Source: Thermoplasmata archaeon (GTDB lineage: Archaea; Thermoplasmatota; Thermoplasmata; Thermoplasmatales; GCA-001856825). From it: a stretch of 64,000 bases of DNA. Shown here one piece after another: positions 1-64,000 of the stretch. The stretch lies in assembly GCA_021797855.1 (NCBI GenBank), contig JAJZYX010000005.1:1-64000 (forward strand), given 5' to 3'. The position numbers and the translations under genes are program-made. The notes below the pieces were generated by a model. The model did no database searches. It worked only from the letters and a program-made list of their open reading frames with translations, and was not told where the DNA came from. Every line of letters begins with the position of its first letter. Position 1 is the stretch's first letter.

Positions 1-173
1 CCTCCCCGAAGCATATCGCAGCTTGGCACGGTCTTCATCGGTGCCCGAGCCGAGCCATCCATCAAGTGGCCTGCGTACTGTAACAATCCATCTCTTTCTA
101 ACCCTTTGCTGACCTTCATCAATCCTGATAGGATTTCAGTCCTTCCCCTGTGAGTATATTTCACAGGGTGCAT
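1..173 (-). CDS. Partial winged-helix-like protein, runs off the left edge
   Basis: An open frame on the minus strand begins at ATG 173 (MHPVKYTHRG...) and is still open at base 1, giving about 57 residues. The stretch RGRTEILSGLMKVSKGLERD resembles the first helices of the small archaeal winged-helix family (HTH_45 type), but this is a weak, by-eye match. A TATA-like run at 202-211 (TATATATAC on the minus strand) lies about 30 bp upstream, which fits a nearly leaderless start at 173. An in-frame ATG at 191 is too close to that box. The function is unknown because the rest of the gene is outside the window. Confidence 0.4.
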   Translation of the reverse strand, partial: MHPVKYTHRGRTEILSGLMKVSKGLERDGLLQYAGHLMDGSARAPMKTVPSCDMLRG

Positions 174-325
174 AATGAGCAAAAGTACCATAACGACACT
201 CCGTATATATACATTTCTTACCTCTCATTTTTCTGCCATTTTACTAATTCTCCAGAACTGGTGATGCAACCCATCCGTGACTACTGGGTATTTTGAGGAA
301 GAGTTAATTGGGTTTATGGGACCCA

Positions 326-961
326 TTAAGTTGCTTTCTTAGGTGGTACCTGGGCCTCTCTTCCCTCGAGGATCCTCCCCAGACCCTGTTTGGCGATAAT
401 GGTGGCGTACTTTGCAGGAAGGGTTACTATGTCCTCCTTGTGCAGGTCTACGGACCTCCCCATTATTGATATCCCTGTCACCTCCTCCAGTATGTACACA
501 ACCACCTGTCTATTCTCCTCATCTTCCCTCACCTCACGCTCCTCCACTCCAATTTCCTCCTCGCCTTCTTTGGTTGGGATTATCACCTCCCCATGTTCCA
601 GCTGAGCGGAGAATTCTGCTACGGATCTTGAAACATTTTCGAAGAATATTTGCTCTTCCGGGGTCATCTTTCCCTCGAGCTCCTCCCTTTCGTTGTTGGC
701 CTTTGCTTTCAATATCTTTGATATCCTCAGTTCAATTATCTTCTTCAGGAACCTTTCAGAAGACTCAAGTTCATTGGTGAGCTTTCCAATCTGCCTCGAG
801 TTCTTCTTCACAGTTTCAGTTTCTATCCTCTCCTTCAGGTTCTCAAGATAATTCCTTGCCTCCTTGTAAAATTGAGTGGGAACCTCCTCGAGGGAATAAT
901 CATTCTTTACCTCCAGTCGAAGAAGTGCATTCAGGTAACTTTCATTGACTTCTCCTTTCAT
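326..961 (-). CDS. GINS complex subunit (Gins51/Gins15-type)
   Basis: GINS is the tetrameric accessory factor of the archaeal CMG replicative helicase, linking MCM with the GAN nuclease and primase. The 211-aa protein has the archaeal Gins51 layout. An N-terminal helical A domain (about residues 10-95) carries the NALLRLEVKND and PTQFYKEARNYLENLKER segments. A charged acidic linker follows (about 125-145). The small beta-rich B domain is at the C-terminus (about 148-200), with the EDIVTLPAKYATIIAKQGLG signature. The start ATG overlaps the end of the upstream VirD4-like ATPase gene by 20 bp, so it is the last cistron of the pilus/ATPase operon. The family call is confident; the operon partner is unexpected. 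No second GINS gene is visible here, which would fit a homotetrameric complex. Confidence 0.85.
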   Translation of the reverse strand: MKGEVNESYLNALLRLEVKNDYSLEEVPTQFYKEARNYLENLKERIETETVKKNSRQIGKLTNELESSERFLKKIIELRISKILKAKANNEREELEGKMTPEEQIFFENVSRSVAEFSAQLEHGEVIIPTKEGEEEIGVEEREVREDEENRQVVVYILEEVTGISIMGRSVDLHKEDIVTLPAKYATIIAKQGLGRILEGREAQVPPKKAT

Positions 962-3029
962 CCGTTGTCAAATAACTCGATGGATAAATATCATTCTTCT
1001 CCAGTATCGTAGCAATGAGATCTGATGTCACCTTGAATTCGCTGGACCTTGCGCTCCCATGCTTATTATTCCCCCTCACCTGGAAGCATTCGTGTCTTCC
1101 TCTGAAGGTGCCGGATTTGATGTTGATCCTTCCGACAAAGTGAATGTCCTTATCTCTGGCAACTTTCTCCTTTAGAGCCAAAATTACTTCCTGCCTGTTA
1201 TACTCACTAAGCACCTTGCAAAACTCCTCGTATATGAAATAAAGTGTGTCGTAGCTCTTCATTTCCGATATGATGGAGTCTATCTTAAAGGACAGTCCAA
1301 TTTTGCCCTTCTGTGTGGCGAAATCAAAATCTTTCTGCTTGAACTCGGTCGATCTTCCTGAAAAATTGACCGGTTCGACATTCCCCCTTTCCTGCCCATA
1401 AGGATTCAAGAGGACGAATTCCATGGGATCCTTCGGAAGGTCCAAACTCGTTCCAGTGAACTCCCTGACGTTTACCTTATCCGGATCCGTGAGTTTCATG
1501 AAGATGTAGTTGGAAATGTTAGAAAATATCAGGGATTGGAGGGTTTCGTGTATTGCCCTGAAGGATGTCGTCACGAAGAACACTCTGACCCCGAATTTCC
1601 TTCCAGAACTTAGGATGTCGCTTATCAGGGTACTCTGGTAGTCGTGCCCTTCCTCCAGGAAAAGAAAATAATTCCCACCTCTTGTTGAAGATATAATTTG
1701 CCAGATGTAGAGGGCGAAGATGTTTGAGAGCAACCTTGAGTCCTCATAGCCTAGGCGTCCTCTGTCCAGATTGATGATTACAAGGTCGCAACCTTGTATG
1801 GCCTTCCTAAGTGTTCCACTATCATTGGGATTACAGATGAACGAACGTATGATCGGGTCGTTCGCTAGCCTTCCTATTGCTCGTTCCGTGCTCGCCTTCT
1901 CTTCTCTCGACATCTCTTCCAGTTCATCCAAGAAATTCCTTAACTCCTGATCATCTGTAGTCGCAGCTATCTCCTTTCTTACTTTTCCATCCTTCAGAAT
2001 ATTGTAGAAGTCAACCAAAGTCATACCCCTTACCCTGGCAAGCAGTGAAATTCCCCTTGACAGTATATCCTCCATCCTTGGCCCGACTAGCGGATCGGTA
2101 TACTGCACCTCCCTGAAGGACCGTAATATTGAAACGAAATCCTCCGCAACCTTGTATGGCAATCCCTTGCCGTCCACCCAGCCAATGACGTTCACAGAGC
2201 TCTCTGAATCGGGGGAAATTACGAACTTGGTGAATGTCGTTTCACACATCTTCCTTGCTGTATCTCCGTGAGGATCTATCAATATAACTTTCCCGGCTCT
2301 TTCCTCAAGAATGTTGTTCATCGCATGAAATATCAGCGAGCTCTTTCCAGCTCCGGAGGCCCCTACAATGAGACTGTGAGGATTCTTCTGCGAGTCTATG
2401 AATACTTCCCCCCTTTTGGGGGTTGTACCTATCTTCACATCTCCTTTGTCCGTGGGGTGGATTCTGGTGGGTATGAACTGGCTAACTTCCCACCATGCTA
2501 CAACCGGGCTTTCAAATCCTATCCTCCCCTTCCTGGCCCTGACCCACTGAGAAGAAAATATGTGACAGAGATAGTTTCCGAGATTTTCGTTTCTATATGT
2601 CAAGACAATCTTCCACCCCTTCCTTTCGCTCATCTTTCTCTCCTTTGGAATTCCTTGAAGTAAACCCTGATTTCCATTCCTGCGACGAAAGTAGTGAGGT
2701 CTGATTGACATTCTGAGAAACCCGGAATCCTCCTCATTTAGCAGCTCCACTATCCTGTCTGCAAGGTTCTCGTTTGCAAAATGAATGAGCCTGGAATCGC
2801 CGCTGGTAAATATTCTTCTGCCCCTGAAATTGAACCCGATCCCTGAGGAGAATTTCCATCCTGCCTTCAGCAGAAAGCTTTCGCTCCCCCTTCCGCAGTA
2901 TATCTTCGTTCTACTTCCGGGTTCCTTCAAGAATAGGAAATCTATCGCGCTTCCTCCCCTCAGCCAAGAGAGAAGGAATGGATTAGTCCCCACGATCGGA
3001 GACAATGATTCAACTCTAAGATATTCCAT
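942..3029 (-). CDS. VirD4/TraG/HerA-type DNA-translocating ATPase
   Basis: This 695-aa P-loop ATPase belongs to the HerA/VirD4 superfamily that pumps DNA or couples substrate to a type IV secretion pore. Walker A (VGASGAGKSSL) is near residue 223. It is followed by the DPHGD motif near residue 250, typical of VirD4/TraG coupling proteins. A second acidic Walker-B-like motif (FLFLEEGHD) is near residue 452, with SSGRKFGVRVFFVTTS just after it, the position of the usual TQ sensor motif. The first 200 residues have no clear membrane segment, so it may be recruited by a partner rather than anchored. The ATG lies inside the end of the VirB4-like gene (14-bp overlap), and its own end overlaps the GINS start. 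Role: inferred energiser or coupling factor of DNA import or export. Confidence 0.75.
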   Translation of the reverse strand: MEYLRVESLSPIVGTNPFLLSWLRGGSAIDFLFLKEPGSRTKIYCGRGSESFLLKAGWKFSSGIGFNFRGRRIFTSGDSRLIHFANENLADRIVELLNEEDSGFLRMSIRPHYFRRRNGNQGLLQGIPKERKMSERKGWKIVLTYRNENLGNYLCHIFSSQWVRARKGRIGFESPVVAWWEVSQFIPTRIHPTDKGDVKIGTTPKRGEVFIDSQKNPHSLIVGASGAGKSSLIFHAMNNILEERAGKVILIDPHGDTARKMCETTFTKFVISPDSESSVNVIGWVDGKGLPYKVAEDFVSILRSFREVQYTDPLVGPRMEDILSRGISLLARVRGMTLVDFYNILKDGKVRKEIAATTDDQELRNFLDELEEMSREEKASTERAIGRLANDPIIRSFICNPNDSGTLRKAIQGCDLVIINLDRGRLGYEDSRLLSNIFALYIWQIISSTRGGNYFLFLEEGHDYQSTLISDILSSGRKFGVRVFFVTTSFRAIHETLQSLIFSNISNYIFMKLTDPDKVNVREFTGTSLDLPKDPMEFVLLNPYGQERGNVEPVNFSGRSTEFKQKDFDFATQKGKIGLSFKIDSIISEMKSYDTLYFIYEEFCKVLSEYNRQEVILALKEKVARDKDIHFVGRINIKSGTFRGRHECFQVRGNNKHGSARSSEFKVTSDLIATILEKNDIYPSSYLTTDERRSQ

Positions 3030-4590
3030 CTATCATATCCCTCTCTCGTTCGTTTGATTGGAATTTCAGTAGTGTTGTGAAAGTGGGAGTTACGAAGAGC
3101 GCCTCCGAATATTTCCCGTTGAATCCTGCTTCCACCCTCAGAAAATTGGACAGACCCTCATCCAGCGAATAGAACTTGATCATGTCCTCGCTCACAACTT
3201 GATGCCTAAAAAGCACATGAATGGAACAGTTCTCCATTATGGTAAGTGCCGGCCCCTTACTCAGGAAATCGTTCGCGGATTGGGATATTAAGATGAGCGA
3301 GATGTTGCTGTGTCGTGCGTGGCGCACATACCTCTCAAGCGAGCTAACAACTTTCTCTTGTAAGAGATAATGAGCCTCGTCTACGACGAGGTTTACCGGT
3401 CTCCCGTCAACGCTTCTCATCAGTAGGTCAAGGGAAAGAAGCATGTAGAAGGGGAGAAGTTTCTTTGGTACGTTGATCAGATTTACTCTTACATCACCCG
3501 TCAGATTAGGATTCTTCCCTGAACAGAATTTTTTGAAGGAACCGTCAAAAATTGGCGATATCTTGTTGTACGTCCCACCCGTCCTAGACTTTACGAAATT
3601 TTCTAGGAATTCCAGACCTTCATTCACTTCATACATCTTCGTGAGACCGCTGTCCAGGACGCCGCTATCTTCGTTATTGAGGTCGAAGAGTGTCATAAGA
3701 AGGGCAAGGGTCCTGTCCACATTCTCCTTTAGCGTAAGGTACGGCACTCTTTCAAATATGTTCATCTCCTGGTTGAGTAGGTCGAGCGATTCTATCTTCA
3801 TCGATTTTGCTAATGTCCCATACTCACCCAGGGGATCAATTATCTTTATGTTCACATTCCTCACCATCTTCTCGCGGAACATGGTTGCCTTGACGAAGAA
3901 GGATTTGCCGAAACCTGTCATTCCAAGTACCAACTGGTGCGATGAAGGGAAAAGCGATCTGTCAAGAAACACAGGTGCCTTGGATATCTCGCATATTCCA
4001 TAGAATGTCCCGTTTTCGTGGAAGAGGTATCCGTGATTTATCGGTATTAGGTTGGAAACAGATTCCGGGTCCAGATATATACCTTCTAGTCTTCCGTCTA
4101 TGATCTTGTTCCTGACCTTCGCGTCCACGTACCTCTTGTTTTCTACTTTGACACTAAGCTTCTTGAGTTGCCGCAATAGGTCCCTTTTGTATGCCAGGAC
4201 ATTTCCTGACTTCCCCTTTATGAAATAAGCTGATGAAAATTTCAAAAGCTTCGACCTGCCTGAAGCAACTTCTTCCTTAAGGTTCTGGATGTTCTGTTTC
4301 GTCATTTTATTGTCTTCTACACTTCTGTCGTTGATTTTCTCGTGATCAATGAGCCCGATGAACCTCCTTCCAAACTCCCTGTTGATTATCCCCCATGCCA
4401 CGCTTTCTTCTATCGGGCGTATACGAACCATCTGCCCCGCAGCTTCCCCACCAGTAACGTTCACCTTGAATCTTGAGTCAATCTCGAAAGGTATGTCCCT
4501 GACGAACAGGAACGAGTGTGCCTGCCCCTTATGGGCGTAGTACCATTCCTTCTGGAGTACCGGGATAGACTTACGTCTAGAAGCGGTCAT
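3016..4590 (-). CDS. VirB4/CedB-like secretion ATPase
   Basis: A 524-aa ATPase with VirB4/TrbE architecture: an N-terminal domain without nucleotide motifs (about residues 1-200) and a C-terminal RecA-like domain. Walker A (LGMTGFGKSFF) is near residue 222, IKIIDPLGEYG follows, and Walker B (VVDEAHYLL) is near residue 400. RHSNISLILISQSANDF then occupies the usual RHxxxxxxxxTQ region. VirB4 proteins power pilus biogenesis and substrate transfer in type IV secretion; the crenarchaeal relative CedB serves DNA import. It overlaps the VirB3-like gene upstream by 14 bp and the VirD4-like gene downstream by 14 bp. The N-terminal part is shorter than in bacterial VirB4 (about 800 aa), as is common in archaea. 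Confidence 0.75.
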   Translation of the reverse strand: MTASRRKSIPVLQKEWYYAHKGQAHSFLFVRDIPFEIDSRFKVNVTGGEAAGQMVRIRPIEESVAWGIINREFGRRFIGLIDHEKINDRSVEDNKMTKQNIQNLKEEVASGRSKLLKFSSAYFIKGKSGNVLAYKRDLLRQLKKLSVKVENKRYVDAKVRNKIIDGRLEGIYLDPESVSNLIPINHGYLFHENGTFYGICEISKAPVFLDRSLFPSSHQLVLGMTGFGKSFFVKATMFREKMVRNVNIKIIDPLGEYGTLAKSMKIESLDLLNQEMNIFERVPYLTLKENVDRTLALLMTLFDLNNEDSGVLDSGLTKMYEVNEGLEFLENFVKSRTGGTYNKISPIFDGSFKKFCSGKNPNLTGDVRVNLINVPKKLLPFYMLLSLDLLMRSVDGRPVNLVVDEAHYLLQEKVVSSLERYVRHARHSNISLILISQSANDFLSKGPALTIMENCSIHVLFRHQVVSEDMIKFYSLDEGLSNFLRVEAGFNGKYSEALFVTPTFTTLLKFQSNERERDMIDGIS

Positions 4591-5161
4591 TGAGGGCCCT
4601 TTCCTCTTCTTCTGCCAGTCTTCTGAAACTCACTCCGTGGTTCCTCAACGTTCTCTCAAGGTCGTCAGCTGCAAACTTGTTGACAATAATGAAGTATGCA
4701 TCTGCGTAGCAGACCATCTCAGAAAATAGCGAGTCGTATTCACTCACCCCCTTTTGGAATCTATGAATCGGAACCTCGTACGGAAACCTGATAATGGCCA
4801 CATCCTCGGACAACGAATCCAAGACAGAAGACCAGGTATGCAGTATGTTCTTATCCCGTTGTTCCGAAAGACCGTAATTGCTTCCGAATACCTCGTAGGC
4901 TGCCCTTTCCTCATTAATCAAAGGGTAGATGTCAAAAACTGTCCATCCCATCAGTTTCTTCCGGATATATTCATCCACGTAATCATACTGAATCCTCAGT
5001 AGGACCAGAGGGAGGAGAATTAAGGATACAAATCCATATTCCCCGAGGAAGAATACTGATAATAAAATTACAAAACTCACAAGAATGACTCTGTACAGTA
5101 CCGTTCCCTCAAGGGGACCGATTCTCATGGATGATGTCTGGAATTTTACCATCCTGACCAT
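4577..5161 (-). CDS. VirB3/PrgI-like membrane protein
   Basis: A 194-aa protein with two adjacent hydrophobic helices near the N-terminus (about residues 24-58, containing VILVSFVILLSVFFLGE and SLILLPLVLL). A soluble domain of about 130 residues follows. A short two-helix protein directly before a VirB4 gene is the typical position and topology of VirB3/PrgI, which anchors VirB4 to the membrane. The soluble part could be a detached portion of the VirB4 N-terminal domain; this is inference. ATG 5161 is four bases after the upstream stop, and the gene overlaps the next one by 14 bp. Sequence similarity alone would not identify it; context and topology carry the call. Confidence 0.5.
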   Translation of the reverse strand: MVRMVKFQTSSMRIGPLEGTVLYRVILVSFVILLSVFFLGEYGFVSLILLPLVLLRIQYDYVDEYIRKKLMGWTVFDIYPLINEERAAYEVFGSNYGLSEQRDKNILHTWSSVLDSLSEDVAIIRFPYEVPIHRFQKGVSEYDSLFSEMVCYADAYFIIVNKFAADDLERTLRNHGVSFRRLAEEEERALNDRF

Positions 5162-5164
5162 TCT

Positions 5165-6196
5165 TCATTTCACCTTGAAGAACATGGATGAATCGTTATC
5201 GGACCCGGAATTCAATGGACTGAGCTGCCTTATTGAGCCTATTACCGGTTCTCCTTTCCCAATTCCCCCTTCCGTTGGTTTTGGAAGAGCATGAGCTATT
5301 GTTTTTGCGCTCCTTGCCCCTTTGCCTACGTAACTCACAGAAGCACCCATTCCCGTCCCTACTGACCTGCCGAGATACCCTGTTGCATGTCGGGACGACT
5401 GACTCAGGGCCAGCATGGTGGGCATAGCATCGGCAAGTGCTAGAAACCCGAGAACAAGTGCGCTGTCATTCCTAACGTACGTGGATAGAATCAATGGGAT
5501 TGCCATCAATATGGGTGCAGCCAATGAATCAATGAACGTGAACCAGATTCTTTCCCCTATCTCCTTTGTCCTTGGAATGAGCATCAGCAGAGTAAATATT
5601 GGCACCAGTACCGGGAAGGTGTATATAATTGCCGCTCTGAGAGAGAGAAACAGCATGAGATAAATCATCAGGAACAGGAAGACGAAAAGAATCAACAGGC
5701 TTACAATTGACCCCGCATTACCTCCAATCTGGAGGCCTGCCAAGACATTCGAGCCTGAAGAAAAGTTGTGAGAAGGGAAACCATAGTCCCAAAGCTGCGA
5801 ATACAACAAGGAGCCGATGTACAAAAAATCCTGGAACAAGAAGAAGGAGATGTTGGAAAGAATCAGGAGAAGAAGCAATTTTATCCAGAAGTTCCTGAAG
5901 TCCATGTTAAGCTGGATGCTGCTGTTCAACAGAATAATCAGTCCGACGACGACCATTATTATTGTGAGTACCGGGTCATAAATGTTGAACATGAGAAAAT
6001 AGTACAGCGACTTTACTCCCTCTCCTATGCTGCCGTTAACAATACTTGGGAACGCATACTGTGGGGAAAGGAGGTATCTTGAGACATAATTGTCGTAAAG
6101 TGATACGAGGATTGGTTTTCCTATGTAGACTAATGCTGAAACTATGTAGCTTAGAGCCCTGACTATTGCGTCCACTATTATTGACACAATGTCCAT
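5165..6196 (-). CDS. Polytopic VirB6/TrbL/CedA-like membrane protein
   Basis: A 343-aa integral membrane protein with about six to seven hydrophobic segments spread over residues 5-260 (examples: LTIIMVVVGLIILLN, LLLLLILSNISFFLF, IVSLLILFVFLFLMIYLML). A polar, Gly/Ser-rich C-terminal tail starts after about residue 265. This is the layout of VirB6/TrbL inner-membrane channel proteins and of CedA, the DNA-import channel protein of Sulfolobales. It lies between the pilin gene (14 bp gap) and the VirB3-like gene (3 bp gap). No catalytic motif is seen. Function as the membrane channel or pilus platform is inferred from topology and neighbours. Confidence 0.55.
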   Translation of the reverse strand: MDIVSIIVDAIVRALSYIVSALVYIGKPILVSLYDNYVSRYLLSPQYAFPSIVNGSIGEGVKSLYYFLMFNIYDPVLTIIMVVVGLIILLNSSIQLNMDFRNFWIKLLLLLILSNISFFLFQDFLYIGSLLYSQLWDYGFPSHNFSSGSNVLAGLQIGGNAGSIVSLLILFVFLFLMIYLMLFLSLRAAIIYTFPVLVPIFTLLMLIPRTKEIGERIWFTFIDSLAAPILMAIPLILSTYVRNDSALVLGFLALADAMPTMLALSQSSRHATGYLGRSVGTGMGASVSYVGKGARSAKTIAHALPKPTEGGIGKGEPVIGSIRQLSPLNSGSDNDSSMFFKVK

Positions 6197-6210
6197 ATTA
6201 CCATTTCTGA

Positions 6211-6555
6211 TTAACCAGCAACGATATAATGGACTACCGCGTACAGAACTCCACTCACTGCCATTACGAATATGACCGTTCCTATGAGCGCATCCTTGGT
6301 CCTTTCCTTGGCATCTGCCTTCCTGTCAAGGTCCTTGGAAAAGTATCCTATTGCAATTGGTACCCAGAGTATTGCTATAATCAACCCGGATACACCTGCA
6401 ATGATACCAAACGCCCTCTGGACCATCCCGTTAATAGTTGAAGCGTTGTCCGATGCAGATGGTACAGAATATTGGTTTGCCGCCGTTCCGTGGACAAATG
6501 CTACTGGAACCACGGAGATAATAACCAGGGCCAATGCCAGTACTAATAATCTCAT
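6211..6555 (-). CDS. VirB2/TedC/CedA1-like pilin precursor
   Basis: A 114-aa protein with a clear signal peptide (MRLLVLALALVIISVVPVAF, cleavage probably after VHG or a few residues later). Two long hydrophobic helices follow (about residues 48-70 and 88-112). They are separated by a short, strongly charged loop (KDLDRKADAKERTKD). This hairpin of two helices with a basic loop is the hallmark of VirB2-type conjugative pilins and of the archaeal CedA1/TedC pilins of DNA-import pili. It is the first gene of the operon. GGGAGGGG lies 5 bases before the ATG. Some other two-helix membrane protein cannot be excluded, but position and topology fit a pilin well. Confidence 0.6.
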   Translation of the reverse strand: MRLLVLALALVIISVVPVAFVHGTAANQYSVPSASDNASTINGMVQRAFGIIAGVSGLIIAILWVPIAIGYFSKDLDRKADAKERTKDALIGTVIFVMAVSGVLYAVVHYIVAG

Positions 6556-6562
6556 TTAACCC

Positions 6563-6596
6563 CTCCCAATATTGCAATCCTTACTTTTATAAAACT
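6563..6596 (-). promoter_or_regulatory. Promoter and ribosome binding site of the pilus/ATPase/GINS operon
   Basis: On the minus strand an AGTTTTATAAAAGT box (6583-6596) lies about 30-35 bp upstream of the pilin ATG, and GGGAGGGG (6563-6570) immediately precedes it. With transcription starting about 25 bp after the box, the leader would be only a few to ten bases, so the ribosome binding site would sit at the extreme 5' end. No other promoter is evident before the five tightly spaced downstream genes, which supports one transcript to GINS. Confidence 0.5.
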
Positions 6597-6661
6597 TTTT
6601 TCAGCATAATTGCTGTGTTGCATAAAATAGAATACAGTTATAGCCATCTTGTTTGAGAACC

Positions 6662-7762
6662 ATGGTCGACTTTGAGAATGAAATTAAATCGAGAATCAAA
6701 TTACTCCAGCGGTGGGTCTCTAAAGAAAACATAGGTGGAATTTACCTTACTCCGGGAGACAACTTCTACTACTCGTCCGGGTTCAACGCCGATTCAATGG
6801 AACGTCTCCTTGCAGTAATTATAACTGCAGAGAGGTCAGTAATGGTAAGCCCACTGATGCTAGAGGACCAGATAAGAGGAACGCCATGGCCAGGAGAAAT
6901 TGTTACTTGGAAGGATGGAGAGGACCCATACAAATGTGTCTTAGAAGTGTTCACAAGAGAGCATATTGAAACGCTTGCGGTGGAAAACAGAATTGGCTAT
7001 TCCGATGTCCTTAGATTTAAAAAGATGGGAGTCAAGAAATTCAAATTTTCAGATAGCCTGTTCAATTCTTTGCGGATAACAAAGACCAACAATGAGATTG
7101 AATTCATTTCTATGGCAATAAGGTTATCTGAGGCATCTTACGTGAAAGCACTGGAAGAGGTCCACAAAGGAATGACAGAAGTGGAGCTTGCTGGTATCCT
7201 CGAATATAAATTCAAACTTAACTCCCTCCAATCTGTGGCCTTCGAAAGTATAGTTGCATTTGGTGAAAATGCTGCGATACCTCACCATGTTCCATCAGGA
7301 AGGAAACTGAGGTCTGGGGATCTCATACTGGTGGACTTTGGAGGAAAATACATGGGGTATTCCTCTGACACCACCAGAACCTGTGCATACGACAAAATCC
7401 AACCAGAAATGAAGACAATATACGAAATAGTTAAAGATGCACAGGAAAGCGCTCTGCATGGAATCAGAAGAGATTCCACTTATGCTTCCATCGACAAAAC
7501 TGCCCGTGACATTATAACTAAGAGCGGATATGGCAAGCACTTCACTCACAGGGTAGGCCACGGACTTGGAATTGCAGTTCACGAAGAGCCCTACTTGAAT
7601 TTTCTCAACAAACAAGTCATCCAGAAGAATGCTGTCTTCACCATCGAGCCGGGCATCTATCTCAAGGGGAAGGGAGGGGTAAGAATAGAGGATACCGTCT
7701 CATTTAATGGCGAAAGAGCGATACCGTTCAACAAACTATCCAAGGAACTTGCAACAATCTAG
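6662..7762 (+). CDS. pepQ: Xaa-Pro aminopeptidase/dipeptidase (M24 family)
   Basis: A cytosolic metallopeptidase of about 366 aa that removes residues next to proline. The N-terminal creatinase-like domain (about 1-125) precedes the pita-bread catalytic domain. The metal-binding residues are visible in order: DFGGKYMGYSSDTTR (two Asp), HRVGHGLGIAVHE (His), TIEPGIYL (Glu) and GGVRIEDT (Glu). I place the start at ATG 6662 rather than TTG 6653, because a TATA-like CAGTTATAG lies about 25 bp upstream and predicts a leaderless mRNA. It is divergent from the pilin operon. Confidence 0.85.
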   Translation: MVDFENEIKSRIKLLQRWVSKENIGGIYLTPGDNFYYSSGFNADSMERLLAVIITAERSVMVSPLMLEDQIRGTPWPGEIVTWKDGEDPYKCVLEVFTREHIETLAVENRIGYSDVLRFKKMGVKKFKFSDSLFNSLRITKTNNEIEFISMAIRLSEASYVKALEEVHKGMTEVELAGILEYKFKLNSLQSVAFESIVAFGENAAIPHHVPSGRKLRSGDLILVDFGGKYMGYSSDTTRTCAYDKIQPEMKTIYEIVKDAQESALHGIRRDSTYASIDKTARDIITKSGYGKHFTHRVGHGLGIAVHEEPYLNFLNKQVIQKNAVFTIEPGIYLKGKGGVRIEDTVSFNGERAIPFNKLSKELATI

Positions 7763-7886
7763 GCCCTGGCATAACGTATCATCTGTTCTCCTTTCATTAG
7801 ACTTAACTTTTCCATCAATAAGTGAAGCCTTCGGTGGTTCATACCGCAATCAACAAAGATAATAATTTGTGTATATTTCTATAAGC

Positions 7887-8075
7887 ATGGAAGAGCAGTG
7901 CGATGTTGCAGGTTGTTCTAACCCGAAAGCAAGGACTATAGGAAGGAAATCAGTTGAGAAGATATTCACTCTGAATTCCAAAGGAACAAAGGCCCACCTG
8001 TGCAAGGAACATTACAAACAGTACAAGAAGGCAACAAAGAAGGACAGGGAAATTGATAGGCTGAACTGGGTTTGA
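7887..8075 (+). CDS. Small zinc-binding protein
   Basis: A 62-aa protein with CDVAGC near the N-terminus and CKEHY in the middle, so Cys, Cys, Cys and His could bind one zinc ion; the rest is rich in Lys. Such small conserved zinc proteins of unknown role are common in archaea. ATG 7887 is preferred over GTG 7869 because an A+T-rich TATA-like segment (about 7858-7866) is about 25 bp upstream. It overlaps the next regulator gene by 4 bp and heads the topoisomerase VI operon, which hints at a DNA- or RNA-related role (inference). Confidence 0.6.
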   Translation: MEEQCDVAGCSNPKARTIGRKSVEKIFTLNSKGTKAHLCKEHYKQYKKATKKDREIDRLNWV

Positions 8076-8869
8076 AGTCTGTTACGAGGAGCGATTATAT
8101 GCAGGACTTATATGAATTCAGGGAAAAGGGAAACCTGACATCTGCACTGATCATAATCGAGCTGCTGAGGGGCAAGAGAAAGTTAAGGGAGATATCAACA
8201 GACCTCAAAATAACGCCACAGGGAGCATCGGTATATCTGAAGAATCTTCAGAAGAACAATTTCGTTGACTCCGGCAACACACCAACACCAAAGGGAGTAG
8301 CATTCCTCCAGCAGATACTCTCCACGATTTCCCAATTCGTAGAGAATGCTTACGAAGACACTGGAATTATCTCGTCCTGCGAAGCCATTGCCTGGGATGA
8401 CCTTAAAAAAGGTGATAGGGTCAGCCTTTCCATGAAGAAAGGGATCCTTTACGCTAGCAAGAGAATAAGGTCAGGTTCAAACGGCATAGTTGATTTCAAT
8501 GCCAAAAAGGGGGAACCGGTTAGGGTTTCGAATATCGAGGGAATAATCAATCATAAGGTAGGCGAGTTCTACGTAATGTCGGTAGACTTCGATGACCTGA
8601 AAGCCAATGGGGTAAGGAAGCTGAAGAATGTTATAAACAAGAAAAAGGTGGAATATGTTGGAGCCTACGGGGTCCTCGCTTACGAAATGTGCAACCGTGC
8701 CGGTATAAAGACAAGTATTTATGCACCGGTAGAAGGATGCATCGAAGCAGGGGCTAAGGGGCTGACAAGCCTGCTGGTATACTCCCCGGAGATGGCCAGG
8801 TTCTTCTTCCAGAAACTCTCTGCAAACATACATAAGTACAAAATAAATCCCAAATTCGTAGAGATATGA
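8072..8869 (+). CDS. Winged-helix transcriptional regulator with C-terminal ligand-like domain
   Basis: A 265-aa protein. Residues about 15-85 form a winged-helix domain with ALIIIELLRGKRKLREIS followed by a recognition segment (TPQGASVYLKNLQKNNFV). The C-terminal part (about 100-265) is a mixed alpha/beta domain ending in hydrophobic helices and is not assigned. It starts at TTG 8072, overlapping the previous stop (TTGA), or at ATG 8099. Its stop overlaps the top6B start (ATGA). It is a conserved-type archaeal regulator; the target could be its own topoisomerase operon, but no operator is visible. Confidence 0.6.
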   Translation: MKSVTRSDYMQDLYEFREKGNLTSALIIIELLRGKRKLREISTDLKITPQGASVYLKNLQKNNFVDSGNTPTPKGVAFLQQILSTISQFVENAYEDTGIISSCEAIAWDDLKKGDRVSLSMKKGILYASKRIRSGSNGIVDFNAKKGEPVRVSNIEGIINHKVGEFYVMSVDFDDLKANGVRKLKNVINKKKVEYVGAYGVLAYEMCNRAGIKTSIYAPVEGCIEAGAKGLTSLLVYSPEMARFFFQKLSANIHKYKINPKFVEI

Positions 8870-10635
8870 CTGAGTTGGATACGGATAGAAAGGAAGTCAG
8901 CATTTCTGAGTTCTTCGACAAAAACAAGCAGATGCTTGGTTTTGACTCCCCGCAAAAGGCACTCTTCATGACTGTCAAGGAGGCAGTTGACAATTCGCTG
9001 GATGCTTGTGTGGACAGTGGGATTCTTCCTGAAATAACAGTCAAGATTGAGGAGCTTGGAAAAGAAAAATACAGGGTCGAGGTCACGGATAACGGACCGG
9101 GGATAAAAAGGACCGAGGTTGCAAATTCATTCGGTAAGATGCTGTACGGTTCAAGATTCTTCAAGGAGAGGCAGACAAGGGGACAGCAGGGACTCGGCAT
9201 ATCAGCTGCGATACTCTATGCCCAGAAGACGACCGGATTCCCGACTGAGATAATAACAAAGGTTGAGGGAGATATGACGGCATTCCACTTTGTCCTTGAT
9301 ATTGACATAAAGAAGAATTCCCCCCACAAGATCTCTGAGGTGCCCGAAATATGGGACGTAAAGAGTGGCCTTAAGATCATCCTGGTCCTCAAAGGGAAGT
9401 ATGTTGGAGGGAAACAATCGGTCGAGGAATACATCAGGGAGAGTGCGATTGCCAACCCTCATTCCACGTTTCACCTGATACTCCCGGACAAGAGAGTGGA
9501 CATTGAAAGGAGCATAGAAGAGGCTCCACCCATTCCTATAGCGGTCAAACCCCATCCGCACGGAGTCGAGCTTGGAGAGCTAATCTCAATACTCAGGGAA
9601 TTTGAAAACCAGAGCATAGAGGAAGTTCTTGAGGATAAATTCTCCAGGGTAACAAAACAGACGGCGAGGGCAATAGTAGAGCGGTGCAAATTGGGAGGAC
9701 GCAAAATATCAAAGCTTACGAGAGACGATTTTGAAGAGCTTTTGAAGGCGATAAGAGAGACAGAATTCATGGAGCCAAAGAAGGACTGTCTTTCCCCCAT
9801 CGGAGGGGAGGCCCTTTTCAAAAGCGCAATCAATTCCTTCAAGGACTATCACCCCGCTTATTTCTCGCAGGCGGTTGTCCGCGGACCCTTCGTATTTTCC
9901 GGACACCCCTTTCTTGTTGAGGCTATAGCAATTTATGGAGGGGACCTGCCGAAAGAAGAAACGATCAGAGTCCTGAGGTTCGCAAACAGGGTACCGCTAC
10001 TCTACCAGTCTGGAAGCTGTGCAATAACGAGGGCCGTCTCTTCTATTTCGTGGAGTCAGTACGGAATTTCACAACCGGTGAAGGACCAGCTCCCAATAGG
10101 TCCTCTAGTCATTGCAGTACACGTAGCAAGCACAAAGGTCCCATTTACCTCGGAGGCAAAGGAAGCTATTGCCCCAGTTCCAGAAATAATGGATGCTCTT
10201 GACATCCTCTTGAAAGGGGTAGCAAGGCAGATAAAGACCATGAGGAAGAAGGAGGCCCACAAGAGTCAGGTTGCCGAGAAATTTTCACTCATAGAGCAGA
10301 TACTGCCAGAGATAGCTGCCAAGAGCTCCAAGATTCTAAAGGTAGAGCCTCCGGACATTACGCCGATAATATCAAAGGTGATGGGCGTAGTAGCCTTCAG
10401 GGAAGTGGAGGGGGAGCTATTTGCTGAAAATTACACTGAGAAGACCCATTCGTTCAAGGTGGTACTGAAGGGGGAAGGGACATTCACGGAGACTGTCAAG
10501 AACCTGAAACCATTTCAGAAAGTTAAGCTGAAATTCCCGAAAGAGGTGGTCAGCTCTTCGGAAATATATGCCGATCTTCCAGAACCGGTCCTCCTAGGGG
10601 CGTACACACTACCAAAGGTGTTTAGCGATGAATGA
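8866..10635 (+). CDS. top6B: DNA topoisomerase VI subunit B
   Basis: The ATPase subunit of the type IIB topoisomerase that relaxes and decatenates DNA. The GHKL motifs are clear: VKEAVDNSLDAC (about 37-48), VTDNGPGI (about 74-81) and RGQQGLGISAA (about 106-116). The helix-two-turn-helix region (about 250-300, TARAIVERCKLGGRKIS) and the transducer domain follow. At 589 aa it is somewhat longer than the roughly 530 aa typical of Sulfolobus. It overlaps both the upstream regulator (4 bp) and top6A (8 bp), so subunits A and B are co-translated. Its presence argues against a classical Thermoplasmatales genome, where gyrase replaces Topo VI. Confidence 0.93.
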   Translation: MTELDTDRKEVSISEFFDKNKQMLGFDSPQKALFMTVKEAVDNSLDACVDSGILPEITVKIEELGKEKYRVEVTDNGPGIKRTEVANSFGKMLYGSRFFKERQTRGQQGLGISAAILYAQKTTGFPTEIITKVEGDMTAFHFVLDIDIKKNSPHKISEVPEIWDVKSGLKIILVLKGKYVGGKQSVEEYIRESAIANPHSTFHLILPDKRVDIERSIEEAPPIPIAVKPHPHGVELGELISILREFENQSIEEVLEDKFSRVTKQTARAIVERCKLGGRKISKLTRDDFEELLKAIRETEFMEPKKDCLSPIGGEALFKSAINSFKDYHPAYFSQAVVRGPFVFSGHPFLVEAIAIYGGDLPKEETIRVLRFANRVPLLYQSGSCAITRAVSSISWSQYGISQPVKDQLPIGPLVIAVHVASTKVPFTSEAKEAIAPVPEIMDALDILLKGVARQIKTMRKKEAHKSQVAEKFSLIEQILPEIAAKSSKILKVEPPDITPIISKVMGVVAFREVEGELFAENYTEKTHSFKVVLKGEGTFTETVKNLKPFQKVKLKFPKEVVSSSEIYADLPEPVLLGAYTLPKVFSDE

Positions 10636-11698
10636 AAAACTTGAAAGGATAGTCAGGGAAATATACAAGGAGATGAGCGAAGGAAAGGTCCCTAAGGTGG
10701 AACTGAAGTCAAGGAACAAGGAGAACATACTGTTTGATCCGAAGACATCAGTCTGGAAATACGGGGACAACACGGTAAAGAGATACGCTTCAAAGGCAGC
10801 GTCAGCAAAGAGCATTCTGAAGATGCTATACATCATAGACTTCGTAGACGAGATGTCGACCGGGCAGAAGACTTCGACCCTGAGGGAGATGTATTACATA
10901 TCGGAAGGCTGGAACCTAGGAAAGTTTGAAAGTCAGGATGAGTCGGACCTGATGGTTGAAGATCTCGAGGTTATGACAAACTACCTGAGGGAGGAGATGA
11001 GGCTGCGTCCTGAAGAAAGCGGAGCTTCAGTGATAGGTAACCTCACCCTTACGGAACTGAACAGGAAAGGGGAGAAGAAGAGGATAAACTGCAGGGACGA
11101 TGTCGGGGACAGCGGATATACGATACCATACAACGTCGAGAAGGAGAAGGTGGAACTCATCTCCGCTGATGTTGATTTCGTGCTGGCAATAGAGACAGGA
11201 GGTATGTTCGACAGGCTTGTTGAGAACAGATTTGACGAGAAGATGAGAGCTCTCCTCGTTCACATGAAGGGACAGCCGTCCAGGTCGACGAAGAGACTGC
11301 TAAACAGGCTGAACAGGGAAATGGACCTGCCGATAGTGGTGTTCACAGACGGGGACCCTTGGAGCTTCAGGATTTTTGCTTCAGTTGCCTATGGAGCAAT
11401 TAAGACGGCCCACATATCAGACATCCTAGCCACTCCGACTTCAGAATTTATAGGAATAACAGCGAGCGACATTCTCAGGTATGACCTTCCAACGGACAAA
11501 CTGACTGAGAAGGATGTTGAGGCCCTGCATGCGGAACTTGAGGACCCCAGGTTCAATATCCCCTTCTGGAAGGGGGAGATTGAGACCATGCTTAAACTCG
11601 GAAAGAAGGCAGAGCAGCAGGCGCTTGCGAAGTATGGTCTAGATTTTGTAACCGACACCTACCTTCCCGAGAAACTAAAAGAATATGGCATAATATGA
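10628..11698 (+). CDS. top6A: DNA topoisomerase VI subunit A (Spo11-like)
   Basis: The DNA-cleaving subunit, 356 aa. The winged-helix (CAP) domain contains [10 protein letters not shown] with the catalytic tyrosine, most likely Tyr90. The Toprim domain has the conserved Glu in [11 protein letters not shown] and the metal-binding acidic residues in [13 protein letters not shown]. It is preceded by overlapping top6B and followed by an MFS gene whose ATG overlaps its stop. Confidence 0.93.
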
Positions 11699-12849
11699 AT
11701 GGCAGAACGGCTGCGATAATATTCGGGGCACTTGGAGGGTTCCTGGCTCTAGGCGACAGATATGTCATGTCGACCCTTTACAATCAACTGATGACAAACT
11801 ACTTCCTCAAATCCACAGTTGTTTTTTCCATTCTTTTTTCATCATTCTACGTAGGTTACACGATATTCCAGCTCCCCGGTGGAAGGGTGGCCCAGAGATT
11901 TGGGCCTTCAAAGATTATGGGAATTTCCCTCATACTCTGGTCGGCCTTCTTCTTTATCCTTCCGATGATAAGATCGTTCACCGCAGCCGTGATTATATCA
12001 TTCCTGATGGGTCTGGCGCAGGGACCGGTATTCCCTTCGATCATATTCCTGATCCGGCTCTTTTATAAGGACCGTCAATATGCACGTGCTTCGGGGATCG
12101 TTTCATCGGTTGGCGACCTTGCTCCTGCGGTCATACCGTTCGTAGCCCTCTGGCTTTATTATGAGGGAGTAGGGGTGAACCTTCCGTTCATCTTCTTCGG
12201 CATAATCGGAATTGCCGCTGGAGGGGCACTCCTTTCTTTGAGAGTCGCCTACAAAACCTCTCCGCAGAAAGGAAACTGGTCTTCCCTTTTTGGGAAGAGG
12301 TATCTGATCTTCGGTCTGTCTTTCCTAATCTACGATTATTTCTTCTACGTGATATTCACGTGGTATCCCTACTTCCTGAAGGAAAGGTTTTCAATCCAGT
12401 CCAACAATTTGGTATTTGGTCCCCTCCCTTGGGTGCTGATGGCGGCTGGTTCGCTGCTGTTCGGCACTTTCATGGACAGGATAAACAGGGATTCACTACT
12501 CTCTGAGGTTTCGTACGGTATAATAGCTCTGACACTTGTTGGCATGGCTTTCTCAAGAAATCCGTACTTATTCCTTACGTTTGTGGTGATTTCCCTCTTC
12601 TTTCTCAACCCAATTCTTCTCTCTTCCTGGCGCCTTTCCACCAGATTGGCTGGGGAGGGCAGCTCTTCATTCGTGGCAGGTTGGATGAATTTCTGGGGGA
12701 ACGTAGGGGGGATCGCCGCCCCCGTGATGGTTGCTGCCCTAAATGATAGGTACGGGTTGCCGAGAACCTTCCTACTTTCGGTAACGCTCCCTGTTCTTGG
12801 TTTGATTTCATGGGCGGTGATGTCAAGGTGGGAAAACAATGAGGCATGA
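11695..12849 (+). CDS. MFS transporter
   Basis: A 384-aa major facilitator with about 12 hydrophobic segments. FQLPGGRVAQRFGPSKIM after the second segment corresponds to the MFS loop 2-3 motif (GxxxDRxGRR-like). It resembles the anion:cation symporter/hexuronate-type branch, but the substrate cannot be read from sequence. It is translationally coupled to top6A (ATGA overlap) and overlaps the taw2-like gene by 11 bp, so it is an operon member by position rather than function. Confidence 0.75.
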   Translation: MNGRTAAIIFGALGGFLALGDRYVMSTLYNQLMTNYFLKSTVVFSILFSSFYVGYTIFQLPGGRVAQRFGPSKIMGISLILWSAFFFILPMIRSFTAAVIISFLMGLAQGPVFPSIIFLIRLFYKDRQYARASGIVSSVGDLAPAVIPFVALWLYYEGVGVNLPFIFFGIIGIAAGGALLSLRVAYKTSPQKGNWSSLFGKRYLIFGLSFLIYDYFFYVIFTWYPYFLKERFSIQSNNLVFGPLPWVLMAAGSLLFGTFMDRINRDSLLSEVSYGIIALTLVGMAFSRNPYLFLTFVVISLFFLNPILLSSWRLSTRLAGEGSSSFVAGWMNFWGNVGGIAAPVMVAALNDRYGLPRTFLLSVTLPVLGLISWAVMSRWENNEA

Positions 12850-13630
12850 TGCGGTCAGCCTGATTTCCAGCAGACTGAGGATCTCCAAAGAACGGTTCCA
12901 CCAGAATTATGAGATTGTCGGGAGGGCAATGATCGTCAGGGAGGGGAGCGAGTTCATCAGACAGGACCGTTCATTCGCACATCTGCTTCTTTCATCGTTC
13001 AAACTGTGGTCTGTCTACGGGTACAGAGGGGTGGTTGACAGGGAGAGGAAACCTGTAGTGAGGCTCATCGACGGAATCCACACAGACGTCACACACCTGG
13101 AAGATGGAGTAATCTACAGGATGGACCCGGAGAAGGTTATGTTCTCCAAGGGAAACAAGAATGAGCGACACCTGCTGACGAAAATGGCTGAACCTGGCGA
13201 AACAGTTCTTGACATGTTTTCAGGGATCGGCTACTTTTCCATCCCTATCTCGTTCAGAGTAAAGAGGGTATATGCCTGCGAGATAAATCCGGATTCGTTC
13301 CATTACCTCATTGTCAACATTCGGCTGAATGGCGCAAAGAACGTAGTCCCTATGCTTGGCGACTCCTCCGAACTGGGGATGAAGGGAATCGCGGACAGGA
13401 TAATCATGGGTCACTTCGATTCCCCAAAATATCTGGACAATGCGCTGAGGTATCTCAAGGAGAGGGGGAAGATACACATGCACCTCCTTGCAAAGAAAAG
13501 GGGATATGAAAAAGTACTAGAGTCTTACCGAAGTTACGACTTCGTTCATGAAGCAAAAATAAGGAAGGTCAAGAGTTACTCTCCTTCATACGACCACGTG
13601 GCTCTGGATCTAGAGGTGATAAAGCACTAA
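12839..13630 (+). CDS. taw2: Trm5/TYW2-family tRNA-Phe modification enzyme (Taw2-like)
   Basis: A class I SAM-binding enzyme of 263 aa. VMFSKGNKNERHLL (about 100-113) matches the F-S-x-GN-x-x-E-(K/R) motif that separates TYW2/Taw2 from Trm5. The SAM site VLDMFSGIGYFSIP follows (about 122-135). Motif IV reads MGHFDSP rather than the NLP of Trm5, again favouring Taw2, the 3-amino-3-carboxypropyl transferase of wyosine synthesis at position 37 of tRNA-Phe. The protein is shorter at the N-terminus than Trm5. A tRNA-Phe gene with G37 lies in the same window. Trm5 remains the alternative. Confidence 0.65.
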   Translation: MRHDAVSLISSRLRISKERFHQNYEIVGRAMIVREGSEFIRQDRSFAHLLLSSFKLWSVYGYRGVVDRERKPVVRLIDGIHTDVTHLEDGVIYRMDPEKVMFSKGNKNERHLLTKMAEPGETVLDMFSGIGYFSIPISFRVKRVYACEINPDSFHYLIVNIRLNGAKNVVPMLGDSSELGMKGIADRIIMGHFDSPKYLDNALRYLKERGKIHMHLLAKKRGYEKVLESYRSYDFVHEAKIRKVKSYSPSYDHVALDLEVIKH

Positions 13631-13651
13631 TATAATGAATGATTCCAAATC

Positions 13652-14794
13652 ATGCCAAGTATTTATGAGTTGATTAGGAGGCAGGAGGGTATTAGGAGGA
13701 GGGCCCTCCCTCTACAGCCGTCAGAGAATACCATTCCCAGGGAGGCACTCAAAGCACTTTCATCAGACTTTGAACAGAGATATTCCCTTGTCGTAGATTC
13801 CGAGTACAGAGGTCAAAAGATACACAACGCATATGCCGGCGCAAAATACTCGGAGGAGTTGATGAAAGAGGTAGAAAGATTGGCTAAGGTAGTTTTCAGG
13901 TCAGGATTCGCAGATGTGAGACCGATAGCCGGCCATCTTGCTGCCATGCAGGTATTGGGCAACTTACTGGAAAAAGGGGAAAGCTTCCTCTACATTCCGC
14001 TCAACAAGGGAGGGTATGACGGCTACACCCCGGACTACCTCCCCCATCTTCTTGGAATAAGGGGAACGGAAATCCCCATGGATGGATGGAAGATAGATTA
14101 CGAAAGACTCTCTAGAATAAAGGGGCACTTCAAGGCTGTAGTTCTCGGTGCAAGCCTTTTTCTGCATCCTTATGACATAAGGAGGGTAAGAGAGCTTTTC
14201 CCTGATTCACATATACTTTACGACGCTTCCCATGTTTTTGGCCTCCTGGCAACTGACACATTCCAGAAGGATTTCCACGAGGCTGATGTGATATATGGAT
14301 CGACTCACAAGAATTTTCCTGGACCGCAGGGTGGCTTAATTGTCGGAAGAAGGGAGTTAGAAGGGAGGGTCAAGGAGGGGGCTATATGGAAGTATTACGA
14401 TAACTTCCATCTTTCCAGGATTGCGGCACTGGGTATTTCCCTGGAGTACATCCGCAAATCTGATTACGGGAAACGATGCCTTGAAAACAGGAAAGAACTG
14501 GTTACTGCACTCAGGGAAAGAAACATCAGACTATCTAACGAACCAGAAGTATCTGAAAGCGCCATGTTCCTCCTCGGATACGACAACCCCCCTGAGATTT
14601 CACAACGTCTTGAGGAGGCGAACATACTGGTTGACAGCGTCGGGAGGATTGGGGTTAACGAAATAACCATGAGGGGGCTGGGGAAGAAGTACATGAACCT
14701 CGTATCCGAGGCTCTTGAAGAGGGATTGCGGAAGGATGTGAGCAGCGCTAAAAAGACGGTAAAGAAGCTGCTGGAGCAAATGACCTGGCCCTGA
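13652..14794 (+). CDS. glyA: Serine hydroxymethyltransferase-like PLP enzyme
   Basis: A fold-type I PLP enzyme of 380 aa that would interconvert serine and glycine with a pterin one-carbon carrier. LQPSENTIPREAL near the N-terminus matches the SHMT LIASEN region. The PLP lysine lies in STHKNFPGPQGG (about 217-228), equivalent to T(T)HKTLRGPRGG. It is 40-50 residues shorter than usual SHMT, and the substrate loop is divergent, so a related aldolase is possible. It has its own promoter: TATA-like CTAATATAATG inside the end of taw2, about 25 bp before the ATG. GcvT is also encoded in this window. Confidence 0.7.
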   Translation: MPSIYELIRRQEGIRRRALPLQPSENTIPREALKALSSDFEQRYSLVVDSEYRGQKIHNAYAGAKYSEELMKEVERLAKVVFRSGFADVRPIAGHLAAMQVLGNLLEKGESFLYIPLNKGGYDGYTPDYLPHLLGIRGTEIPMDGWKIDYERLSRIKGHFKAVVLGASLFLHPYDIRRVRELFPDSHILYDASHVFGLLATDTFQKDFHEADVIYGSTHKNFPGPQGGLIVGRRELEGRVKEGAIWKYYDNFHLSRIAALGISLEYIRKSDYGKRCLENRKELVTALRERNIRLSNEPEVSESAMFLLGYDNPPEISQRLEEANILVDSVGRIGVNEITMRGLGKKYMNLVSEALEEGLRKDVSSAKKTVKKLLEQMTWP

Positions 14795-14846
14795 CATCAC
14801 TACGGGAGCCGGGGAATATTTTATATTCCAAGGACGTTTTGAAGGG

Positions 14847-16115
14847 ATGTTGAAGAGCTTCGATGTTGTGGTAATAGGTGCAGGGATCACTGGTCTTTCC
14901 TCTGCGTACCATATCAAGAGGATGAAGGACGAGCTGAGGGTAGCGATCGTTGATAAAAAGACGACGTCCTGCCAGGGGAATACTGCCAGGAGCTCATCTG
15001 CATTCAGGAACCTTTTCTCCTCTGAAGTGAACAGGAAGATCACACAATCCACAATTGAATTCTACAGGCACGTTCAATTTGAGCTTGGGTTTGATCTAGG
15101 AATGCACATCAATGGATACCTGTTCTTAGGTGACAACAAATTCCTCGGAAACCCTACCTTCAGGAGATTCGTAGATCAGGGGATGGCAAGATACGTTGAC
15201 GAGGAGTCCCTTTGCAAGGCCGGATTCCGCACCAGACCCAGCGATGACGAAATCGGTCTCATGAACCTTTCAAACATCGAAGGTGGTCTTCTGGGATATG
15301 AGTGCGGGATATTGTCCCCAGAGAAAATATGCGAGTTCTATGTGAGCGAGTTGAGGAAGATGGGTGTTGAGTTCTTCTTCGGGACCGAGGTTTTTCCGCC
15401 CTCCCTGCAGCCTGAGACCAAATTGGATTATCCGGGGGAGCCATTCATCTGGCAGAGGACGACTTTGAAGTCTCTGGAAACAAGCAGTGGTAGTTTCACC
15501 GCTGATACTTTCGTGTTCTGCACTGATGTCTGGACTGACGGACTCCTGGAGAAGATGGGCATAGACGGTCATACCAGGGGCAAGAAGAGGCAGGTGTTCC
15601 AGGTGACAGGCCCGGGTGTCTTGTCACTGCTTCACAACAGCTTCCTAGACGGGGAGGGGCTAATGCCTGTGACCATACTCCCTTCGCACGGGATTGTGCT
15701 AAGACCGGAACCACAGAGCAAATCAATCTGGGTTACCATAGCTGAAGAATACAACAGAGACTTCTCCGTGAATGAGGACACCCAACCGGAACCGGAATTC
15801 TATGAAAGAGGCCTCTTCCCGGTGGTCGTAGCTTACCTGCCTCAGTTCAGGGACTCCAGGGTAACTTCCATGTGGGCCGGCCATTACGCATATAACACTA
15901 TAGACAGGACGCACTACGTGTTTGAAGACAAGAACATAATAGTCGCAACGGGGTCAAGCGGAAGCGGAATCATGAAGGCCGACGCGATAGGAAGGGTCGT
16001 AGCATCGTTGTACTCAGGAAGGAAAAGAACCACTCTGTACGGTGGATATTCAATAGATACCAGCGCCCTGGGAGTGCACGGCAGAAGAGTCAAGGAGGAG
16101 GAGATGGTTATTTAG
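14847..16115 (+). CDS. FAD-dependent amino-acid/2-hydroxyacid oxidoreductase (DAO family)
   Basis: A 422-aa flavoprotein with an N-terminal dinucleotide fold (VVIGAGITGLSSAYH, residues 7-21). The DAO-family C-terminal FAD contact GSSGSGIMKADAIG lies near residue 375. It belongs with glycine/sarcosine oxidase, L-2-hydroxyglutarate oxidase and similar enzymes; the substrate is not determined. ATTTTATATTCC about 25 bp upstream of the ATG predicts a leaderless mRNA. It lies after the SHMT-like gene, so glycine or sarcosine metabolism is a reasonable guess. Confidence 0.7.
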   Translation: MLKSFDVVVIGAGITGLSSAYHIKRMKDELRVAIVDKKTTSCQGNTARSSSAFRNLFSSEVNRKITQSTIEFYRHVQFELGFDLGMHINGYLFLGDNKFLGNPTFRRFVDQGMARYVDEESLCKAGFRTRPSDDEIGLMNLSNIEGGLLGYECGILSPEKICEFYVSELRKMGVEFFFGTEVFPPSLQPETKLDYPGEPFIWQRTTLKSLETSSGSFTADTFVFCTDVWTDGLLEKMGIDGHTRGKKRQVFQVTGPGVLSLLHNSFLDGEGLMPVTILPSHGIVLRPEPQSKSIWVTIAEEYNRDFSVNEDTQPEPEFYERGLFPVVVAYLPQFRDSRVTSMWAGHYAYNTIDRTHYVFEDKNIIVATGSSGSGIMKADAIGRVVASLYSGRKRTTLYGGYSIDTSALGVHGRRVKEEEMVI

Positions 16116-16199
16116 GCAGAGAGTTCGGACGGAACTCAGCGGATAAAAGACATCATCGACATTTCAAAACCTTTTTACGTCAAGATTCGATTTGTGCTC

Positions 16200-17396
16200 A
16201 TGGCAATAAATGCCCCCATAAAAAGAGAATTTTCTGCACTTGCAAGCTCGATGAAACCTTCCGCCATCAGGCTTCTGCTCAAGGTTGCAAATCAGCCGGA
16301 TATCATATCGTTCGGAGGAGGACTACCAAATCCTGAATCCTTCCCCATAGATGATATAAGAAGAATATTTGACGAGCAGATCTCAAGGAACGGAAAGAAG
16401 ATGCTCCAGTACGGTGCGACTGAGGGGCTGGATACCCTCAATGTGGCCCTGTCAAAGATGCTAAGGGATAGGGAGGGTATAAAGTCGGAACCGTCGGATA
16501 TAATCCAGACCACAGGTTCCCAGGAAGCACTTTACATAATAGGAAAGATAATGGCAAATCCTGGAGAGTATGTGATAACTGAGGCGCCAACATACGTAGG
16601 CACGATATCAGCCTTGAGAGGTTCCGGCATAAGGATGATAGGGGTGGAGATGGACCGCTACGGAATGAAGATGGATGCGCTCCGGGAGACCCTGAAGAAA
16701 TATCCAAACCCCAAGTTCATTTATGTCATTCCTAACTTCCAGAATCCCACAGGAATCACGATGAGCATTGAAAGGAGGAAGGAGCTCATTGAGATCGCAA
16801 ACGAAAGGGGAATAATGATCGTGGAGGACAACCCCTATGGAGCCCTTCGTTTTTCCGGACCTCAGATTCCTAACCTGAGGTCAATGGACGGCAACGTTGT
16901 TTACCTTGGAACCTTCTCCAAGGTTCTTTCACCTGGTCTGAGGCTGGGATACGTCGTCTCCCCGCCAGACATAAGAGACAAGATAAACATTGCAAAACAG
17001 GCACTGGACCTTGCTTCAAGCACAGTATCAGAATACATAGCCGAAGGTTACATAACCGGGGGGTACATGGACAAGCAGATACCGAAGATAATAGAGCTTT
17101 ACAAACAGAAGAGGGATCTCATGATAGAATGCTTCCAGAACTACTTTCCGAAAGATGTCGAGTACACGAGACCGAACGGAGGCATGTTCCTGTGGGTAAC
17201 GCGAAAGGGCGCGGACACCGACAAGATGTTTGACGAGGCAGTGAAGCAGAAGGTTCTCTATGTAGTGGGGTCAGCATTCTACCCGGACGAGGACAATCAC
17301 GAGTCGATGAGGCTCAATTTCACCTACAGCTCAAACGAGAATATTGTTGAGGGCGTCAAGAGGCTGGGGAAGCTATTCGAAATCACCGCCAAATAG
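16200..17396 (+). CDS. Class I/II PLP aminotransferase (LysN/aromatic/2-aminoadipate type)
   Basis: A 398-aa aminotransferase of the multi-substrate archaeal branch. Visible features are the GGGLPNPESFP N-terminal segment, PTYVGTISALRGSG, the NFQNPTG motif, VEDNPYG with the cofactor Asp, and the PLP lysine in GTFSKVLSPGLRLGY (near residue 240). Substrates in this branch include aromatic amino acids, 2-aminoadipate, glutamate and alanine; they cannot be separated by eye. The start is at ATG 16200, about 25 bp after CTTTTTACG, in preference to GTG 16194. Confidence 0.85.
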   Translation: MAINAPIKREFSALASSMKPSAIRLLLKVANQPDIISFGGGLPNPESFPIDDIRRIFDEQISRNGKKMLQYGATEGLDTLNVALSKMLRDREGIKSEPSDIIQTTGSQEALYIIGKIMANPGEYVITEAPTYVGTISALRGSGIRMIGVEMDRYGMKMDALRETLKKYPNPKFIYVIPNFQNPTGITMSIERRKELIEIANERGIMIVEDNPYGALRFSGPQIPNLRSMDGNVVYLGTFSKVLSPGLRLGYVVSPPDIRDKINIAKQALDLASSTVSEYIAEGYITGGYMDKQIPKIIELYKQKRDLMIECFQNYFPKDVEYTRPNGGMFLWVTRKGADTDKMFDEAVKQKVLYVVGSAFYPDEDNHESMRLNFTYSSNENIVEGVKRLGKLFEITAK

Positions 17397-17430
17397 ATGC
17401 CGTGAGGATTGATAGGCAACGTTCATCTGG

Positions 17431-18291
17431 TCAGTCGGCGCCAAGGTATCTCCTTAAACTAGCCGACACCACTCCGGAAACAGTCATCTTCGAGAACGGC
17501 CCTTCGACAGTATCTGTTGTGGAGATACTGTCCACGATTCCGGCATACTTTGACGTTCCCGACACGAAGAGGCCATGAACGCAGTAAACGTTTACGACCC
17601 TCGCCCCATTTTGCTTCAGTACCTTTGAGGATTCCAGTATTGTCCCTCCTGTGGATATCATGTCGTCGGTGAGGGCGATGACCTTGTCCTTGACGCTCAC
17701 ACCCTGGGGGATTGTAACCTCCACCTTGGTATCGGACACCCTCCTCTTGTTGAGGCACACCGATTCCAGGCCGGCCACCCTTGAGATGTTTTCACCCTCT
17801 TCCCTGAACCCGTCGTCTGGGGACACAACCATTTCGTTCCCGTCATCCCTCACCTGCTCCCCTATGACGGATTCGGCTCTGATCTCCTCCCCCTTGCTCC
17901 CCAGGAAGGCCATACCTTCGGGGGAATGCATGTTTACCACGAAGATCCTCTCGAACTTCTCCCTGAACAGGTCTGAAAGAACCCTTGCACTTATTGCCTC
18001 GTACTCCTGGAACATGGCATCCTGTCGGGCGTAGCCAAAATATGGGACCAGGAGAATTATCCTCTTTGCACCCGCATTGAGGACTGCGTCGGCGGTCAGA
18101 AGAATGTCGATTATGCCTGAATCTGGATAGGTATTTCCGACCACTATCGCCCCGTCTAGGGGCTCCTCCAGTTTCACGTAAAGCTCCCCATCCGCGAACC
18201 TTCTCCTGTTCACCCTCGCAAGCTGAATGCCAAGTTTTGATGATATCTTCGATGAAAGCCCTTCTGAGTTGCCTGTGGAAACAATCTTCAC
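17431..18291 (-). CDS. prs: Ribose-phosphate pyrophosphokinase (PRPP synthetase)
   Basis: Makes PRPP from ribose 5-phosphate and ATP for nucleotide, histidine and tryptophan synthesis. The 286-aa size matches archaeal class III-like enzymes. The ATP-binding flexible-loop region (YFGYARQD, about 88-95), the VVSPDDGF segment and the PRPP loop TDDMISTGGT (about 209-218) are all present. It starts at GTG 18291 with GAGAGG upstream and lies 20 bp after the Trm56-HD gene in an apparent three-gene operon. Confidence 0.92.
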   Translation of the reverse strand: MKIVSTGNSEGLSSKISSKLGIQLARVNRRRFADGELYVKLEEPLDGAIVVGNTYPDSGIIDILLTADAVLNAGAKRIILLVPYFGYARQDAMFQEYEAISARVLSDLFREKFERIFVVNMHSPEGMAFLGSKGEEIRAESVIGEQVRDDGNEMVVSPDDGFREEGENISRVAGLESVCLNKRRVSDTKVEVTIPQGVSVKDKVIALTDDMISTGGTILESSKVLKQNGARVVNVYCVHGLFVSGTSKYAGIVDSISTTDTVEGPFSKMTVSGVVSASLRRYLGAD

Positions 18292-18311
18292 GCAGCTAAA
18301 TTTCCTCTCGC

Positions 18312-19337
18312 TTAAAATTGTTGTTGCTCATTCAGTTTCATTAGGTCCTCTATCCTGAATTTGCACCTTCTTTCAAGTCGTGAATAGAGGCTCTTCAACC
18401 TTGGTACTTCGGATGCAAGTCCCTTCTGTCTGTAGTCTTCTGCAATTTCGTCTATCACGACAACCCTGTCCCCCTTGAGGAGGGTGTCTGAGTTGCAAAC
18501 TATCTTCTCCTCCAGGGTCCGGGGAATGTAATCCTGGTCTGGAAGCTTCAGCTTCCTTGCAGTGCTCTTCAGGAGACCCGCCCCTACATGGGTGCTGCAG
18601 AACCTAGCTATGATCTCATCCATCCCCTCCCTTTTCAGTATCTTGTACCCCTCTACCCCATGGAATATGCTGTGCGTAACTGTTCTCCCGATATCGTGAA
18701 GGAGCGCGCCTGCCTCAAGAAGCCTCCTGTCTGCGTCACACCCTTCCCCCATCTTGAGAGCGACCCTGCTGCACATAATCGAATGCCTCTTCAATCTCTC
18801 GTCCGCCCCGTACTTGTCGAGGAGTGCCAGGCACTCATCCCTTCCTGGAATCCTCAAAACCCTCTTCCCCCGCTCCTCAGGGATAATTCTGAGCTCGCCC
18901 CTGAGGTCCTTTTTCCTTCCTAGGCGGTCCAGGAAGATGGAAAGTGCAGAAACTTCCGAATGGGGCTGGTTCCTGACTGCAATGTTGAAATCGGCCAGCT
19001 CATACACCTCCCTCGGAACCTTCTCCGAACCAACAATGACCATGATGTCCTCAGCCTTTCTCAATTCATTTATCCTCTTTTCAAGGGGGATGCCGTACAT
19101 CGTCAGGTGAACCTTCGTACCCTTGAATTTCTTGATTTGTTCCCTGTAGCCTCCAAACTCTATCTCAAAATCCCCCCCGAATTTCCTTGTGACGTTATTG
19201 ACCGTCCTGGTCAGCTTGTCATCCTGTCTGTCTACAATGATTTTATCGGCACCGAACGCTCTTGACACCAAGGCCACATGGGTCGTTATTCTCTTATCCC
19301 TTTCCGGCCTGTGCCCTATCCTCAGGACGGTGATCAA
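18312..19337 (-). CDS. trm56: tRNA 2'-O-methyltransferase Trm56 fused to an HD domain
   Basis: Residues about 1-155 are a SPOUT methyltransferase of the aTrm56 family, which methylates the ribose of C56 in the T-loop of archaeal tRNAs. [19 protein letters not shown] and [17 protein letters not shown] are the family signatures. Residues about 180-320 form an HD phosphohydrolase-like domain with an N-terminal His (KRHS), ALLHDIGR near residue 210, a later STHVG and an acidic residue in NSDTLL. At 341 aa it is about twice the size of stand-alone Trm56. The start overlaps the upstream regulator (ATGA). The HD domain may remove a phosphate from nucleotides or tRNA ends; that role is not known. Confidence 0.82.
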
Positions 19338-19825
19338 GTTACCTTCTCCACCTTCATTCCCTTTATCGTGAGGTGCTTGCTTCTCTTGATAATCGCCCTT
19401 ACGTAGGTGGGTGATTGCTTCAATCTGTCCTGGATTTCAGCGATGTACTGCACACCCTCATCTATCATCTTCACTATCTTCTCGCAATATTCCTCTACCT
19501 CCTTGTCATCCATTGAAGCGACGTATATCACATCCCCAGCCTCTTCAGTCGGAAGGAGGATGTTGATCTGTATGCTTGTGTAATAATTGTGAAAGACCTT
19601 CTTTGGACCATTGGGGGTGTTGGACCACTGGGATTCCACGAATTTTATCTTCTCCATGTATTTCAGGTATTCTACCGCCTTGGCACCAAGTTTCTGCTTC
19701 ACATCGTCCTCAGTCATCCAGTTCTGATTCAGCAGCTTTAACAACTCACTCTTCGTCCTGTCGTTCGAGATGGTAAAAATCGTAACTAAATCTCCAACAT
19801 CATTAACGACTTTTATCTTATTCAT
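19334..19825 (-). CDS. ArsR-like winged-helix regulator
   Basis: A 163-aa protein. An N-terminal winged-helix (residues about 10-75, [16 protein letters not shown] then [17 protein letters not shown]) is followed by a beta-hairpin wing ([13 protein letters not shown]) and an acidic helical C-terminal half. It is a typical archaeal ArsR/HTH_20-type layout of unknown target. It heads the regulator-trm56/HD-prs operon. TATTTAAATAA lies about 30 bp upstream, and GGGGGAG directly precedes the ATG. Confidence 0.6.
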
Positions 19826-19999
19826 AGACTCCCCCTTTATTTCCTCGTTATTTAAATACCTTCATTCTTGGTCCCAACCTTTCGGTTAGGCATTGTTCAG
19901 ACTTAATCCCTTTTCGCCTCCCAGTTTATGAACAAGGATGAAAGGTATTGCAACCCACAATATGGCCGTTGTTTATAGCAGTATAGGAGTGATTTCAAA

Positions 20000-20290
20000 A
20001 TTTTCGTGATTTATGATTTGAGATTAGCCTCCCTCTCCGTGACCTTCGGTCACGCAGTAGTAGCCGGTAAAGTACTTCAGGAGTGGGACCCACTAGGCAT
20101 TCATTTCGCAATTGGACAGCTCTGGAACCCATCTGATCTGCCCAGACAATTTGTTTTTTCCTTAGTGACGCTTTTACCGCCGACAAGAGCATCCCTCGAA
20201 GTGGGAAGAGTAGCGCCTGCCGCTATTCTGATTGTAGTCTACCCCTGCATAGTTCAGGGCAACGAGCCTAGCGTTTCCTCACCACCTATA
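20000..20290 (-). pseudogene. Possible decayed 3' end of an IS200/IS605-family tnpB, with structured RNA-like end
   Basis: The 666-bp gap between the regulator and the GGPP synthase gene holds no intact gene. On the minus strand, 20174-20278 translates to GNARLVALNYAGVDYNQNSG..., which resembles the tail that follows the last catalytic Asp of TnpB (D-x-NAA...). The frame has stops directly before and after it. Downstream on the same strand come a palindrome, AGTGGGTCCCACT (20082-20094), and a perfect hairpin, GTGACC/GAA/GGTCAC (20039-20053). This order, tnpB tail then hairpins, is how IS605 right ends and their omega RNAs are built. The call rests on motif memory only. No TnpB zinc finger, TnpA or left end is visible. 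Confidence 0.35.
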
Positions 20291-20491
20291 TCCGGGTCAG
20301 ATTTGTCTTCTGTGGTCCTTTCTCATGGAGGGTATATCTTCGCAAGGTTGTCCATTGTTATCACGGATTCAACCCTTCGTTATGCATCCTTTATCAAAAG
20401 AATCTATTAATAATCATAGTCGAACCACTCACCCCCTTACTAATGCAGTAACACCCGAGAACTTTCTTATAAACCAAGATTATAGAGGATC

Positions 20492-21502
20492 ATGGACTTC
20501 GTATCTAAATACAAGGGGCAGATAGACGCGGCCTTGGAAAAGTTCTTCACCGACAAGATCGAAGGAAAGTCCGGTATTGAAAAAGAGGCGATATCAAAGT
20601 TGAGGGAATTCACCATGCGGGGAGGAAAGAGAATTAGACCCTTGTTCATGATCCTGGGATACTGGCTCAATTCAGATGTGGATGACAGGATAGTCAAGGC
20701 TTCAATCTCGCTGGAACTGATGCAATCTTACCTGCTCATACACGACGACATAATAGACCAGAGCGAGATAAGGAGGGGAGGGCCATCATTCCACAGAATG
20801 TTCGGGTACGAAGGGAGGATCAATGAAGGTATTTCTATCGTTTGCGCGGATCTCTCTGACGCCTATTCCCATGAAGCCCTTCTGGACGTGGATTTCCCAC
20901 CAGACCGGTTGAATTCTGCGATGAAATTGATGTCAGAGATAGTTGAGTTCACAGGGATAGGCCAGCTGATGGACATCACCCTTTCTCTTGGAGATGAAAT
21001 GACGGTAGATGATGTTACTGCAATACACAAGTACAAGACTGCGCAATATACGGTGAATGGACCGATGAAGATGGGTGCAATACTTTCCGGCTACAGGGAT
21101 CCAAACAGGATTGACAGGTTTGGACTTCCCCTCGGCATAGCTTTCCAGATTCAGGACGATATACTGGGCATGTTTGGAGATGAGAAGGAGTTGGGGAAAT
21201 CGGTTGTAAGCGATTTTGAGGAGGGAAAGAAGACCCATCTCATTCTCTACACCTACCAGATGGCAAGCAGGGCCGAGATAGACTTCATCAGGGAACGGCT
21301 AGGCAGGAAGGGTATATCTCGGGAAGATTTCGAGAGGGTCAGGAATATAATCGAAAAATGCGGCGCACTAGATAAGACCCGTGAACTTTTGAAGAAGTAC
21401 TATGATGAAGCGATTTCATCCATCAGCGACCTATCCCCTTCCCCGTCCCATCGGGATCAGCTGAAGTACATGGCGGACCTGATGGTCAGGAGGACGAAGT
21501 AG
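20492..21502 (+). CDS. Geranylgeranyl/farnesyl diphosphate synthase
   Basis: A trans-isoprenyl diphosphate synthase of 336 aa that makes the C15-C20 chains of archaeal ether lipids. The first Asp-rich motif is HDDIIDQS (near residue 85) followed by RRGGPSFHR. The second is QDDILGMFGD (near residue 220). GGKRIRP near the N-terminus binds the allylic diphosphate. The start ATG follows a CTTATAAACC box by about 25 bp (leaderless). It converges with the UbiD-type gene with a 17-bp overlap. Confidence 0.87.
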   Translation: MDFVSKYKGQIDAALEKFFTDKIEGKSGIEKEAISKLREFTMRGGKRIRPLFMILGYWLNSDVDDRIVKASISLELMQSYLLIHDDIIDQSEIRRGGPSFHRMFGYEGRINEGISIVCADLSDAYSHEALLDVDFPPDRLNSAMKLMSEIVEFTGIGQLMDITLSLGDEMTVDDVTAIHKYKTAQYTVNGPMKMGAILSGYRDPNRIDRFGLPLGIAFQIQDDILGMFGDEKELGKSVVSDFEEGKKTHLILYTYQMASRAEIDFIRERLGRKGISREDFERVRNIIEKCGALDKTRELLKKYYDEAISSISDLSPSPSHRDQLKYMADLMVRRTK

Positions 21503-22709
21503 CATCCTTCAGGAACTTTCTCCCTCCGCCTAAGGGCATGGTTGCATCCAATCCCATCTTTGACGTTATATTCCCCTCATAACTGCTTGGATCGAGGGAC
21601 GACCCCCTCTCCCTCTTTATTATTATCCCCCTGTCTGCCTGGAACCTTGTGGCCATCGCCCATTCAACGTCCCTGTCGTCATATATGTCTATGTCCTCAT
21701 CGACGACTATAACCCTTTTCAGGCTCCTGTGCCCCCTGAATGATGCTTCCACCGTCTTCTGGAAATCTTCATTGTCCTTTTTCTTAATCTTTACAATAGC
21801 ATGCAACCAGCTGGCGCCCCCCTCGGTGAGCCTCACGTCCTTTGCATCCACCCCCTCCTTTCTTATCTCCCTGAATATCGTTGGTTCCCGAGGGAGCCCC
21901 ATGAGGTTGAAGTGCTCGCTGGTAGCAGGAACGAGGACATGGTATATCGGGTTATCGAGCATCTCAACAGAATTGAACACAATCTGTGGCTGGTCATCCT
22001 GAATGTCATAAGTACCAGTAACGTCCTTGAACGGGCCTTCCCTCCTTTTCCTGGCGGTCAGGATTCCATTTATCACGTAATCGGAATCTGCAGGAACCGT
22101 AAGCCCCCATTTTGACTTGGCAAACTTCATCTCCTTCCCCTTAGCCTTCTTGTACAGGGATGAAGCGATCTCCGACTCGTCCCTCTCGAAGGGAACGGAG
22201 GTCGCGGCGGCGAGGAGGTATTCCAGGGGAGAGCCAACCACGATGGATACCCTCAGTTCCTCCCCATGGGCAACCGCGTCGGAATACATCCTCAGCAGGT
22301 CCCTTGGCACTAACCTGACATATCCCTCGGTATCGCTCTCCACGTAGACCCTGTGAATAGAAAGGTTCCTCTTCCCTTCCCTCTCTGCTACGAATATTCC
22401 GGAAGTTATGTAATAGCCTGCGTCCCCGGGGTGATGCCAGCATACCGGAACATCCGCCATACTCGCCTTCCTCTTAAATGCAGCTTCCCCATACTGGAGA
22501 CGGTTGCTTTCTGTGAGCGACGATTCATAATTCAGGAGAAACTGCTCTCTGGTCATCCCGAGTTCCCTGTAAATTCTCCCCCTGTCAGCCCATAGATTGA
22601 CTATCCCTCTCCTGCCTTCGAGGTCCTCCATCATGACGGGCTTCTTCCCATACCTGTTGGCAATCTTAGTGATCTCCAGTTTCCTGGAAACCCTCTCCCC
22701 TATCCTCAC
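21486..22709 (-). CDS. UbiD-family decarboxylase, probably anhydromevalonate phosphate decarboxylase
   Basis: A prenylated-FMN dependent decarboxylase of the UbiD family (at least 407 aa). Family features include GKRNLSIHRVYVESD, GSPLEYLLAAATSVPF with the substrate-side segment, and WAMATRFQADRGI near the C-terminus. In archaea with the modified mevalonate pathway II, a UbiD homologue decarboxylates trans-anhydromevalonate 5-phosphate. The overlapping, convergent GGPP synthase gene supports that role (inference). The start is problematic. GTG 22709 begins inside the usual N-terminal helix. The in-frame upstream codons encode SLIERFLNEDF, as expected for the family, but contain no ATG, GTG or TTG before the AspRS stop. 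Confidence 0.7.
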   Translation of the reverse strand: MRIGERVSRKLEITKIANRYGKKPVMMEDLEGRRGIVNLWADRGRIYRELGMTREQFLLNYESSLTESNRLQYGEAAFKRKASMADVPVCWHHPGDAGYYITSGIFVAEREGKRNLSIHRVYVESDTEGYVRLVPRDLLRMYSDAVAHGEELRVSIVVGSPLEYLLAAATSVPFERDESEIASSLYKKAKGKEMKFAKSKWGLTVPADSDYVINGILTARKRREGPFKDVTGTYDIQDDQPQIVFNSVEMLDNPIYHVLVPATSEHFNLMGLPREPTIFREIRKEGVDAKDVRLTEGGASWLHAIVKIKKKDNEDFQKTVEASFRGHRSLKRVIVVDEDIDIYDDRDVEWAMATRFQADRGIIIKRERGSSLDPSSYEGNITSKMGLDATMPLGGGRKFLKDATSSS

Positions 22710-22770
22710 AAAGTCTTCATTCAGGAAACGCTCTATCAGGCTCCCACCCCCCTTGATTTCGAATGGAACT

Positions 22771-24048
22771 TCATGGAGTGACCCTGGTCCTGTCCCTTGG
22801 AAAGAGAGTCGTTTCCCTTATGTTAGGGATGTTTAGCAGAACCATAGTCAACCTTTCCAGTCCTATTGCCCATCCCGCATGGGGGGGCATGCCGTATCGG
22901 AATGCGTTTACGTAGAACGAAAAAGATTCCGGACTCAGACCCTTGCTTCTCAAGTTATCTATCAAGATATGTGGAGAATGCACCCTTTGCGCCCCGCTCG
23001 TTATCTCCAGTTCCCCGTACTGCAGGTCGAATCCCTTGGAATATGTGTCGTCGTACGGCTGCACGTAGAACGGCTTCAGCACCCTCGGCCACCTGGTAAT
23101 GAAATAAAATTGGTTTATCTTACCTCCCACGGCCTTGAGTACAGGGGTGGACAGGTCATCACCATCTTTTATTTCAATTCCTGCATCTATGGCCATCTTT
23201 ACATATTCGCTGTAGGTGATCCTCCTAAACCTGTAGCCAAGTGAAGGTTTTTCCACTCCAAGTATTTCCAGCTCCCTCTCATTGAGGCTGGATACCGACT
23301 GTGCGGCAGCCTTTATTACATCTTCCAGGACATCCATGACATCCTCATCACTCGCGAAACTCATCTCCATGTCGATGGATGTGAACTCATTCAGGTGTCT
23401 CGGGGTATTGTGTTCCTCAGCCCTGAATGCTGGGGCGATCTCAAACACCTTGTCAAAGCCTGCAGACATCATAATCTCCTTGTAGAGCTGCGGGCTCTGA
23501 CTGAGATATGCATTTCTCTCAAAGTACTTGACAGGGAATAGGTCGGTGCCCCCCTCAGTAGCGGCGGCAACGATCTTTGGCGAATGGATCTCTATGAAGC
23601 CCTTTCTTACGAAATAGTCCCTGATTGAGTTCGAGATCGTGCTCTGCACCTTGAATATTGCCAGTACTTCCGGCCTTCTAAGATCCAGGAATCTGTTTTC
23701 CAGCCTGGTTTCTATATCCGACTCTATCTTATCTACAACCCCGAGAGGAAGAGGAGTCTCGGCCCTGTTGAGAATCTCGAGGTGCTTGATCTGGACCTCG
23801 TACCCTATCCTGGCCTGACTTTTGACTGCCTCACCGGAGATTGTAAGGACGGATTCTCTCGGGAGCCCCTTCAGTTCGTCGAAGAGTTCCTCATTCCCCT
23901 TTCTGAGCAGAACGCCTTGGACGGTCCCCGAAACATCCCTGAGTTCTATGAATAGAACGGAACTCAGCACCCTTATGTTCTGGGCCCAGCCGGAAATCTC
24001 TACTTCTGAGCCTATGCGGTCCTTGACTTCCCTAATGAGCACCCTCAT
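22771..24048 (-). CDS. aspS: Aspartyl-tRNA synthetase (archaeal class IIb)
   Basis: A 425-aa synthetase. An OB-fold anticodon-binding domain (residues about 1-100, [13 protein letters not shown]) precedes the class II core. Motif 2 is [15 protein letters not shown]; motif 3 is [11 protein letters not shown] near the C-terminus. Like most archaeal enzymes it could be non-discriminating and also charge tRNA-Asn. I start it at ATG 24048. The frame stays open further upstream but there it lies over the divergent pdxT gene. GTTATATCT is about 25 bp upstream, giving a leaderless mRNA. Confidence 0.9.
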
Positions 24049-24127
24049 GCTGACGGCTGATAGTTTCTTTAGATATAACTGTACTCCGAAGAAAAGGAAT
24101 AGATATGCAAAACTGATGACCCATTCA

Positions 24128-24676
24128 ATGAGGATAGGTGTCATAGATATACAGGGTGACGTTTCCGAGCATGTCAGAATACTGGAGAGCATCGGGGCAT
24201 CTGTCGTGAGAGTGAAAAGGGTTCCAGACCTTGAAGGTATTTCGGGGGTAGTTATACCTGGGGGAGAAAGCACGGTAATCGGGAGCATAATGAGCCAGAG
24301 GGGTATATCGAAGGAAATAGTTGAAAGGAGTATACCCGTAATGGGAACATGTGCAGGCTTGATACTGATTTCCAAATCAGTTGACGGAAGAAATGGTCTC
24401 ATGCCACTGCTCGACATCTCGATAAGGAGGAACGGCTTCGGCAGCCAGAGGGAAAGTTTTGAAACGGACTTAAATGTGAAGGGAATCGGAAAATTCAGGG
24501 GGGTATTCATCAGGGCCCCTGTGATCACAGAAGTTAAGAAAGGAGATATATTGGCGGAGTTCGGAGGGAAGGCAGTAATGTTATCGGACGGAAAACATCT
24601 GGGGCTCTCCTTCCATCCGGAGATTTACGGAGACTCAAGGATACACAGGCTTTTCGTCGATAGATTGGAAGCGTGA
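24128..24676 (+). CDS. pdxT: Pyridoxal 5'-phosphate synthase glutaminase subunit
   Basis: Supplies ammonia to PdxS for PLP synthesis. The 182-aa class I-type glutaminase has the GDVSEH segment, VVIPGGEST, the nucleophile in MGTCAGLILIS (near Cys75) and the His/Glu pair in LSFHPEI. The start is at ATG 24128, about 25 bp after AGATATGCAAAAC; ATG 24116 is an alternative. PdxS is not encoded in this window. It is divergent from aspS, so the 79-bp gap carries two promoters. Confidence 0.88.
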   Translation: MRIGVIDIQGDVSEHVRILESIGASVVRVKRVPDLEGISGVVIPGGESTVIGSIMSQRGISKEIVERSIPVMGTCAGLILISKSVDGRNGLMPLLDISIRRNGFGSQRESFETDLNVKGIGKFRGVFIRAPVITEVKKGDILAEFGGKAVMLSDGKHLGLSFHPEIYGDSRIHRLFVDRLEA

Positions 24677-24697
24677 TGGAAACACTGGTTCAGGACA

Positions 24698-25768
24698 TCA
24701 GACCATTCTCGGTTTTTTTAGTATACCCTTCCCTTCTATGTTCCTCGTCTGGATCGTTACCTCCGACTCAACGGGAATGTCAGCCTGGACGTAGCCCAAT
24801 CCTATTCCTTTGGAGAGGGTGGGGGAGAACGACCCAGAGGTAAGTTTACCGATAACCTCGTTCCCGATTTTGATTACGGAGCCGCTTCTCGGTATCATCC
24901 TGTCAGAAGCTATCACGCCCCTAAACCTTTGGCCAATGCTTCCCTTTTTTTCCAGAAGTCTTTTCTTACCGATGAAATCGTGGTCCCATCCGATGATCCA
25001 GGAGATTCCTGCTTCTATCGGGTTTCTATCAGAGTCGAAGTCCTGTCCGGAAAGGAGGAAACCTTTTTCCATCCGAAGGGTGTCCCTCGCCCCCAGGCCT
25101 ATGGGCTTGACCGTCTTGTTTTCCAAGATTTTTCTCCAGAGACTTACGACATATTTGTTGGGGACAATAAATTCAAAGCCGTCCTCACCGGTGTAACCTG
25201 TCCTGCCAACGAGCGTAGCGTTCTCCAGGCCCCTTTCCGGGTATGTGTTTGAAGCATTCATGAAAGTGAAATGACCCAGGCCGATAGCCTCAGGGAAGAC
25301 ATCTTCCATCACTTCGGGCGAGAGAGGTCCCTGAAGGGCAAGGCAGGCCATTTTATCAGATACGTTGGTAACCCTAACATCGTACGACTTCCTGTTGGCG
25401 ACAATCCAGTTATAGACTCTCTCCGTAGTTGCCGCATTAGGGACGACAAGGTACCTGTTCTCTTCTTCCTTGTAAATTATTGTATCATCAATCATGTTGG
25501 CTTCCTGATTCAAATAGGCAGAATAGATCGCCTTTCCTACTGGCTCCTTGGCAATGTCTGTAGGGAAAAGGTAGGTCATGAATTCCTGAGCGTCCCTCCC
25601 CTCTATTGTGATATCTCCCATGTGAGATACATCAAAAAGACCCGCCTTGGTTCTCACATGATTGTGCTCTTCAATGATTCCAGAGAACTGAATCGGCATG
25701 TCCCAGCCATGAAAATCGACCATCTTTGCATTCAGATTAACTATTTCATTATATAACGGGGTTCTCAT
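24698..25768 (-). CDS. gcvT: Glycine cleavage system T protein (aminomethyltransferase)
   Basis: A 356-aa protein that transfers the methylene group of glycine to a tetrahydropterin. The N-terminal FHGWDMPIQF, the substrate/folate Asp in HMGDITIEG and GRTGYTGEDGFEF are GcvT hallmarks. RDTLRMEKGFLLSGQD, in the second half, closes the folate site. GcvH and GcvP are not nearby. It has a clear ATG with a TATA-like TAATAG/CAATTATG region upstream. It fits with the SHMT-like gene in one-carbon metabolism. Confidence 0.88.
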   Translation of the reverse strand: MRTPLYNEIVNLNAKMVDFHGWDMPIQFSGIIEEHNHVRTKAGLFDVSHMGDITIEGRDAQEFMTYLFPTDIAKEPVGKAIYSAYLNQEANMIDDTIIYKEEENRYLVVPNAATTERVYNWIVANRKSYDVRVTNVSDKMACLALQGPLSPEVMEDVFPEAIGLGHFTFMNASNTYPERGLENATLVGRTGYTGEDGFEFIVPNKYVVSLWRKILENKTVKPIGLGARDTLRMEKGFLLSGQDFDSDRNPIEAGISWIIGWDHDFIGKKRLLEKKGSIGQRFRGVIASDRMIPRSGSVIKIGNEVIGKLTSGSFSPTLSKGIGLGYVQADIPVESEVTIQTRNIEGKGILKKPRMV

Positions 25769-25933
25769 CCCTTCATAATTGTTTTTGCCCTATTAACATT
25801 GGTGTTCCACCCGAAACGAGGGGGCCCGGGTTGCTAAATTTTCGTTTGTTTTGATGACGAGGAGCGTAGACAACATAATCTCTTTCCTAGAAATAATTCA
25901 ATTATGTTCCCACCGATGCTGACCTGCCAATTG

Positions 25934-25950
25934 TTAAAGTATTTCTAAGG
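25934..25950 (+). promoter_or_regulatory. tRNA-Phe promoter
   Basis: TTAAAGTATTTCTAAGG ends about 22 bp before the mature 5' end of the tRNA. It is the only A+T-rich box between gcvT and the tRNA in the proper position. The call rests on spacing only. Confidence 0.4.
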
Positions 25951-25972
25951 GTTACTCATCTCAGAAGTAACT

Positions 25973-26045
25973 GCCGCGATAACTCAGCTGGGAGAGTGCA
26001 AGCCTGAAGAGCTTGAAGTCGCCGGTTCGATCCCGGCTCGCGGCA
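25973..26045 (+). tRNA. tRNA-Phe (GAA)
   Basis: The complete cloverleaf is visible: acceptor GCCGCGA/TCGCGGC with discriminator A, D-stem CTC/GAG, and anticodon stem CAAGC/GCTTG. The loop is CTGAAGA with anticodon GAA. The T-stem is GCCGG/CCGGC with loop TTCGATC. It has no intron and no encoded CCA. G37 and C56 are the targets expected for the Trm5/Taw2 and Trm56 enzymes encoded in this window. The following 299 bp to the next gene (26046-26344) show no gene I can support. Confidence 0.96.
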
Positions 26046-26344
26046 CTCTGGTCTGGCATTGTTATAGAACAGAATCAGACGAAATGGCCCGTCCATTTAG
26101 TATTAAACTCCTTTCTCAGGAAGAAGTGTACTCTGTTTGAACCCCCTGCCCGGCGAAAGACTACCAGGCTATTAAATAGAATTAATAGGGCGGGGAAAGA
26201 TGAATCCCTACCTTACCGTTAGATGCCACTACCCCACAAAAACGGGCTTTATCCTCCAGACGATTGATGACAATTGTACCACCCCCTACACATTAATGCT
26301 TGAACTGAATTCTGTAGGGTAGGGCTAGTTAGGGGCAGACGCAA

Positions 26345-26710
26345 TTACTCGTATTCCCTATAAACGTTCGGTGGAATGTCGTCGGAGAGGAACTCCTCAA
26401 CCTTGTCCAGCTTCGGCAGTATGTCGTCAAGGCTTTCCTCCTCAAAGTGAGCGTACTTGATCCTCCCTACAGACATCCTGTATGACCCAGGGCACATCAT
26501 GCCCTCCTTTACCACGACAGCATCTGGAGCGAGTTTCAGTATGGCAGCCATAGTAATTTCCTTTCCGCCGGGCACCCTCTCAAAACCGGGGTTCTGGTAC
26601 TGGCTGATCTTCTTTTCCTCCGTGTCCACGATGCTTATTAGCTCCGCCATGTCTAACGGTACTATACCATTGTCCTTGCTGTGCGCAACTGCAATTTTCA
26701 TTACCCTCAT
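26345..26710 (-). CDS. NifX/NifB-like small domain protein
   Basis: A 121-aa protein beginning MRVMKIAVAHSKDNG. The pattern of an N-terminal beta strand, ELISIVDTEEKKISQYQNP, and KEITMAAILKLAPDAVVVKEG resembles the NifX/NafY dinitrogenase-cofactor fold found in many small archaeal proteins. The usual metal ligands are not obvious apart from MMCPGS. The start may be ATG 26710 or ATG 26701. It stands alone, with 284 bp of non-coding sequence upstream in which I see only A+T-rich promoter-like stretches. Confidence 0.45.
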   Translation of the reverse strand: MRVMKIAVAHSKDNGIVPLDMAELISIVDTEEKKISQYQNPGFERVPGGKEITMAAILKLAPDAVVVKEGMMCPGSYRMSVGRIKYAHFEEESLDDILPKLDKVEEFLSDDIPPNVYREYE

Positions 26711-26994
26711 TTTAAAACCTTGAATTTAAGTTTAATGTTCGGTCACTTGCTAATTGCATTCCTCAAATCCTGGCCTCCTAAATCCCTCTCATCTATTAAG
26801 GTCGGTCATATTTTCATTTGCATCACGTACTAACATAAATGAGGGGAGTACATTAGGTCAATTTAAAAGGAATCCGCCTCGACAAGAGAATTTCAGGGAG
26901 AATCCGGAAATAATGGGTCGTGGAGGCTCATGTGCCTAGCAAATGAGAGTGACAAGAAACAGAGATGTTATAATGGCAGATAGCATCTAGCGCC

Positions 26995-27957
26995 GTGAGA
27001 GTACTTCTAGGTGGAACATTCAGCACTCTTCACAAGGCGCACAAGGTAATGATAGAAAGGGGTCTCAGTTTGGGCCAGCTCACTATTGGCCTGACTTCTG
27101 ATGTGTTCAACTTCAATAAGAGGTACCAGGTCCCCCCGTACAATGAAAGAAAGGCAAAGCTCGAAGAACATTTGAAAGAGATTGGTGCATCTGCTGACAT
27201 AAGGGAACTTATGGACCCATACGGTTCCACGTTATCTCCGGATTATGACGCGATAGTAGCATCCAACGAAACGATAGAGTTCATCAGCACAATAAACTTC
27301 ATGAGGAAGTCGAGGGGGGTGCGCCCCCTTACAGTTGAAAACGTCGGGGAGATTCTTGCGGATGATCTGATGCCTATAAAGTCAGAAAGGGTTATAAAGG
27401 GTAAGATCGATGAAAATGGGATCAGGAAGGAGCCAGTCAGGGTCGTCCTGGTGTCAAGAAACCCAACTAAGATCGAAGGGACGGAGAGCGTCATATCCAG
27501 ATTGTTCAGGAATTATAAGCTTGAAGAACAGGAACCTGTGGTAGAATTCCACCCGCAACCCATGAACCATGAAACTTTTGCTGGTGCAAGGAAGAGGGTC
27601 GAAGGGGTGAAGGGGGAGTACGATTACGCGATAGGAGTAGAGGCGGGGGTGATATCATTCGAGGGTCTTCATTACGACGTTCACGTTGCAGCGGTCAAGG
27701 ACTATCTCGGGGTGACAAATTTCGGAATGTCATCAGCTCTCCCCATAGACCCTCCAATGATGGATGCCCTGAAATCCGGACAGGAACTAGAAGAGGTGAC
27801 GAACGAATTGATAGGTGTACCGGATTCAGGTGATAGGAAGGGGGCAATCTATTATTTTTCAAACGGACTAAAGGAGAGGAAACACCTCGTTGAGGAAGCC
27901 GTACTTTCAGCGTTCGTCCAGAGGATAGCGGAATCAATACCTAGGAAGGTCAAATGA
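26995..27957 (+). CDS. Phosphopantetheine adenylyltransferase fused to inosine/xanthosine triphosphatase
   Basis: The N-terminal half (residues about 1-148) is an archaeal CoaD nucleotidyltransferase: LGGTFSTLHKAHKVM is the T/HxGH-type ATP site, and INFMRKSRGVRPL corresponds to the later IxSRT-like region. The C-terminal half (about 150-320) matches the YjjX/DUF84 NTPase that destroys ITP/XTP: VSRNPTKIEGTES, AGARKRVEG and IGVEAGV. One 320-aa protein would therefore serve coenzyme A synthesis and nucleotide-pool cleaning. GTG 26995 follows GTTATAATGG by about 25 bp. It overlaps the convergent amidotransferase gene by 8 bp. Confidence 0.78.
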   Translation: MRVLLGGTFSTLHKAHKVMIERGLSLGQLTIGLTSDVFNFNKRYQVPPYNERKAKLEEHLKEIGASADIRELMDPYGSTLSPDYDAIVASNETIEFISTINFMRKSRGVRPLTVENVGEILADDLMPIKSERVIKGKIDENGIRKEPVRVVLVSRNPTKIEGTESVISRLFRNYKLEEQEPVVEFHPQPMNHETFAGARKRVEGVKGEYDYAIGVEAGVISFEGLHYDVHVAAVKDYLGVTNFGMSSALPIDPPMMDALKSGQELEEVTNELIGVPDSGDRKGAIYYFSNGLKERKHLVEEAVLSAFVQRIAESIPRKVK

Positions 27958-28585
27958 CCCCCGGGACCACGTCATCTGCTCTGTACTCAGTAACGCGGTC
28001 GTTCCTGTAAACAACCAGGGTCTTGTTCTCAATTTCGAACCATCTCCCTCCCATTGCCTCTGTTGAGACCGTGAATCTTCCCCCCTCATGCTGGTAAAAG
28101 AGGGAATAGTAGCCAAGATCCTCCTTGGCTTCCCTGTAAGCGGCAGCGTAGGTGCCGTCGGTTATTATGAAGTTGATGCTGGTAAAATCCATCTCCCTCA
28201 GCCCTGAAATCGCTGCAGGAAGTCCCTTGAGAATCAGCTTGAAGTAGTGGTAGCTGTCGCTTTTCCCTTTCTTGCCCAGTCCCTTGATTGTTCCATTGTG
28301 AGCGAAGGATATGTTGTCTGATATGAAAGGCTGGGTATTTATTATGCTCTTTGTTGATGAGCTCATCTTTCGTGCATGGGCCATTATGGCATTCCCATAG
28401 ACCCCTTCTACCCTTTGTATGGGATCAGTGCTCTTGTGGACGGTGATTTCATTCTTTGTGTACAGAACGTAACCGAATCCATCGTGATGGGGGGAACGCT
28501 TGCCGCTATTTGCCATTTCATAAACGAAATCCATATAGGGTGTAAGGTCACTATATTCTCCGATGGAAAGGAGCATTCTGCACAT
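27950..28585 (-). CDS. Class II glutamine amidotransferase-like protein
   Basis: A 211-aa Ntn-hydrolase. MCRML at the N-terminus exposes Cys2 as nucleophile after Met removal. HHDGFGYVLY, IMAHARKMS and FAHNGTIKG are the conserved glutamine-site segments. No synthase domain is attached, so it is a stand-alone YafJ-type protein of unknown acceptor. It converges with the CoaD-fusion gene. Confidence 0.75.
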   Translation of the reverse strand: MCRMLLSIGEYSDLTPYMDFVYEMANSGKRSPHHDGFGYVLYTKNEITVHKSTDPIQRVEGVYGNAIMAHARKMSSSTKSIINTQPFISDNISFAHNGTIKGLGKKGKSDSYHYFKLILKGLPAAISGLREMDFTSINFIITDGTYAAAYREAKEDLGYYSLFYQHEGGRFTVSTEAMGGRWFEIENKTLVVYRNDRVTEYRADDVVPGVI

Positions 28586-28744
28586 GATTTATGGATAAGC
28601 ATCGGGTAAAAAATGATTCTGATTCTATCTGTTATGGGTTGAGAGGGCTCGAGGCGCAGGGTTTCGTGTTAAAGGGCACCCTTCGATCGCAGAATTCTCT
28701 CAATCTCGGAAAATGATATATAACTTGCATAGATAGGCAGATCA

Positions 28745-29776
28745 ATGAATAAGGTCGATCCCCAGTTCGCACGCGAGATAGCGGGGATTAGGAATGCTGT
28801 TAGAAGAAGCGAGAGAACGGATTACGTTACTACCTATACTGAAAGGGAATTTTTCAACGGCAAGTCGACCACGGAAAGGGTGCTGATACTGCGCACCAGG
28901 GGGTGCAGCTGGAGCTATCATTCAGGATGCTCCATGTGCGGTTACTGGGACGATACTAATCCAAATATAGGAAAGGAAGAGCTGGAAAGGCAGATAAATG
29001 CTTTCATTAGGGACTTTCCAAAGGGGGAAGTCCTAAAGATTTTCACATCCGGGTCGTTCTTCGATCCGCTGGAGGTAGATCCTGCGGTCCAGGAGAGAAT
29101 CATGGATACCGTGCTGGCTGGCTACGAAAACCTCATAGTGGAGAGCAGGCCGGAGTACATCAAGCGGGTGATAGGGGGTCTCAGGAAATACGCAGGAAGG
29201 GTCCAGGTAGCGATCGGCCTGGAAAGTACGGACCCTTCAATTCTCAAGAGCTCGGTGAACAAGAACTACGATTTCGAGGATTTCAAGGGAGCCGCATCCC
29301 TTCTTAGGGATAACGGGATATCGGTAAGGGCATACCTCCTGCTCAAGCCACCCTTCCTTACGGAGAGGGAAGCTATTGAAGACTCAATAAAATCAGCCCG
29401 CGATCTTGCTCCTTACTCCGATTTCATTTCTATAAACCCCATGAACATCCAGAGGGGAACTCTAGTCGAAAAACTGTACAGGGAAGGAAACTACAGACCT
29501 CCATGGCTGTGGTCAGTCGTCACAGTCCTGCAATCCCTGAGGGACCTGGGGGTTCCGGTCGTCTCTCTTATAACGGCGTCAGGGAAGAGGAGGGGGGCAC
29601 ACAATGGCCACATCTGCGACAGGAAATTCTCCGAAGGGATAAGGAGGTACAGTGAAACCCTCGATTTCTCATATCTTGATGAGCTCAATTGCGAGTGCTC
29701 GGGTGCTTGGAAGAACTTCTGCGAGGTGGAAGAGGGGTCGCGCCACGCGATGAGTGAGGTGATTCTGAACGATTAG
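28745..29776 (+). CDS. raSEA: Archaeosine biosynthesis radical SAM protein (RaSEA)
   Basis: A 343-aa radical SAM enzyme. The cluster motif is GCSWSYHSGCSMCGYWDD; the long spacing before CxxC (CSMCGYW) is specific to the TIGR01210/RaSEA group. RaSEA and ArcS together turn the preQ0-lysine adduct at G15 of tRNA into archaeosine. HNGHICDRKF and CECSGAW near the C-terminus could bind an additional metal. GATATATAACTT lies about 30 bp before the ATG. ArcS and TGT are not in the window. Confidence 0.82.
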   Translation: MNKVDPQFAREIAGIRNAVRRSERTDYVTTYTEREFFNGKSTTERVLILRTRGCSWSYHSGCSMCGYWDDTNPNIGKEELERQINAFIRDFPKGEVLKIFTSGSFFDPLEVDPAVQERIMDTVLAGYENLIVESRPEYIKRVIGGLRKYAGRVQVAIGLESTDPSILKSSVNKNYDFEDFKGAASLLRDNGISVRAYLLLKPPFLTEREAIEDSIKSARDLAPYSDFISINPMNIQRGTLVEKLYREGNYRPPWLWSVVTVLQSLRDLGVPVVSLITASGKRRGAHNGHICDRKFSEGIRRYSETLDFSYLDELNCECSGAWKNFCEVEEGSRHAMSEVILND

Positions 29777-29810
29777 CGAGGCGGCTGAGATTATAACAAA
29801 TGCAAATAAA

Positions 29811-31124
29811 TTGACAATATATTCGCACCATGATGCAGACGGGATAGCCTCAGCTGCGATTGCTGTGTTCGTGGCGAGGAGGCTGGGTCTCAAGCATGAG
29901 GTGAGAATCAGGAATCAGCTAACCTACGAGGACGTTATAGGAGGGGAAGGGGTGTACTGGTTCAACGACATGGGATCAGCTAGATTGAAGGATTTCAGGG
30001 GAGTTAAGGGCGTGATCACAGATCATCACACCCCCGTAATCTATGAAACTCACTACACGGAAAATGGGAACAACATATACCAGTTCAACCCCCACCTTGA
30101 AGGAATGGATGGCAGCATCTCCCAGTCAGGTTCGACTACCACATTCCTCTTCTCGGCTCATCTAGTTCCTGAGGTTTCCGCAGTTTCACATCTCCCAATC
30201 GTAGGGTCGGTTGGAGACCTTCATGATAAGAAGTTCGGAAGGCTCGTGGACACGGACAGGGAGTTGATGCTCCTTGCGAGAGGAATGGGATTAGTGGAAG
30301 TGAAAGAGGACATAAGGTATTTCGGAAGGAGTTCCAAACCCATCTCATACATGCTCAGGTTTGGAAACGATCCCAGGATACATTCCCTCTACGACAACCC
30401 TTCCGCCGTGGCAGATTTTCTCAGCAGGCATGGGGTAGATAGAAGGGACCTGAAGACTCTCAGATGGATAGACCTTGATGATGGAAAGAGGGAGGAACTG
30501 ATCTCAGACCTGAAGGGAATGCTCGTCAGGGAGGGGGGCGACCCAGAAAGACTTACTGGGGAGGTTTATGAACTTAAGAGCGAGCCTAAGTCATCCATGG
30601 TGAAGGACATGAGGGATTTCTCCTCCCTCGTAAATGCAACGTCTAGGAAGGGGAAGCCCGAGGTGGGGATAAGGTTGTGCCTCTTCGAGAGAGGGGAAAC
30701 CATGACCGAGGCGCTCCAGCTGTACAACGACCATCTTGAATCGCTGAGAAAGGCATCCAAAACACTTGAAGAGGCCGAGGGAAAGTCCGTCGGCAACGTG
30801 CTTTACTACGATTTCGGAGACGGAGTTCAAAACAACATCACCGGGACCATTGCAACCAGGATAATCACCCACATGAATGTCCCGAAGACTTCCATAGTCA
30901 TGGTCATGGCAAATCTGGGAAGTATGAAAAAAATCTCTGCGAGGATATCCCTGGAGCTCTCGGAGAAAGTGGACCTTTCTTTGCTGTTCAGGCAGGCTGC
31001 AACCTCATTCGGTGGTTCCGGAGGAGGTCACAGAAATGCCGCGGGTGCCATCGTTCCAGCAGGAAAGGAGATGGAGTTCGTGAGAATGGTAAACGAACTC
31101 CTAGGCAACCTTGTCACTGCCTGA
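29811..31124 (+). CDS. GAN-type archaeal RecJ nuclease (DHH family)
   Basis: A DHH phosphoesterase of about 437 aa with SHHDADGIASAA (motif I), FNDMGS (motif II), ITDHHTP (motif III), SVGDLHD (motif IV) and GGSGGGHRNAAGA (DHHA1). It matches GAN, the GINS-associated 5'-3' ssDNA exonuclease of archaeal replication forks. The start is uncertain. TTG 29811 begins right at the first catalytic strand, while the in-frame codons back to 29771 encode a family-like ISEAAEIITNANK helix with no ATG, GTG or TTG. An ATT start just after GAGGTG is conceivable. It overlaps the convergent dehydrogenase gene by 11 bp. Confidence 0.82.
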   Translation: MTIYSHHDADGIASAAIAVFVARRLGLKHEVRIRNQLTYEDVIGGEGVYWFNDMGSARLKDFRGVKGVITDHHTPVIYETHYTENGNNIYQFNPHLEGMDGSISQSGSTTTFLFSAHLVPEVSAVSHLPIVGSVGDLHDKKFGRLVDTDRELMLLARGMGLVEVKEDIRYFGRSSKPISYMLRFGNDPRIHSLYDNPSAVADFLSRHGVDRRDLKTLRWIDLDDGKREELISDLKGMLVREGGDPERLTGEVYELKSEPKSSMVKDMRDFSSLVNATSRKGKPEVGIRLCLFERGETMTEALQLYNDHLESLRKASKTLEEAEGKSVGNVLYYDFGDGVQNNITGTIATRIITHMNVPKTSIVMVMANLGSMKKISARISLELSEKVDLSLLFRQAATSFGGSGGGHRNAAGAIVPAGKEMEFVRMVNELLGNLVTA

Positions 31125-32664
31125 CGATTGTCTGGGCCTGTTCCCTGAGGAACTGCTGGAGATAGTAGAAGGAGCCTGTCCCTTTTCCGGAAGTTCCGCT
31201 CATCTTCCATCCGACGAATGGTTGCGAGCCTACCATGGCGCCAGTTGAACCTCCTCTCCTTCTGTTGGCGTATATCACCCCAACGTCCACGTTTTCGAAA
31301 TAGTACTCTATCTCCTTCCTGTCCTCGGAGAATATGCCTCCTGTGAGACCGTATTCCATGCTGTTTACAAACTCGACTGCCTCCTTCAGGGACTTCGTTG
31401 GCTTCAGGGCGAGGATGGGAAGGAACAGCTCGACCCTCTCAATGGCGGGATCCCCGACGTTGTCAAGTATCGTATTCTCCACGTAGTAACCGTCCCTGGG
31501 AATTGTCCTGCCGCCGAGGAGTATCTTTTCCTTGGGGACAGTCCCCATAATCCTCTGGAATTTCTCGTACGCCTCCCTGTTTATCACCGGTCCCGTGAAC
31601 GTTTCCCTCCTCCTTGGGTCTCCAACCGATAGTTTTGATGTGAAGTCGACGAGCCTCTTCTTGAAGGCTTCATAAATCTTTTCGTCTATGAGGGCGAGGC
31701 TGCATGCAGAGCATTTTTGGCCGTTGTAACCGAAAGCGGACCTGGCCACACCCTCAACCGCCTTATCTATATCGCACTTTTGCGTGACGATGATAGTATC
31801 CTTCCCTCCCATCTCTGTTATGGCCACCTTCGGCCTCTTCTCCTGCGATTCCCTGTAGATCTTCGTCCCAACGTCCCTGCTTCCAGTGAACACTATACCG
31901 TCCACGCCGTCATCCGTGTAAAGCGTTCTTCCAACCCTTCCGCCGGAACCTGACAGGTAGATGAGGTTAGCCTTCGGGACCCCTGCCTTGTGCATCAATT
32001 CCACGAACCTGAATGAAGAAAGGGGGATGTCGGAGGAAGGTTTCAGAATAACGCTGTTACCTACCAGAAGGGGGCCACTGACCATTCCGACCGTAATGGA
32101 AAAGAAATTGAACGGGGCTACAACGAGGAATACCCCATACGGTTTCATGACGCTTTTGGAGTCCTCCCCGTAATATGCGGTGCCGGTGAATCTCACGAAA
32201 CCCTGATTCTCGATGAGGTTCAACGCATAATATCTCATGAAATCTATCGCCTCATCCACATCCCCCATAGCCTCATACCTGTTCTTTCCGTTCTCGTAGC
32301 TGAGCAGTGCAGAAAATTCGAATTTTTCCTGTGACAGCATATCAGCCGCCCTTAGAAAGATGCTGGCCCTTGCGAGGTACCCTATGGAATACCATTCCCT
32401 GTAGCTTCCTCTTGCTATCTTAACGGCCCTCTGGGATGTTTCCTTGGTTGACATCTGGAACTTTCCAAGAGGAGTCTTTCCGTCAAGTGGGGATAAATGA
32501 ACTAGCTTCTCCTCCTCTATGACCTCGCCATCCACGAGATTGGGGTACTCCTTATCGAAAAATCGCGCAACCTTCAATAGACTCTCCTCGAACTCTTTAT
32601 GAAATAGATCCTCTTGGCCATTCTCTACCATTTTGATATAAGTATTTTCATTTTCAAATGGCAT
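31114..32664 (-). CDS. 1-pyrroline-5-carboxylate dehydrogenase (aldehyde dehydrogenase family)
   Basis: A 516-aa ALDH of the PruA/ALDH4-like branch, which oxidises P5C to glutamate in proline and arginine breakdown. VVAPFNFFSI is the NAD-site entry, ITEMGGKD holds the catalytic Glu, and GYNGQKCSACS holds the catalytic Cys. The C-terminal WKMSGTSGKGTG segment is typical. No proline dehydrogenase lies beside it. Other semialdehyde substrates are possible. Confidence 0.8.
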   Translation of the reverse strand: MPFENENTYIKMVENGQEDLFHKEFEESLLKVARFFDKEYPNLVDGEVIEEEKLVHLSPLDGKTPLGKFQMSTKETSQRAVKIARGSYREWYSIGYLARASIFLRAADMLSQEKFEFSALLSYENGKNRYEAMGDVDEAIDFMRYYALNLIENQGFVRFTGTAYYGEDSKSVMKPYGVFLVVAPFNFFSITVGMVSGPLLVGNSVILKPSSDIPLSSFRFVELMHKAGVPKANLIYLSGSGGRVGRTLYTDDGVDGIVFTGSRDVGTKIYRESQEKRPKVAITEMGGKDTIIVTQKCDIDKAVEGVARSAFGYNGQKCSACSLALIDEKIYEAFKKRLVDFTSKLSVGDPRRRETFTGPVINREAYEKFQRIMGTVPKEKILLGGRTIPRDGYYVENTILDNVGDPAIERVELFLPILALKPTKSLKEAVEFVNSMEYGLTGGIFSEDRKEIEYYFENVDVGVIYANRRRGGSTGAMVGSQPFVGWKMSGTSGKGTGSFYYLQQFLREQAQTIVRQ

Positions 32665-32738
32665 AACCCTAAATTAATCTCAAACTATTAATCTTCTCTA
32701 GCTCGCCAGATTTATGGTGTCCTCAGATTCCGGAAACC

Positions 32739-32990
32739 TCAGGGCAGGCTCTTCTTAAGCAATCTGTAGAGACCGAGCCATTCGTACCCCCTCTTCGTAA
32801 TCAGATATTCAACCCCTCTCCCCACGGCCGTCTCATACACCAGACCGAAGCGTTCCATTCTCCTAATCAGATTCTTCCCCCTGTCAACAGGCAGGTTGGC
32901 GGCTGAACACATCTCCGTGATTCTCTTAGGTCCGCCCTGAAGCGTTTTGAGGAAGCTTTCAATTATGTCGTGTCTGCATCTATTCAACAA
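32739..32990 (-). CDS. Small winged-helix DNA-binding protein
   Basis: An 83-aa HTH_45-type protein: RHDIIESFLKTLQGGPKRITEM then NLIRRMERFGLVYET and a YLITKRGYEWL wing. The start is TTG 32990 (or 32987), because a TTAAATATAAC box on the minus strand places the mRNA 5' end there. A perfect 19-bp palindrome covers its start region, so it probably represses itself and the divergent bactofilin-like gene. Confidence 0.6.
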   Translation of the reverse strand: MLNRCRHDIIESFLKTLQGGPKRITEMCSAANLPVDRGKNLIRRMERFGLVYETAVGRGVEYLITKRGYEWLGLYRLLKKSLP

Positions 32991-33007
32991 CTAACAAATT
33001 GTTAGTT
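32989..33007. promoter_or_regulatory. Perfect 9+1+9 palindromic operator between divergent genes
   Basis: AACTAACAA-A-TTGTTAGTT is an exact inverted repeat abutting an A+T-rich stretch (33004-33018) that serves as TATA box for both directions. Binding would block both promoters. The neighbouring 83-aa winged-helix protein is the obvious ligand (inference). Confidence 0.65.
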
Positions 33008-33038
33008 ATATTTAATAATATGCCACCAATGACACGCC

Positions 33039-33680
33039 GTGCAGGAAATAGAAGAACTCAGTATCGGAGGCTCACTCAAGCTTACCGGCCCGGTGAAGTT
33101 CAAGAGGATAGAGCTAGCAGGCTCTCTGAGCATAGAAGGGAGCGCAGAGGGAAAGGAACTCGAAATTAGCGGAGCAGGGAGAATTACCGGAAGTTTGATT
33201 GTGGGCAGAATCGAAGTCGGAGGAAGCGTCAGGATCGGAGGGTCATGCGAGTGCGATAGTTTTGAAATAAGCGGCTCTGCGGAAATAGGAGCATCCTTGA
33301 AATCGAAAGAGATCGAATTGGCGGGAAAGATTGAGGCTGAAACAATAGAGTCCGGGGTTCTGGAAGTAGCTGGCAAGGTTGTCTCGAAAGAAATTCGGGT
33401 CCGGGAGATTACGATTGAGAAGAATTCAAGAGTCAAGGGGACGGTAACTTGCGGGAGCATTCATATAGGGAAGGGGGGAGAGGTCGGGGATGTCTACGCG
33501 GACAAGGTTGAAATAGAAAAGGATGCGGAATGCGGACTGGTAGAATGCAACGAAATCCGGGTCGAAAGAAATGCGGGGATAAGGGAACTGAGGTACGTAA
33601 CAAAGGCAGAAATCTCTCAAGGTGCCGAGATAGGGAAGTTGAGGAAGATAGAAAGGGTTTCTAGGGAGCTTCCACAGTAG
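33039..33680 (+). CDS. Bactofilin-like beta-solenoid protein
   Basis: A 213-aa protein built of short repeats, each with a Gly and alternating hydrophobic/polar residues (IEVGGSVRIGGS, FEISGSAEIGAS and similar). This pattern forms the right-handed beta-helix of bactofilins and DUF583 polymer-forming proteins. It has no signal peptide or membrane segment. Bacterial relatives polymerise into cytoskeletal filaments; the archaeal role is unknown. It starts at GTG 33039, leaderless after TTATATTTAATAATA, opposite the winged-helix gene. Confidence 0.65.
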   Translation: MQEIEELSIGGSLKLTGPVKFKRIELAGSLSIEGSAEGKELEISGAGRITGSLIVGRIEVGGSVRIGGSCECDSFEISGSAEIGASLKSKEIELAGKIEAETIESGVLEVAGKVVSKEIRVREITIEKNSRVKGTVTCGSIHIGKGGEVGDVYADKVEIEKDAECGLVECNEIRVERNAGIRELRYVTKAEISQGAEIGKLRKIERVSRELPQ

Positions 33681-33742
33681 ACCCCTTCGGACGGAATGGT
33701 AGGGAATAGATCACAATTGGAGATCGCGGGGAGGACAGGCTG

Positions 33743-34975
33743 ATGAGTCCAGTTGCGGAATCCGGGAGAGACAAGTTTGGAAGAGGTCTCCCCAACCTGC
33801 TTGTATCTACATCTGCTGCCGCCTTCGGTGGTTCAATTTCATCGGTAGCTGTCAGCTGGATAGTATATTACTACACGCACAACGCATACTACATCTCATA
33901 CCTTGGGATGGCAGGAGTCATCCCCGGGATTGCCCTGGGACTCCTGGCTGGCGTGATAGCCGACAGATATGACCGGAAGGTTCTGATGGTATCGTCTGAC
34001 ATAATCAGGATGGTCTCCATGGCCTTCCTTGCCATCTTTCTTCATCTTGTCGCCTTTTCTTTCCCCCTTATATTGGCGGTAATGGTTCTTGTATATACTT
34101 TCAGCACAATCTTCCAGCCGGCCAGCCAGGCAATACTTCCGATGATTGTCACCAAGGAAGGGCTGGAGAATGCCAACGGGATACTGCAAGGATCGTACAG
34201 CGTCTTCCTCGCTCTAGGATCTGCGGCGGGAGGATTAGTCGTAGCTTACCTGGGTGCCGTATGGGGTCTAGGAATCAACTCCATGACCTACGCACTATCC
34301 GCAATATTCCTCTTCATGATCGCAGGAAACTTCAAGAGGTCAGGTAGGGGGGTCGAATCCAGAAGTTCCATAGGGCACGAGCTGAGGGAGGGGATGAGGT
34401 ACATGAAGGAGCACCTCCCGGTGCTGGAAGTCACCATCGGTTCCCTGCCGGCTAACTTCTTCGGGAGTTTGATCACTCCTTTCCTAGTAGTATACGCTTC
34501 CGCGAAATTCGGGGGAGATTCCGCATCATACGGATACCTAGTTGCTTCCCTTGCGGGAGGGATGGCGCTAGGATCATTGCTGGTAGGCAGGATCAATGCA
34601 AGCAGGCGGGCGGGAATGGTTATAGCACTGGGCATGCTGGTTGTGGGGTTCATCGTGATCATCCTATCCCTTTCCACCAATCTCTACATATCCTTAGCAG
34701 TCGGAGTTGCAGTCGGGGTCATTCTGGGGCTGATAAACACTACCTATATCTCAACAATCCAGGCCATAGTACCTGTAGAGATCATAGCCAGGGTACTCAG
34801 CATAGACACGGTCGGGTCATTCGCAGCTATTCCGGCAGGACTCGCGATTGGGGGTGTTTTGATATCAGACTATGGAATCGTATTAACCTATGTAGTGGCG
34901 GGCATTGGTCTCCTAGCCAATGGTCTCATCGTTCTTTCCATGAGGGGGTTCAGATCTCTCAAGTATGCTAGTTGA
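33743..34975 (+). CDS. MFS exporter (DHA3-like)
   Basis: A 410-aa transporter with about 12 membrane segments. GVIADRYDRKVLM is the loop 2-3 signature, and the protein resembles the EntS/macrolide-exporter branch (FSTIFQPASQAILPMIV in segment 4-5). The substrate is unknown. It is 62 bp after the bactofilin-like gene and may be read from the same promoter. Confidence 0.75.
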   Translation: MSPVAESGRDKFGRGLPNLLVSTSAAAFGGSISSVAVSWIVYYYTHNAYYISYLGMAGVIPGIALGLLAGVIADRYDRKVLMVSSDIIRMVSMAFLAIFLHLVAFSFPLILAVMVLVYTFSTIFQPASQAILPMIVTKEGLENANGILQGSYSVFLALGSAAGGLVVAYLGAVWGLGINSMTYALSAIFLFMIAGNFKRSGRGVESRSSIGHELREGMRYMKEHLPVLEVTIGSLPANFFGSLITPFLVVYASAKFGGDSASYGYLVASLAGGMALGSLLVGRINASRRAGMVIALGMLVVGFIVIILSLSTNLYISLAVGVAVGVILGLINTTYISTIQAIVPVEIIARVLSIDTVGSFAAIPAGLAIGGVLISDYGIVLTYVVAGIGLLANGLIVLSMRGFRSLKYAS

Positions 34976-35069
34976 CCCCGGTAGAGATTGAACTGGAGAT
35001 CATGGAATTACCGACCCCTTTTGACACCTCTAAGTTTTTATTCAGAATGGATATACGCTAAAGGTCAGA

Positions 35070-36065
35070 GTGAAGGTAGGAAGGCTGTACGTAGATGGAT
35101 TGGGAGTTTTTGAGGGGGAATCCATCGGAGGGGATAAGGCCTCGCAGGGTGAACTTGTTTTTACCACATCTCCCTCCGGCTACATCAAATCGATTACGGA
35201 CCCGAGTTACTCCGGGCAAATACTTGTCTTCTCTTTCCCTTTCATAGGGTCATACGGATCCGGAGAAATCGGGGAAAGTAGGAGGCCCACAGTAAGGGGA
35301 GTGGTGATGAATCACGTGCCCGAAATATTCAAGACGGAGATATCTGAATACCTAGAAAAATGGGGGGTCCCTGGTATAATCACCAGTGAGACACGAAGAA
35401 TCGTCGACTACATAAGGATCAACGGGAACAGACTTGGATCATTTGGTGTCAAGGATTTCAAGGACCCATACAAATCAAATCTCATAGACTGGATGCTTGA
35501 TGGGGGTGATGGAAAGGAAGGGGATATTCTCCTGATCGATCTTGGATTTAAGAGAAACATCCTGAAACTACTTCCAGGTTATTCCGTTTCCGTTGTACAT
35601 TACAACAGATTGGACCTCAAGCAGATTAAAAAATTCAAGGGCGTGATAGTTTCAAACGGGCCGGGCGATCCAACCCACCCGGACCTTAAGGAGTTTGTTG
35701 GGAAATTGAAGATTGTGATGGAGCAAAAGCCTACCCTCGGGATATGCCTCGGGCATCAGTTGATCTCCCTGTCCATGGGCATGAAAACAGAGAAGATGAA
35801 ATTTGGTCACAGGTCGATAAACCATCCTGTCGAGGACCTAGAGACGGGGAGAATTGGAATAACAACGCACAATCACGGTTTCGCGGTGGTTTATGATTCC
35901 TCAAAAGGTGTCGAGGAAAGGTATCGCTCAATGAACGACGGAACAAACGAAGGATTGGAGGGAAGGAATTTCATTACAACTCAGTTCCATCCGGAGGGAG
36001 GTCCGGGACCCGTCGATGAATTGGGTGTAATGAAGGAATTTGAGAGGTTGATGAATGAACGTTAA
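35070..36065 (+). CDS. carA: Carbamoyl-phosphate synthase small (glutaminase) subunit
   Basis: Delivers ammonia from glutamine to CarB for pyrimidine and arginine synthesis. At 331 aa it is a little shorter than the usual 350-380. The nucleophile is in LGICLGHQLIS (near Cys226), and TTHNHGFAV and TTQFHPEG supply the His and Glu. It starts at GTG 35070 after a TTTTTATTC box. It overlaps carB by 11 bp. Confidence 0.92.
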   Translation: MKVGRLYVDGLGVFEGESIGGDKASQGELVFTTSPSGYIKSITDPSYSGQILVFSFPFIGSYGSGEIGESRRPTVRGVVMNHVPEIFKTEISEYLEKWGVPGIITSETRRIVDYIRINGNRLGSFGVKDFKDPYKSNLIDWMLDGGDGKEGDILLIDLGFKRNILKLLPGYSVSVVHYNRLDLKQIKKFKGVIVSNGPGDPTHPDLKEFVGKLKIVMEQKPTLGICLGHQLISLSMGMKTEKMKFGHRSINHPVEDLETGRIGITTHNHGFAVVYDSSKGVEERYRSMNDGTNEGLEGRNFITTQFHPEGGPGPVDELGVMKEFERLMNER

Positions 36066-39063
36066 CGCAGCTGTAAGGAAGGTTCTCGTCATAGGTTCGG
36101 GTCCCATCGTCATCGGTCAATCAGCCGAGTTCGACTACTCGGGTAACCAGGCAATAAAGGCCCTATTGAGGGAGGGAGTTGAGGTCGTAGTTGCTAACTC
36201 AAATCCTGCGACTATACAGACGGATGTCAGGAAAGGGGTCAAACCAAGGATGATTCCGTTGGATGAAGGAAGCGTTGCGAGGCTGATAGATGAGGAGAAA
36301 CCGGACGCGATACTAGGCACGTTTGGAGGGCAGACTGGCCTTAACCTTTTAGTGAAACTCTGGAAGTCGGAGTTCCTCTCCTCCAGGAACGTTAGGATCT
36401 TGGGAACTCAACCTGAGTCCGTGGAAATTGCAGAGGATCGACTGAAATTCAAGGAAAAGATGGAGGAGATAGGGGAGCCTGTCCTCGAATCGTACTACTG
36501 TTCAACGCTCCAGGACTCCATAAGGTATGCGAAGCAGATAGGTTTCCCTGTAGTGGTGAGACCGTCGTTCACCCTTGGCGGGTCCGGAGGGGGTATTGCG
36601 AGGAACGTGGATGAATTAAGGTCCATAGTGGAACAGGGTTTGTACCTGTCCCAGGTTGGCTCAATTCTCATAGAAAAATCCGTGATAGGATGGAATGAGT
36701 TGGAGGTGGAAGTTGTAAGGGATTCCGAAGGGAATAAGATAGCAGTATGCACAATGGAGAATGTGGATCCGATGGGGGTTCATACAGGGGACAGTATTGT
36801 GGTGACTCCGTTCCTGACTCTAAACGATTACCACTACCAAAGGATAAGAAGATCGGCTCTCAAGATTGCGGAGGGACTAAATATCATAGGTTCCTGCAAT
36901 GTTCAGTTTGCATTCAATGATGAGAGCGGAGAATATTATGTGATAGAGGTCAATCCGAGACTGTCAAGGTCATCTGCCCTCGCCTCAAAAGCAACCGGTT
37001 ACCCAATAGCAAGGGTAGCCACCCTCATATCCCTGGGGAGGAAGCTGAGCGAAATAGAAAATACGGTCACAGGTGAGAAGAATGCGGCGAGAGAACCAGC
37101 GATTGATTATGTCGTAGTCAAATGTCCCGTTTGGCCAATTGAAAAGTTCCCCGAAGAGGATTTCAAGCTGGGTACGCAGATGAAAAGCACGGGAGAAGCA
37201 ATGAGCATAGGAAGGACCCTCGCAGAGGCCTTCAGGAAATCTCTCCGGTCAACTGGCATGCTCTACAAAAAGGTCACGTTCAACGAATCCCTCCTGTCAG
37301 AACCTAATCCTGAGAGGGAATTGCAAATATTCGAGGCATTCAAGAACGGTTATTCGATAGAGAGAATAGCTTCCCTCACAGGCTGGAAGAAGCTTTTCGT
37401 CAGCGAGCTCATTGCGGCATTTACAGCTGAGAGTTCCTATTCGGGTTTCTCCATTGTAGATACCTGTGCAGGTGAATTCGACGTCATGACGCCCTACTAC
37501 TACTCTTCAAATCCCGGCAACAAGATTGCAGGGGATGCGATTGTGCTGGGAGGAGGCCCCATAACGATAGGACAGGGGATAGAATTTGACTACAGCTGTG
37601 TTCATGTATCAAACAGTCTGAGGAATAAAGGGATAAGGGTGATAATGGTAAACGACAACCCTGAAACGGTTTCTACAGACTTTGACGAAAGTGATTTTCT
37701 CGTATTTGACCCGGTGGATTTTGAGACAGTGAAGAATATCATAAACAACTCCAGCGCCAAGATCCTAATTCCGTGGTTTGGAGGTCAAAGGCCGATAAAC
37801 ATCCTGAAAAGGATAAGGGACGAATTTGGCGGAAGGATAAAGATCCTGGGGACGAGCGTGGAGTCTGTGGAAACTCTGGAGATCCGGGAAAAGTTTGCGG
37901 AGCTGATGAGGGAGATGGGTATCCCATATCCTGAGTACCTGCTTGCCTCCACGGAGACGTTCATGGATGTTGCAAGGCAGATTTCATTTCCCGTGATAGT
38001 GCGACCGTCCTACACCATCTCCGGAGCGCACATGGCGGTGCTTAGATCGTTGCAAGAGGCCGAGGATTACCTGAAGTTCCATGGAAGGTTTGTGAGGGAG
38101 TTCCTCGTCGAGAAATACCTTGAGAATTCCGTAGAGGCGGAAATAGACGGAGTCTCTGACGGGGAGAATGTCTTGATACCAGGCGTGATTGAGCATATAG
38201 AGGAGGCGGGCATCCACTCAGGGGACTCGATAAGCATCTTTCCTTCCAGGAATATCCCTAATCACATACAGGAGACAATGAAGGAATACACAAAAATGAT
38301 ATGCAGAAGGTTGAGGATTATCGGTCCGATCAACATCCAGTTTGCCATAAAGGACAACGTGGTGCACATCATTGAGATCAATCCAAGGTCGTCCAGGACA
38401 TTTCCCTTCGTATCCAAGATTTCAGGCATCAATCTCTCAGAAGTTTCCGTGGACGTCCTGATGGGTGGGAAGGTTAACAGGAACGCTGCGAGGAGCGGCA
38501 TGGTAGGCGTGAAGTTCCCAATATTTCCATTCGATAAACTCAAGGGCTCCGACGTCGTACTGGGACCTGAAATGAAAAGCACGGGAGAAGTAATAGGGGT
38601 GGGGGAAAACCTGAACGAGGCACTTGCCAATGGTTACAGAGCGGCAGGCTACGACATATCGAAGGAAGGAGTCATAGTATCAATAGCCTCGGGAAAGATC
38701 AACGAATATTTAGGCATCATTAAGATTATTAATGACTCGGGAAAGGTCATCTACAGCACCGAGGGAACGCACAGGAGGCTCACAAAATACGGGATAAATA
38801 CAGTGGAAATCAAGAAGATTTTCGAGGGCAGCCCCAATGCCCTCGATCAGCTGAAGCTGGGCAACATCGCAGCGGTAATCAACGTGCTTTCTGAAAATTA
38901 CAAGTCTGAAGCTGACGGCAAGTTGATGAGAAGGGCCTGTTACGAAAGGAAGGTTCTTTACATGAGTACAAGAACACAGGCTGCGGCCTTCGCTGAAGTA
39001 TTATCAGGTGAGTTCAACAAGTCAGCGGCCTTCACCGTTCCCCCCAAAATGATTAGAGATTAA
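36055..39063 (+). CDS. carB: Carbamoyl-phosphate synthase large subunit
   Basis: A 1002-aa synthase with two homologous ATP-grasp halves: GSGPIVIGQSAEFDYSG at the N-terminus and GGGPITIGQGIEFDYSC near residue 500. A C-terminal MGS-like regulatory region (about 885-1002) follows. ALASKATGYPIARVA and VSKISGINLSEVS mark equivalent positions in each half. It is slightly shorter than the 1050-1070 aa norm, mainly in the C-terminal region, so allosteric control may be reduced (inference). Confidence 0.93.
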   Translation: MNVNAAVRKVLVIGSGPIVIGQSAEFDYSGNQAIKALLREGVEVVVANSNPATIQTDVRKGVKPRMIPLDEGSVARLIDEEKPDAILGTFGGQTGLNLLVKLWKSEFLSSRNVRILGTQPESVEIAEDRLKFKEKMEEIGEPVLESYYCSTLQDSIRYAKQIGFPVVVRPSFTLGGSGGGIARNVDELRSIVEQGLYLSQVGSILIEKSVIGWNELEVEVVRDSEGNKIAVCTMENVDPMGVHTGDSIVVTPFLTLNDYHYQRIRRSALKIAEGLNIIGSCNVQFAFNDESGEYYVIEVNPRLSRSSALASKATGYPIARVATLISLGRKLSEIENTVTGEKNAAREPAIDYVVVKCPVWPIEKFPEEDFKLGTQMKSTGEAMSIGRTLAEAFRKSLRSTGMLYKKVTFNESLLSEPNPERELQIFEAFKNGYSIERIASLTGWKKLFVSELIAAFTAESSYSGFSIVDTCAGEFDVMTPYYYSSNPGNKIAGDAIVLGGGPITIGQGIEFDYSCVHVSNSLRNKGIRVIMVNDNPETVSTDFDESDFLVFDPVDFETVKNIINNSSAKILIPWFGGQRPINILKRIRDEFGGRIKILGTSVESVETLEIREKFAELMREMGIPYPEYLLASTETFMDVARQISFPVIVRPSYTISGAHMAVLRSLQEAEDYLKFHGRFVREFLVEKYLENSVEAEIDGVSDGENVLIPGVIEHIEEAGIHSGDSISIFPSRNIPNHIQETMKEYTKMICRRLRIIGPINIQFAIKDNVVHIIEINPRSSRTFPFVSKISGINLSEVSVDVLMGGKVNRNAARSGMVGVKFPIFPFDKLKGSDVVLGPEMKSTGEVIGVGENLNEALANGYRAAGYDISKEGVIVSIASGKINEYLGIIKIINDSGKVIYSTEGTHRRLTKYGINTVEIKKIFEGSPNALDQLKLGNIAAVINVLSENYKSEADGKLMRRACYERKVLYMSTRTQAAAFAEVLSGEFNKSAAFTVPPKMIRD

Positions 39064-39227
39064 TCCCACATAGATTCTGTTTGTATATATTCGGCGTGAA
39101 ATGGCCATGAAACTGGCAATGCCGTCACTCTAGTGGATTGAAGAGTCACTCAGAAGTTTAATTGATATAAATTTATCTAAGCATTGATTTAAATTTTAGA
39201 TTTCAATTCGGCATCGGGTGTTGACCT

Positions 39228-39632
39228 ATGGGAAGTAAATTATCGATAATTTTGTTCAGCGGCACCACGGACAAGATTATCTCGGCAGGAGTTCTGTCGC
39301 AGGCAGCAGCAGCAATGGGTTCTGAAGTGAATATTTTTGTGACCTTCTGGGGATTGCTGAGTTTCACGAAGGGGGAGAAAAAAATGGTTCTTCCGAAGGA
39401 ATTTGAGAACATGGGGCCTGCACTGGCTCAGGGTATGGCAAAGGAACACGTAAAGTCCTGGTACGAGATGATAAAGGAAGCAAAGGAAATGGGGGCGAAA
39501 GTCTACGCCTGTTCTATGGCGTGCGGGGTAATGAACATAAAGAAGGAAGACCTGGATCCGATAGTTGATGACATGGTGGGAGCGGCAACGTTCCTGCAGC
39601 AGGCCGAGGGCGGTCAGACTCTGTTCATATAG
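39228..39632 (+). CDS. DsrE-family sulfur-transfer protein
   Basis: A 134-aa DsrE/DsrE2-type protein. IILFSGTTDKIISAGVLSQAAAAMG is split between the first strand and helix, FVTFWGLLSF follows, and the sulfur-carrying cysteines are in YACSMACGVM (near residues 94 and 98). It heads a dsrE-tusA-SQR operon, a set found in sulfur-oxidising archaea and bacteria that moves persulfide sulfur. A TTTAAATTTTAG box is about 40 bp upstream. Confidence 0.8.
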   Translation: MGSKLSIILFSGTTDKIISAGVLSQAAAAMGSEVNIFVTFWGLLSFTKGEKKMVLPKEFENMGPALAQGMAKEHVKSWYEMIKEAKEMGAKVYACSMACGVMNIKKEDLDPIVDDMVGAATFLQQAEGGQTLFI

Positions 39633-39642
39633 GGTGAAATTC

Positions 39643-39876
39643 ATGGAGGCAACGAAGATAATAGACTCAAGAGGGGCGGCGTGTCCCGGTCCTATAACAG
39701 ATCTTGCGAAGGCATACAGAAACTCAAAGGTGGGGGACGTACTGGAGCTCTGGGCAACCGACAAGGGAGTGAAGGCAGACACACAGGCCTGGGCCACAAA
39801 GACCGGCAACGAAATACTGGAAGTGAAGGAAGACCCTGACAAGATAGTGGTCAGGATAAAGATAAACAAGAGATAA
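39643..39876 (+). CDS. tusA: TusA-like sulfur carrier protein
   Basis: A 77-aa protein starting MEATKIIDSRGAACPGP. Cys14 within the CPGP motif is the persulfide carrier of the TusA/SirA family. A longer in-frame start exists upstream but runs over dsrE, so ATG 39643, preceded by AGGGTGA, is chosen. It lies between the DsrE and SQR-type genes. Confidence 0.85.
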   Translation: MEATKIIDSRGAACPGPITDLAKAYRNSKVGDVLELWATDKGVKADTQAWATKTGNEILEVKEDPDKIVVRIKINKR

Positions 39877-39884
39877 ACTGGAAG

Positions 39885-41075
39885 ATGGAAATGAAGAAGG
39901 TTCTAGTAATAGGGGGTGGCGGAGGAGGTCTCATCCTCGCCAATCATCTGGACACAAATGAATTTGACGTGACGGTAGTTGACAAGAACGATCTCCACTA
40001 CTATCAACCATGGTTCCTGTACATAGCGTTCAAGGGATCGAAGAGGAAGATATCAAGGCCCATAGGGGAACTCGTTAAGCCAGGCGTGAAATTCGTGAAG
40101 GATGAGATAAGCACGATAAACCTTGATGAAAGGAAGGTCTATGGCTCCAGGAAGACCGTATACAATTACGACTACCTTGCAATTTCAACCGGAACGACCC
40201 CTGATCCCGACTCAATTCCAGGGCTAAGGGAGGTTTACGATGAATACGGGGACTACCACACCAACGTGTGGAACGCGGAGAAACTCTGGTCGAACATAAG
40301 CAGGTTCAAAGGGGGCACAATTGCAATAGGGCAGTCCTCTCCGACGTGCAAATGCCCGCCATCACTCCTCGAGGGGGCATTCCTGCTGGAAGAGCATCTG
40401 AGAAAGGTTGGGCTGAAGGATAAGACAAGGATAGTGTTTTTCACTCCGTTCCCTAGGGCATATCCTGCAGAACCCATGAACAAGGTGGTTGAACCGATGG
40501 TGAAGGAGAGGGGAATTGAGGTTATGCCCTTTTTCGACGTTGACGCGATAGACCCTAAGAACAAGACTATATTCTCGTTGGAAGGGGACTCCGTGAAATA
40601 CGACCTTCCGATAGTCGTGCCACCGTGCAAGGGCACAAAGATCAAGATAATTCCCGAGACAGTGCAGGACGAAGACAGGTTCATAAAAGCGGACAAGAAG
40701 TACATGAAGATACAGGGGTACGACGACGCATTCGCTATAGGGGATTGCAACACTCTCCCCACTTCCAAGACTGGGGTCACGGCACATCTGGAGGCAATGG
40801 CAGTTTCTGAGATCATCCAGGGAAGGTACGCGGAATTCAACGGAAGAATAAACTGCCCCTTCGACACCGCATACGGTAAAGCAACCTTCGTCATTGCAGA
40901 CTACAACAATCCGGTCGCGCCATATCCGCCGACCAGGATCAAGCACATGATGAAGATGACCATGGCAAGGATCTACTGGATGACCCTCAAGGGGACAGCA
41001 GATCCTATTTTTGAGCAGTTCTTCAAGTTCACCAGGCCGGAAAAGCTCAACAGGAAATACGCCTCTGTTGAGTAA
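39885..41075 (+). CDS. sqr: Sulfide:quinone oxidoreductase-like flavoprotein
   Basis: A 396-aa FAD protein with VIGGGGGGLILAN at the N-terminus. SQR-type cysteines occur in TCKCPP (near residue 155) and VPPCKG (near residue 248), and the C-terminal FAD contact is AIGDCNTLP. It would oxidise sulfide at the membrane and pass electrons to quinone; hydrophobic segments near the C-terminus (IKHMMKMTMARIYWM) could seat it there. Context with DsrE and TusA supports sulfide/persulfide handling. Confidence 0.8.
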   Translation: MEMKKVLVIGGGGGGLILANHLDTNEFDVTVVDKNDLHYYQPWFLYIAFKGSKRKISRPIGELVKPGVKFVKDEISTINLDERKVYGSRKTVYNYDYLAISTGTTPDPDSIPGLREVYDEYGDYHTNVWNAEKLWSNISRFKGGTIAIGQSSPTCKCPPSLLEGAFLLEEHLRKVGLKDKTRIVFFTPFPRAYPAEPMNKVVEPMVKERGIEVMPFFDVDAIDPKNKTIFSLEGDSVKYDLPIVVPPCKGTKIKIIPETVQDEDRFIKADKKYMKIQGYDDAFAIGDCNTLPTSKTGVTAHLEAMAVSEIIQGRYAEFNGRINCPFDTAYGKATFVIADYNNPVAPYPPTRIKHMMKMTMARIYWMTLKGTADPIFEQFFKFTRPEKLNRKYASVE

Positions 41076-41118
41076 TTTTATTCCTTTTTTTATCCCGATT
41101 TCATTTTTTCAGTTCTAG
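41076..41118 (+). terminator. T-rich terminator after the sulfur operon
   Basis: Directly after the SQR stop the plus strand has three T-runs (ATTTTATT, CCTTTTTTTA and CATTTTTTC), the usual archaeal termination signal. No hairpin is needed or seen. Confidence 0.55.
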
Positions 41119-41168
41119 CAGGTATTGGGAATGCTGCACTACTACCTCTCTTCAATGTTGTCCTTTTC

Positions 41169-41522
41169 CTATGGTCCGAGGATGCTGACTGCAGCGGAGA
41201 TGGGAACGACACAGATCATCTTCATGTCATCGGTGGCATGGATTGTGTGCCTTGTTCCTCCCGGAATGAAGAGGAAATCATCACTCTTGACCTTGGATCT
41301 TTTTCCGTCCAGGATTGCTTCGCCCGTTCCCTCCACTATGAAAATCTCGTGCTCGTAGTCATGGCTATGGTCCGGGGTTGATCTGCCCTTTGGGATCGTT
41401 ATCAGCCTCATGGAAAAATTCTTTGCGCCGTCCCTATGGGTTATCAGCCACCTGATCTTTCCTCCTCCGTCAAGATCGAGCTGCTCAATCTCTGAGGATC
41501 CCTTGATTACAGGAAAGGCCAC
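41169..41522 (-). CDS. Small cupin-domain protein
   Basis: A 117-aa single-domain cupin. Motif 1 residues are in PDHSHDYEHEIFIVEGTGE (two His, Glu) and motif 2 in FLFIPGGTRHTIHA (His), giving a 3-His/1-Glu metal site. Its substrate is unknown. It is 9 bp downstream of the cobalamin adenosyltransferase gene and probably co-transcribed. Confidence 0.75.
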   Translation of the reverse strand: MAFPVIKGSSEIEQLDLDGGGKIRWLITHRDGAKNFSMRLITIPKGRSTPDHSHDYEHEIFIVEGTGEAILDGKRSKVKSDDFLFIPGGTRHTIHATDDMKMICVVPISAAVSILGP

Positions 41523-41531
41523 TTCCTGATA

Positions 41532-42101
41532 TCACGATTCCCTATTTGAAGGTGGTCTTTTGCTTGGATTTTCTGGATTCGGCCAGGGGAAAAGGACTTC
41601 CTTTATGCCGTTCCTCTTGTTGGCGGCAAGTGCCATCATGAATATCAGGGATGAGAGCCTATTCATGTACTGGAGACCCAGTGGATTTATCTTCTCAGAG
41701 AGACTGAGCTCAACTATCCTCCTCTCCGCTCTCCTCGTAACTGCCCTGGAGAGCTGTAATGTCGTTGCCTCTCTTGAACCCCCAGGTATGACAAATAGCT
41801 TCACCTCCCCAATCTCCTTCAGGTAAGTGCTTATCCTCCCTTCCATCCAAGAAACCCCTTCTGCCCTGAGTTTTCTGCCATTGCCTGACGTCAGGATCTC
41901 TTCGCCAAGATGGAATAGGTCCTCCTGTACCTGGGAAAGATCGTTCTTCATGTCCTCCCACGGCAACTGAACTTTAGAGTATCCGATCTGTGCTATGAGC
42001 TCATCGAGCGTTCCCTCCCATTCTATAACCGGTGCGTCCTTTGTAACCCTCTTCCCGGAGGGGGTATCGGTCTCCCCCTTGTCTCCGCGTCTCGAATACA
42101 C
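41532..42101 (-). CDS. Cob(I)alamin adenosyltransferase (PduO type)
   Basis: A 189-aa ATP:cob(I)alamin adenosyltransferase. YSRRGDKGETDTPSGKRV is the N-terminal ATP-binding motif, and TTLQLSRAVTRRAERRIV has the catalytic arginines. It makes adenosylcobalamin, implying at least one B12-dependent enzyme in the genome. A helix around residue 150 (LQYMNRLSSLIFMMALAAN) completes the trimer interface. Confidence 0.85.
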   Translation of the reverse strand: MYSRRGDKGETDTPSGKRVTKDAPVIEWEGTLDELIAQIGYSKVQLPWEDMKNDLSQVQEDLFHLGEEILTSGNGRKLRAEGVSWMEGRISTYLKEIGEVKLFVIPGGSREATTLQLSRAVTRRAERRIVELSLSEKINPLGLQYMNRLSSLIFMMALAANKRNGIKEVLFPWPNPENPSKRPPSNRES

Positions 42102-42308
42102 TGCTTACTATGTTTATCTCATATATGTTGTTTTAGTAATTGTGAAAGCATCTAACCGTACTGGGGAGTGGAGGCACCAAGAGGTCCGTGGCTTCAGGGA
42201 GTGTGTGATGGTAGATGATACGAATCCTGAGAGCGCCCTCCGCTTCATCCCACGCTTAGAGGAAGGAAAGAGCTATGCAAGAGTAAGCAATTTAGTTTAA
42301 GATCGTTA

Positions 42309-42372
42309 GGGGCAGTGTGATGAATTTAGCCTTAACTGAGTATGATGAGTGACAGGCGATCTGATCTGCTCC
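42309..42372 (+). ncRNA. C/D box sRNA guiding 2'-O-methylation
   Basis: All elements of an archaeal dual-guide C/D sRNA are in order: C box GTGATGA (42317-42323), 12-nt guide, D' CTGA (42336-42339), C' ATGATGA (42342-42348), 12-nt guide, D CTGA (42361-42364). The flanks 42309-42315 and 42366-42372 pair over 7 bp (one G-U), and a T-run follows. An A+T-rich box (about 42286-42299) is 20-25 bp upstream. The first guide (ATTTAGCCTTAA) is complementary to the AAGGCUAAAU stretch I recall as conserved in domain I of 23S rRNA, which would place the methyl group on a G there. The second guide target is not identified. Confidence 0.85.
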
Positions 42373-42376
42373 TTTT

Positions 42377-42913
42377 TTATTCCACTGACCTGTTTCTCAG
42401 GGCTTCGAAGAGCAGTTCGAAATTCCCATTCTCGAGTGCCTCAGTTATCATCCTGTAGAACAGCGGAGTATCGGTGTCCGGGAGAAGGTCGTTTATTGCC
42501 AGCAAGATCCTCTGCTTTGCTGAAATCAGCTCCTTTAGATTGCCTTCAAGTACCCTTATCCTTCCGTCAATCTCCTTAAGCTGAGAGATCAGGTCCTGCA
42601 GGGTCCCCCGGAAAGTTTCTCCCTCTTCCTCCTCCTTGTCAAAGACGGATATGCTCTCAATGAACTGCAGGAGAGAAAGGAGAGGATAGTTGGCCTTGTA
42701 AAGTATCCGGGGGGGCCCCTCGTCAGACTCGATTTTCCCCACTTTATAGACAAGACCGCTGTCTTCCAAGAGCTTTATGTGCTTGGCAACCAGTTGCTGG
42801 GAACTTCCGAGGGACCTCGCAAGTTCGAATGTATAGGATGGCCTTATGGAAAGGATACTGAGGATTCTCCGCCTTATATCATTGTCTATGAGATCCAGCA
42901 GGTCGGTCGACAT
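42377..42913 (-). CDS. ArsR-type regulator with C-terminal coiled coil
   Basis: A 178-aa protein. The winged-helix at residues about 5-75 reads DNDIRRRILSILS then SLGSSQQLVAKHIKLLEDSGLV. A leucine-rich helix (about 105-150) probably forms a coiled coil, and a short C-terminal helical part follows. It lies 2 bp after hsp20 in the same direction, so it may be a heat-shock regulator controlling its own operon (inference). Its stop overlaps the T-run of the convergent C/D sRNA. Confidence 0.65.
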   Translation of the reverse strand: MSTDLLDLIDNDIRRRILSILSIRPSYTFELARSLGSSQQLVAKHIKLLEDSGLVYKVGKIESDEGPPRILYKANYPLLSLLQFIESISVFDKEEEEGETFRGTLQDLISQLKEIDGRIRVLEGNLKELISAKQRILLAINDLLPDTDTPLFYRMITEALENGNFELLFEALRNRSVE

Positions 42914-42915
42914 AC

Positions 42916-43458
42916 TTACTCTATCGGGATCTTCTTGCCTTCCTTCTTCTTCGTTGGAGGTTTCTTAACTATTATGTCCAGAACGCCGTTGGAGTAAGAA
43001 GCCTTAACGTTCTCCGGTTGGATCTCCCCCTCAAGTTCCACTTCCTTGTAGTACTTCCTTCCCTCCTTCTCTACCCTCACTATCAGCACGTTGTCTCTCG
43101 TCTCAATGGATATGTCGTTCTTGCTCACGCCCGGCATCTCAAGGGTTATGTCGGTCTCTTCTTCCCTGTTCTGAATGTCCGTGATCGGCTCCCTGTACTC
43201 TATGCTCGGAAGCTCAGAGTACTCCCTGGGTATGTTGCCGAATTCCTTGAATTCTGGTTTGCCATCGGGTCCAAGCCTGTATGTAAATCCGTAGACATAA
43301 GTTCCAGGTATGTCCTGCTCTTTAATGTTCTCGATCTCGTCGAAAGTGTCGAACCACCTCTCCAGGAACCTCCTGTATTCCCTGTCGCTGTTCTGGAGAA
43401 ATTCCTGGATATCATTCCAGAAGTCATCATCTTTCCTCCTGATCTTCCTTACCACCAT
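42916..43458 (-). CDS. hsp20: Small heat shock protein (Hsp20/alpha-crystallin)
   Basis: A 180-aa chaperone. A long acidic/aromatic N-terminal region precedes the alpha-crystallin domain (about residues 80-165: DITLEMPGVSKNDISIE, then SYSNGVLDIIVKK). The C-terminal IPI motif (KKIPIE) mediates oligomer packing. ATG 43458 is preferred over GTG 43467 because GGTGGT sits just upstream. The region before it (43468-43725, 258 bp) holds the promoter, including an imperfect CAAC/GTTG inverted repeat at about 43475, and no gene. Confidence 0.9.
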   Translation of the reverse strand: MVVRKIRRKDDDFWNDIQEFLQNSDREYRRFLERWFDTFDEIENIKEQDIPGTYVYGFTYRLGPDGKPEFKEFGNIPREYSELPSIEYREPITDIQNREEETDITLEMPGVSKNDISIETRDNVLIVRVEKEGRKYYKEVELEGEIQPENVKASYSNGVLDIIVKKPPTKKKEGKKIPIE

Positions 43459-43725
43459 GTTTACCACCTTCAGTTAACAACTTCTTGTTGAGTAGTAATT
43501 AATTTCGTATTATTAAACTTTGCGATTTGGCCCTCCCTATCGTAATTTAAAGCAGATCCAGAGGTCACAGTTTGTCTATTGCTGGCGGGAGACTGATAAG
43601 TGTTTCACCTTTTCGCAAGACCAGCTTGCCATCAAAAAGGGGAATGGGTTGGGATTACGCTGATAAAACGTAGGGAGGGATTAGAAAAGATGATGGGCGC
43701 TCACTTGTCTGAAAGGTCCACAGGG

Positions 43726-45513
43726 TCATTTTTGCCCTTTGACGGCCCTGTTGTACTCCACGATAGTTGCAATCAGTGATAGGTGACTGAACGCCTGGGG
43801 GTAGTTCCCCAGATACCTATGGGTTCCAAACTCAATTTCCTCAGGCAGAAGGCTGACATCGTTCAGCAGATTCAGGATCATCATTAGCCCGTCATGAGCC
43901 TGTTGCAGCATTCCCCTTTGAATGAGGTTCCTTATGTACCAGAATGAGACCATCAGGAACGCATTATCTTCCCCCCGCAACCCGTCATCCAAGGTGTATC
44001 GCTTGAAAAGGAATCTTTCAGGCATGAGCCTTTCTTCAACCTCGTTTAATGTGTTTCTGTAAACGCTGTCATCGACGGAACAAAAACCGAAAAGAGGAAG
44101 CCTGAGAAGGGAGGAATCCACATCATCTGTCTCGTAGCTCTGCTTGAAGTAACCTTTTCCAGAAACGCCTTTTCCGTATATCTCCTCCCTCAGCAGCCTG
44201 GCCTCATTTTTAACAGAAAGGGCGCTCCCTTCATCGTCCATCCTCGAATAGAGCCAGGAAAGGTCATTGAGTGCTTTCCATGCTAGCGCCTTTGAATAAA
44301 CATAATTCCTCTTGGGGCCCCTGATTTCCCATATGGATGAATCTGGTTCTCTCCAGATTTTTATCAGCTCGTCCCCTACCAGAAACACCTTCTCCAGTGT
44401 GTGCACGCTGAGAAATCCTGAATTCTCAAGAAGCATCCTCAACGAGACGATGAGTGAAGCGTACTGGTCTATCTGCAACTGGTCTTTGGCGCCGTTGCCA
44501 ACCCTTACCGGAGAAGAGTTCATGTAACCGGCCAGGTCGAGGGTTGATTCATTCGTAATTGAGTCTTCACTCACTTCGTAAATTGAGGAGAGTTTCCCGT
44601 CCTTCTCGAACCTGTCTATGATTGAGAGAAAGAACCTCGTCGCCTCTTCCGTATACCCTAGCTGAACCAGCCCCTCTATGACGTATGCAGTATCTCTCAC
44701 CCACATGAACCTGTAATCCCAGTTTCTCTCTCCTCCTATGGATTCGGGCAGGGATGTTGTAGGGGATGCGACCATGAAGTTGTTGGGGTCGAAGAAGAGC
44801 CCCTTGAGGGTGAGCAGAGACCTGTTCACCACATCATAAAAAATACCCTGGTATTTTGATTTCATGAGCCATTCCTTCCAGAACTTCCTGGTCTGCCAAA
44901 GCCTGTCCTCGCTCGCAAAAACCTCCGGGGGATATGCCTTTTTCAGGTTGTGGGCAGTCACTAGCCATCTGACTTCAGTCGCAGGAAGTGTGACTGTTCC
45001 TGTTACCGTACCGTCGTTGACGCTGAGGTCGATGTCTGTTGAGAGAAACTGGCTCGAATTGTCCGTACGGACGATATAGCCCTTGCCATCTACCTTCTCC
45101 ACGGACTTCCTGCTTTCAACGGTAAATGGGTTGAAGTCTATCTCGATGCTAACGTCCTCATATGTCTCGATCCTCCTATGAATCTCCGAGAAATATACCG
45201 CATGCTCGAAGCTCATAGGGAGGAAGTCCATTATCGAGAGTACCCGGTTTTTCCTGTCGGAAAAAAGGGTGAAGAGAATGTTAGTATCTGGCTCATAAAA
45301 CTGCCGGGACTCAAGTTTCCTGTTTACTGGGCGGATGCTGAAATGCCCTCCCCTCTTCCTGTCGAGGATCGATGAGAAGACCATGGGGGAATCGAAATTT
45401 GGGAAACAGCCAAAGTCAACCTCTCCTTGATTGGATACGAGGGCTGCAGTCCTGTTGTTCAAGAGGACCCCATGGTCCTCAATGCGTGGGTAATCCAGAT
45501 CGATCGGCACCAA
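43726..45513 (-). CDS. Glycoside hydrolase family 15 enzyme (glucoamylase/trehalase type)
   Basis: A 595-aa GH15 protein with an N-terminal beta-sandwich domain (about 1-230) and an (alpha/alpha)6 barrel. DYRFMWVRDTAYV is the conserved active-site strand, and LRGEDNAFLMVSFW and EEIEFGTHRYLGNYPQAFSH carry the C-terminal catalytic region. Thermoplasma members of this clade hydrolyse trehalose, so trehalase is as likely as glucoamylase. There is no signal peptide, so it is cytosolic. Confidence 0.8.
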   Translation of the reverse strand: MVPIDLDYPRIEDHGVLLNNRTAALVSNQGEVDFGCFPNFDSPMVFSSILDRKRGGHFSIRPVNRKLESRQFYEPDTNILFTLFSDRKNRVLSIMDFLPMSFEHAVYFSEIHRRIETYEDVSIEIDFNPFTVESRKSVEKVDGKGYIVRTDNSSQFLSTDIDLSVNDGTVTGTVTLPATEVRWLVTAHNLKKAYPPEVFASEDRLWQTRKFWKEWLMKSKYQGIFYDVVNRSLLTLKGLFFDPNNFMVASPTTSLPESIGGERNWDYRFMWVRDTAYVIEGLVQLGYTEEATRFFLSIIDRFEKDGKLSSIYEVSEDSITNESTLDLAGYMNSSPVRVGNGAKDQLQIDQYASLIVSLRMLLENSGFLSVHTLEKVFLVGDELIKIWREPDSSIWEIRGPKRNYVYSKALAWKALNDLSWLYSRMDDEGSALSVKNEARLLREEIYGKGVSGKGYFKQSYETDDVDSSLLRLPLFGFCSVDDSVYRNTLNEVEERLMPERFLFKRYTLDDGLRGEDNAFLMVSFWYIRNLIQRGMLQQAHDGLMMILNLLNDVSLLPEEIEFGTHRYLGNYPQAFSHLSLIATIVEYNRAVKGQK

Positions 45514-45819
45514 ACTCCAAATTAATCGTCCTTTAAATCCTTTTCAACTGTTTGCAGATTTGACTGTAACGCGAAAGGAGATACAGTTGGAAACAGATCA
45601 TTTCCCCCATTCGTTGGAATTATGGACCGTAGGAACGGATTCAGAAATCTTAATGTTGATAAATTCTGACTAAGATTTGTAAAATAAAAGAAGAAAATGC
45701 AGTTGTGCACAACGAAGTGTCCCATACAATAGGAGGGTTCTGTGAGTAAGGTTTTGACTGACCTGGTGGAGGTCATTATCGATATCGATATCGTTTTATA
45801 CAACAAATCACTTAGGAAT
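45514..45819. promoter_or_regulatory. 306-bp divergent intergenic region with PadR-type operator
   Basis: The region separates the GH15 gene from the PadR-ABC operon. TATCGATATCGATA (45777-45790) is a perfect 14-bp palindrome within three overlapping ATCGAT units and immediately precedes GTTTTATA (45793-45800), the box for a start at 45820. PadR repressors bind such sites over the promoter. An alternative GTG start at 45742 has AGGAGGG before it and would make the palindrome coding. No other gene is seen. Confidence 0.5.
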
Positions 45820-46356
45820 ATGGAACCCGGAGAGGGCCGGTGGAACAGAGGCATAATTTACTTCATAATACTAACAATGGCAAAGGACGGACCGATATAC
45901 GGAAACCAAATTTCTAACCTTATATGGGAAAGGACGGAAGGAGCCTGGAGGCCGGGCGCGGGCTCTATCTACCCCGCGCTGGAACGTCTAAAGCGCAGAG
46001 GGCTGATAGAGAGATACGAAGAGGGAGGGAAGGCTATGTATAGGTTAACTGAGAAGGGCTCTGCACTTGTGGCGAAGATCAGGGAGAAACATTTCGAGCG
46101 TTCGCCTGTATACAAATTCATGGGAAAACTATGGATGGATACGATGGGAGCAGAAGGAAGAATGAGGTTCATTCTGACCAATGCACAACATACTAGCGAC
46201 TCCATAGAAGAAAACCTCAGGAGCATCAAGGCCGGCCTAGAAAATCAAAGAGAATACGAAGCGTTCCTGATAAATTACGAACTTGAACTTGAGAAGACAC
46301 TAATGGCCGTCAGGGAAGCAAAGAAAGAATTATCTAGGAATCAGGAGGTGAAATGA
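45820..46356 (+). CDS. PadR-family transcriptional regulator
   Basis: A 178-aa regulator. The PadR winged-helix (residues about 8-90) includes YFIILTMAKDGPIYGNQIS, GSIYPALERLKRRGLIERY and YRLTEKG, with a helical dimerisation C-terminus. ATG 45820 fits a leaderless mRNA; GTG 45742 with a good ribosome binding site would add 26 residues. Its stop overlaps the ABC ATPase gene, so it probably represses an exporter operon that includes itself. Confidence 0.82.
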   Translation: MEPGEGRWNRGIIYFIILTMAKDGPIYGNQISNLIWERTEGAWRPGAGSIYPALERLKRRGLIERYEEGGKAMYRLTEKGSALVAKIREKHFERSPVYKFMGKLWMDTMGAEGRMRFILTNAQHTSDSIEENLRSIKAGLENQREYEAFLINYELELEKTLMAVREAKKELSRNQEVK

Positions 46357-47354
46357 TGGCTGCAACTATAATAGAAACCGAGAATTTGACGAAAATATAT
46401 AACGGAAAGATCAGGGCAGTATCTGATCTGAACTTGGAAGTGAGGGAAGGGGAAATATATGGACTTGCGGGACCGAACGGTGCCGGGAAGACAACTACGA
46501 TCAACATGCTAATAACGAGGATAGCCCCAACCGGAGGTAAGGCAATAGTGGGAGGGTACGACATAGTCAAGAACTCCCTCGAAGTGAGGAAGCTGATAGG
46601 CGTAGTCCCGCAGGATTTCACTGCTGACGAGGATCTCACCGGAAGGGAAAACATGATTATGGTGTCACAATTCTATGACGTACCAAGGCAGAAGGCACAG
46701 GAGAACTCAAACAGCCTCCTCAAACTTGTAGACTTGGAAGAAGCCGCTGACAGGCTTGTAAGGACTTATTCCGGAGGAATGAGAAAGAGGCTCGAACTGA
46801 TCCTCGGGCTGGTGCACGAGCCGAAAATCCTTTTCCTGGATGAACCCACCCTTGGCCTGGACGTCCAGACAAGGACACAGATGTGGAACTACGTGAAGGA
46901 AATTCAGAGAAAACTCAACGTCACTATAATTCTCACTTCACATTATCTCGAGGAGATAGATGAGCTAGCAGACAGGGTCTCTATCATAGACCATGGGAAA
47001 ATCCTGATAACGGGAAGCCCGGAAGAGCTCAAGGGGTCCCTCAAGGGGGATATCGTCAATGTGACTCTAACAGATCAGAGAAGCGTTGAGGTAATGAAGA
47101 CAATGCAGGGTATTGTTGAAGTCACGGATTCGGGACTAAACACTTTGAGAATGAAGGTGGCAAGCGCAGATGAGTCGCTTCCGAAAATTGTAAATTTCAT
47201 ATCGCAGCACGGTCTCTCCATCACGAAACTCAGCGTCCAGAAGCCTTCCCTAGACGAGGTATTTCTGGAGTACACCGGTAGAACGATCAGGGAAGCTGAG
47301 GGTGGAGATGATGCGAGAAAGCTGGCAATGAACATGAGGAGGGCGAGACAGTGA
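46353..47354 (+). CDS. ABC transporter ATPase (DrrA type)
   Basis: A 333-aa ATPase with Walker A GPNGAGKTTTIN (near residue 40), Q-loop VVPQDF, signature YSGGMRKRLEL, Walker B ILFLDEPTLGLD and switch His in LTSHYLEE. The C-terminal extension (about 220-333) is the DUF4162-like domain of drug exporters. It is co-translated with PadR (ATGA) and the permease (GTGA). Confidence 0.88.
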   Translation: MMAATIIETENLTKIYNGKIRAVSDLNLEVREGEIYGLAGPNGAGKTTTINMLITRIAPTGGKAIVGGYDIVKNSLEVRKLIGVVPQDFTADEDLTGRENMIMVSQFYDVPRQKAQENSNSLLKLVDLEEAADRLVRTYSGGMRKRLELILGLVHEPKILFLDEPTLGLDVQTRTQMWNYVKEIQRKLNVTIILTSHYLEEIDELADRVSIIDHGKILITGSPEELKGSLKGDIVNVTLTDQRSVEVMKTMQGIVEVTDSGLNTLRMKVASADESLPKIVNFISQHGLSITKLSVQKPSLDEVFLEYTGRTIREAEGGDDARKLAMNMRRARQ

Positions 47355-48169
47355 GCGGACTGTGGCCTCTCACCGTAAGGGAACTTAAGAAGTGGGTGAG
47401 GAACCCTACGTTCTTCTTCACCGGCCTCATCCAGCCAATATTCTGGATCGCCCTATTCGGAAGTGCTTTTGACATAACAAAATTCTTCACAGGCCCAGAA
47501 GGGAGCCTGGCTGCAAGCTACATCCTTGATGGAGCTCCAAACTATATAACATATATAGTGGGAGGTGTGCTCACGACCATGGGGCTGTTTACGGCAATGT
47601 TTGCGGGGACCCAGATCATATTCGACAGAAGGCTCGGTCCAATGGGGAGGTTCCTTTCTTCGCCTATTAGGAGGAGTTCGATAGTCTTTTCCAAGATCAT
47701 TTCGTCCGTGATCAGGATACTGCCGCAGGCAGTAATTCTCGTGGTTGCGGCGTACCTCATCCCGAACGGCCTGAAATTCCCGCATGGGTTCACTCTAGTT
47801 GATGCCCTCATAATGGCTACGGCAATAATACTGATAGGTTTCATCTTCTCATCAATATTCAGCGTGATTGCCACCAGAATGACCAATATGCAATCCATAT
47901 TTGGGATAGTGAATCTCGTGAATCTGCCGCTGACGTTCGTTAGCTATGCGATGTTCTCCCGCCAGATGATGGCCAACTGGCTAGGGGACGTAGCACAGTA
48001 CAATCCGGTTTCATGGTCGGCTGAGGCGATAAGGACGGTCATAATCAACGGAAGCCTGACTTCCGCTCAATGGATCCAGGTTGGACGCTGGCTTGGTGCG
48101 CTCGCCGCTCTCGCGGCAGGGTTACTAATACTGACAGCAGTTCTGGTGGAAAAGGAGATAAGGGACTAG
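47351..48169 (+). CDS. ABC-2 type permease
   Basis: A 272-aa membrane protein with six hydrophobic segments. FGSAFDITKFF follows the first, and LGPMGRFLSSPIRRSSIVFSK is split across the cytosolic loop typical of ABC-2 exporters. It partners the DrrA-type ATPase for drug or lipid export. It starts at GTG 47351, overlapping the upstream stop. Confidence 0.82.
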   Translation: MSGLWPLTVRELKKWVRNPTFFFTGLIQPIFWIALFGSAFDITKFFTGPEGSLAASYILDGAPNYITYIVGGVLTTMGLFTAMFAGTQIIFDRRLGPMGRFLSSPIRRSSIVFSKIISSVIRILPQAVILVVAAYLIPNGLKFPHGFTLVDALIMATAIILIGFIFSSIFSVIATRMTNMQSIFGIVNLVNLPLTFVSYAMFSRQMMANWLGDVAQYNPVSWSAEAIRTVIINGSLTSAQWIQVGRWLGALAALAAGLLILTAVLVEKEIRD

Positions 48170-48190
48170 TTTCATTACTTTTTTGGGGTT
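48170..48190 (+). terminator. T-run terminator after the ABC exporter operon
   Basis: TTTCATTACTTTTTTGGGG directly follows the permease stop and contains a run of six T, consistent with archaeal termination. Confidence 0.45.
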
Positions 48191-48211
48191 CCTTCCCATC
48201 ACGTCAATCTT

Positions 48212-48310
48212 TCAGACAGGTTCAAGTTTGTCCTTTAATGTAGCACAGCGCAGACCGTCTTTCCATGCAGCGGCCTCTTCAATCGTGGTGAATCGATAGC
48301 ACGTTGCCAT
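48212..48310 (-). CDS. Candidate 32-aa small protein
   Basis: On the minus strand ATG 48310 opens MATCYRFTTIEEAAAWKDGL..., a compact amphipathic sequence ending at TGA 48212, just after the antiporter gene. The frame remains open upstream into the antiporter end (VFGDDC...) without a start. Composition looks protein-like (acidic and aromatic, no low complexity), but there is no ribosome binding site or recognised family. Confidence 0.25.
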   Translation of the reverse strand: MATCYRFTTIEEAAAWKDGLRCATLKDKLEPV

Positions 48311-48330
48311 GCAATCATCTCCGAAAACCT

Positions 48331-49512
48331 TCAGGGTGAGGATGACGAAAGCTGCAGGTCACCGTTTCGCTTGAGGGAGCGCTCAAAGACAAAGGTGAAT
48401 GCGATTGCCATCATCACAGTTGCGAACACGGCAACAGAGTAGTAAGTGTTGCTGATGAAACCCTTTGAAAGGGCCAGAGACGCAATGATGATGCCAACGG
48501 CTCCCCTCGCTCCGAAGATACCGAGTGAAACTGACGGATGGATGTTCTTCATGAATCTCGTCGAGAACTTATAGGCCGCAAATCCGCCAATCGCCGTGGT
48601 TACCGCGATGAGGAATAACAGGTAAGGTATGACTGATGCTGGCACCAGGGCAATCTCCAGTCCGGAGATGCTGAAGAAGAGCGGGATGAAGAAGCTTGAG
48701 TTTATCCTCTGAAACGTTCTCCTAAGTATGCCGAAGGTGTGTTCCCCTATGGAGTTCTGATGTATGATCAGCCCTGAGAAGAATGCACCTAGTACGAACG
48801 TTATTCCAATATATTCGAAAAGTACAGAGGCAGCAAGGCCCATCAGTATCACAACTGCGAAGATTATCCCCTCAGTCTCTCTCGTCGTAAATCTGTTGAA
48901 TCTCCCTATGAGAACATCTGATTTGGATTTCAGGAATGTGTCGAGGAAGTACAGCCCCACTACGAAAGCAGCAAGGGACATGGAGTCGATGGCTATTGTA
49001 ACCAGAGGCCTGTGAAATGATACCAAAATGATGAAGGCCAAAGTGTCGCTCATCGCGACGCCCCCAAGTAATCTCAGACCATCCTCCATTCTTATGAGCC
49101 CAGATCTGACCAACAGTACTGAGGAAATAGAAATGGAGGGGATACTTACAGAAAGGGAGGTACTTATTGCCTCAAGGTAGGGAAGATGGAAGATCAGCAG
49201 GGACCCGAGGGACATCAGGACGAAGGGAATGACGAAAGATGAAACAGCAAATCCAGTCACATACCTTATGTTTTTGGAGAATATGTCGGAGGATGCCTCT
49301 ATCCCAATCTGGAGTATTATAAAGAATAGTGCAAGCGTGCTGACGGTAGTCAGTTCGGACGAGGGAGATATCAGGCCAGTGACGGCTGGACCCAGCAGAA
49401 TGCCAGCTATAATGGCGCCTACTATCTCGGGCATGGAAAATACATTGAACAGCTGCCCCAGCCCAATTGCAACTACGAGCAGAAGAAGTATTTCCGTTAT
49501 CAGGTCCAGCAT
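48331..49512 (-). CDS. CPA2-type cation/proton antiporter
   Basis: A 393-aa membrane protein with about 12 segments, similar to KefB/NapA-type Na+(K+)/H+ exchangers. PEIVGAIIAGILLGPAV is the second-segment signature, and GIFGARGAVGIIIASLALSKG is the arginine-containing late segment. The start is moved to ATG 49512, because CCTTTTATGC lies about 25 bp upstream and predicts a leaderless mRNA; the longer frame to 49557 would cover that box. Confidence 0.75.
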   Translation of the reverse strand: MLDLITEILLLLVVAIGLGQLFNVFSMPEIVGAIIAGILLGPAVTGLISPSSELTTVSTLALFFIILQIGIEASSDIFSKNIRYVTGFAVSSFVIPFVLMSLGSLLIFHLPYLEAISTSLSVSIPSISISSVLLVRSGLIRMEDGLRLLGGVAMSDTLAFIILVSFHRPLVTIAIDSMSLAAFVVGLYFLDTFLKSKSDVLIGRFNRFTTRETEGIIFAVVILMGLAASVLFEYIGITFVLGAFFSGLIIHQNSIGEHTFGILRRTFQRINSSFFIPLFFSISGLEIALVPASVIPYLLFLIAVTTAIGGFAAYKFSTRFMKNIHPSVSLGIFGARGAVGIIIASLALSKGFISNTYYSVAVFATVMMAIAFTFVFERSLKRNGDLQLSSSSP

Positions 49513-49650
49513 CAGACTCCCTAACCCACATTGCATAAAAGGATTCTCAGGTCGCACATATTCCTGAGTTACCCGAAATGACCGATAAGGTATCTGAAGA
49601 TCAAAGGCGTGAAAGCGATTCTGCTACCATGAACATGGCTCCTCATTCCC

Positions 49651-50889
49651 TCATTTCCCTGGTTGATCGCCCTCGTGTGAGATGACCACCTTACCCGATG
49701 ATATGGAAGAGTATCGCTTCGAGGTCACAGAAAAAAGAACGGAGCCGGTTAGGATGCTGAGGATAACCACGTAGAACAAAATGTTTCCGAAGAGAGAGAA
49801 TGCGGAGGGGTCCACGGAGAGTAATATTCCAGAAAGCACGATGACAGTCGAACCCCTCTGAACGAAAGACGAAACAATTCTGGAATCACTTCCGAACCAC
49901 TTTGTAACGCCCTGGACGGAATAAACTTCGACCACCCTTATTGCAACAAGAGCAACCACAAGAAAAGCAGCGATCAGTAACCCCCTGAAATCGAAAATGT
50001 TCACAAGAATGCCTATGTAAACGTAGAATAGCGTCATCACAAAGAATGTTATCTCCTGATTGAAGTATGTAAGGGAATCCGTGTCTATTGTTCCAGAGAT
50101 CCTAACAATTCTCGATAAAGGTCCGGAATTGGCTATGATTACGGAAAATATGAAAACAGTGAGTATCGCTGAAGCACCAAGATAGTCGGAAACTCCCCAC
50201 AGAACGAACAGCATCGCTATCGTTGCTATGTAATAATGGGGGGTGAGTGCTTGTCTTAATATTATGAGCCATATGATGCCTATCACTCCTCCGAGGACAA
50301 GGGCCTCCGAAATGGTGCCGAATAAGTATGAAGTCAGCCCAATTACACTGACCTGTTGGTTCATGATGCTCAGAATCAGGAGGACGACAATGATGTTCAT
50401 CACCGAGTTCATGATAGTCTCAACCTCCACAATATGCGCGATTGCTTCGTTCAGTTTTATCCTGGATATGAGGGGCATTATGAATGTCACAGAGGATTCT
50501 GACAATATTGCAGACAGAAGGATTGAATCAACAAGGGATAGTTTCAGGGCGTAATATAGAATTGCAGTTAGCATCGTCATCACAAATATCAGGTCGGCCG
50601 AAGCCAATGCGGTCCCCCTTGACAGGGATTTTCCGAACTTCTTCAGGTCCAGCCTTATGACACCTCCAAATACAATGAAGATCAGTGCAAATGTGCCAAC
50701 AAATCCGAGGAGGCTCCTCATCAGGGCAAGGTAGGCAGATGGAACTAAGCCTGTGTAGTGGATTATAACCCCAACGAGCAGCAGGAGAAGCATGTCTGGT
50801 ATCCTTTTTTTCCTGAATCCTATCTCACCTACGAAGCCTAGAAGGAGAATGGCAGCGAGAAGCAGCAACAGTTCGTCGGGATTGATCAA
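49651..50889 (-). CDS. Second CPA-type cation/proton antiporter
   Basis: A 412-aa exchanger with 12-13 hydrophobic segments (RIPDMLLLLLVGVIIHYTGLV, LSESSVTFIMPLIS and others), divergent from its neighbour. It begins at TTG 50889, leaderless 25 bp after GGATTATAACAAAG. Two antiporters in tandem suggest pH or ion homeostasis, as would suit an acidophile (inference). Confidence 0.7.
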   Translation of the reverse strand: MINPDELLLLLAAILLLGFVGEIGFRKKRIPDMLLLLLVGVIIHYTGLVPSAYLALMRSLLGFVGTFALIFIVFGGVIRLDLKKFGKSLSRGTALASADLIFVMTMLTAILYYALKLSLVDSILLSAILSESSVTFIMPLISRIKLNEAIAHIVEVETIMNSVMNIIVVLLILSIMNQQVSVIGLTSYLFGTISEALVLGGVIGIIWLIILRQALTPHYYIATIAMLFVLWGVSDYLGASAILTVFIFSVIIANSGPLSRIVRISGTIDTDSLTYFNQEITFFVMTLFYVYIGILVNIFDFRGLLIAAFLVVALVAIRVVEVYSVQGVTKWFGSDSRIVSSFVQRGSTVIVLSGILLSVDPSAFSLFGNILFYVVILSILTGSVLFSVTSKRYSSISSGKVVISHEGDQPGK

Positions 50890-51245
50890 GGTGTTTGTAT
50901 CCTAAGCTTTGTTATAATCCTTGCTCAGCGTGAGGGAATAAGACTGAAATCATCCGCCTCATGCAAAAATATGGACTCCATGGGAACTTCGGCTATAGAA
51001 TTCAAATATCTAGGAAAAGGATTGACACCTGGGATTCACGGAAAATACCCAAAGGAGGTATATTCTCAGAAAGTGGGATAAGACAATGCAATGAGCGAAA
51101 CCGACGTAACCGTAGACCTTCTTCTTCAAAGAATTGCATGATGAATGGAATATTTGAGCTCAATATCATTGAGCTATTTGTAATACGGGCGCAAGGGTTT
51201 CTGTGAAATTTCTCTGAATTCTCCCCAGCTTCCGGGGGTGGTTGA
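50890..51245. other. 356-bp gene-free junction between chromosome-like region and right-hand element
   Basis: No convincing gene is present; the longest frame (50961-51206) has unlikely composition. The left end holds the antiporter promoter. AGCTCAAT-ATC-ATTGAGCT (51157-51175) is an 8-bp inverted repeat of unknown role. The right end has GGTGGTTG before the first gene of the element. If the element is integrated, its boundary should lie here, but no direct repeat or tRNA fragment is visible. Confidence 0.4.
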
Positions 51246-51398
51246 ATGAAAGTCCCCAGGAAGTATCAGGGTATCATTGCAAGGACAAGGGAACTCGGGA
51301 TCCCCGACAAGCAGACAATCAGGCTGATCCGGACATTCAGGGAAGAGTTCCTGTCAGAGCCGTCTTCTTTTGGAGACCTTCTGGAGGTGCTCGAGTGA
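51246..51398 (+). CDS. Small basic protein, first gene of the right-hand element
   Basis: A 50-aa protein (MKVPRKYQGIIARTRELGIP...) preceded by GGTGGTTG. It is helical and basic in the first half and acidic in the second. Its stop overlaps the next ATG (TGATG). The regular coupling to the following gene supports it as real. No family is recognised; a DNA-binding role beside the repeat array is possible. Confidence 0.5.
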   Translation: MKVPRKYQGIIARTRELGIPDKQTIRLIRTFREEFLSEPSSFGDLLEVLE

Positions 51399-51739
51399 TG
51401 GGCGGCGTATTCACTGGATTCGATTTCAGGAACATCAGGGACCCACAGCAGAGGCTTGACCTCTTCATGGAGCAGCACCAGGATCAGGTAGTGGATTCCC
51501 TGGGGGGCGAGCTGGCAGACCTGTTCTTTGGAGATTCAACGGAGACAAAGGCCCAGCTTGAAAGGTGGAAGAAGAGGCATCCAGACGATTTCAGCATTGT
51601 GAGCAGGACGGGTGAAAGGGAACTGCTGAAGATCTACACGCATGGAAGGGATCCTTCCCAGGAAGTTGTCCATGACATCTTTCTCAGGAACAAAGAGAGG
51701 CAGAGGAGATGGCACCAGGAAAGGAGGGTCAGAAAATGA
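51398..51739 (+). CDS. Unknown 113-aa protein upstream of the repeat array
   Basis: It begins MGGVFTGFDFRNIRD with GGAGGTG eight bases upstream, and ends in a strongly basic tail (RRWHQERRVRK). It is mostly helical and charged, with no membrane segment or cysteines. The same frame is open further upstream to 51242, but there the alternative frame codes the 50-aa protein. The stop coincides with the first TGACTAC repeat. Function is unknown. Confidence 0.5.
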   Translation: MGGVFTGFDFRNIRDPQQRLDLFMEQHQDQVVDSLGGELADLFFGDSTETKAQLERWKKRHPDDFSIVSRTGERELLKIYTHGRDPSQEVVHDIFLRNKERQRRWHQERRVRK

Positions 51740-51970
51740 CTACAGACTGTAGTCACCATGTAGTCAGGTTTGTAGTCAGGTTTTCCTCCGGAAAATTCAG
51801 GGTCCCGCCCTACCTGACTACAAGACTACAGATTTTTTGGCATATATTATGCGCGCATGAGAGTAACCAGAAAATATGTAGTCATGTAGTCACATACTCA
51901 GAAACCCTTTATAATACATTAAAAAAAGTGACTACAAACATGACTACAACCCGACTACATAATGTAGTCA
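51737..51970. repeat. Twelve-copy GTAGTCA/TGACTAC array, candidate replication origin or operator
   Basis: GTAGTCA occurs at 51749, 51760, 51772, 51878, 51886 and 51964. The reverse form TGACTAC occurs at 51737, 51815, 51929 and 51941, with AGACTAC at 51823 and CGACTAC at 51952. The outermost pairs form palindromes: TGACTACAG-A-CTGTAGTCA (51737-51755) and GACTACAT-A-ATGTAGTC (51953-51969). Between the clusters lie GCATA-TAT-TATGC and ATGCGCGCAT, and a TTTATAATA box at about 51908-51916. The array lies directly before the replication-helicase gene, and its last copies fall in that gene's leader, so both replication initiation and self-repression are plausible. Confidence 0.8.
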
Positions 51971-51986
51971 TGGAGGAGGTACAAGA

Positions 51987-53690
51987 ATGACAGGAAGGAA
52001 GACGGAAGATACGGAAGAAGCAGAACACATGGGTTTCCACGTATTCGGTCACAAAGAGCCCGGAATATACTATGGGCAGGTAATGAACGATGGAAATGTA
52101 ACGTGTGCCGTTACCTCTCGACAGACCGTTATAATCCCATATATATTGAAAAAGGAAGACAGCAGTGTTCCGTACGTACATTATAGCGTGCAAGGCACAT
52201 CAGGGCATTGCCCCATTTCAGAATTTGCCCTAAAGCTAAAAACGTACGGCATAACACTCAACATAAGGGAAACGCGCGAGCTCACAAATGCCCTCCTCGC
52301 GATCCGGCCCGATAGCGAACTCTTCGAAGAGCCGGGGTATGCCCTCGTCGAAGACAAAAACGAGACCTTCCGGAGAAGGAAGAGAATAGAGGAAAAAATG
52401 AGGGCAGCAATGGAGGGGGAAGACACAGAGGGAGAAGCTGAGGCATACCTGGAGGAAGTGAACGTCAGGCAGATAAAGCTGATAACCCCCCGGGATACCC
52501 CTCAGAGATACGATACCCCCAACTGGCATGAGTGCGGCTTGGATGAGGTCCTGGAAAGCCTATACACGCTGTACAACCTGACTGATGATAAGAAGGCCTT
52601 CCTGACAGCCTTCTCGTATTCCCTTTTCGCCCCCTTCGCGCCTGCGGTGCGGAAACGGAGGATGTTCTTTCCCAACCTGCTATTCCTGGGGCTTCCTGAG
52701 ACAGGGAAAAACAGCCTTCTGAATCTGTTCCTCGCCAAAATGTGGGACATGGAGACCAATATCAAGGTGACCGGGGATTTCAAGTCCGAATATGCATCCA
52801 TGTTCAACCTGAGCGGGTCCGGAATTCCCATAGTGATAAACGACCTGGACCAGAATGGGTACGACAGGCTGAAGCCGTACCTCCTGGAAGGCGCTATGAA
52901 CCCTAAGGGCGGGTCACGCGGAAGACCGACCCTGGACGTAAAGGATTATGAAACGTCACGCGGAATAGCGATCAGCTCCAACTATCTTCAGGTTGGTGCA
53001 ATAGAGAATACGTCACGGTTTTTCGTGCACGTTCTTTCGTTTGGCGATGAGATGAGGAATGAGGAATGGAACGCGACGGCGGAGAGGCTGCGAGGTGCGA
53101 TGTACCCCGTTGCACGGTATTTCATTGACTACATAAACAAAAACATGGACGCCGACACTTTCCTGGGGTATTTCCGCGGATCAAGGAGGGAGGTAAAGCA
53201 GACCATCCTGGACTTCGGGGCGAGGATAATGAGGGAATTATTCTCGAGAGTTGAACCTGCATTCAGATTGCCCGCTGGGATCGAAAGGTACGAGGAATAT
53301 GAGGAGGACCATTTCTCCCTCTTCCTCGGATGGGTGCAGCTGGCATTGCGGAAAATGCAGAAGGAAACGAACTATACGTCACGTGATTATGATGCTCACG
53401 AAATAATAACGGTCAGATACGAAGATTCGCTCTATATAAGGGAGGAAGAAGGCAAATACGTAGTATTCCCGATGGCATGGGCTGATTTCCTTCGAAAATA
53501 TCCGGAGTTCCCGTTCAAGTCCATGGAGTCATTCGCACATGCATATCCGGCTTACGTGAAGGCGCAGCCGAGGAAATTCCGGGTGGATGCCGCCAAAGGA
53601 AGGTCTTCCTTCCGCGTATTGATAATAGGCAGCGCCATGCAGCAGGACATGGTCGAAAAGAAGGAAGAGGCTGAGGAGGCTATGCAATGA
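51987..53690 (+). CDS. Replication-initiation helicase-like ATPase of the element
   Basis: A 567-aa protein. The unassigned N-terminal domain (about 1-190) ends in an acidic linker. The P-loop domain follows: LGLPETGKNSLL (near residue 236, with GKN in place of GKT/GKS) and IPIVINDLDQN (Walker B, near 283). SNYLQVGAIENTSRFF then carries a candidate arginine finger near 342. The order resembles SF3/AAA+ helicases of plasmids and viruses. A C-terminal region (about 430-530) could be a winged-helix. GGAGGAGGT precedes the ATG, and the repeat array is directly upstream. Confidence 0.6.
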   Translation: MTGRKTEDTEEAEHMGFHVFGHKEPGIYYGQVMNDGNVTCAVTSRQTVIIPYILKKEDSSVPYVHYSVQGTSGHCPISEFALKLKTYGITLNIRETRELTNALLAIRPDSELFEEPGYALVEDKNETFRRRKRIEEKMRAAMEGEDTEGEAEAYLEEVNVRQIKLITPRDTPQRYDTPNWHECGLDEVLESLYTLYNLTDDKKAFLTAFSYSLFAPFAPAVRKRRMFFPNLLFLGLPETGKNSLLNLFLAKMWDMETNIKVTGDFKSEYASMFNLSGSGIPIVINDLDQNGYDRLKPYLLEGAMNPKGGSRGRPTLDVKDYETSRGIAISSNYLQVGAIENTSRFFVHVLSFGDEMRNEEWNATAERLRGAMYPVARYFIDYINKNMDADTFLGYFRGSRREVKQTILDFGARIMRELFSRVEPAFRLPAGIERYEEYEEDHFSLFLGWVQLALRKMQKETNYTSRDYDAHEIITVRYEDSLYIREEEGKYVVFPMAWADFLRKYPEFPFKSMESFAHAYPAYVKAQPRKFRVDAAKGRSSFRVLIIGSAMQQDMVEKKEEAEEAMQ

Positions 53691-53980
53691 TCCAATCGTC
53701 TCTTCTCACCTTCGGTGATGCCCTTCCTGGGAAACAGCAAGCATCCCTTCGCCTTTCACACAAGGAAGAACCGACTGTCAAAATTTCGGCTAAGCACTTA
53801 AGCTCTATAAAAAACGAAGATGCCAGGATAAAGGAGATACGTAAGCTCAAGAAGAGGGTTGACGATTTCAGGAACCTCATCAGGACGTCAGATAACGGAA
53901 GAGAAATTATTTTCGCAGCCAAGTACATTGAAAGCCTGAAGCCTGAGATCGAGAGGCTTGAAAGGGAGGTTTCTGAATGA
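53687..53980 (+). CDS. Small coiled-coil protein
   Basis: A 97-aa protein coupled to the helicase gene (ATGA). Residues about 45-97 are heptad-like (IKEIRKLKKRVDDFRNLI, then SLKPEIERLEREV), predicting a coiled coil. The N-terminal part is polar. No cofactor motif is seen. It could be a helicase partner by position. Confidence 0.5.
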   Translation: MIQSSLLTFGDALPGKQQASLRLSHKEEPTVKISAKHLSSIKNEDARIKEIRKLKKRVDDFRNLIRTSDNGREIIFAAKYIESLKPEIERLEREVSE

Positions 53981-54135
53981 GGTTTGTTTCTATTGCTTCT
54001 TCAGTCTACATCTTCTCCTCAGGCATCTCATCATATTTCTGCCCCACACTATTCGTTCCCCTTACAGCATCTTACGTGTTCGGCGTAGGGGGATACGAGC
54101 TGATAAGCTTCATGGAAGGAAGGCTCAGAAAATGA
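53977..54135 (+). CDS. Short membrane protein
   Basis: A 52-aa frame from ATG 53977, overlapping the previous stop (ATGA). It has one to two hydrophobic stretches rich in Ser, Phe and Tyr (ASSVYIFSSGISSYF and TLFVPLTASYVFGVGG). GGGAGG lies upstream. Its end overlaps the next ATG by 4 bp, so it fits the tightly coupled gene chain. Function is unknown. Confidence 0.5.
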   Translation: MRFVSIASSVYIFSSGISSYFCPTLFVPLTASYVFGVGGYELISFMEGRLRK

Positions 54136-54656
54136 ATATCCGTTCATCATTCTGGTACAACTATTCCGTCCTCTGGGTCGCTCTTATTTTCTACACAGCC
54201 ATAGACATAATCATCTGGCCGTCATATCAGGCCTCAGGCGTTTCCCTGAAACTCTACGACTGGCTCTGGTTCTCAATGGGCTATGGCTTCATGATTGTCT
54301 CAGCCATAACCATGCTCTCCATAGCTATCCCGCTCTCAATCTGGCTTTTTAACAGGCTTATGGTGGAATCCCTGTTCTACTATTTATTGCAGAATAGACT
54401 GCCTCCCCGTTCTCTCCCCTGGCTTGCACTGGGAACGTCCACGAACCTCTATGTCGTTTCCGCAGCATTTATCGCACTGTCGGTTGCTCTGGTCTACATG
54501 GAATTGAGATGGAAAAAGAAACTGAGGTTCCACACGCACACCCGGGATCAGGCCCTGAGATATCTCAGGAAATTCGCAGCCGATAACGGCATTACAGAGG
54601 AATATATCATGGGGGCATTCGACAGGGCCAGACATCCTGAGGAGGAAGGGGAGTGA
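54132..54656 (+). CDS. Four-helix membrane protein
   Basis: A 174-aa protein with about four hydrophobic segments (YSVLWVALIFYTAIDIIIW, GYGFMIVSAITMLSIAIPL, LALGTSTNLYVVSAAFIAL and a shorter one) and a charged C-terminal cytosolic tail. ATG 54132 overlaps the preceding stop; the upstream open frame is not used because it covers the 52-aa gene. No family is recognised. Confidence 0.55.
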   Translation: MNIRSSFWYNYSVLWVALIFYTAIDIIIWPSYQASGVSLKLYDWLWFSMGYGFMIVSAITMLSIAIPLSIWLFNRLMVESLFYYLLQNRLPPRSLPWLALGTSTNLYVVSAAFIALSVALVYMELRWKKKLRFHTHTRDQALRYLRKFAADNGITEEYIMGAFDRARHPEEEGE

Positions 54657-54913
54657 CTTCTTCCATAGGAATGTACCGGGACCCGCGTGACCTAACGGCG
54701 GACGAACTTAGCGTGATCATCCTTTCATCCCTGAGACGGGAATACCCGAGGCGCATAAAGAGGATAATCACGTACATCACCAGGAACAGTGACCATCTCG
54801 GTGTGGTCATAGACAACCCTCAGTCTCTATCTATGCGGATTATCCAGAGGCTAAAGACCCTGGAGGAACAGAAGAAGGTCGAATGGACTCCACACGGCTG
54901 GAAGCTGCGATGA
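54653..54913 (+). CDS. Small winged-helix protein
   Basis: An 86-aa protein starting at GTG 54653 (GTGA overlap). ELSVIILSSLRREYPRRIKRI, SLSMRIIQRLKTLEEQKK and VEWTPHGWKL fit helices and wing of a winged-helix domain. It is the last gene before the hairpin leader and probably regulates the element (inference). Confidence 0.5.
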   Translation: MTSSIGMYRDPRDLTADELSVIILSSLRREYPRRIKRIITYITRNSDHLGVVIDNPQSLSMRIIQRLKTLEEQKKVEWTPHGWKLR

Positions 54914-54917
54914 GGTC

Positions 54918-54931
54918 TAATATATATATTA
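54918..54931 (+). promoter_or_regulatory. TATA box of the surface-protein operon
   Basis: TAATATATATATTA is the most A+T-rich box in the area. Its centre is about 26 bp before 54950, so transcription should begin at the foot of the hairpin described next. Confidence 0.6.
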
Positions 54932-54951
54932 CCCTTCAGCGATATAGTGCC

Positions 54952-55000
54952 GATTAGCCTTCTCAGGGTAAGAGGACTCTGTCCCCTGAGAAGGCTAGTC
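54952..55000 (+). promoter_or_regulatory. 17-bp stem-loop at the predicted 5' end of the surface-protein mRNA
   Basis: Bases 54952-54968 (GATTAGCCTTCTCAGGG) pair with 54984-55000 (CCCTGAGAAGGCTAGTC); one pair is G-U and the rest are perfect. The 15-base loop contains AGAG and CTCT, which could pair further. It starts where the TATA box places the mRNA 5' end, and about 40 bases of leader follow to the ATG. It may protect the mRNA or bind a regulator. On the other hand, it is not followed by T-runs, so it is not a bacterial-type terminator. Confidence 0.7.
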
Positions 55001-55040
55001 CCTTTTACCCTGTGAAGAGCGATCGGGAAAGAAAAACACC

Positions 55041-57626
55041 ATGAAAAGTCGAAAGGATTTGGCGAAGTATTTTGTGGTCTTTGCGATAGCGGCGGTGGTA
55101 ATTTCGGCCATACCCGTCTTTGTTCAGGGCCATAATGGTCCGGTATACAAGAACATCTCAGCAGACATATCATCGCTGCTTGGTACGAACCCTGTCACAA
55201 CCGAGATGAACTTCTCGTTTGCCAGGGTGGCATACACGAACCAGCCCACGCAGATGCTATGGTCATCCACAGCAGGATACCCGTCTGAGTCCTTCACAAT
55301 GCAATCTGGTGAATGGCTTCTTAATAACTCAGGATACCAGATCATGAACTTCAACACGACCTCATCTTCGGTGGCACTGTCGACATTCTCGGTGGCGAAT
55401 TACCTGGGTGCGAACGTCTCGTACTTCTACAATGACCAGAGGATGGCCCTCAACGGGTCTGCAGTAGTGTACATCTACATAGGAGAAACGGCGCTCACGG
55501 GAGCTCCAGCGGCATCTGACGTCCTGGCATCATCCGCGGGAGCTGCCCAGAATAACGTCTATCTGGAGCTCACATACAGCTCAACGACCGGTCTGTATTC
55601 CATGACGCTGTACTACTATGCACAGGTCACAGGCGGCAACACGCAGAAATACGACAACCAGACAAGCGTGGCGCTCACGGGAAGCCTCCAGCCGCTCAAC
55701 TTCTATGATTTCAGCTTCAACATGGTTCCTTCTACGGGTATGCAGGTGACCGTGGAGAACTATACCGGAGCGGTCATAAACCAGACGACAATAACGGGCT
55801 CAGACCTCACGAAGAACATTTCCAAGATAGCATATGTGCAGTACGGTCTCAGCGGCACCGGGTCGTCGATACTGGACTATGGATATGTCATCGACCACAA
55901 CACCTATTCGTATCCGGCCAGTGCGCCTCTCCTTGCAGGAGCAATTGCGCCTGAACAGGGAATACAGGCAAACCTGGGATTCAACGAACTGGACCCAGGG
56001 GCGGTCAACACTTCTGCGACGCAGAGCATGAACGAATCTTCCGTTCTTAATGTGAACGTGTCAGAAAATTCATTTTCCTCAGTCGTGCAGTCAAGCAGCA
56101 ATGAATCACAGACATCGAACCTGCTCAACACTTCACTTTTGGTAAACAACACTACCAGCGAAGCATCTTCCTCTCAGGCAATCACAACCCTCAGGGCAAC
56201 GTCCGGAAATCCGTCAATTTCCGGCACGGGAACTTTGTACATAACGTCCTGGACGCCCAGCGCAATACAGTCGCAGCTGATGAGCTTCCTCCAGAATTAC
56301 ATTTCAGCGCAAACAGGCTATCCAGCAGCAGACATATCCATCGTTTCGTATCTCATAACGGACATAGGCTTCAATGAGAATTTCAGCTCGCAGGCGATGA
56401 CGGCAATCCAGGACTACATTGATTCCATGGTGCCGGGAATGCTTCAGGCAAGCAACCTCAGCCTCGTTAACACAACCACCGGGGCGATAATGGCAGGCGC
56501 TGCAGCCGGGGACTTCTACGACTTCTACATGGAAATGCCTGTGACGCCGATAATGACGCCCGAGGGGATACTGGACCCCGCAACGGGTATAACATACTCG
56601 GACCTTGCGTTGGCTGGATTCCCAGTGGGTTCATACATATCGGGAGGCTCAATCGTTGTACCAGGGAACGTACAGTTCTATGGTTTCACGGCCTCTGGTG
56701 TACCGATCATGGGAGCCGGATGGAATCCCTTCGCATCCCTGTCGTCAGCAGGTAAGGCAGTTGAGAACTTCTTCCACAGCGCAGGAAGTTCAGTGATCAA
56801 CGCTTTGCGCGGTGCGGGCAGTAGAATTTCCGCCGGAGTGTCAGCCGTCATCAAGCCAGTTTCCGGCACCCTGGTCAATGACTTCAACAGTTTCAAGAAT
56901 CACGTAGCCCAGGCGGTATCCCACGGATTCCCGGTGCTTGGCGGGACTATTGGAAACATTTTCCACAGCATATCCGGGACGGTCAGTAAAGTGGCATCCG
57001 GGATATCCAGCGGCCTGGCATCGGTGAGGAACGGAGTCGTTGGGGCAGTTCTTACGGGAGTGAATGACGTGAGGAACACCGTATATCATATTGGCTCTGC
57101 GATTTCGAAGGTGCCTAGCACAATAGCCAACGGACTGAAGACAACCGGCGATGTGATATGGAATACCCTCGGGAAGCTCAAGAGCGATGCAGGTGCGGTC
57201 ATAAGCCCACTGTTCACAGGAGTCAAGAATCTCGGCGGGGCGATCTCTAAGGCGGCAACAGGAGCGGCGACGAGCATTGCGCATGCAGTATCTAACGGCC
57301 TCAGCGATGCAAGGAACGTTCTGGATTCCGTGGGAACGCACATCGTCCAGGGACTATCTGGAGCTTGGAACGCAACCAAGAACGCATTCGGCAGCATGGG
57401 CCAGTCTATTGCGACCGGAATGGGCAATCTGGCAGGAGACTTCATCAACGGGGCAGCCAGCGCTGTCCACTATGTGTTCGGAATGTCCTCCAGTCTAGGC
57501 AAGGTACTGCTCTATGTGGCGATAGGTGCGGGGATCATAGTTGTGGTCCTCCTGGTGATGTTCTTCACCGGCCACATCGGCAAGCACAAGAAGGCTAAGG
57601 GAAGCAAGAAGGGAGTGAGAACTTGA
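55041..57626 (+). CDS. Large secreted, membrane-anchored surface protein (861 aa)
   Basis: The N-terminal signal segment is FVVFAIAAVVISAIPVFVQG. An Asn/Ser/Thr-rich extracellular part (about 40-550) carries many N-x-S/T glycosylation sites and a beta-rich, lectin-like first 260 residues. Residues about 553-825 form tandem amphipathic helices rich in Gly, Ala, Ser, Ile and Val. A C-terminal membrane helix (LLYVAIGAGIIVVVLLVMFF) and a basic tail (GKHKKAKGSKKG) close it. This anchor topology resembles viral spike or S-layer-associated proteins. It has no recognised family; GTG/ATG-coupled genes follow. Confidence 0.65.
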   Translation: MKSRKDLAKYFVVFAIAAVVISAIPVFVQGHNGPVYKNISADISSLLGTNPVTTEMNFSFARVAYTNQPTQMLWSSTAGYPSESFTMQSGEWLLNNSGYQIMNFNTTSSSVALSTFSVANYLGANVSYFYNDQRMALNGSAVVYIYIGETALTGAPAASDVLASSAGAAQNNVYLELTYSSTTGLYSMTLYYYAQVTGGNTQKYDNQTSVALTGSLQPLNFYDFSFNMVPSTGMQVTVENYTGAVINQTTITGSDLTKNISKIAYVQYGLSGTGSSILDYGYVIDHNTYSYPASAPLLAGAIAPEQGIQANLGFNELDPGAVNTSATQSMNESSVLNVNVSENSFSSVVQSSSNESQTSNLLNTSLLVNNTTSEASSSQAITTLRATSGNPSISGTGTLYITSWTPSAIQSQLMSFLQNYISAQTGYPAADISIVSYLITDIGFNENFSSQAMTAIQDYIDSMVPGMLQASNLSLVNTTTGAIMAGAAAGDFYDFYMEMPVTPIMTPEGILDPATGITYSDLALAGFPVGSYISGGSIVVPGNVQFYGFTASGVPIMGAGWNPFASLSSAGKAVENFFHSAGSSVINALRGAGSRISAGVSAVIKPVSGTLVNDFNSFKNHVAQAVSHGFPVLGGTIGNIFHSISGTVSKVASGISSGLASVRNGVVGAVLTGVNDVRNTVYHIGSAISKVPSTIANGLKTTGDVIWNTLGKLKSDAGAVISPLFTGVKNLGGAISKAATGAATSIAHAVSNGLSDARNVLDSVGTHIVQGLSGAWNATKNAFGSMGQSIATGMGNLAGDFINGAASAVHYVFGMSSSLGKVLLYVAIGAGIIVVVLLVMFFTGHIGKHKKAKGSKKGVRT

Positions 57627-57853
57627 AGACAAGGGTCAGGGCGCACGAGAGGCAGAATCCCTACGGTGGCACAGAACACGTCCGGGAACATTACAGGGAG
57701 GTTCCCGGGTCCTCCCGCAACACTAGGAACGAAACTAACTTCGAAGACGAGGACCAGAAAGAGGAGGACGTCGAGGGGAAGGTGGACCCGGAAGGGAATG
57801 CGAAGGACACAAAGGTCAAGGAAGTGACTTTCAGGCCTAAAGATGGCGAGTGA
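57623..57853 (+). CDS. Hydrophilic 76-aa protein
   Basis: It is coupled to the surface-protein gene (TTGAAG start overlapping the stop; the codon is TTG). It is highly charged: a basic N-terminal third (MKTRVRAHERQNPY) and an acidic middle (NFEDEDQKEEDVEGK), probably disordered. No cysteines or membrane segments. Function is unknown. Confidence 0.45.
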   Translation: MKTRVRAHERQNPYGGTEHVREHYREVPGSSRNTRNETNFEDEDQKEEDVEGKVDPEGNAKDTKVKEVTFRPKDGE

Positions 57854-57854
57854 A

Positions 57855-58064
57855 ATGGCAAAGCCCAATCTCTCAAATATTCTTGTGTTTTTTTTCATTT
57901 TTCTATTTTTGCTCGCGGTAGAGGTGATAATGGACATATTCCTCCTGCCGGCAGATGAAGTCCTGGTACCAGGAGAGGTAATCATGGATGTGCTGATATT
58001 CACTGTGATGGTATTCACCGCGTTATCAGGCGGAGGAAGCAAGGCGGTGAAGGTGAGGGAATGA
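57855..58064 (+). CDS. Small two-helix membrane protein A
   Basis: A 69-aa protein from ATG 57855 (ATG 57843 also possible). It has two hydrophobic helices, NILVFFFIFLFLLAVEVIMD and EVIMDVLIFTVMVFTAL, with an acidic connector and a short basic end. The arrangement and the LLA(V/I)E core resemble the next gene product, so the two may be an old duplication. Confidence 0.5.
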   Translation: MAKPNLSNILVFFFIFLFLLAVEVIMDIFLLPADEVLVPGEVIMDVLIFTVMVFTALSGGGSKAVKVRE

Positions 58065-58255
58065 GCAACTCGCTGTTTCTCCTTTTGATGTTCCTGCTTC
58101 TATTGGCGATAGAGGGGATATTCAACACTCTCGCAGGACTCTGGTCAATATTCTGGGTCCCCCTCGAGATCATATTCGACATCATCTTCTTCCTTTTCAT
58201 AGCGTTCGTCATAATCGCACAGGGAAGAGTCAGCTCTAGGACGGTGAGAGAGTGA
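58061..58255 (+). CDS. Small two-helix membrane protein B
   Basis: A 64-aa protein, ATGA-coupled to protein A. Its helices are LFLLLMFLLLLAIEGIF and PLEIIFDIIFFLFIAFVII, and it ends VSSRTVRE, similar to the KAVKVRE end of protein A. Such pairs could be small structural membrane proteins of a virion or pore; nothing proves it. Confidence 0.5.
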   Translation: MSNSLFLLLMFLLLLAIEGIFNTLAGLWSIFWVPLEIIFDIIFFLFIAFVIIAQGRVSSRTVRE

Positions 58256-59118
58256 TCTTCAGGAAGCGGGAAGAACCCGAGCCGGTCATAGGAACTGAAC
58301 TGACCGGAAAGTACGAAATAACATTCTCAGGAAAGCAGACGGAGCCCTTCTTCGGGAGGTTGGAGAGGGTCGTAAGCAGGGAAATTGATGCAGGAAGCGA
58401 GAAGCACGAAGTCAACGTCTATCGCTTCATGTCCAGAAGAGCTGGGGACGAAGCCTTCTTCTACTCCGTCGACCAGGACATATCGGTCGAGGGCGAGACG
58501 ATAACCCTGAAGGACACGATATTAGGAAGCAAGAGGATAACCAGGTGGGCAGCTGTTATTATGGTGCTGGTCGACGCCCTCTTCATGTACGTGATGTACA
58601 GCATGGCGTCTGCCGGTTTTGTCCTCCAGTATTCCCCTATGGCGATCCTCGAGATGTATCTCATAATGGGAGGGGTGTTCATGGTGGTGATCGCGTTTCT
58701 CATCTACTGGTGGTACTCTTCCAGGGTGACGGTATTCAGTGTGGACCTGCGTCCTCTCATCACTGAATACTCCTCATCCCTCATTCCAGTTTATATGACG
58801 AATTCCTCCAGGAATCCTCCAGAGAAATATCTCCTGAAGATGGCTTCATTGTCTTCGACGGCCATAGAAGCTATAGATAAGTCCATGAAGGCTCTTTCCA
58901 TAGAACTGGCCACCTCTATTGCAAGACAGATGAAGGAGAAGGAGAAGCTGATCAGCGACCTGAAGGAGATGAACATCGCACACGTCCACGACCTCAAGGA
59001 CGTGAGGGTCCTGACGAAGGCAGTCTCCCCCAGGGTATCAACTTCCTATATCCCGCTTATCGTGGCAGTCGTCATTGTTGTTGCTGGCTTCATAGCGATG
59101 TACCTGATGTACGGGTGA
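58252..59118 (+). CDS. Membrane protein with cytosolic N-terminal domain (288 aa)
   Basis: It starts at GTG 58252 (GTGA overlap). Residues about 1-95 form a soluble domain. Two central helices follow (AAVIMVLVDALFMYVMYSM and MYLIMGGVFMVVIAFLIYW). A long helical segment comes next (about 180-260, IARQMKEKEKLISDLKEM). A final membrane helix (PLIVAVVIVVAGFIAMYLM) closes it. No family is recognised. It lies between the small membrane proteins and the giant surface protein, as if part of the same envelope complex. Confidence 0.5.
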   Translation: MIFRKREEPEPVIGTELTGKYEITFSGKQTEPFFGRLERVVSREIDAGSEKHEVNVYRFMSRRAGDEAFFYSVDQDISVEGETITLKDTILGSKRITRWAAVIMVLVDALFMYVMYSMASAGFVLQYSPMAILEMYLIMGGVFMVVIAFLIYWWYSSRVTVFSVDLRPLITEYSSSLIPVYMTNSSRNPPEKYLLKMASLSSTAIEAIDKSMKALSIELATSIARQMKEKEKLISDLKEMNIAHVHDLKDVRVLTKAVSPRVSTSYIPLIVAVVIVVAGFIAMYLMYG

Positions 59119-59122
59119 CCCC

Positions 59123-62100
59123 ATGACATCGAGGAGAGGAAGAAAAGGGAGAAGGATGAAAAAACTCCAGTCGTCTATAGTTTTAGTCCTATTGATTCTT
59201 ACAGTCTTCTCCTCTTTCAATTTCATTGCTCAGCCGGTTTCTGCATCCCCTCCACTTTCAGGAGATAAGGCATTTGCGAATGCAACTGTAAGCTATACCG
59301 TTGTATCAACCGAAAATAGTGCATGGACAAACACGACTGAAGGCTTACCGCAGAACTCTACAGCCTCAACGATCGAGCTATCAACAGGAAGTATGTCGAC
59401 AGCATGGAAGGGCCTTCTTTGGGGTAATTTTACTTCATACACCCAATCCAATCTATCTCGTTCTTACAATGGAATAGTTAGTGTCAATGGGATTCGTATC
59501 ACACCCGGGCACAGTCATAATTTAATTAATGGGTCAACCGTCTACAGTGTTGGAATCGTATCTGTGTATCTCGTTGTTGGAACCAAGAACTACATTTCCA
59601 ATTTCACCTTCAACTATCATCAATGGAATACTCTTTTTTACGTTTATGTTTCGCCTACGTGGACACTTCCGAGTTATTCTACGAATCTTGGGACTATCTC
59701 TCTTGATGTAGGGATATCGAATGAAACAGGATATCCCTACTATTATGGCCCACAAGGTTGGGGTACGTCACCGAATACAGGTACCATGATTTCAACTACA
59801 GACTATCCAAATGGCTACGATGCGTTTGATTATGGATTCTCATCATATCCTCTAAAGTATTCAAGCACGTTTTCGCTCCCCCCAAATACCCAGGGTTATT
59901 CTCTTGACTGGTCCGCGAACAGTAACCTTAATGTCACGTATAACAACGTTAATCAAACTGGAATGTCAGGAACTTTTACTGGAATTCTGTCTACAACGTC
60001 TGTCTCTTTTGCTTTTGATATAGGGTCAATAAATGCGCCATCAGGCTACACATTCACTTATCATGTTTTCGCCACTATCGCCACTGTGGAGTCATACACT
60101 TATACTAAGCAATCATATATGTATTCTATCGCTCGGGGAGGTAATCCTGATGTCTACTTCAATTCCACAATCATCTACTTCAATTTCTCAATTCCGTCTG
60201 ACGCGTCTTCGTTATACTCTGCAGACTACAACCTGAAAATCTCCAATCTCACACTCACAAACCCTTCAGCACCTATCGACCAGTTCTTCCTAAATTCTCA
60301 GAATTTCACTTATTATTCCCTCACGAGATATAGAAATACGTACAACATCACGGCATACAAGAATTTCACAAGTGCGCAAAACGCGTACATCAAATTCTCC
60401 ACGTCTGAATTGGTCAATTACTATCCAACAGTGAACTATGACATCGTGAAGTGGACGGGAACCGGTAGCAAGGCAGAGTTAGTTGTCAATGCCTCTAATA
60501 TAGGAGGTGGATATACATTCTCCTCTGAATCAATCCAGATTCTTAACATCAACTGGGGAGACGGATCAGCTCTCCAATCGTCTACTGAACAGACGGGAAA
60601 GTATAATTGGACTCTTTATCATTATTATCAGGCTGCAGGGTCATATTCCGTGAGCTTCCAGGTTGAGAACTGGATTGGCAATTCCAACGCACTTTCCACG
60701 ACAAAAACGCTCACCTACACGATTTCAATCACGATTTCAAATTCCCCCGCAAATAATGCCATAATCCAATCAGGTCAGAAAATATGGTTCAACTGGACGA
60801 ATCAGAACGCGGGAATGACCTCTGTGAGCCTCAAGATAGATTCCATTCTGCAGGAGTCGAATACCTATTCGTCCCAATTGTCGGGGTCGATTTCCTTCTC
60901 ACCCACATATCTCGGGACACTCTCGATTTCATGGTATTGGACAGCCGGGAATATATCGGGGTATGATAACCTCACTTATTCCACTTCCACCCACGTTGGG
61001 AAAACTGGGTTATATGTCCTGGTCAACTATACGGTTTCCTCTACATCATACTCCTCGTACTATTACTATTCCCAGGTCAGCCCGTCAGGCACCAATTTCA
61101 CATGGGCTTATTTCACCTGGAACATACAGCTACCTCCAGGTGCGACGCTACAGTCGATAAAGGGGAACACGACATGGATATTCCAGTCCGGATATCCCGG
61201 ACTTTATGTCTATTATAAGGGTAATGCATCCATTCACTTCTATCTCAACTCATCCAGCTACCAGGTGGTCTGGCTGGCTCCCCTGCCTCCTTCATTTGGA
61301 TACTTCACCATAGAATACGCTCCCACTAGTCCAGTTATGCAGATGTTGGGTATCGGGATCAGCAGTAATGCTTTCAAGACGTACGTGAACGGCATCCAGG
61401 TCCCCTCCCTCCAGATCCCCTCTCAAATGGGACAGACATACAATATCAAAGCATACGATACCTTCGGGAACCTGGTGGTCAATACCACCTATACCCCAGA
61501 ATATCAGTTCTCCACAGATGAGATTCCAGTCTCATATTTCCCGGTCACGTGGACCAATCTGAACTCCTCCTGGAAGATACAACTTTCAATAGAATCTAAT
61601 GGAGTGACTCTATGGGGGCTTCCACACATAATGCCAGAGGGTGGCGAGCTCACTCTCTATATGCCCCCGGGGACGTATTGGTTCAATGCAACGTATCTCG
61701 GATATCTGAACAATACTCCCGGTCCGTCCATCGACAAGCTCTATTCCGTCTCGAATGTCACCGACGAGATATTCTCCGGCATCACCCTTGCGATTGTGGA
61801 GACGACTGCCGTTAGGAATGCACAGAACCTGACCCAGCTTGTGGATAGTGTAAATATCACATTCGTAAATTCTAACTCCAAGATCTATAATGAGACGTTG
61901 AAAATAAATGCGTCAATCGTCAATACAAATTCGTCAATAGCAAAGCAGGTGCTGGACGAAAATACAACAATCAACAACATCTATTCCAAGGTAAGCACCA
62001 TAAATTCCGACATCCAGGTGATCCAGAATAATATCCTGAGTGACGTCAATTCTACCAGAATAAACATTACTACGAGGGAAACAACAATCAAGGACCTCGT

Positions 62101-62683
62101 CTCTCTTTCCCTCCAGGAGGAGAACTCCACGTTCTCGTACCAACTGAAGTTCGGAACTCCCTCCGTGCAGGGAGAAATTTATGAGTTCCCCGTGTTCGTC
62201 ACCTTATTCAATGGCCAGATGGCGAACCTCAGCGTAACCCAGCAGGCCTGGCAGAGCCTGAAGCTATATTACGTCACGGGGAACCAAACGTATCCGCTCA
62301 GCTTCTCCGTATCGAATGAGCAGGCAGGTTCCTTTGTTATCAACATATACAACGTCACTCCCGCTATGGCAGCGGGAATAAGCTCGGGACAGGCGCTTAT
62401 AACGGGCCAGGGCGAGGTGAAGGAGGGTGTGCTTACCAACCTTGCTGCCGGCATAATAGGTTCGCAGCAGGTCCAGTATTCTTCCTCGAGCCTGTGGACG
62501 GACATATTCGGGATCCAGCCTCCAAACGCCAACGATTCAGTGTCCGGTATATTCCAGTACCTTTCATGGCTGGATGAAAGCTACGCAGGGAGGGCTATCT
62601 ACCTGATAGTGGTCCTGGCCGCTCTAACCTATTATCTCGTGATGATAAATATTAAGCTCGAGCAGAGGAGGAAGAAGAAATGA
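59123..62683 (+). CDS. Giant secreted, membrane-anchored surface glycoprotein (about 1186 aa)
   Basis: A basic N-terminus and signal segment (IVLVLLILTVFSSFNFIA) precede a beta-rich Asn/Ser/Thr/Tyr-rich ectodomain with dozens of N-x-S/T sites. A PKD-like module lies near residues 465-540 (NINWGDGSALQSS ... YYQAAGSYSVSF). An Asn/Ser-rich heptad-like stalk occupies about 895-990 (INASIVNTNSSIAKQVL, INNIYSKVSTINSDIQ). The C-terminal anchor is AIYLIVVLAALTYYLVMI followed by EQRRKKK. ATG 59156 is an alternative start. The first two thirds are richer in A+T and use AAT, TAT and TCT more than neighbouring genes, suggesting another origin. Adhesin, spike or S-layer-like roles fit. Confidence 0.65.
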   Translation: MTSRRGRKGRRMKKLQSSIVLVLLILTVFSSFNFIAQPVSASPPLSGDKAFANATVSYTVVSTENSAWTNTTEGLPQNSTASTIELSTGSMSTAWKGLLWGNFTSYTQSNLSRSYNGIVSVNGIRITPGHSHNLINGSTVYSVGIVSVYLVVGTKNYISNFTFNYHQWNTLFYVYVSPTWTLPSYSTNLGTISLDVGISNETGYPYYYGPQGWGTSPNTGTMISTTDYPNGYDAFDYGFSSYPLKYSSTFSLPPNTQGYSLDWSANSNLNVTYNNVNQTGMSGTFTGILSTTSVSFAFDIGSINAPSGYTFTYHVFATIATVESYTYTKQSYMYSIARGGNPDVYFNSTIIYFNFSIPSDASSLYSADYNLKISNLTLTNPSAPIDQFFLNSQNFTYYSLTRYRNTYNITAYKNFTSAQNAYIKFSTSELVNYYPTVNYDIVKWTGTGSKAELVVNASNIGGGYTFSSESIQILNINWGDGSALQSSTEQTGKYNWTLYHYYQAAGSYSVSFQVENWIGNSNALSTTKTLTYTISITISNSPANNAIIQSGQKIWFNWTNQNAGMTSVSLKIDSILQESNTYSSQLSGSISFSPTYLGTLSISWYWTAGNISGYDNLTYSTSTHVGKTGLYVLVNYTVSSTSYSSYYYYSQVSPSGTNFTWAYFTWNIQLPPGATLQSIKGNTTWIFQSGYPGLYVYYKGNASIHFYLNSSSYQVVWLAPLPPSFGYFTIEYAPTSPVMQMLGIGISSNAFKTYVNGIQVPSLQIPSQMGQTYNIKAYDTFGNLVVNTTYTPEYQFSTDEIPVSYFPVTWTNLNSSWKIQLSIESNGVTLWGLPHIMPEGGELTLYMPPGTYWFNATYLGYLNNTPGPSIDKLYSVSNVTDEIFSGITLAIVETTAVRNAQNLTQLVDSVNITFVNSNSKIYNETLKINASIVNTNSSIAKQVLDENTTINNIYSKVSTINSDIQVIQNNILSDVNSTRINITTRETTIKDLVSLSLQEENSTFSYQLKFGTPSVQGEIYEFPVFVTLFNGQMANLSVTQQAWQSLKLYYVTGNQTYPLSFSVSNEQAGSFVINIYNVTPAMAAGISSGQALITGQGEVKEGVLTNLAAGIIGSQQVQYSSSSLWTDIFGIQPPNANDSVSGIFQYLSWLDESYAGRAIYLIVVLAALTYYLVMINIKLEQRRKKK

Positions 62684-62982
62684 GCAGCGTGAGCGACCTT
62701 GTGTTCACGGTGGTAGTCATCGCCCTGGCCTCCTTCGTAGTGTTGACCTTCATCCTGGTCATCAGAAGATTCATAATCACTTCGTTCAGCCCCAGGGAGA
62801 CCGCGGCGCTTTCCTTGGTGTCATTTCTCGTGGGAATGATGATGATGGCCTACTGGGTTAGTGATACGGACGCAGAGGCGATCACCGCGCTGATTATCCT
62901 GATCAGCGCTGCGTGGCTCATATACAGGGCTGCCAAACGCGGGTGGGTATACTATCAGAGCAAGGAGGAGCTGATGAAATGA
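62680..62982 (+). CDS. Three-helix membrane protein
   Basis: A 100-aa protein coupled to the giant surface gene (ATGA). Hydrophobic segments are LVFTVVVIALASFVVLTFI, ALSLVSFLVGMMMMAYWV and ITALIILISAAWLIYRA; the C-terminal tail is basic. Unrecognised. Confidence 0.5.
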   Translation: MSSVSDLVFTVVVIALASFVVLTFILVIRRFIITSFSPRETAALSLVSFLVGMMMMAYWVSDTDAEAITALIILISAAWLIYRAAKRGWVYYQSKEELMK

Positions 62983-63206
62983 CCGGGAGCGGAAAGTTGC
63001 AAGAGATCGTACGGGAAGCCGAGGGAACACTTTCAGAACTCAGGGAGAAGATAAGGAAAAGGATGGCCTGGGAAGATTCCCAGCACAGAAGGAAGACCAA
63101 GGTACTGTCTGTCAGCCTCGTTGCGGCAGCAGGGGTGATTGTTGCATTAGCGTTCCTTTGGTACCTATATGGGATCAGCCCGATTGGCCTCCTGGGGAGG
63201 TTATAG
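62979..63206 (+). CDS. Single-pass membrane protein with N-terminal coiled coil
   Basis: A 75-aa protein from ATG 62979 (GGAGGAG upstream, ATGA overlap). LQEIVREAEGTLSELREKI is heptad-like; one membrane helix follows (VLSVSLVAAAGVIVALAFLWY). Function is unknown. Confidence 0.5.
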   Translation: MTGSGKLQEIVREAEGTLSELREKIRKRMAWEDSQHRRKTKVLSVSLVAAAGVIVALAFLWYLYGISPIGLLGRL

Positions 63207-63208
63207 CC

Positions 63209-63838
63209 ATGGTTATTCCTCTCCTGCTCTACTTCATTCCTCTCTCAGCTATGCTCAGCAGCTTCATGTTCTATTTCAGACCCAGGATCCTTTCCATCAT
63301 AATCGGAGGATCCGTCATAGCACTCGCAGCCATATTCCTCGAGACATACGTGCTGAACGCGACATCTGACCTGTTTCTTCTTTTGTTTGCAGCCCCGGCG
63401 ATAGAGGAAGTCCTGAAATTCGGGGGAACCACATACGGAAAGTCGTTCAGGAATGCTGTTGGAGTAGGCCTGGGGTTCGCAGTAGCGGAGAACGCATTCT
63501 ATTTCCTCACGATATCCCAGCTGTATTCCTTTAATGTTGCCTTCATGTACATTATCGCAAGGGCGATAGGAGACCCACTGCTCCACAGCTCCGCCACGTC
63601 ACTTTCCGTGAAGACGTGGGAAGGCAGCAGGAGCGCACTCCCGAAGGCCATAGGACTGCACATGGCTTACAACTTATGGGCCATTGCACTGATGGGAATG
63701 GCGTCGCTGTTCAGGTTCGAGCCAGCTGTCATAGTGCTGCTTTTGGCGTTGCTTCTATTCCAGGCCAGGAACGCCAGACTGAGCGGGGAGGGCAGTATAC
63801 AGGCTTCGCCCGTCTCTCTCCCGGAGGGCGAAAAATGA
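63209..63838 (+). CDS. PrsW-type intramembrane metalloprotease
   Basis: A 209-aa membrane protein with about seven hydrophobic segments. The PrsW/CAAX-protease-like motifs are in order: PAIEEVLKF (EExxK, near residue 65), VAENAFYF (ExxxF), GDPLLHSSATS (His) and LHMAYNLWAI (His). It starts at ATG 63209 with GGGGAGG eight bases upstream; the frame further upstream overlaps the previous gene. PrsW enzymes cut membrane proteins; here it may process the element's large surface proteins (inference). Confidence 0.7.
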   Translation: MVIPLLLYFIPLSAMLSSFMFYFRPRILSIIIGGSVIALAAIFLETYVLNATSDLFLLLFAAPAIEEVLKFGGTTYGKSFRNAVGVGLGFAVAENAFYFLTISQLYSFNVAFMYIIARAIGDPLLHSSATSLSVKTWEGSRSALPKAIGLHMAYNLWAIALMGMASLFRFEPAVIVLLLALLLFQARNARLSGEGSIQASPVSLPEGEK

Positions 63839-63936
63839 ATTTCAAGGAAAGGATAGAAAGGGAAAGGAAGGTGGAGGATGAAATGAGGACCCGTATGATA
63901 GAGATAATGAGGAAGGTGATGACGCACGGAAGATGA
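63835..63936 (+). CDS. Short charged peptide gene
   Basis: A 33-aa frame (MNFKERIERERKVEDEMRTR...) with GGAGGG upstream and an ATGA overlap with the protease gene. It is a single highly charged helix. Another ATG (63933) overlaps its stop, but that frame stops after 21 codons. A different frame is open from about 63922 to the edge and lacks a start, so the last 64 bases are unresolved. Confidence 0.4.
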   Translation: MNFKERIERERKVEDEMRTRMIEIMRKVMTHGR

Positions 63937-64000
63937 CGATAAGGAAAGGGGAACAAAGCCTGACCAGCAGAAGACGGCCTTCTGGGTGGACAGCATAGTG

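Follow-up and report, generated by a model that had tools for sequence, protein, structure and literature searches.

The window, as the whole 64,000-nucleotide stretch of DNA analysed is called here, comes from a genome assembly that is 52% complete and whose closest named relatives include I-plasma. It carries five coupled open reading frames on the minus strand, encoding in order a pilin, a polytopic membrane protein, a two-helix protein, a VirB4-type ATPase and a VirD4-type ATPase; neighbouring genes of the set overlap or lie 3–14 bp apart. All five reading frames proposed by a first-pass annotation of this DNA were confirmed. The range it gave for them, 326–6555, does contain the five named genes but also takes in a sixth, left unnamed there, that encodes a GINS (Gins23-like) DNA replication protein (326..961, minus strand, 211 aa) and overlaps the VirD4 gene. 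The GINS gene matched Pfam Sld5 at 5.5e-5, above the cut-off, and NCBIfam Gins23 at 4.8e-14, below the cut-off of that family. Its adjacency to the VirD4 gene is kept in 11 members of the I-plasma family, and it is probably a host gene outside the machine.

The operon lies in a chromosomal setting. Beyond the GINS gene, the first 86 bases of the window belong to a 23S rRNA gene, and the flank on the pilin side holds divergent pepQ, a probable regulator and the topoisomerase VI genes (Top6B/Top6A). Upstream of the pilin gene (6556..6605, minus strand) lie a likely operon promoter, TTTTATAAAAG, with a TATA-like box, and a likely ribosome-binding site, GGGAGGGG, with the motif GGAGGGG. A similar A/T box and GGAGG appear in family members when the upstream regions are aligned by eye.

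Components of the operon

The pilin gene (6211..6555, minus strand) encodes 114 residues, with a hydrophobic leader and two hydrophobic helices around a basic loop, KDLDRKADAKERTK; judged by eye, the leader is likely cleaved near VHG/TA. Pfam T4SS_pilin was detected in 24 of 27 aligned pilin homologues (best 4e-8). The window's own pilin scored 2.8e-4 against this family, below the cut-off, and 0.0014 against the Mbov_0395-type pilin of NCBIfam. These matches identify a predicted VirB2-type pilin, a part expected of a type IV secretion system (T4SS). In an I-plasma locus (L037, 5802 onwards), one extra G in a G run breaks the frame of the pilin gene, possibly through a sequencing error. An Aciduliprofundum sp. 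has four pilin-domain genes in an array (L137, 3170–6922), three of which carry ∼260–340 extra residues before the C-terminal pilin hairpin, recalling the pilin arrays of Patescibacteria.

The adjoining gene (5165..6196, minus strand) encodes a polytopic membrane protein of 343 aa with ∼7 hydrophobic (TM) segments. The protein had no direct Pfam match. Its family profile found bacterial T4SS proteins (7e-14 and 3.1e-12) that themselves pass the TrbL PF04610/TrbL_4 cut-offs, and profile–profile comparison reached 98.3%. Through these bacterial intermediates, the protein is assigned as a putative VirB6/TrbL component, another expected part of a T4SS. In alignment the pilin has the same topology as CedA1/TedC; searches of PDB sequences with the pilin and VirB6 profiles gave no match and so no direct link to CedA1/TedC.

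The third protein (4577..5161, minus strand, 194 aa) had been described simply as having two helices. A hairpin of VirB3 type is indeed predicted, but the protein is more than a VirB3: the best reading is that a PrgI/TrsC (VirB3) hairpin is here linked to a TrsD-like domain, the N-terminal domain of VirB4. The pooled profile of this VirB3/N protein matched pSK41 TrsD (16.8 bits) and, weakly, TrsC. Its soluble part aligned at 98.7% with Patescibacteria proteins located just before VirB4 and encoded behind a separate PrgI-like hairpin gene; one such VirB4-adjacent protein matched TraC_F_IV at 4.4e-5, over the N-terminal half of the TraC family. Some Thermoplasmataceae have a fusion of the VirB3/N protein with VirB4, to which the separate protein aligns collinearly. 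One relative matched PrgI at 0.015. The window's own subfamily taken alone gave a weak profile match (23–66%), and the assignment therefore rests on relatives and position. A fold search with the 194-aa protein returned no match below 1e-3, the soluble domain being generically ferredoxin-like. The data support, with moderate strength, a VirB3-type hairpin adjoining or fused to VirB4, as expected of a T4SS. Direct profile comparison of the archaeal proteins with pCF10 PrgH, PrgI and PrgF and with F TraA and TraG gave no convincing match; the links to known T4SS parts needed intermediates from Patescibacteria, Actinobacteria and pSK41.

Two families have an extra small TM protein (92–139 aa) between the VirB3/N gene and VirB4 (L131, 5298–5624; L137, 8922–9341). 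This protein has no family match and is apparently fused to VirB4 in another locus (L043). A thioesterase adjoining the Thermoplasmataceae operon was judged to have a housekeeping role and was discounted as a possible component.

The remaining two genes encode P-loop motors. The VirB4-type ATPase (3016..4590, minus strand, 524 aa) has Walker A GMTGFGKS and Walker B VVDEAH; the VirD4/TraG-type coupling ATPase (942..3029, minus strand, 695 aa, no TM helix) has Walker A GASGAGKS and Walker B FLFLEE. The former matched NCBIfam VirB4 CD1110 at 1.2e-21, below the cut-off of that family, and its profile matched the PDB VirB4 structure 4ag5 at 2.4e-26. CD1110 and Mycoplasma ICE VirB4 are its best curated VirB4 matches, and its profile gives pCF10 PrgJ a far higher score than F TraC. 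In an ATPase tree, built without pCF10 PrgJ and PcfC (both missed by the Walker A pattern), this motor falls in the VirB4 clade with F TraC, apart from HerA, and sequence comparison thus points to the VirB4-type ATPase that is the hallmark of a T4SS. The VirD4-type motor lies on the F TraD side of the tree, in a clade shared with coupling ATPases from Actinobacteria, Patescibacteria and Archaeoglobi. Its AlphaFold model (mean pLDDT 81.5) matched TrwB with an E-value of 3e-13 and a target TM-score of 0.54–0.57, compared with TM-scores of 0.35–0.50 for the HerA entries listed; HerA was also among the best E-values, so the class was decided by the tree and not by the fold alone. A VirD4-type coupling ATPase is therefore present as well. 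The tree agrees with the separate VirB4 and VirD4 motors proposed in the first-pass annotation, and a grouping of the ATPases with HerA, named there as evidence against a secretion system, was not observed.

The VirD4 gene lies within the operon only in the I-plasma family and outside it in other families. A second VirD4-like ATPase (542–554 aa in the window's family, ∼620–670 aa in Thermoplasmataceae) is encoded elsewhere in most of the examined genomes of the order. Two members were tested, and both exceed the cut-off for the TrwB coupling domain; the gene probably corresponds to arCOG04816, recorded in Cuniculiplasma (PMC5155288). Because other genomes encode a VirD4-like ATPase elsewhere, the operon VirD4 is a family-level addition or retention and not part of the order-wide core. 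One copy of the second ATPase, at ∼62500–64200 of G000:C7 (L084, 2545–4203), has 552 aa and no TM helix. On an I-plasma contig (ATMD01000003, 20–6126; L150/L063), a 1679-aa protein at the contig end comes after a further, partial VirB4-type ATPase that is unlike the operon copy; this locus may be a mobile element.

Conservation in Thermoplasmatales

The gene order is not unique to this genome. The six-gene order, GINS included, is repeated in 10 other genomes of the I-plasma family. The first four genes (pilin, VirB6-like, VirB3/N and VirB4) stand in the same order in three more families of the order and in one further family of the class outside it. The operon is therefore not a chance assembly. 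The five-gene system first described holds for the I-plasma family, but the order-wide core consists of four genes. Of 117 genomes of the order, 92 have the VirB6-like gene, as do 45 of the 51 good ones, nearly always as a single copy; the pilin–VirB6–VirB3–VirB4 core occurs almost throughout the order, once per genome.

Sequence relationships follow the same lines. Profile–profile comparison of VirB6-like proteins across families gave 98–99.5%, and that of pilins from the window's family with those of Thermoplasmataceae and Aciduliprofundum-like genomes gave 97–99.9%. The direct pilin profile link to the fourth family is weak by itself (2.6%), and the gene occupies the same position there. 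Families form intact clades in both the VirB6 tree and the VirB4 tree. For the five genes, dN/dS in close genome pairs is 0.05–0.23, indicating purifying selection. The operon was missing from four incomplete genomes of the family, three of which also lack Top6B and GINS, so that the contigs themselves are probably missing; the fourth (G004) has Top6B and GINS on separate contigs. In the Aciduliprofundum-like group, at least one genome that forms a single contig (G021) seems truly to lack the operon. The best explanation is that the core has been kept vertically in Thermoplasmatales as an inherited part of the chromosome.

The window is ∼72% identical to G006/G007 across 64 kb. A single ∼2.9 kb tract, 6350–9300, is 92–93% identical to the same genomes and is the only such tract in the window; it runs from within the pilin gene into Top6B. 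Recombination between lineages, at the level of species, is its most likely origin. The tract shows that exchange happens at the locus, not that the machine encoded by the operon carried it out. At 25801, another stretch of 300 bp is similar among all three compared genomes and is therefore simply conserved.

Function and alternative readings

The operon probably encodes a minimal chromosomal T4SS of MPF_FATA affinity, vertically kept and most likely moving DNA between cells. Profiles, tree and fold all support the conjugation-type machine with VirB2-, VirB6-, VirB4- and VirD4-type parts that the first-pass annotation had recognised. As to pilus formation, DNA as the substrate, the direction of transfer and the source of DNA ends, we infer a scheme in which pilin subunits would assemble into a thin pilus bridging cells and the VirB6-type protein would form a channel across the single membrane. 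The VirB3-hairpin/VirB4-N protein would anchor the split VirB4 motor, which would drive both pilus assembly and translocation, while the VirD4-type motor would feed DNA to the channel. The DNA ends would be made by host repair enzymes and not by a relaxase.

Several observations support DNA transfer. The operon VirD4 profile matched the ATPase of pT33-3, a plasmid of Thermococcus strain 33-3, at 1.2e-21, and according to a review, mutation of VirB4/VirD4 of that plasmid abolishes conjugation (PMC12857230). No relaxase of the families PF03432, PF08751 or PF03389 was found in 10–15 genomes, in searches that detected the positive controls; this agrees with the absence of a relaxase claimed earlier and resembles Ced/Ted (PMC9905601). 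Related gene orders, the identities of the parts, order-wide conservation and purifying selection point the same way. Pili linking cells have been seen in an acid-mine community containing I-plasma (PMC3750248), and were not assigned to species or type. Against DNA transfer, VirD4 lies outside the operon in other families, the VirB3/N fold search and the PDB sequence searches with the pilin and VirB6-type protein were negative as described above, and some Patescibacteria keep such machines without demonstrated DNA transfer.

A narrower form of DNA transfer, towards which the first-pass annotation leaned, is a dedicated Ced-like importer, by which recipients pull in DNA for repair of their own chromosome. 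The lack of the three relaxase families and the chromosomal, order-wide, single-copy state favour it, and Ced imports and has no relaxase (PMC9905601). Nothing in the sequence fixes direction, however; a VirD4-type motor is present, whereas Ced uses CedB and CedD, and some Saccharolobus components serve both import and export (PMC11868833). With a VirD4 motor, export or exchange in both directions is no less fitting than import, and a machine used mainly for import is a possibility that we consider rather unlikely. Still less probable is a pilus or protein-secretion machine for attachment or microbe contact that has lost DNA transfer, as suggested for Patescibacteria (PMC12102498). Order-wide retention without a relaxase, the Aciduliprofundum pilin arrays with large extra domains and the Patescibacteria parallel are consistent with this, but the VirD4-type motor is retained under purifying selection and the operon contains no effector-like gene.

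It is highly improbable that the operon is a remnant or living integrative conjugative element or a provirus and not a host system. Relatives of VirB4 and VirD4 do occur on archaeal plasmids, those of VirD4 including Sulfolobus plasmids and pT33-3. Yet the operon keeps the same place throughout the family, between pepQ, Top6B/Top6A and GINS/23S rRNA, is single-copy order-wide and follows the families as intact clades in the VirB6 and VirB4 trees. Besides the lack of the three relaxase families, viral contigs gave no VirB6 match, and their VirD4 relatives are ≤25% identical apart from one 43-residue stretch. That the ATPases are HerA-type repair helicases beside unrelated membrane genes is scarcely credible, since the Pfam DUF87/HerA matches in both (the PHROGs search likewise gave mainly P-loop cross-matches) are outweighed by a true HerA that forms a separate gene and clade, the conserved synteny and the VirB6 and pilin identities.

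A chromosomal T4SS that moves DNA is thus the preferred reading, and it suggests that the whole group of acid-loving Thermoplasma relatives has cell-to-cell DNA exchange as a permanent trait. More tentatively, and with the balance tilted slightly towards doubt, the operon could represent a conjugation machine that is ancestral, belongs to the host and provides Thermoplasmatales with a permanent means of DNA exchange. It would be a third type in archaea next to Ced and Ted, with joined VirB3–VirB4N, a split VirB4 motor and its own VirD4 in the I-plasma family. How euryarchaea exchange DNA is poorly accounted for: the Ced and Ted systems come from Thermoproteota, and the euryarchaeal conjugation that has been demonstrated is that of a plasmid (pT33-3; PMC12857230). 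With a relaxase-free, vertically kept machine in almost all good Thermoplasmatales genomes, those of cultivable relatives among them, the question can be tested directly; if the proposal is true, conjugation machines belonging to the host arose or persisted widely among archaea and not in one phylum only.

Comparison with known systems

By sequence, the parts match a minimal T4SS with probable MPF_FATA affinity. MPF_FATA systems (pCF10 Prg/Pcf; pSK41/pGO1 Trs; Mycoplasma and CD1110 elements) have a related gene order and share pilin-like, VirB6/TrbL, PrgI/TrsC, TrsD, VirB4 and VirD4 parts with the archaeal operon. Unlike them, the operon is chromosomal, none of the three relaxase families was found, the VirB3 hairpin is joined to the TrsD-like domain, and no VirB8, VirB1 or adhesin is seen. 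Related orders occur in Actinobacteria (VirB6–VirB4–VirD4), Archaeoglobales (VirB3/N–VirB4–VirD4) and Saccharibacteria (pilin/VirB6–PrgI–TrsD–VirB4), and in annotated pCF10 and pSK41. The T4SSs of Patescibacteria (PMC12102498) are likewise chromosomal, of MPF_FATA affinity and mostly without a relaxase, with VirB2-like pilins, VirB6, PrgI, TrsD and VirB4. PrgI and TrsD are separate genes there, whereas they are joined in the archaeal operon, together with VirB4 in some Thermoplasmataceae.

Ced/Ted (PMC9905601, PMC11868833) share with the operon a two-helix pilin, a 7-TM VirB6-like channel, a VirB4-like motor, the chromosomal location and the lack of a relaxase; in contrast, the Thermoplasmata operon contains a VirD4-type motor and a VirB4 of the TraC clade. 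No protein exceeded the CedB cut-off in 8 genomes, with the S. acidocaldarius control positive, so by this test the system is not Ced. Its designation as a third type in the first-pass annotation is reasonable. The euryarchaeal plasmid pT33-3 (PMC12857230) resembles the operon in having a related VirD4 motor and no relaxase, and differs from it in being plasmid-borne. The cluster itself is not a new discovery, because a single sentence on Cuniculiplasma in 2016 already listed CSP5_1185–1189 and CSP5_0791 as secretion components: VirB4 (arCOG04034), a multipass protein, two membrane proteins and a VirD4-family ATPase (PMC5155288). That cluster is probably the same four-gene core, reported without VirB3, VirB6 or pilin assignment, order-wide survey or DNA-transfer analysis. 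Within the literature searched, what is new is the identification of each part, the recognition of fused and split forms of VirB3/VirB4, the survey across the order and the connection with pT33-3.
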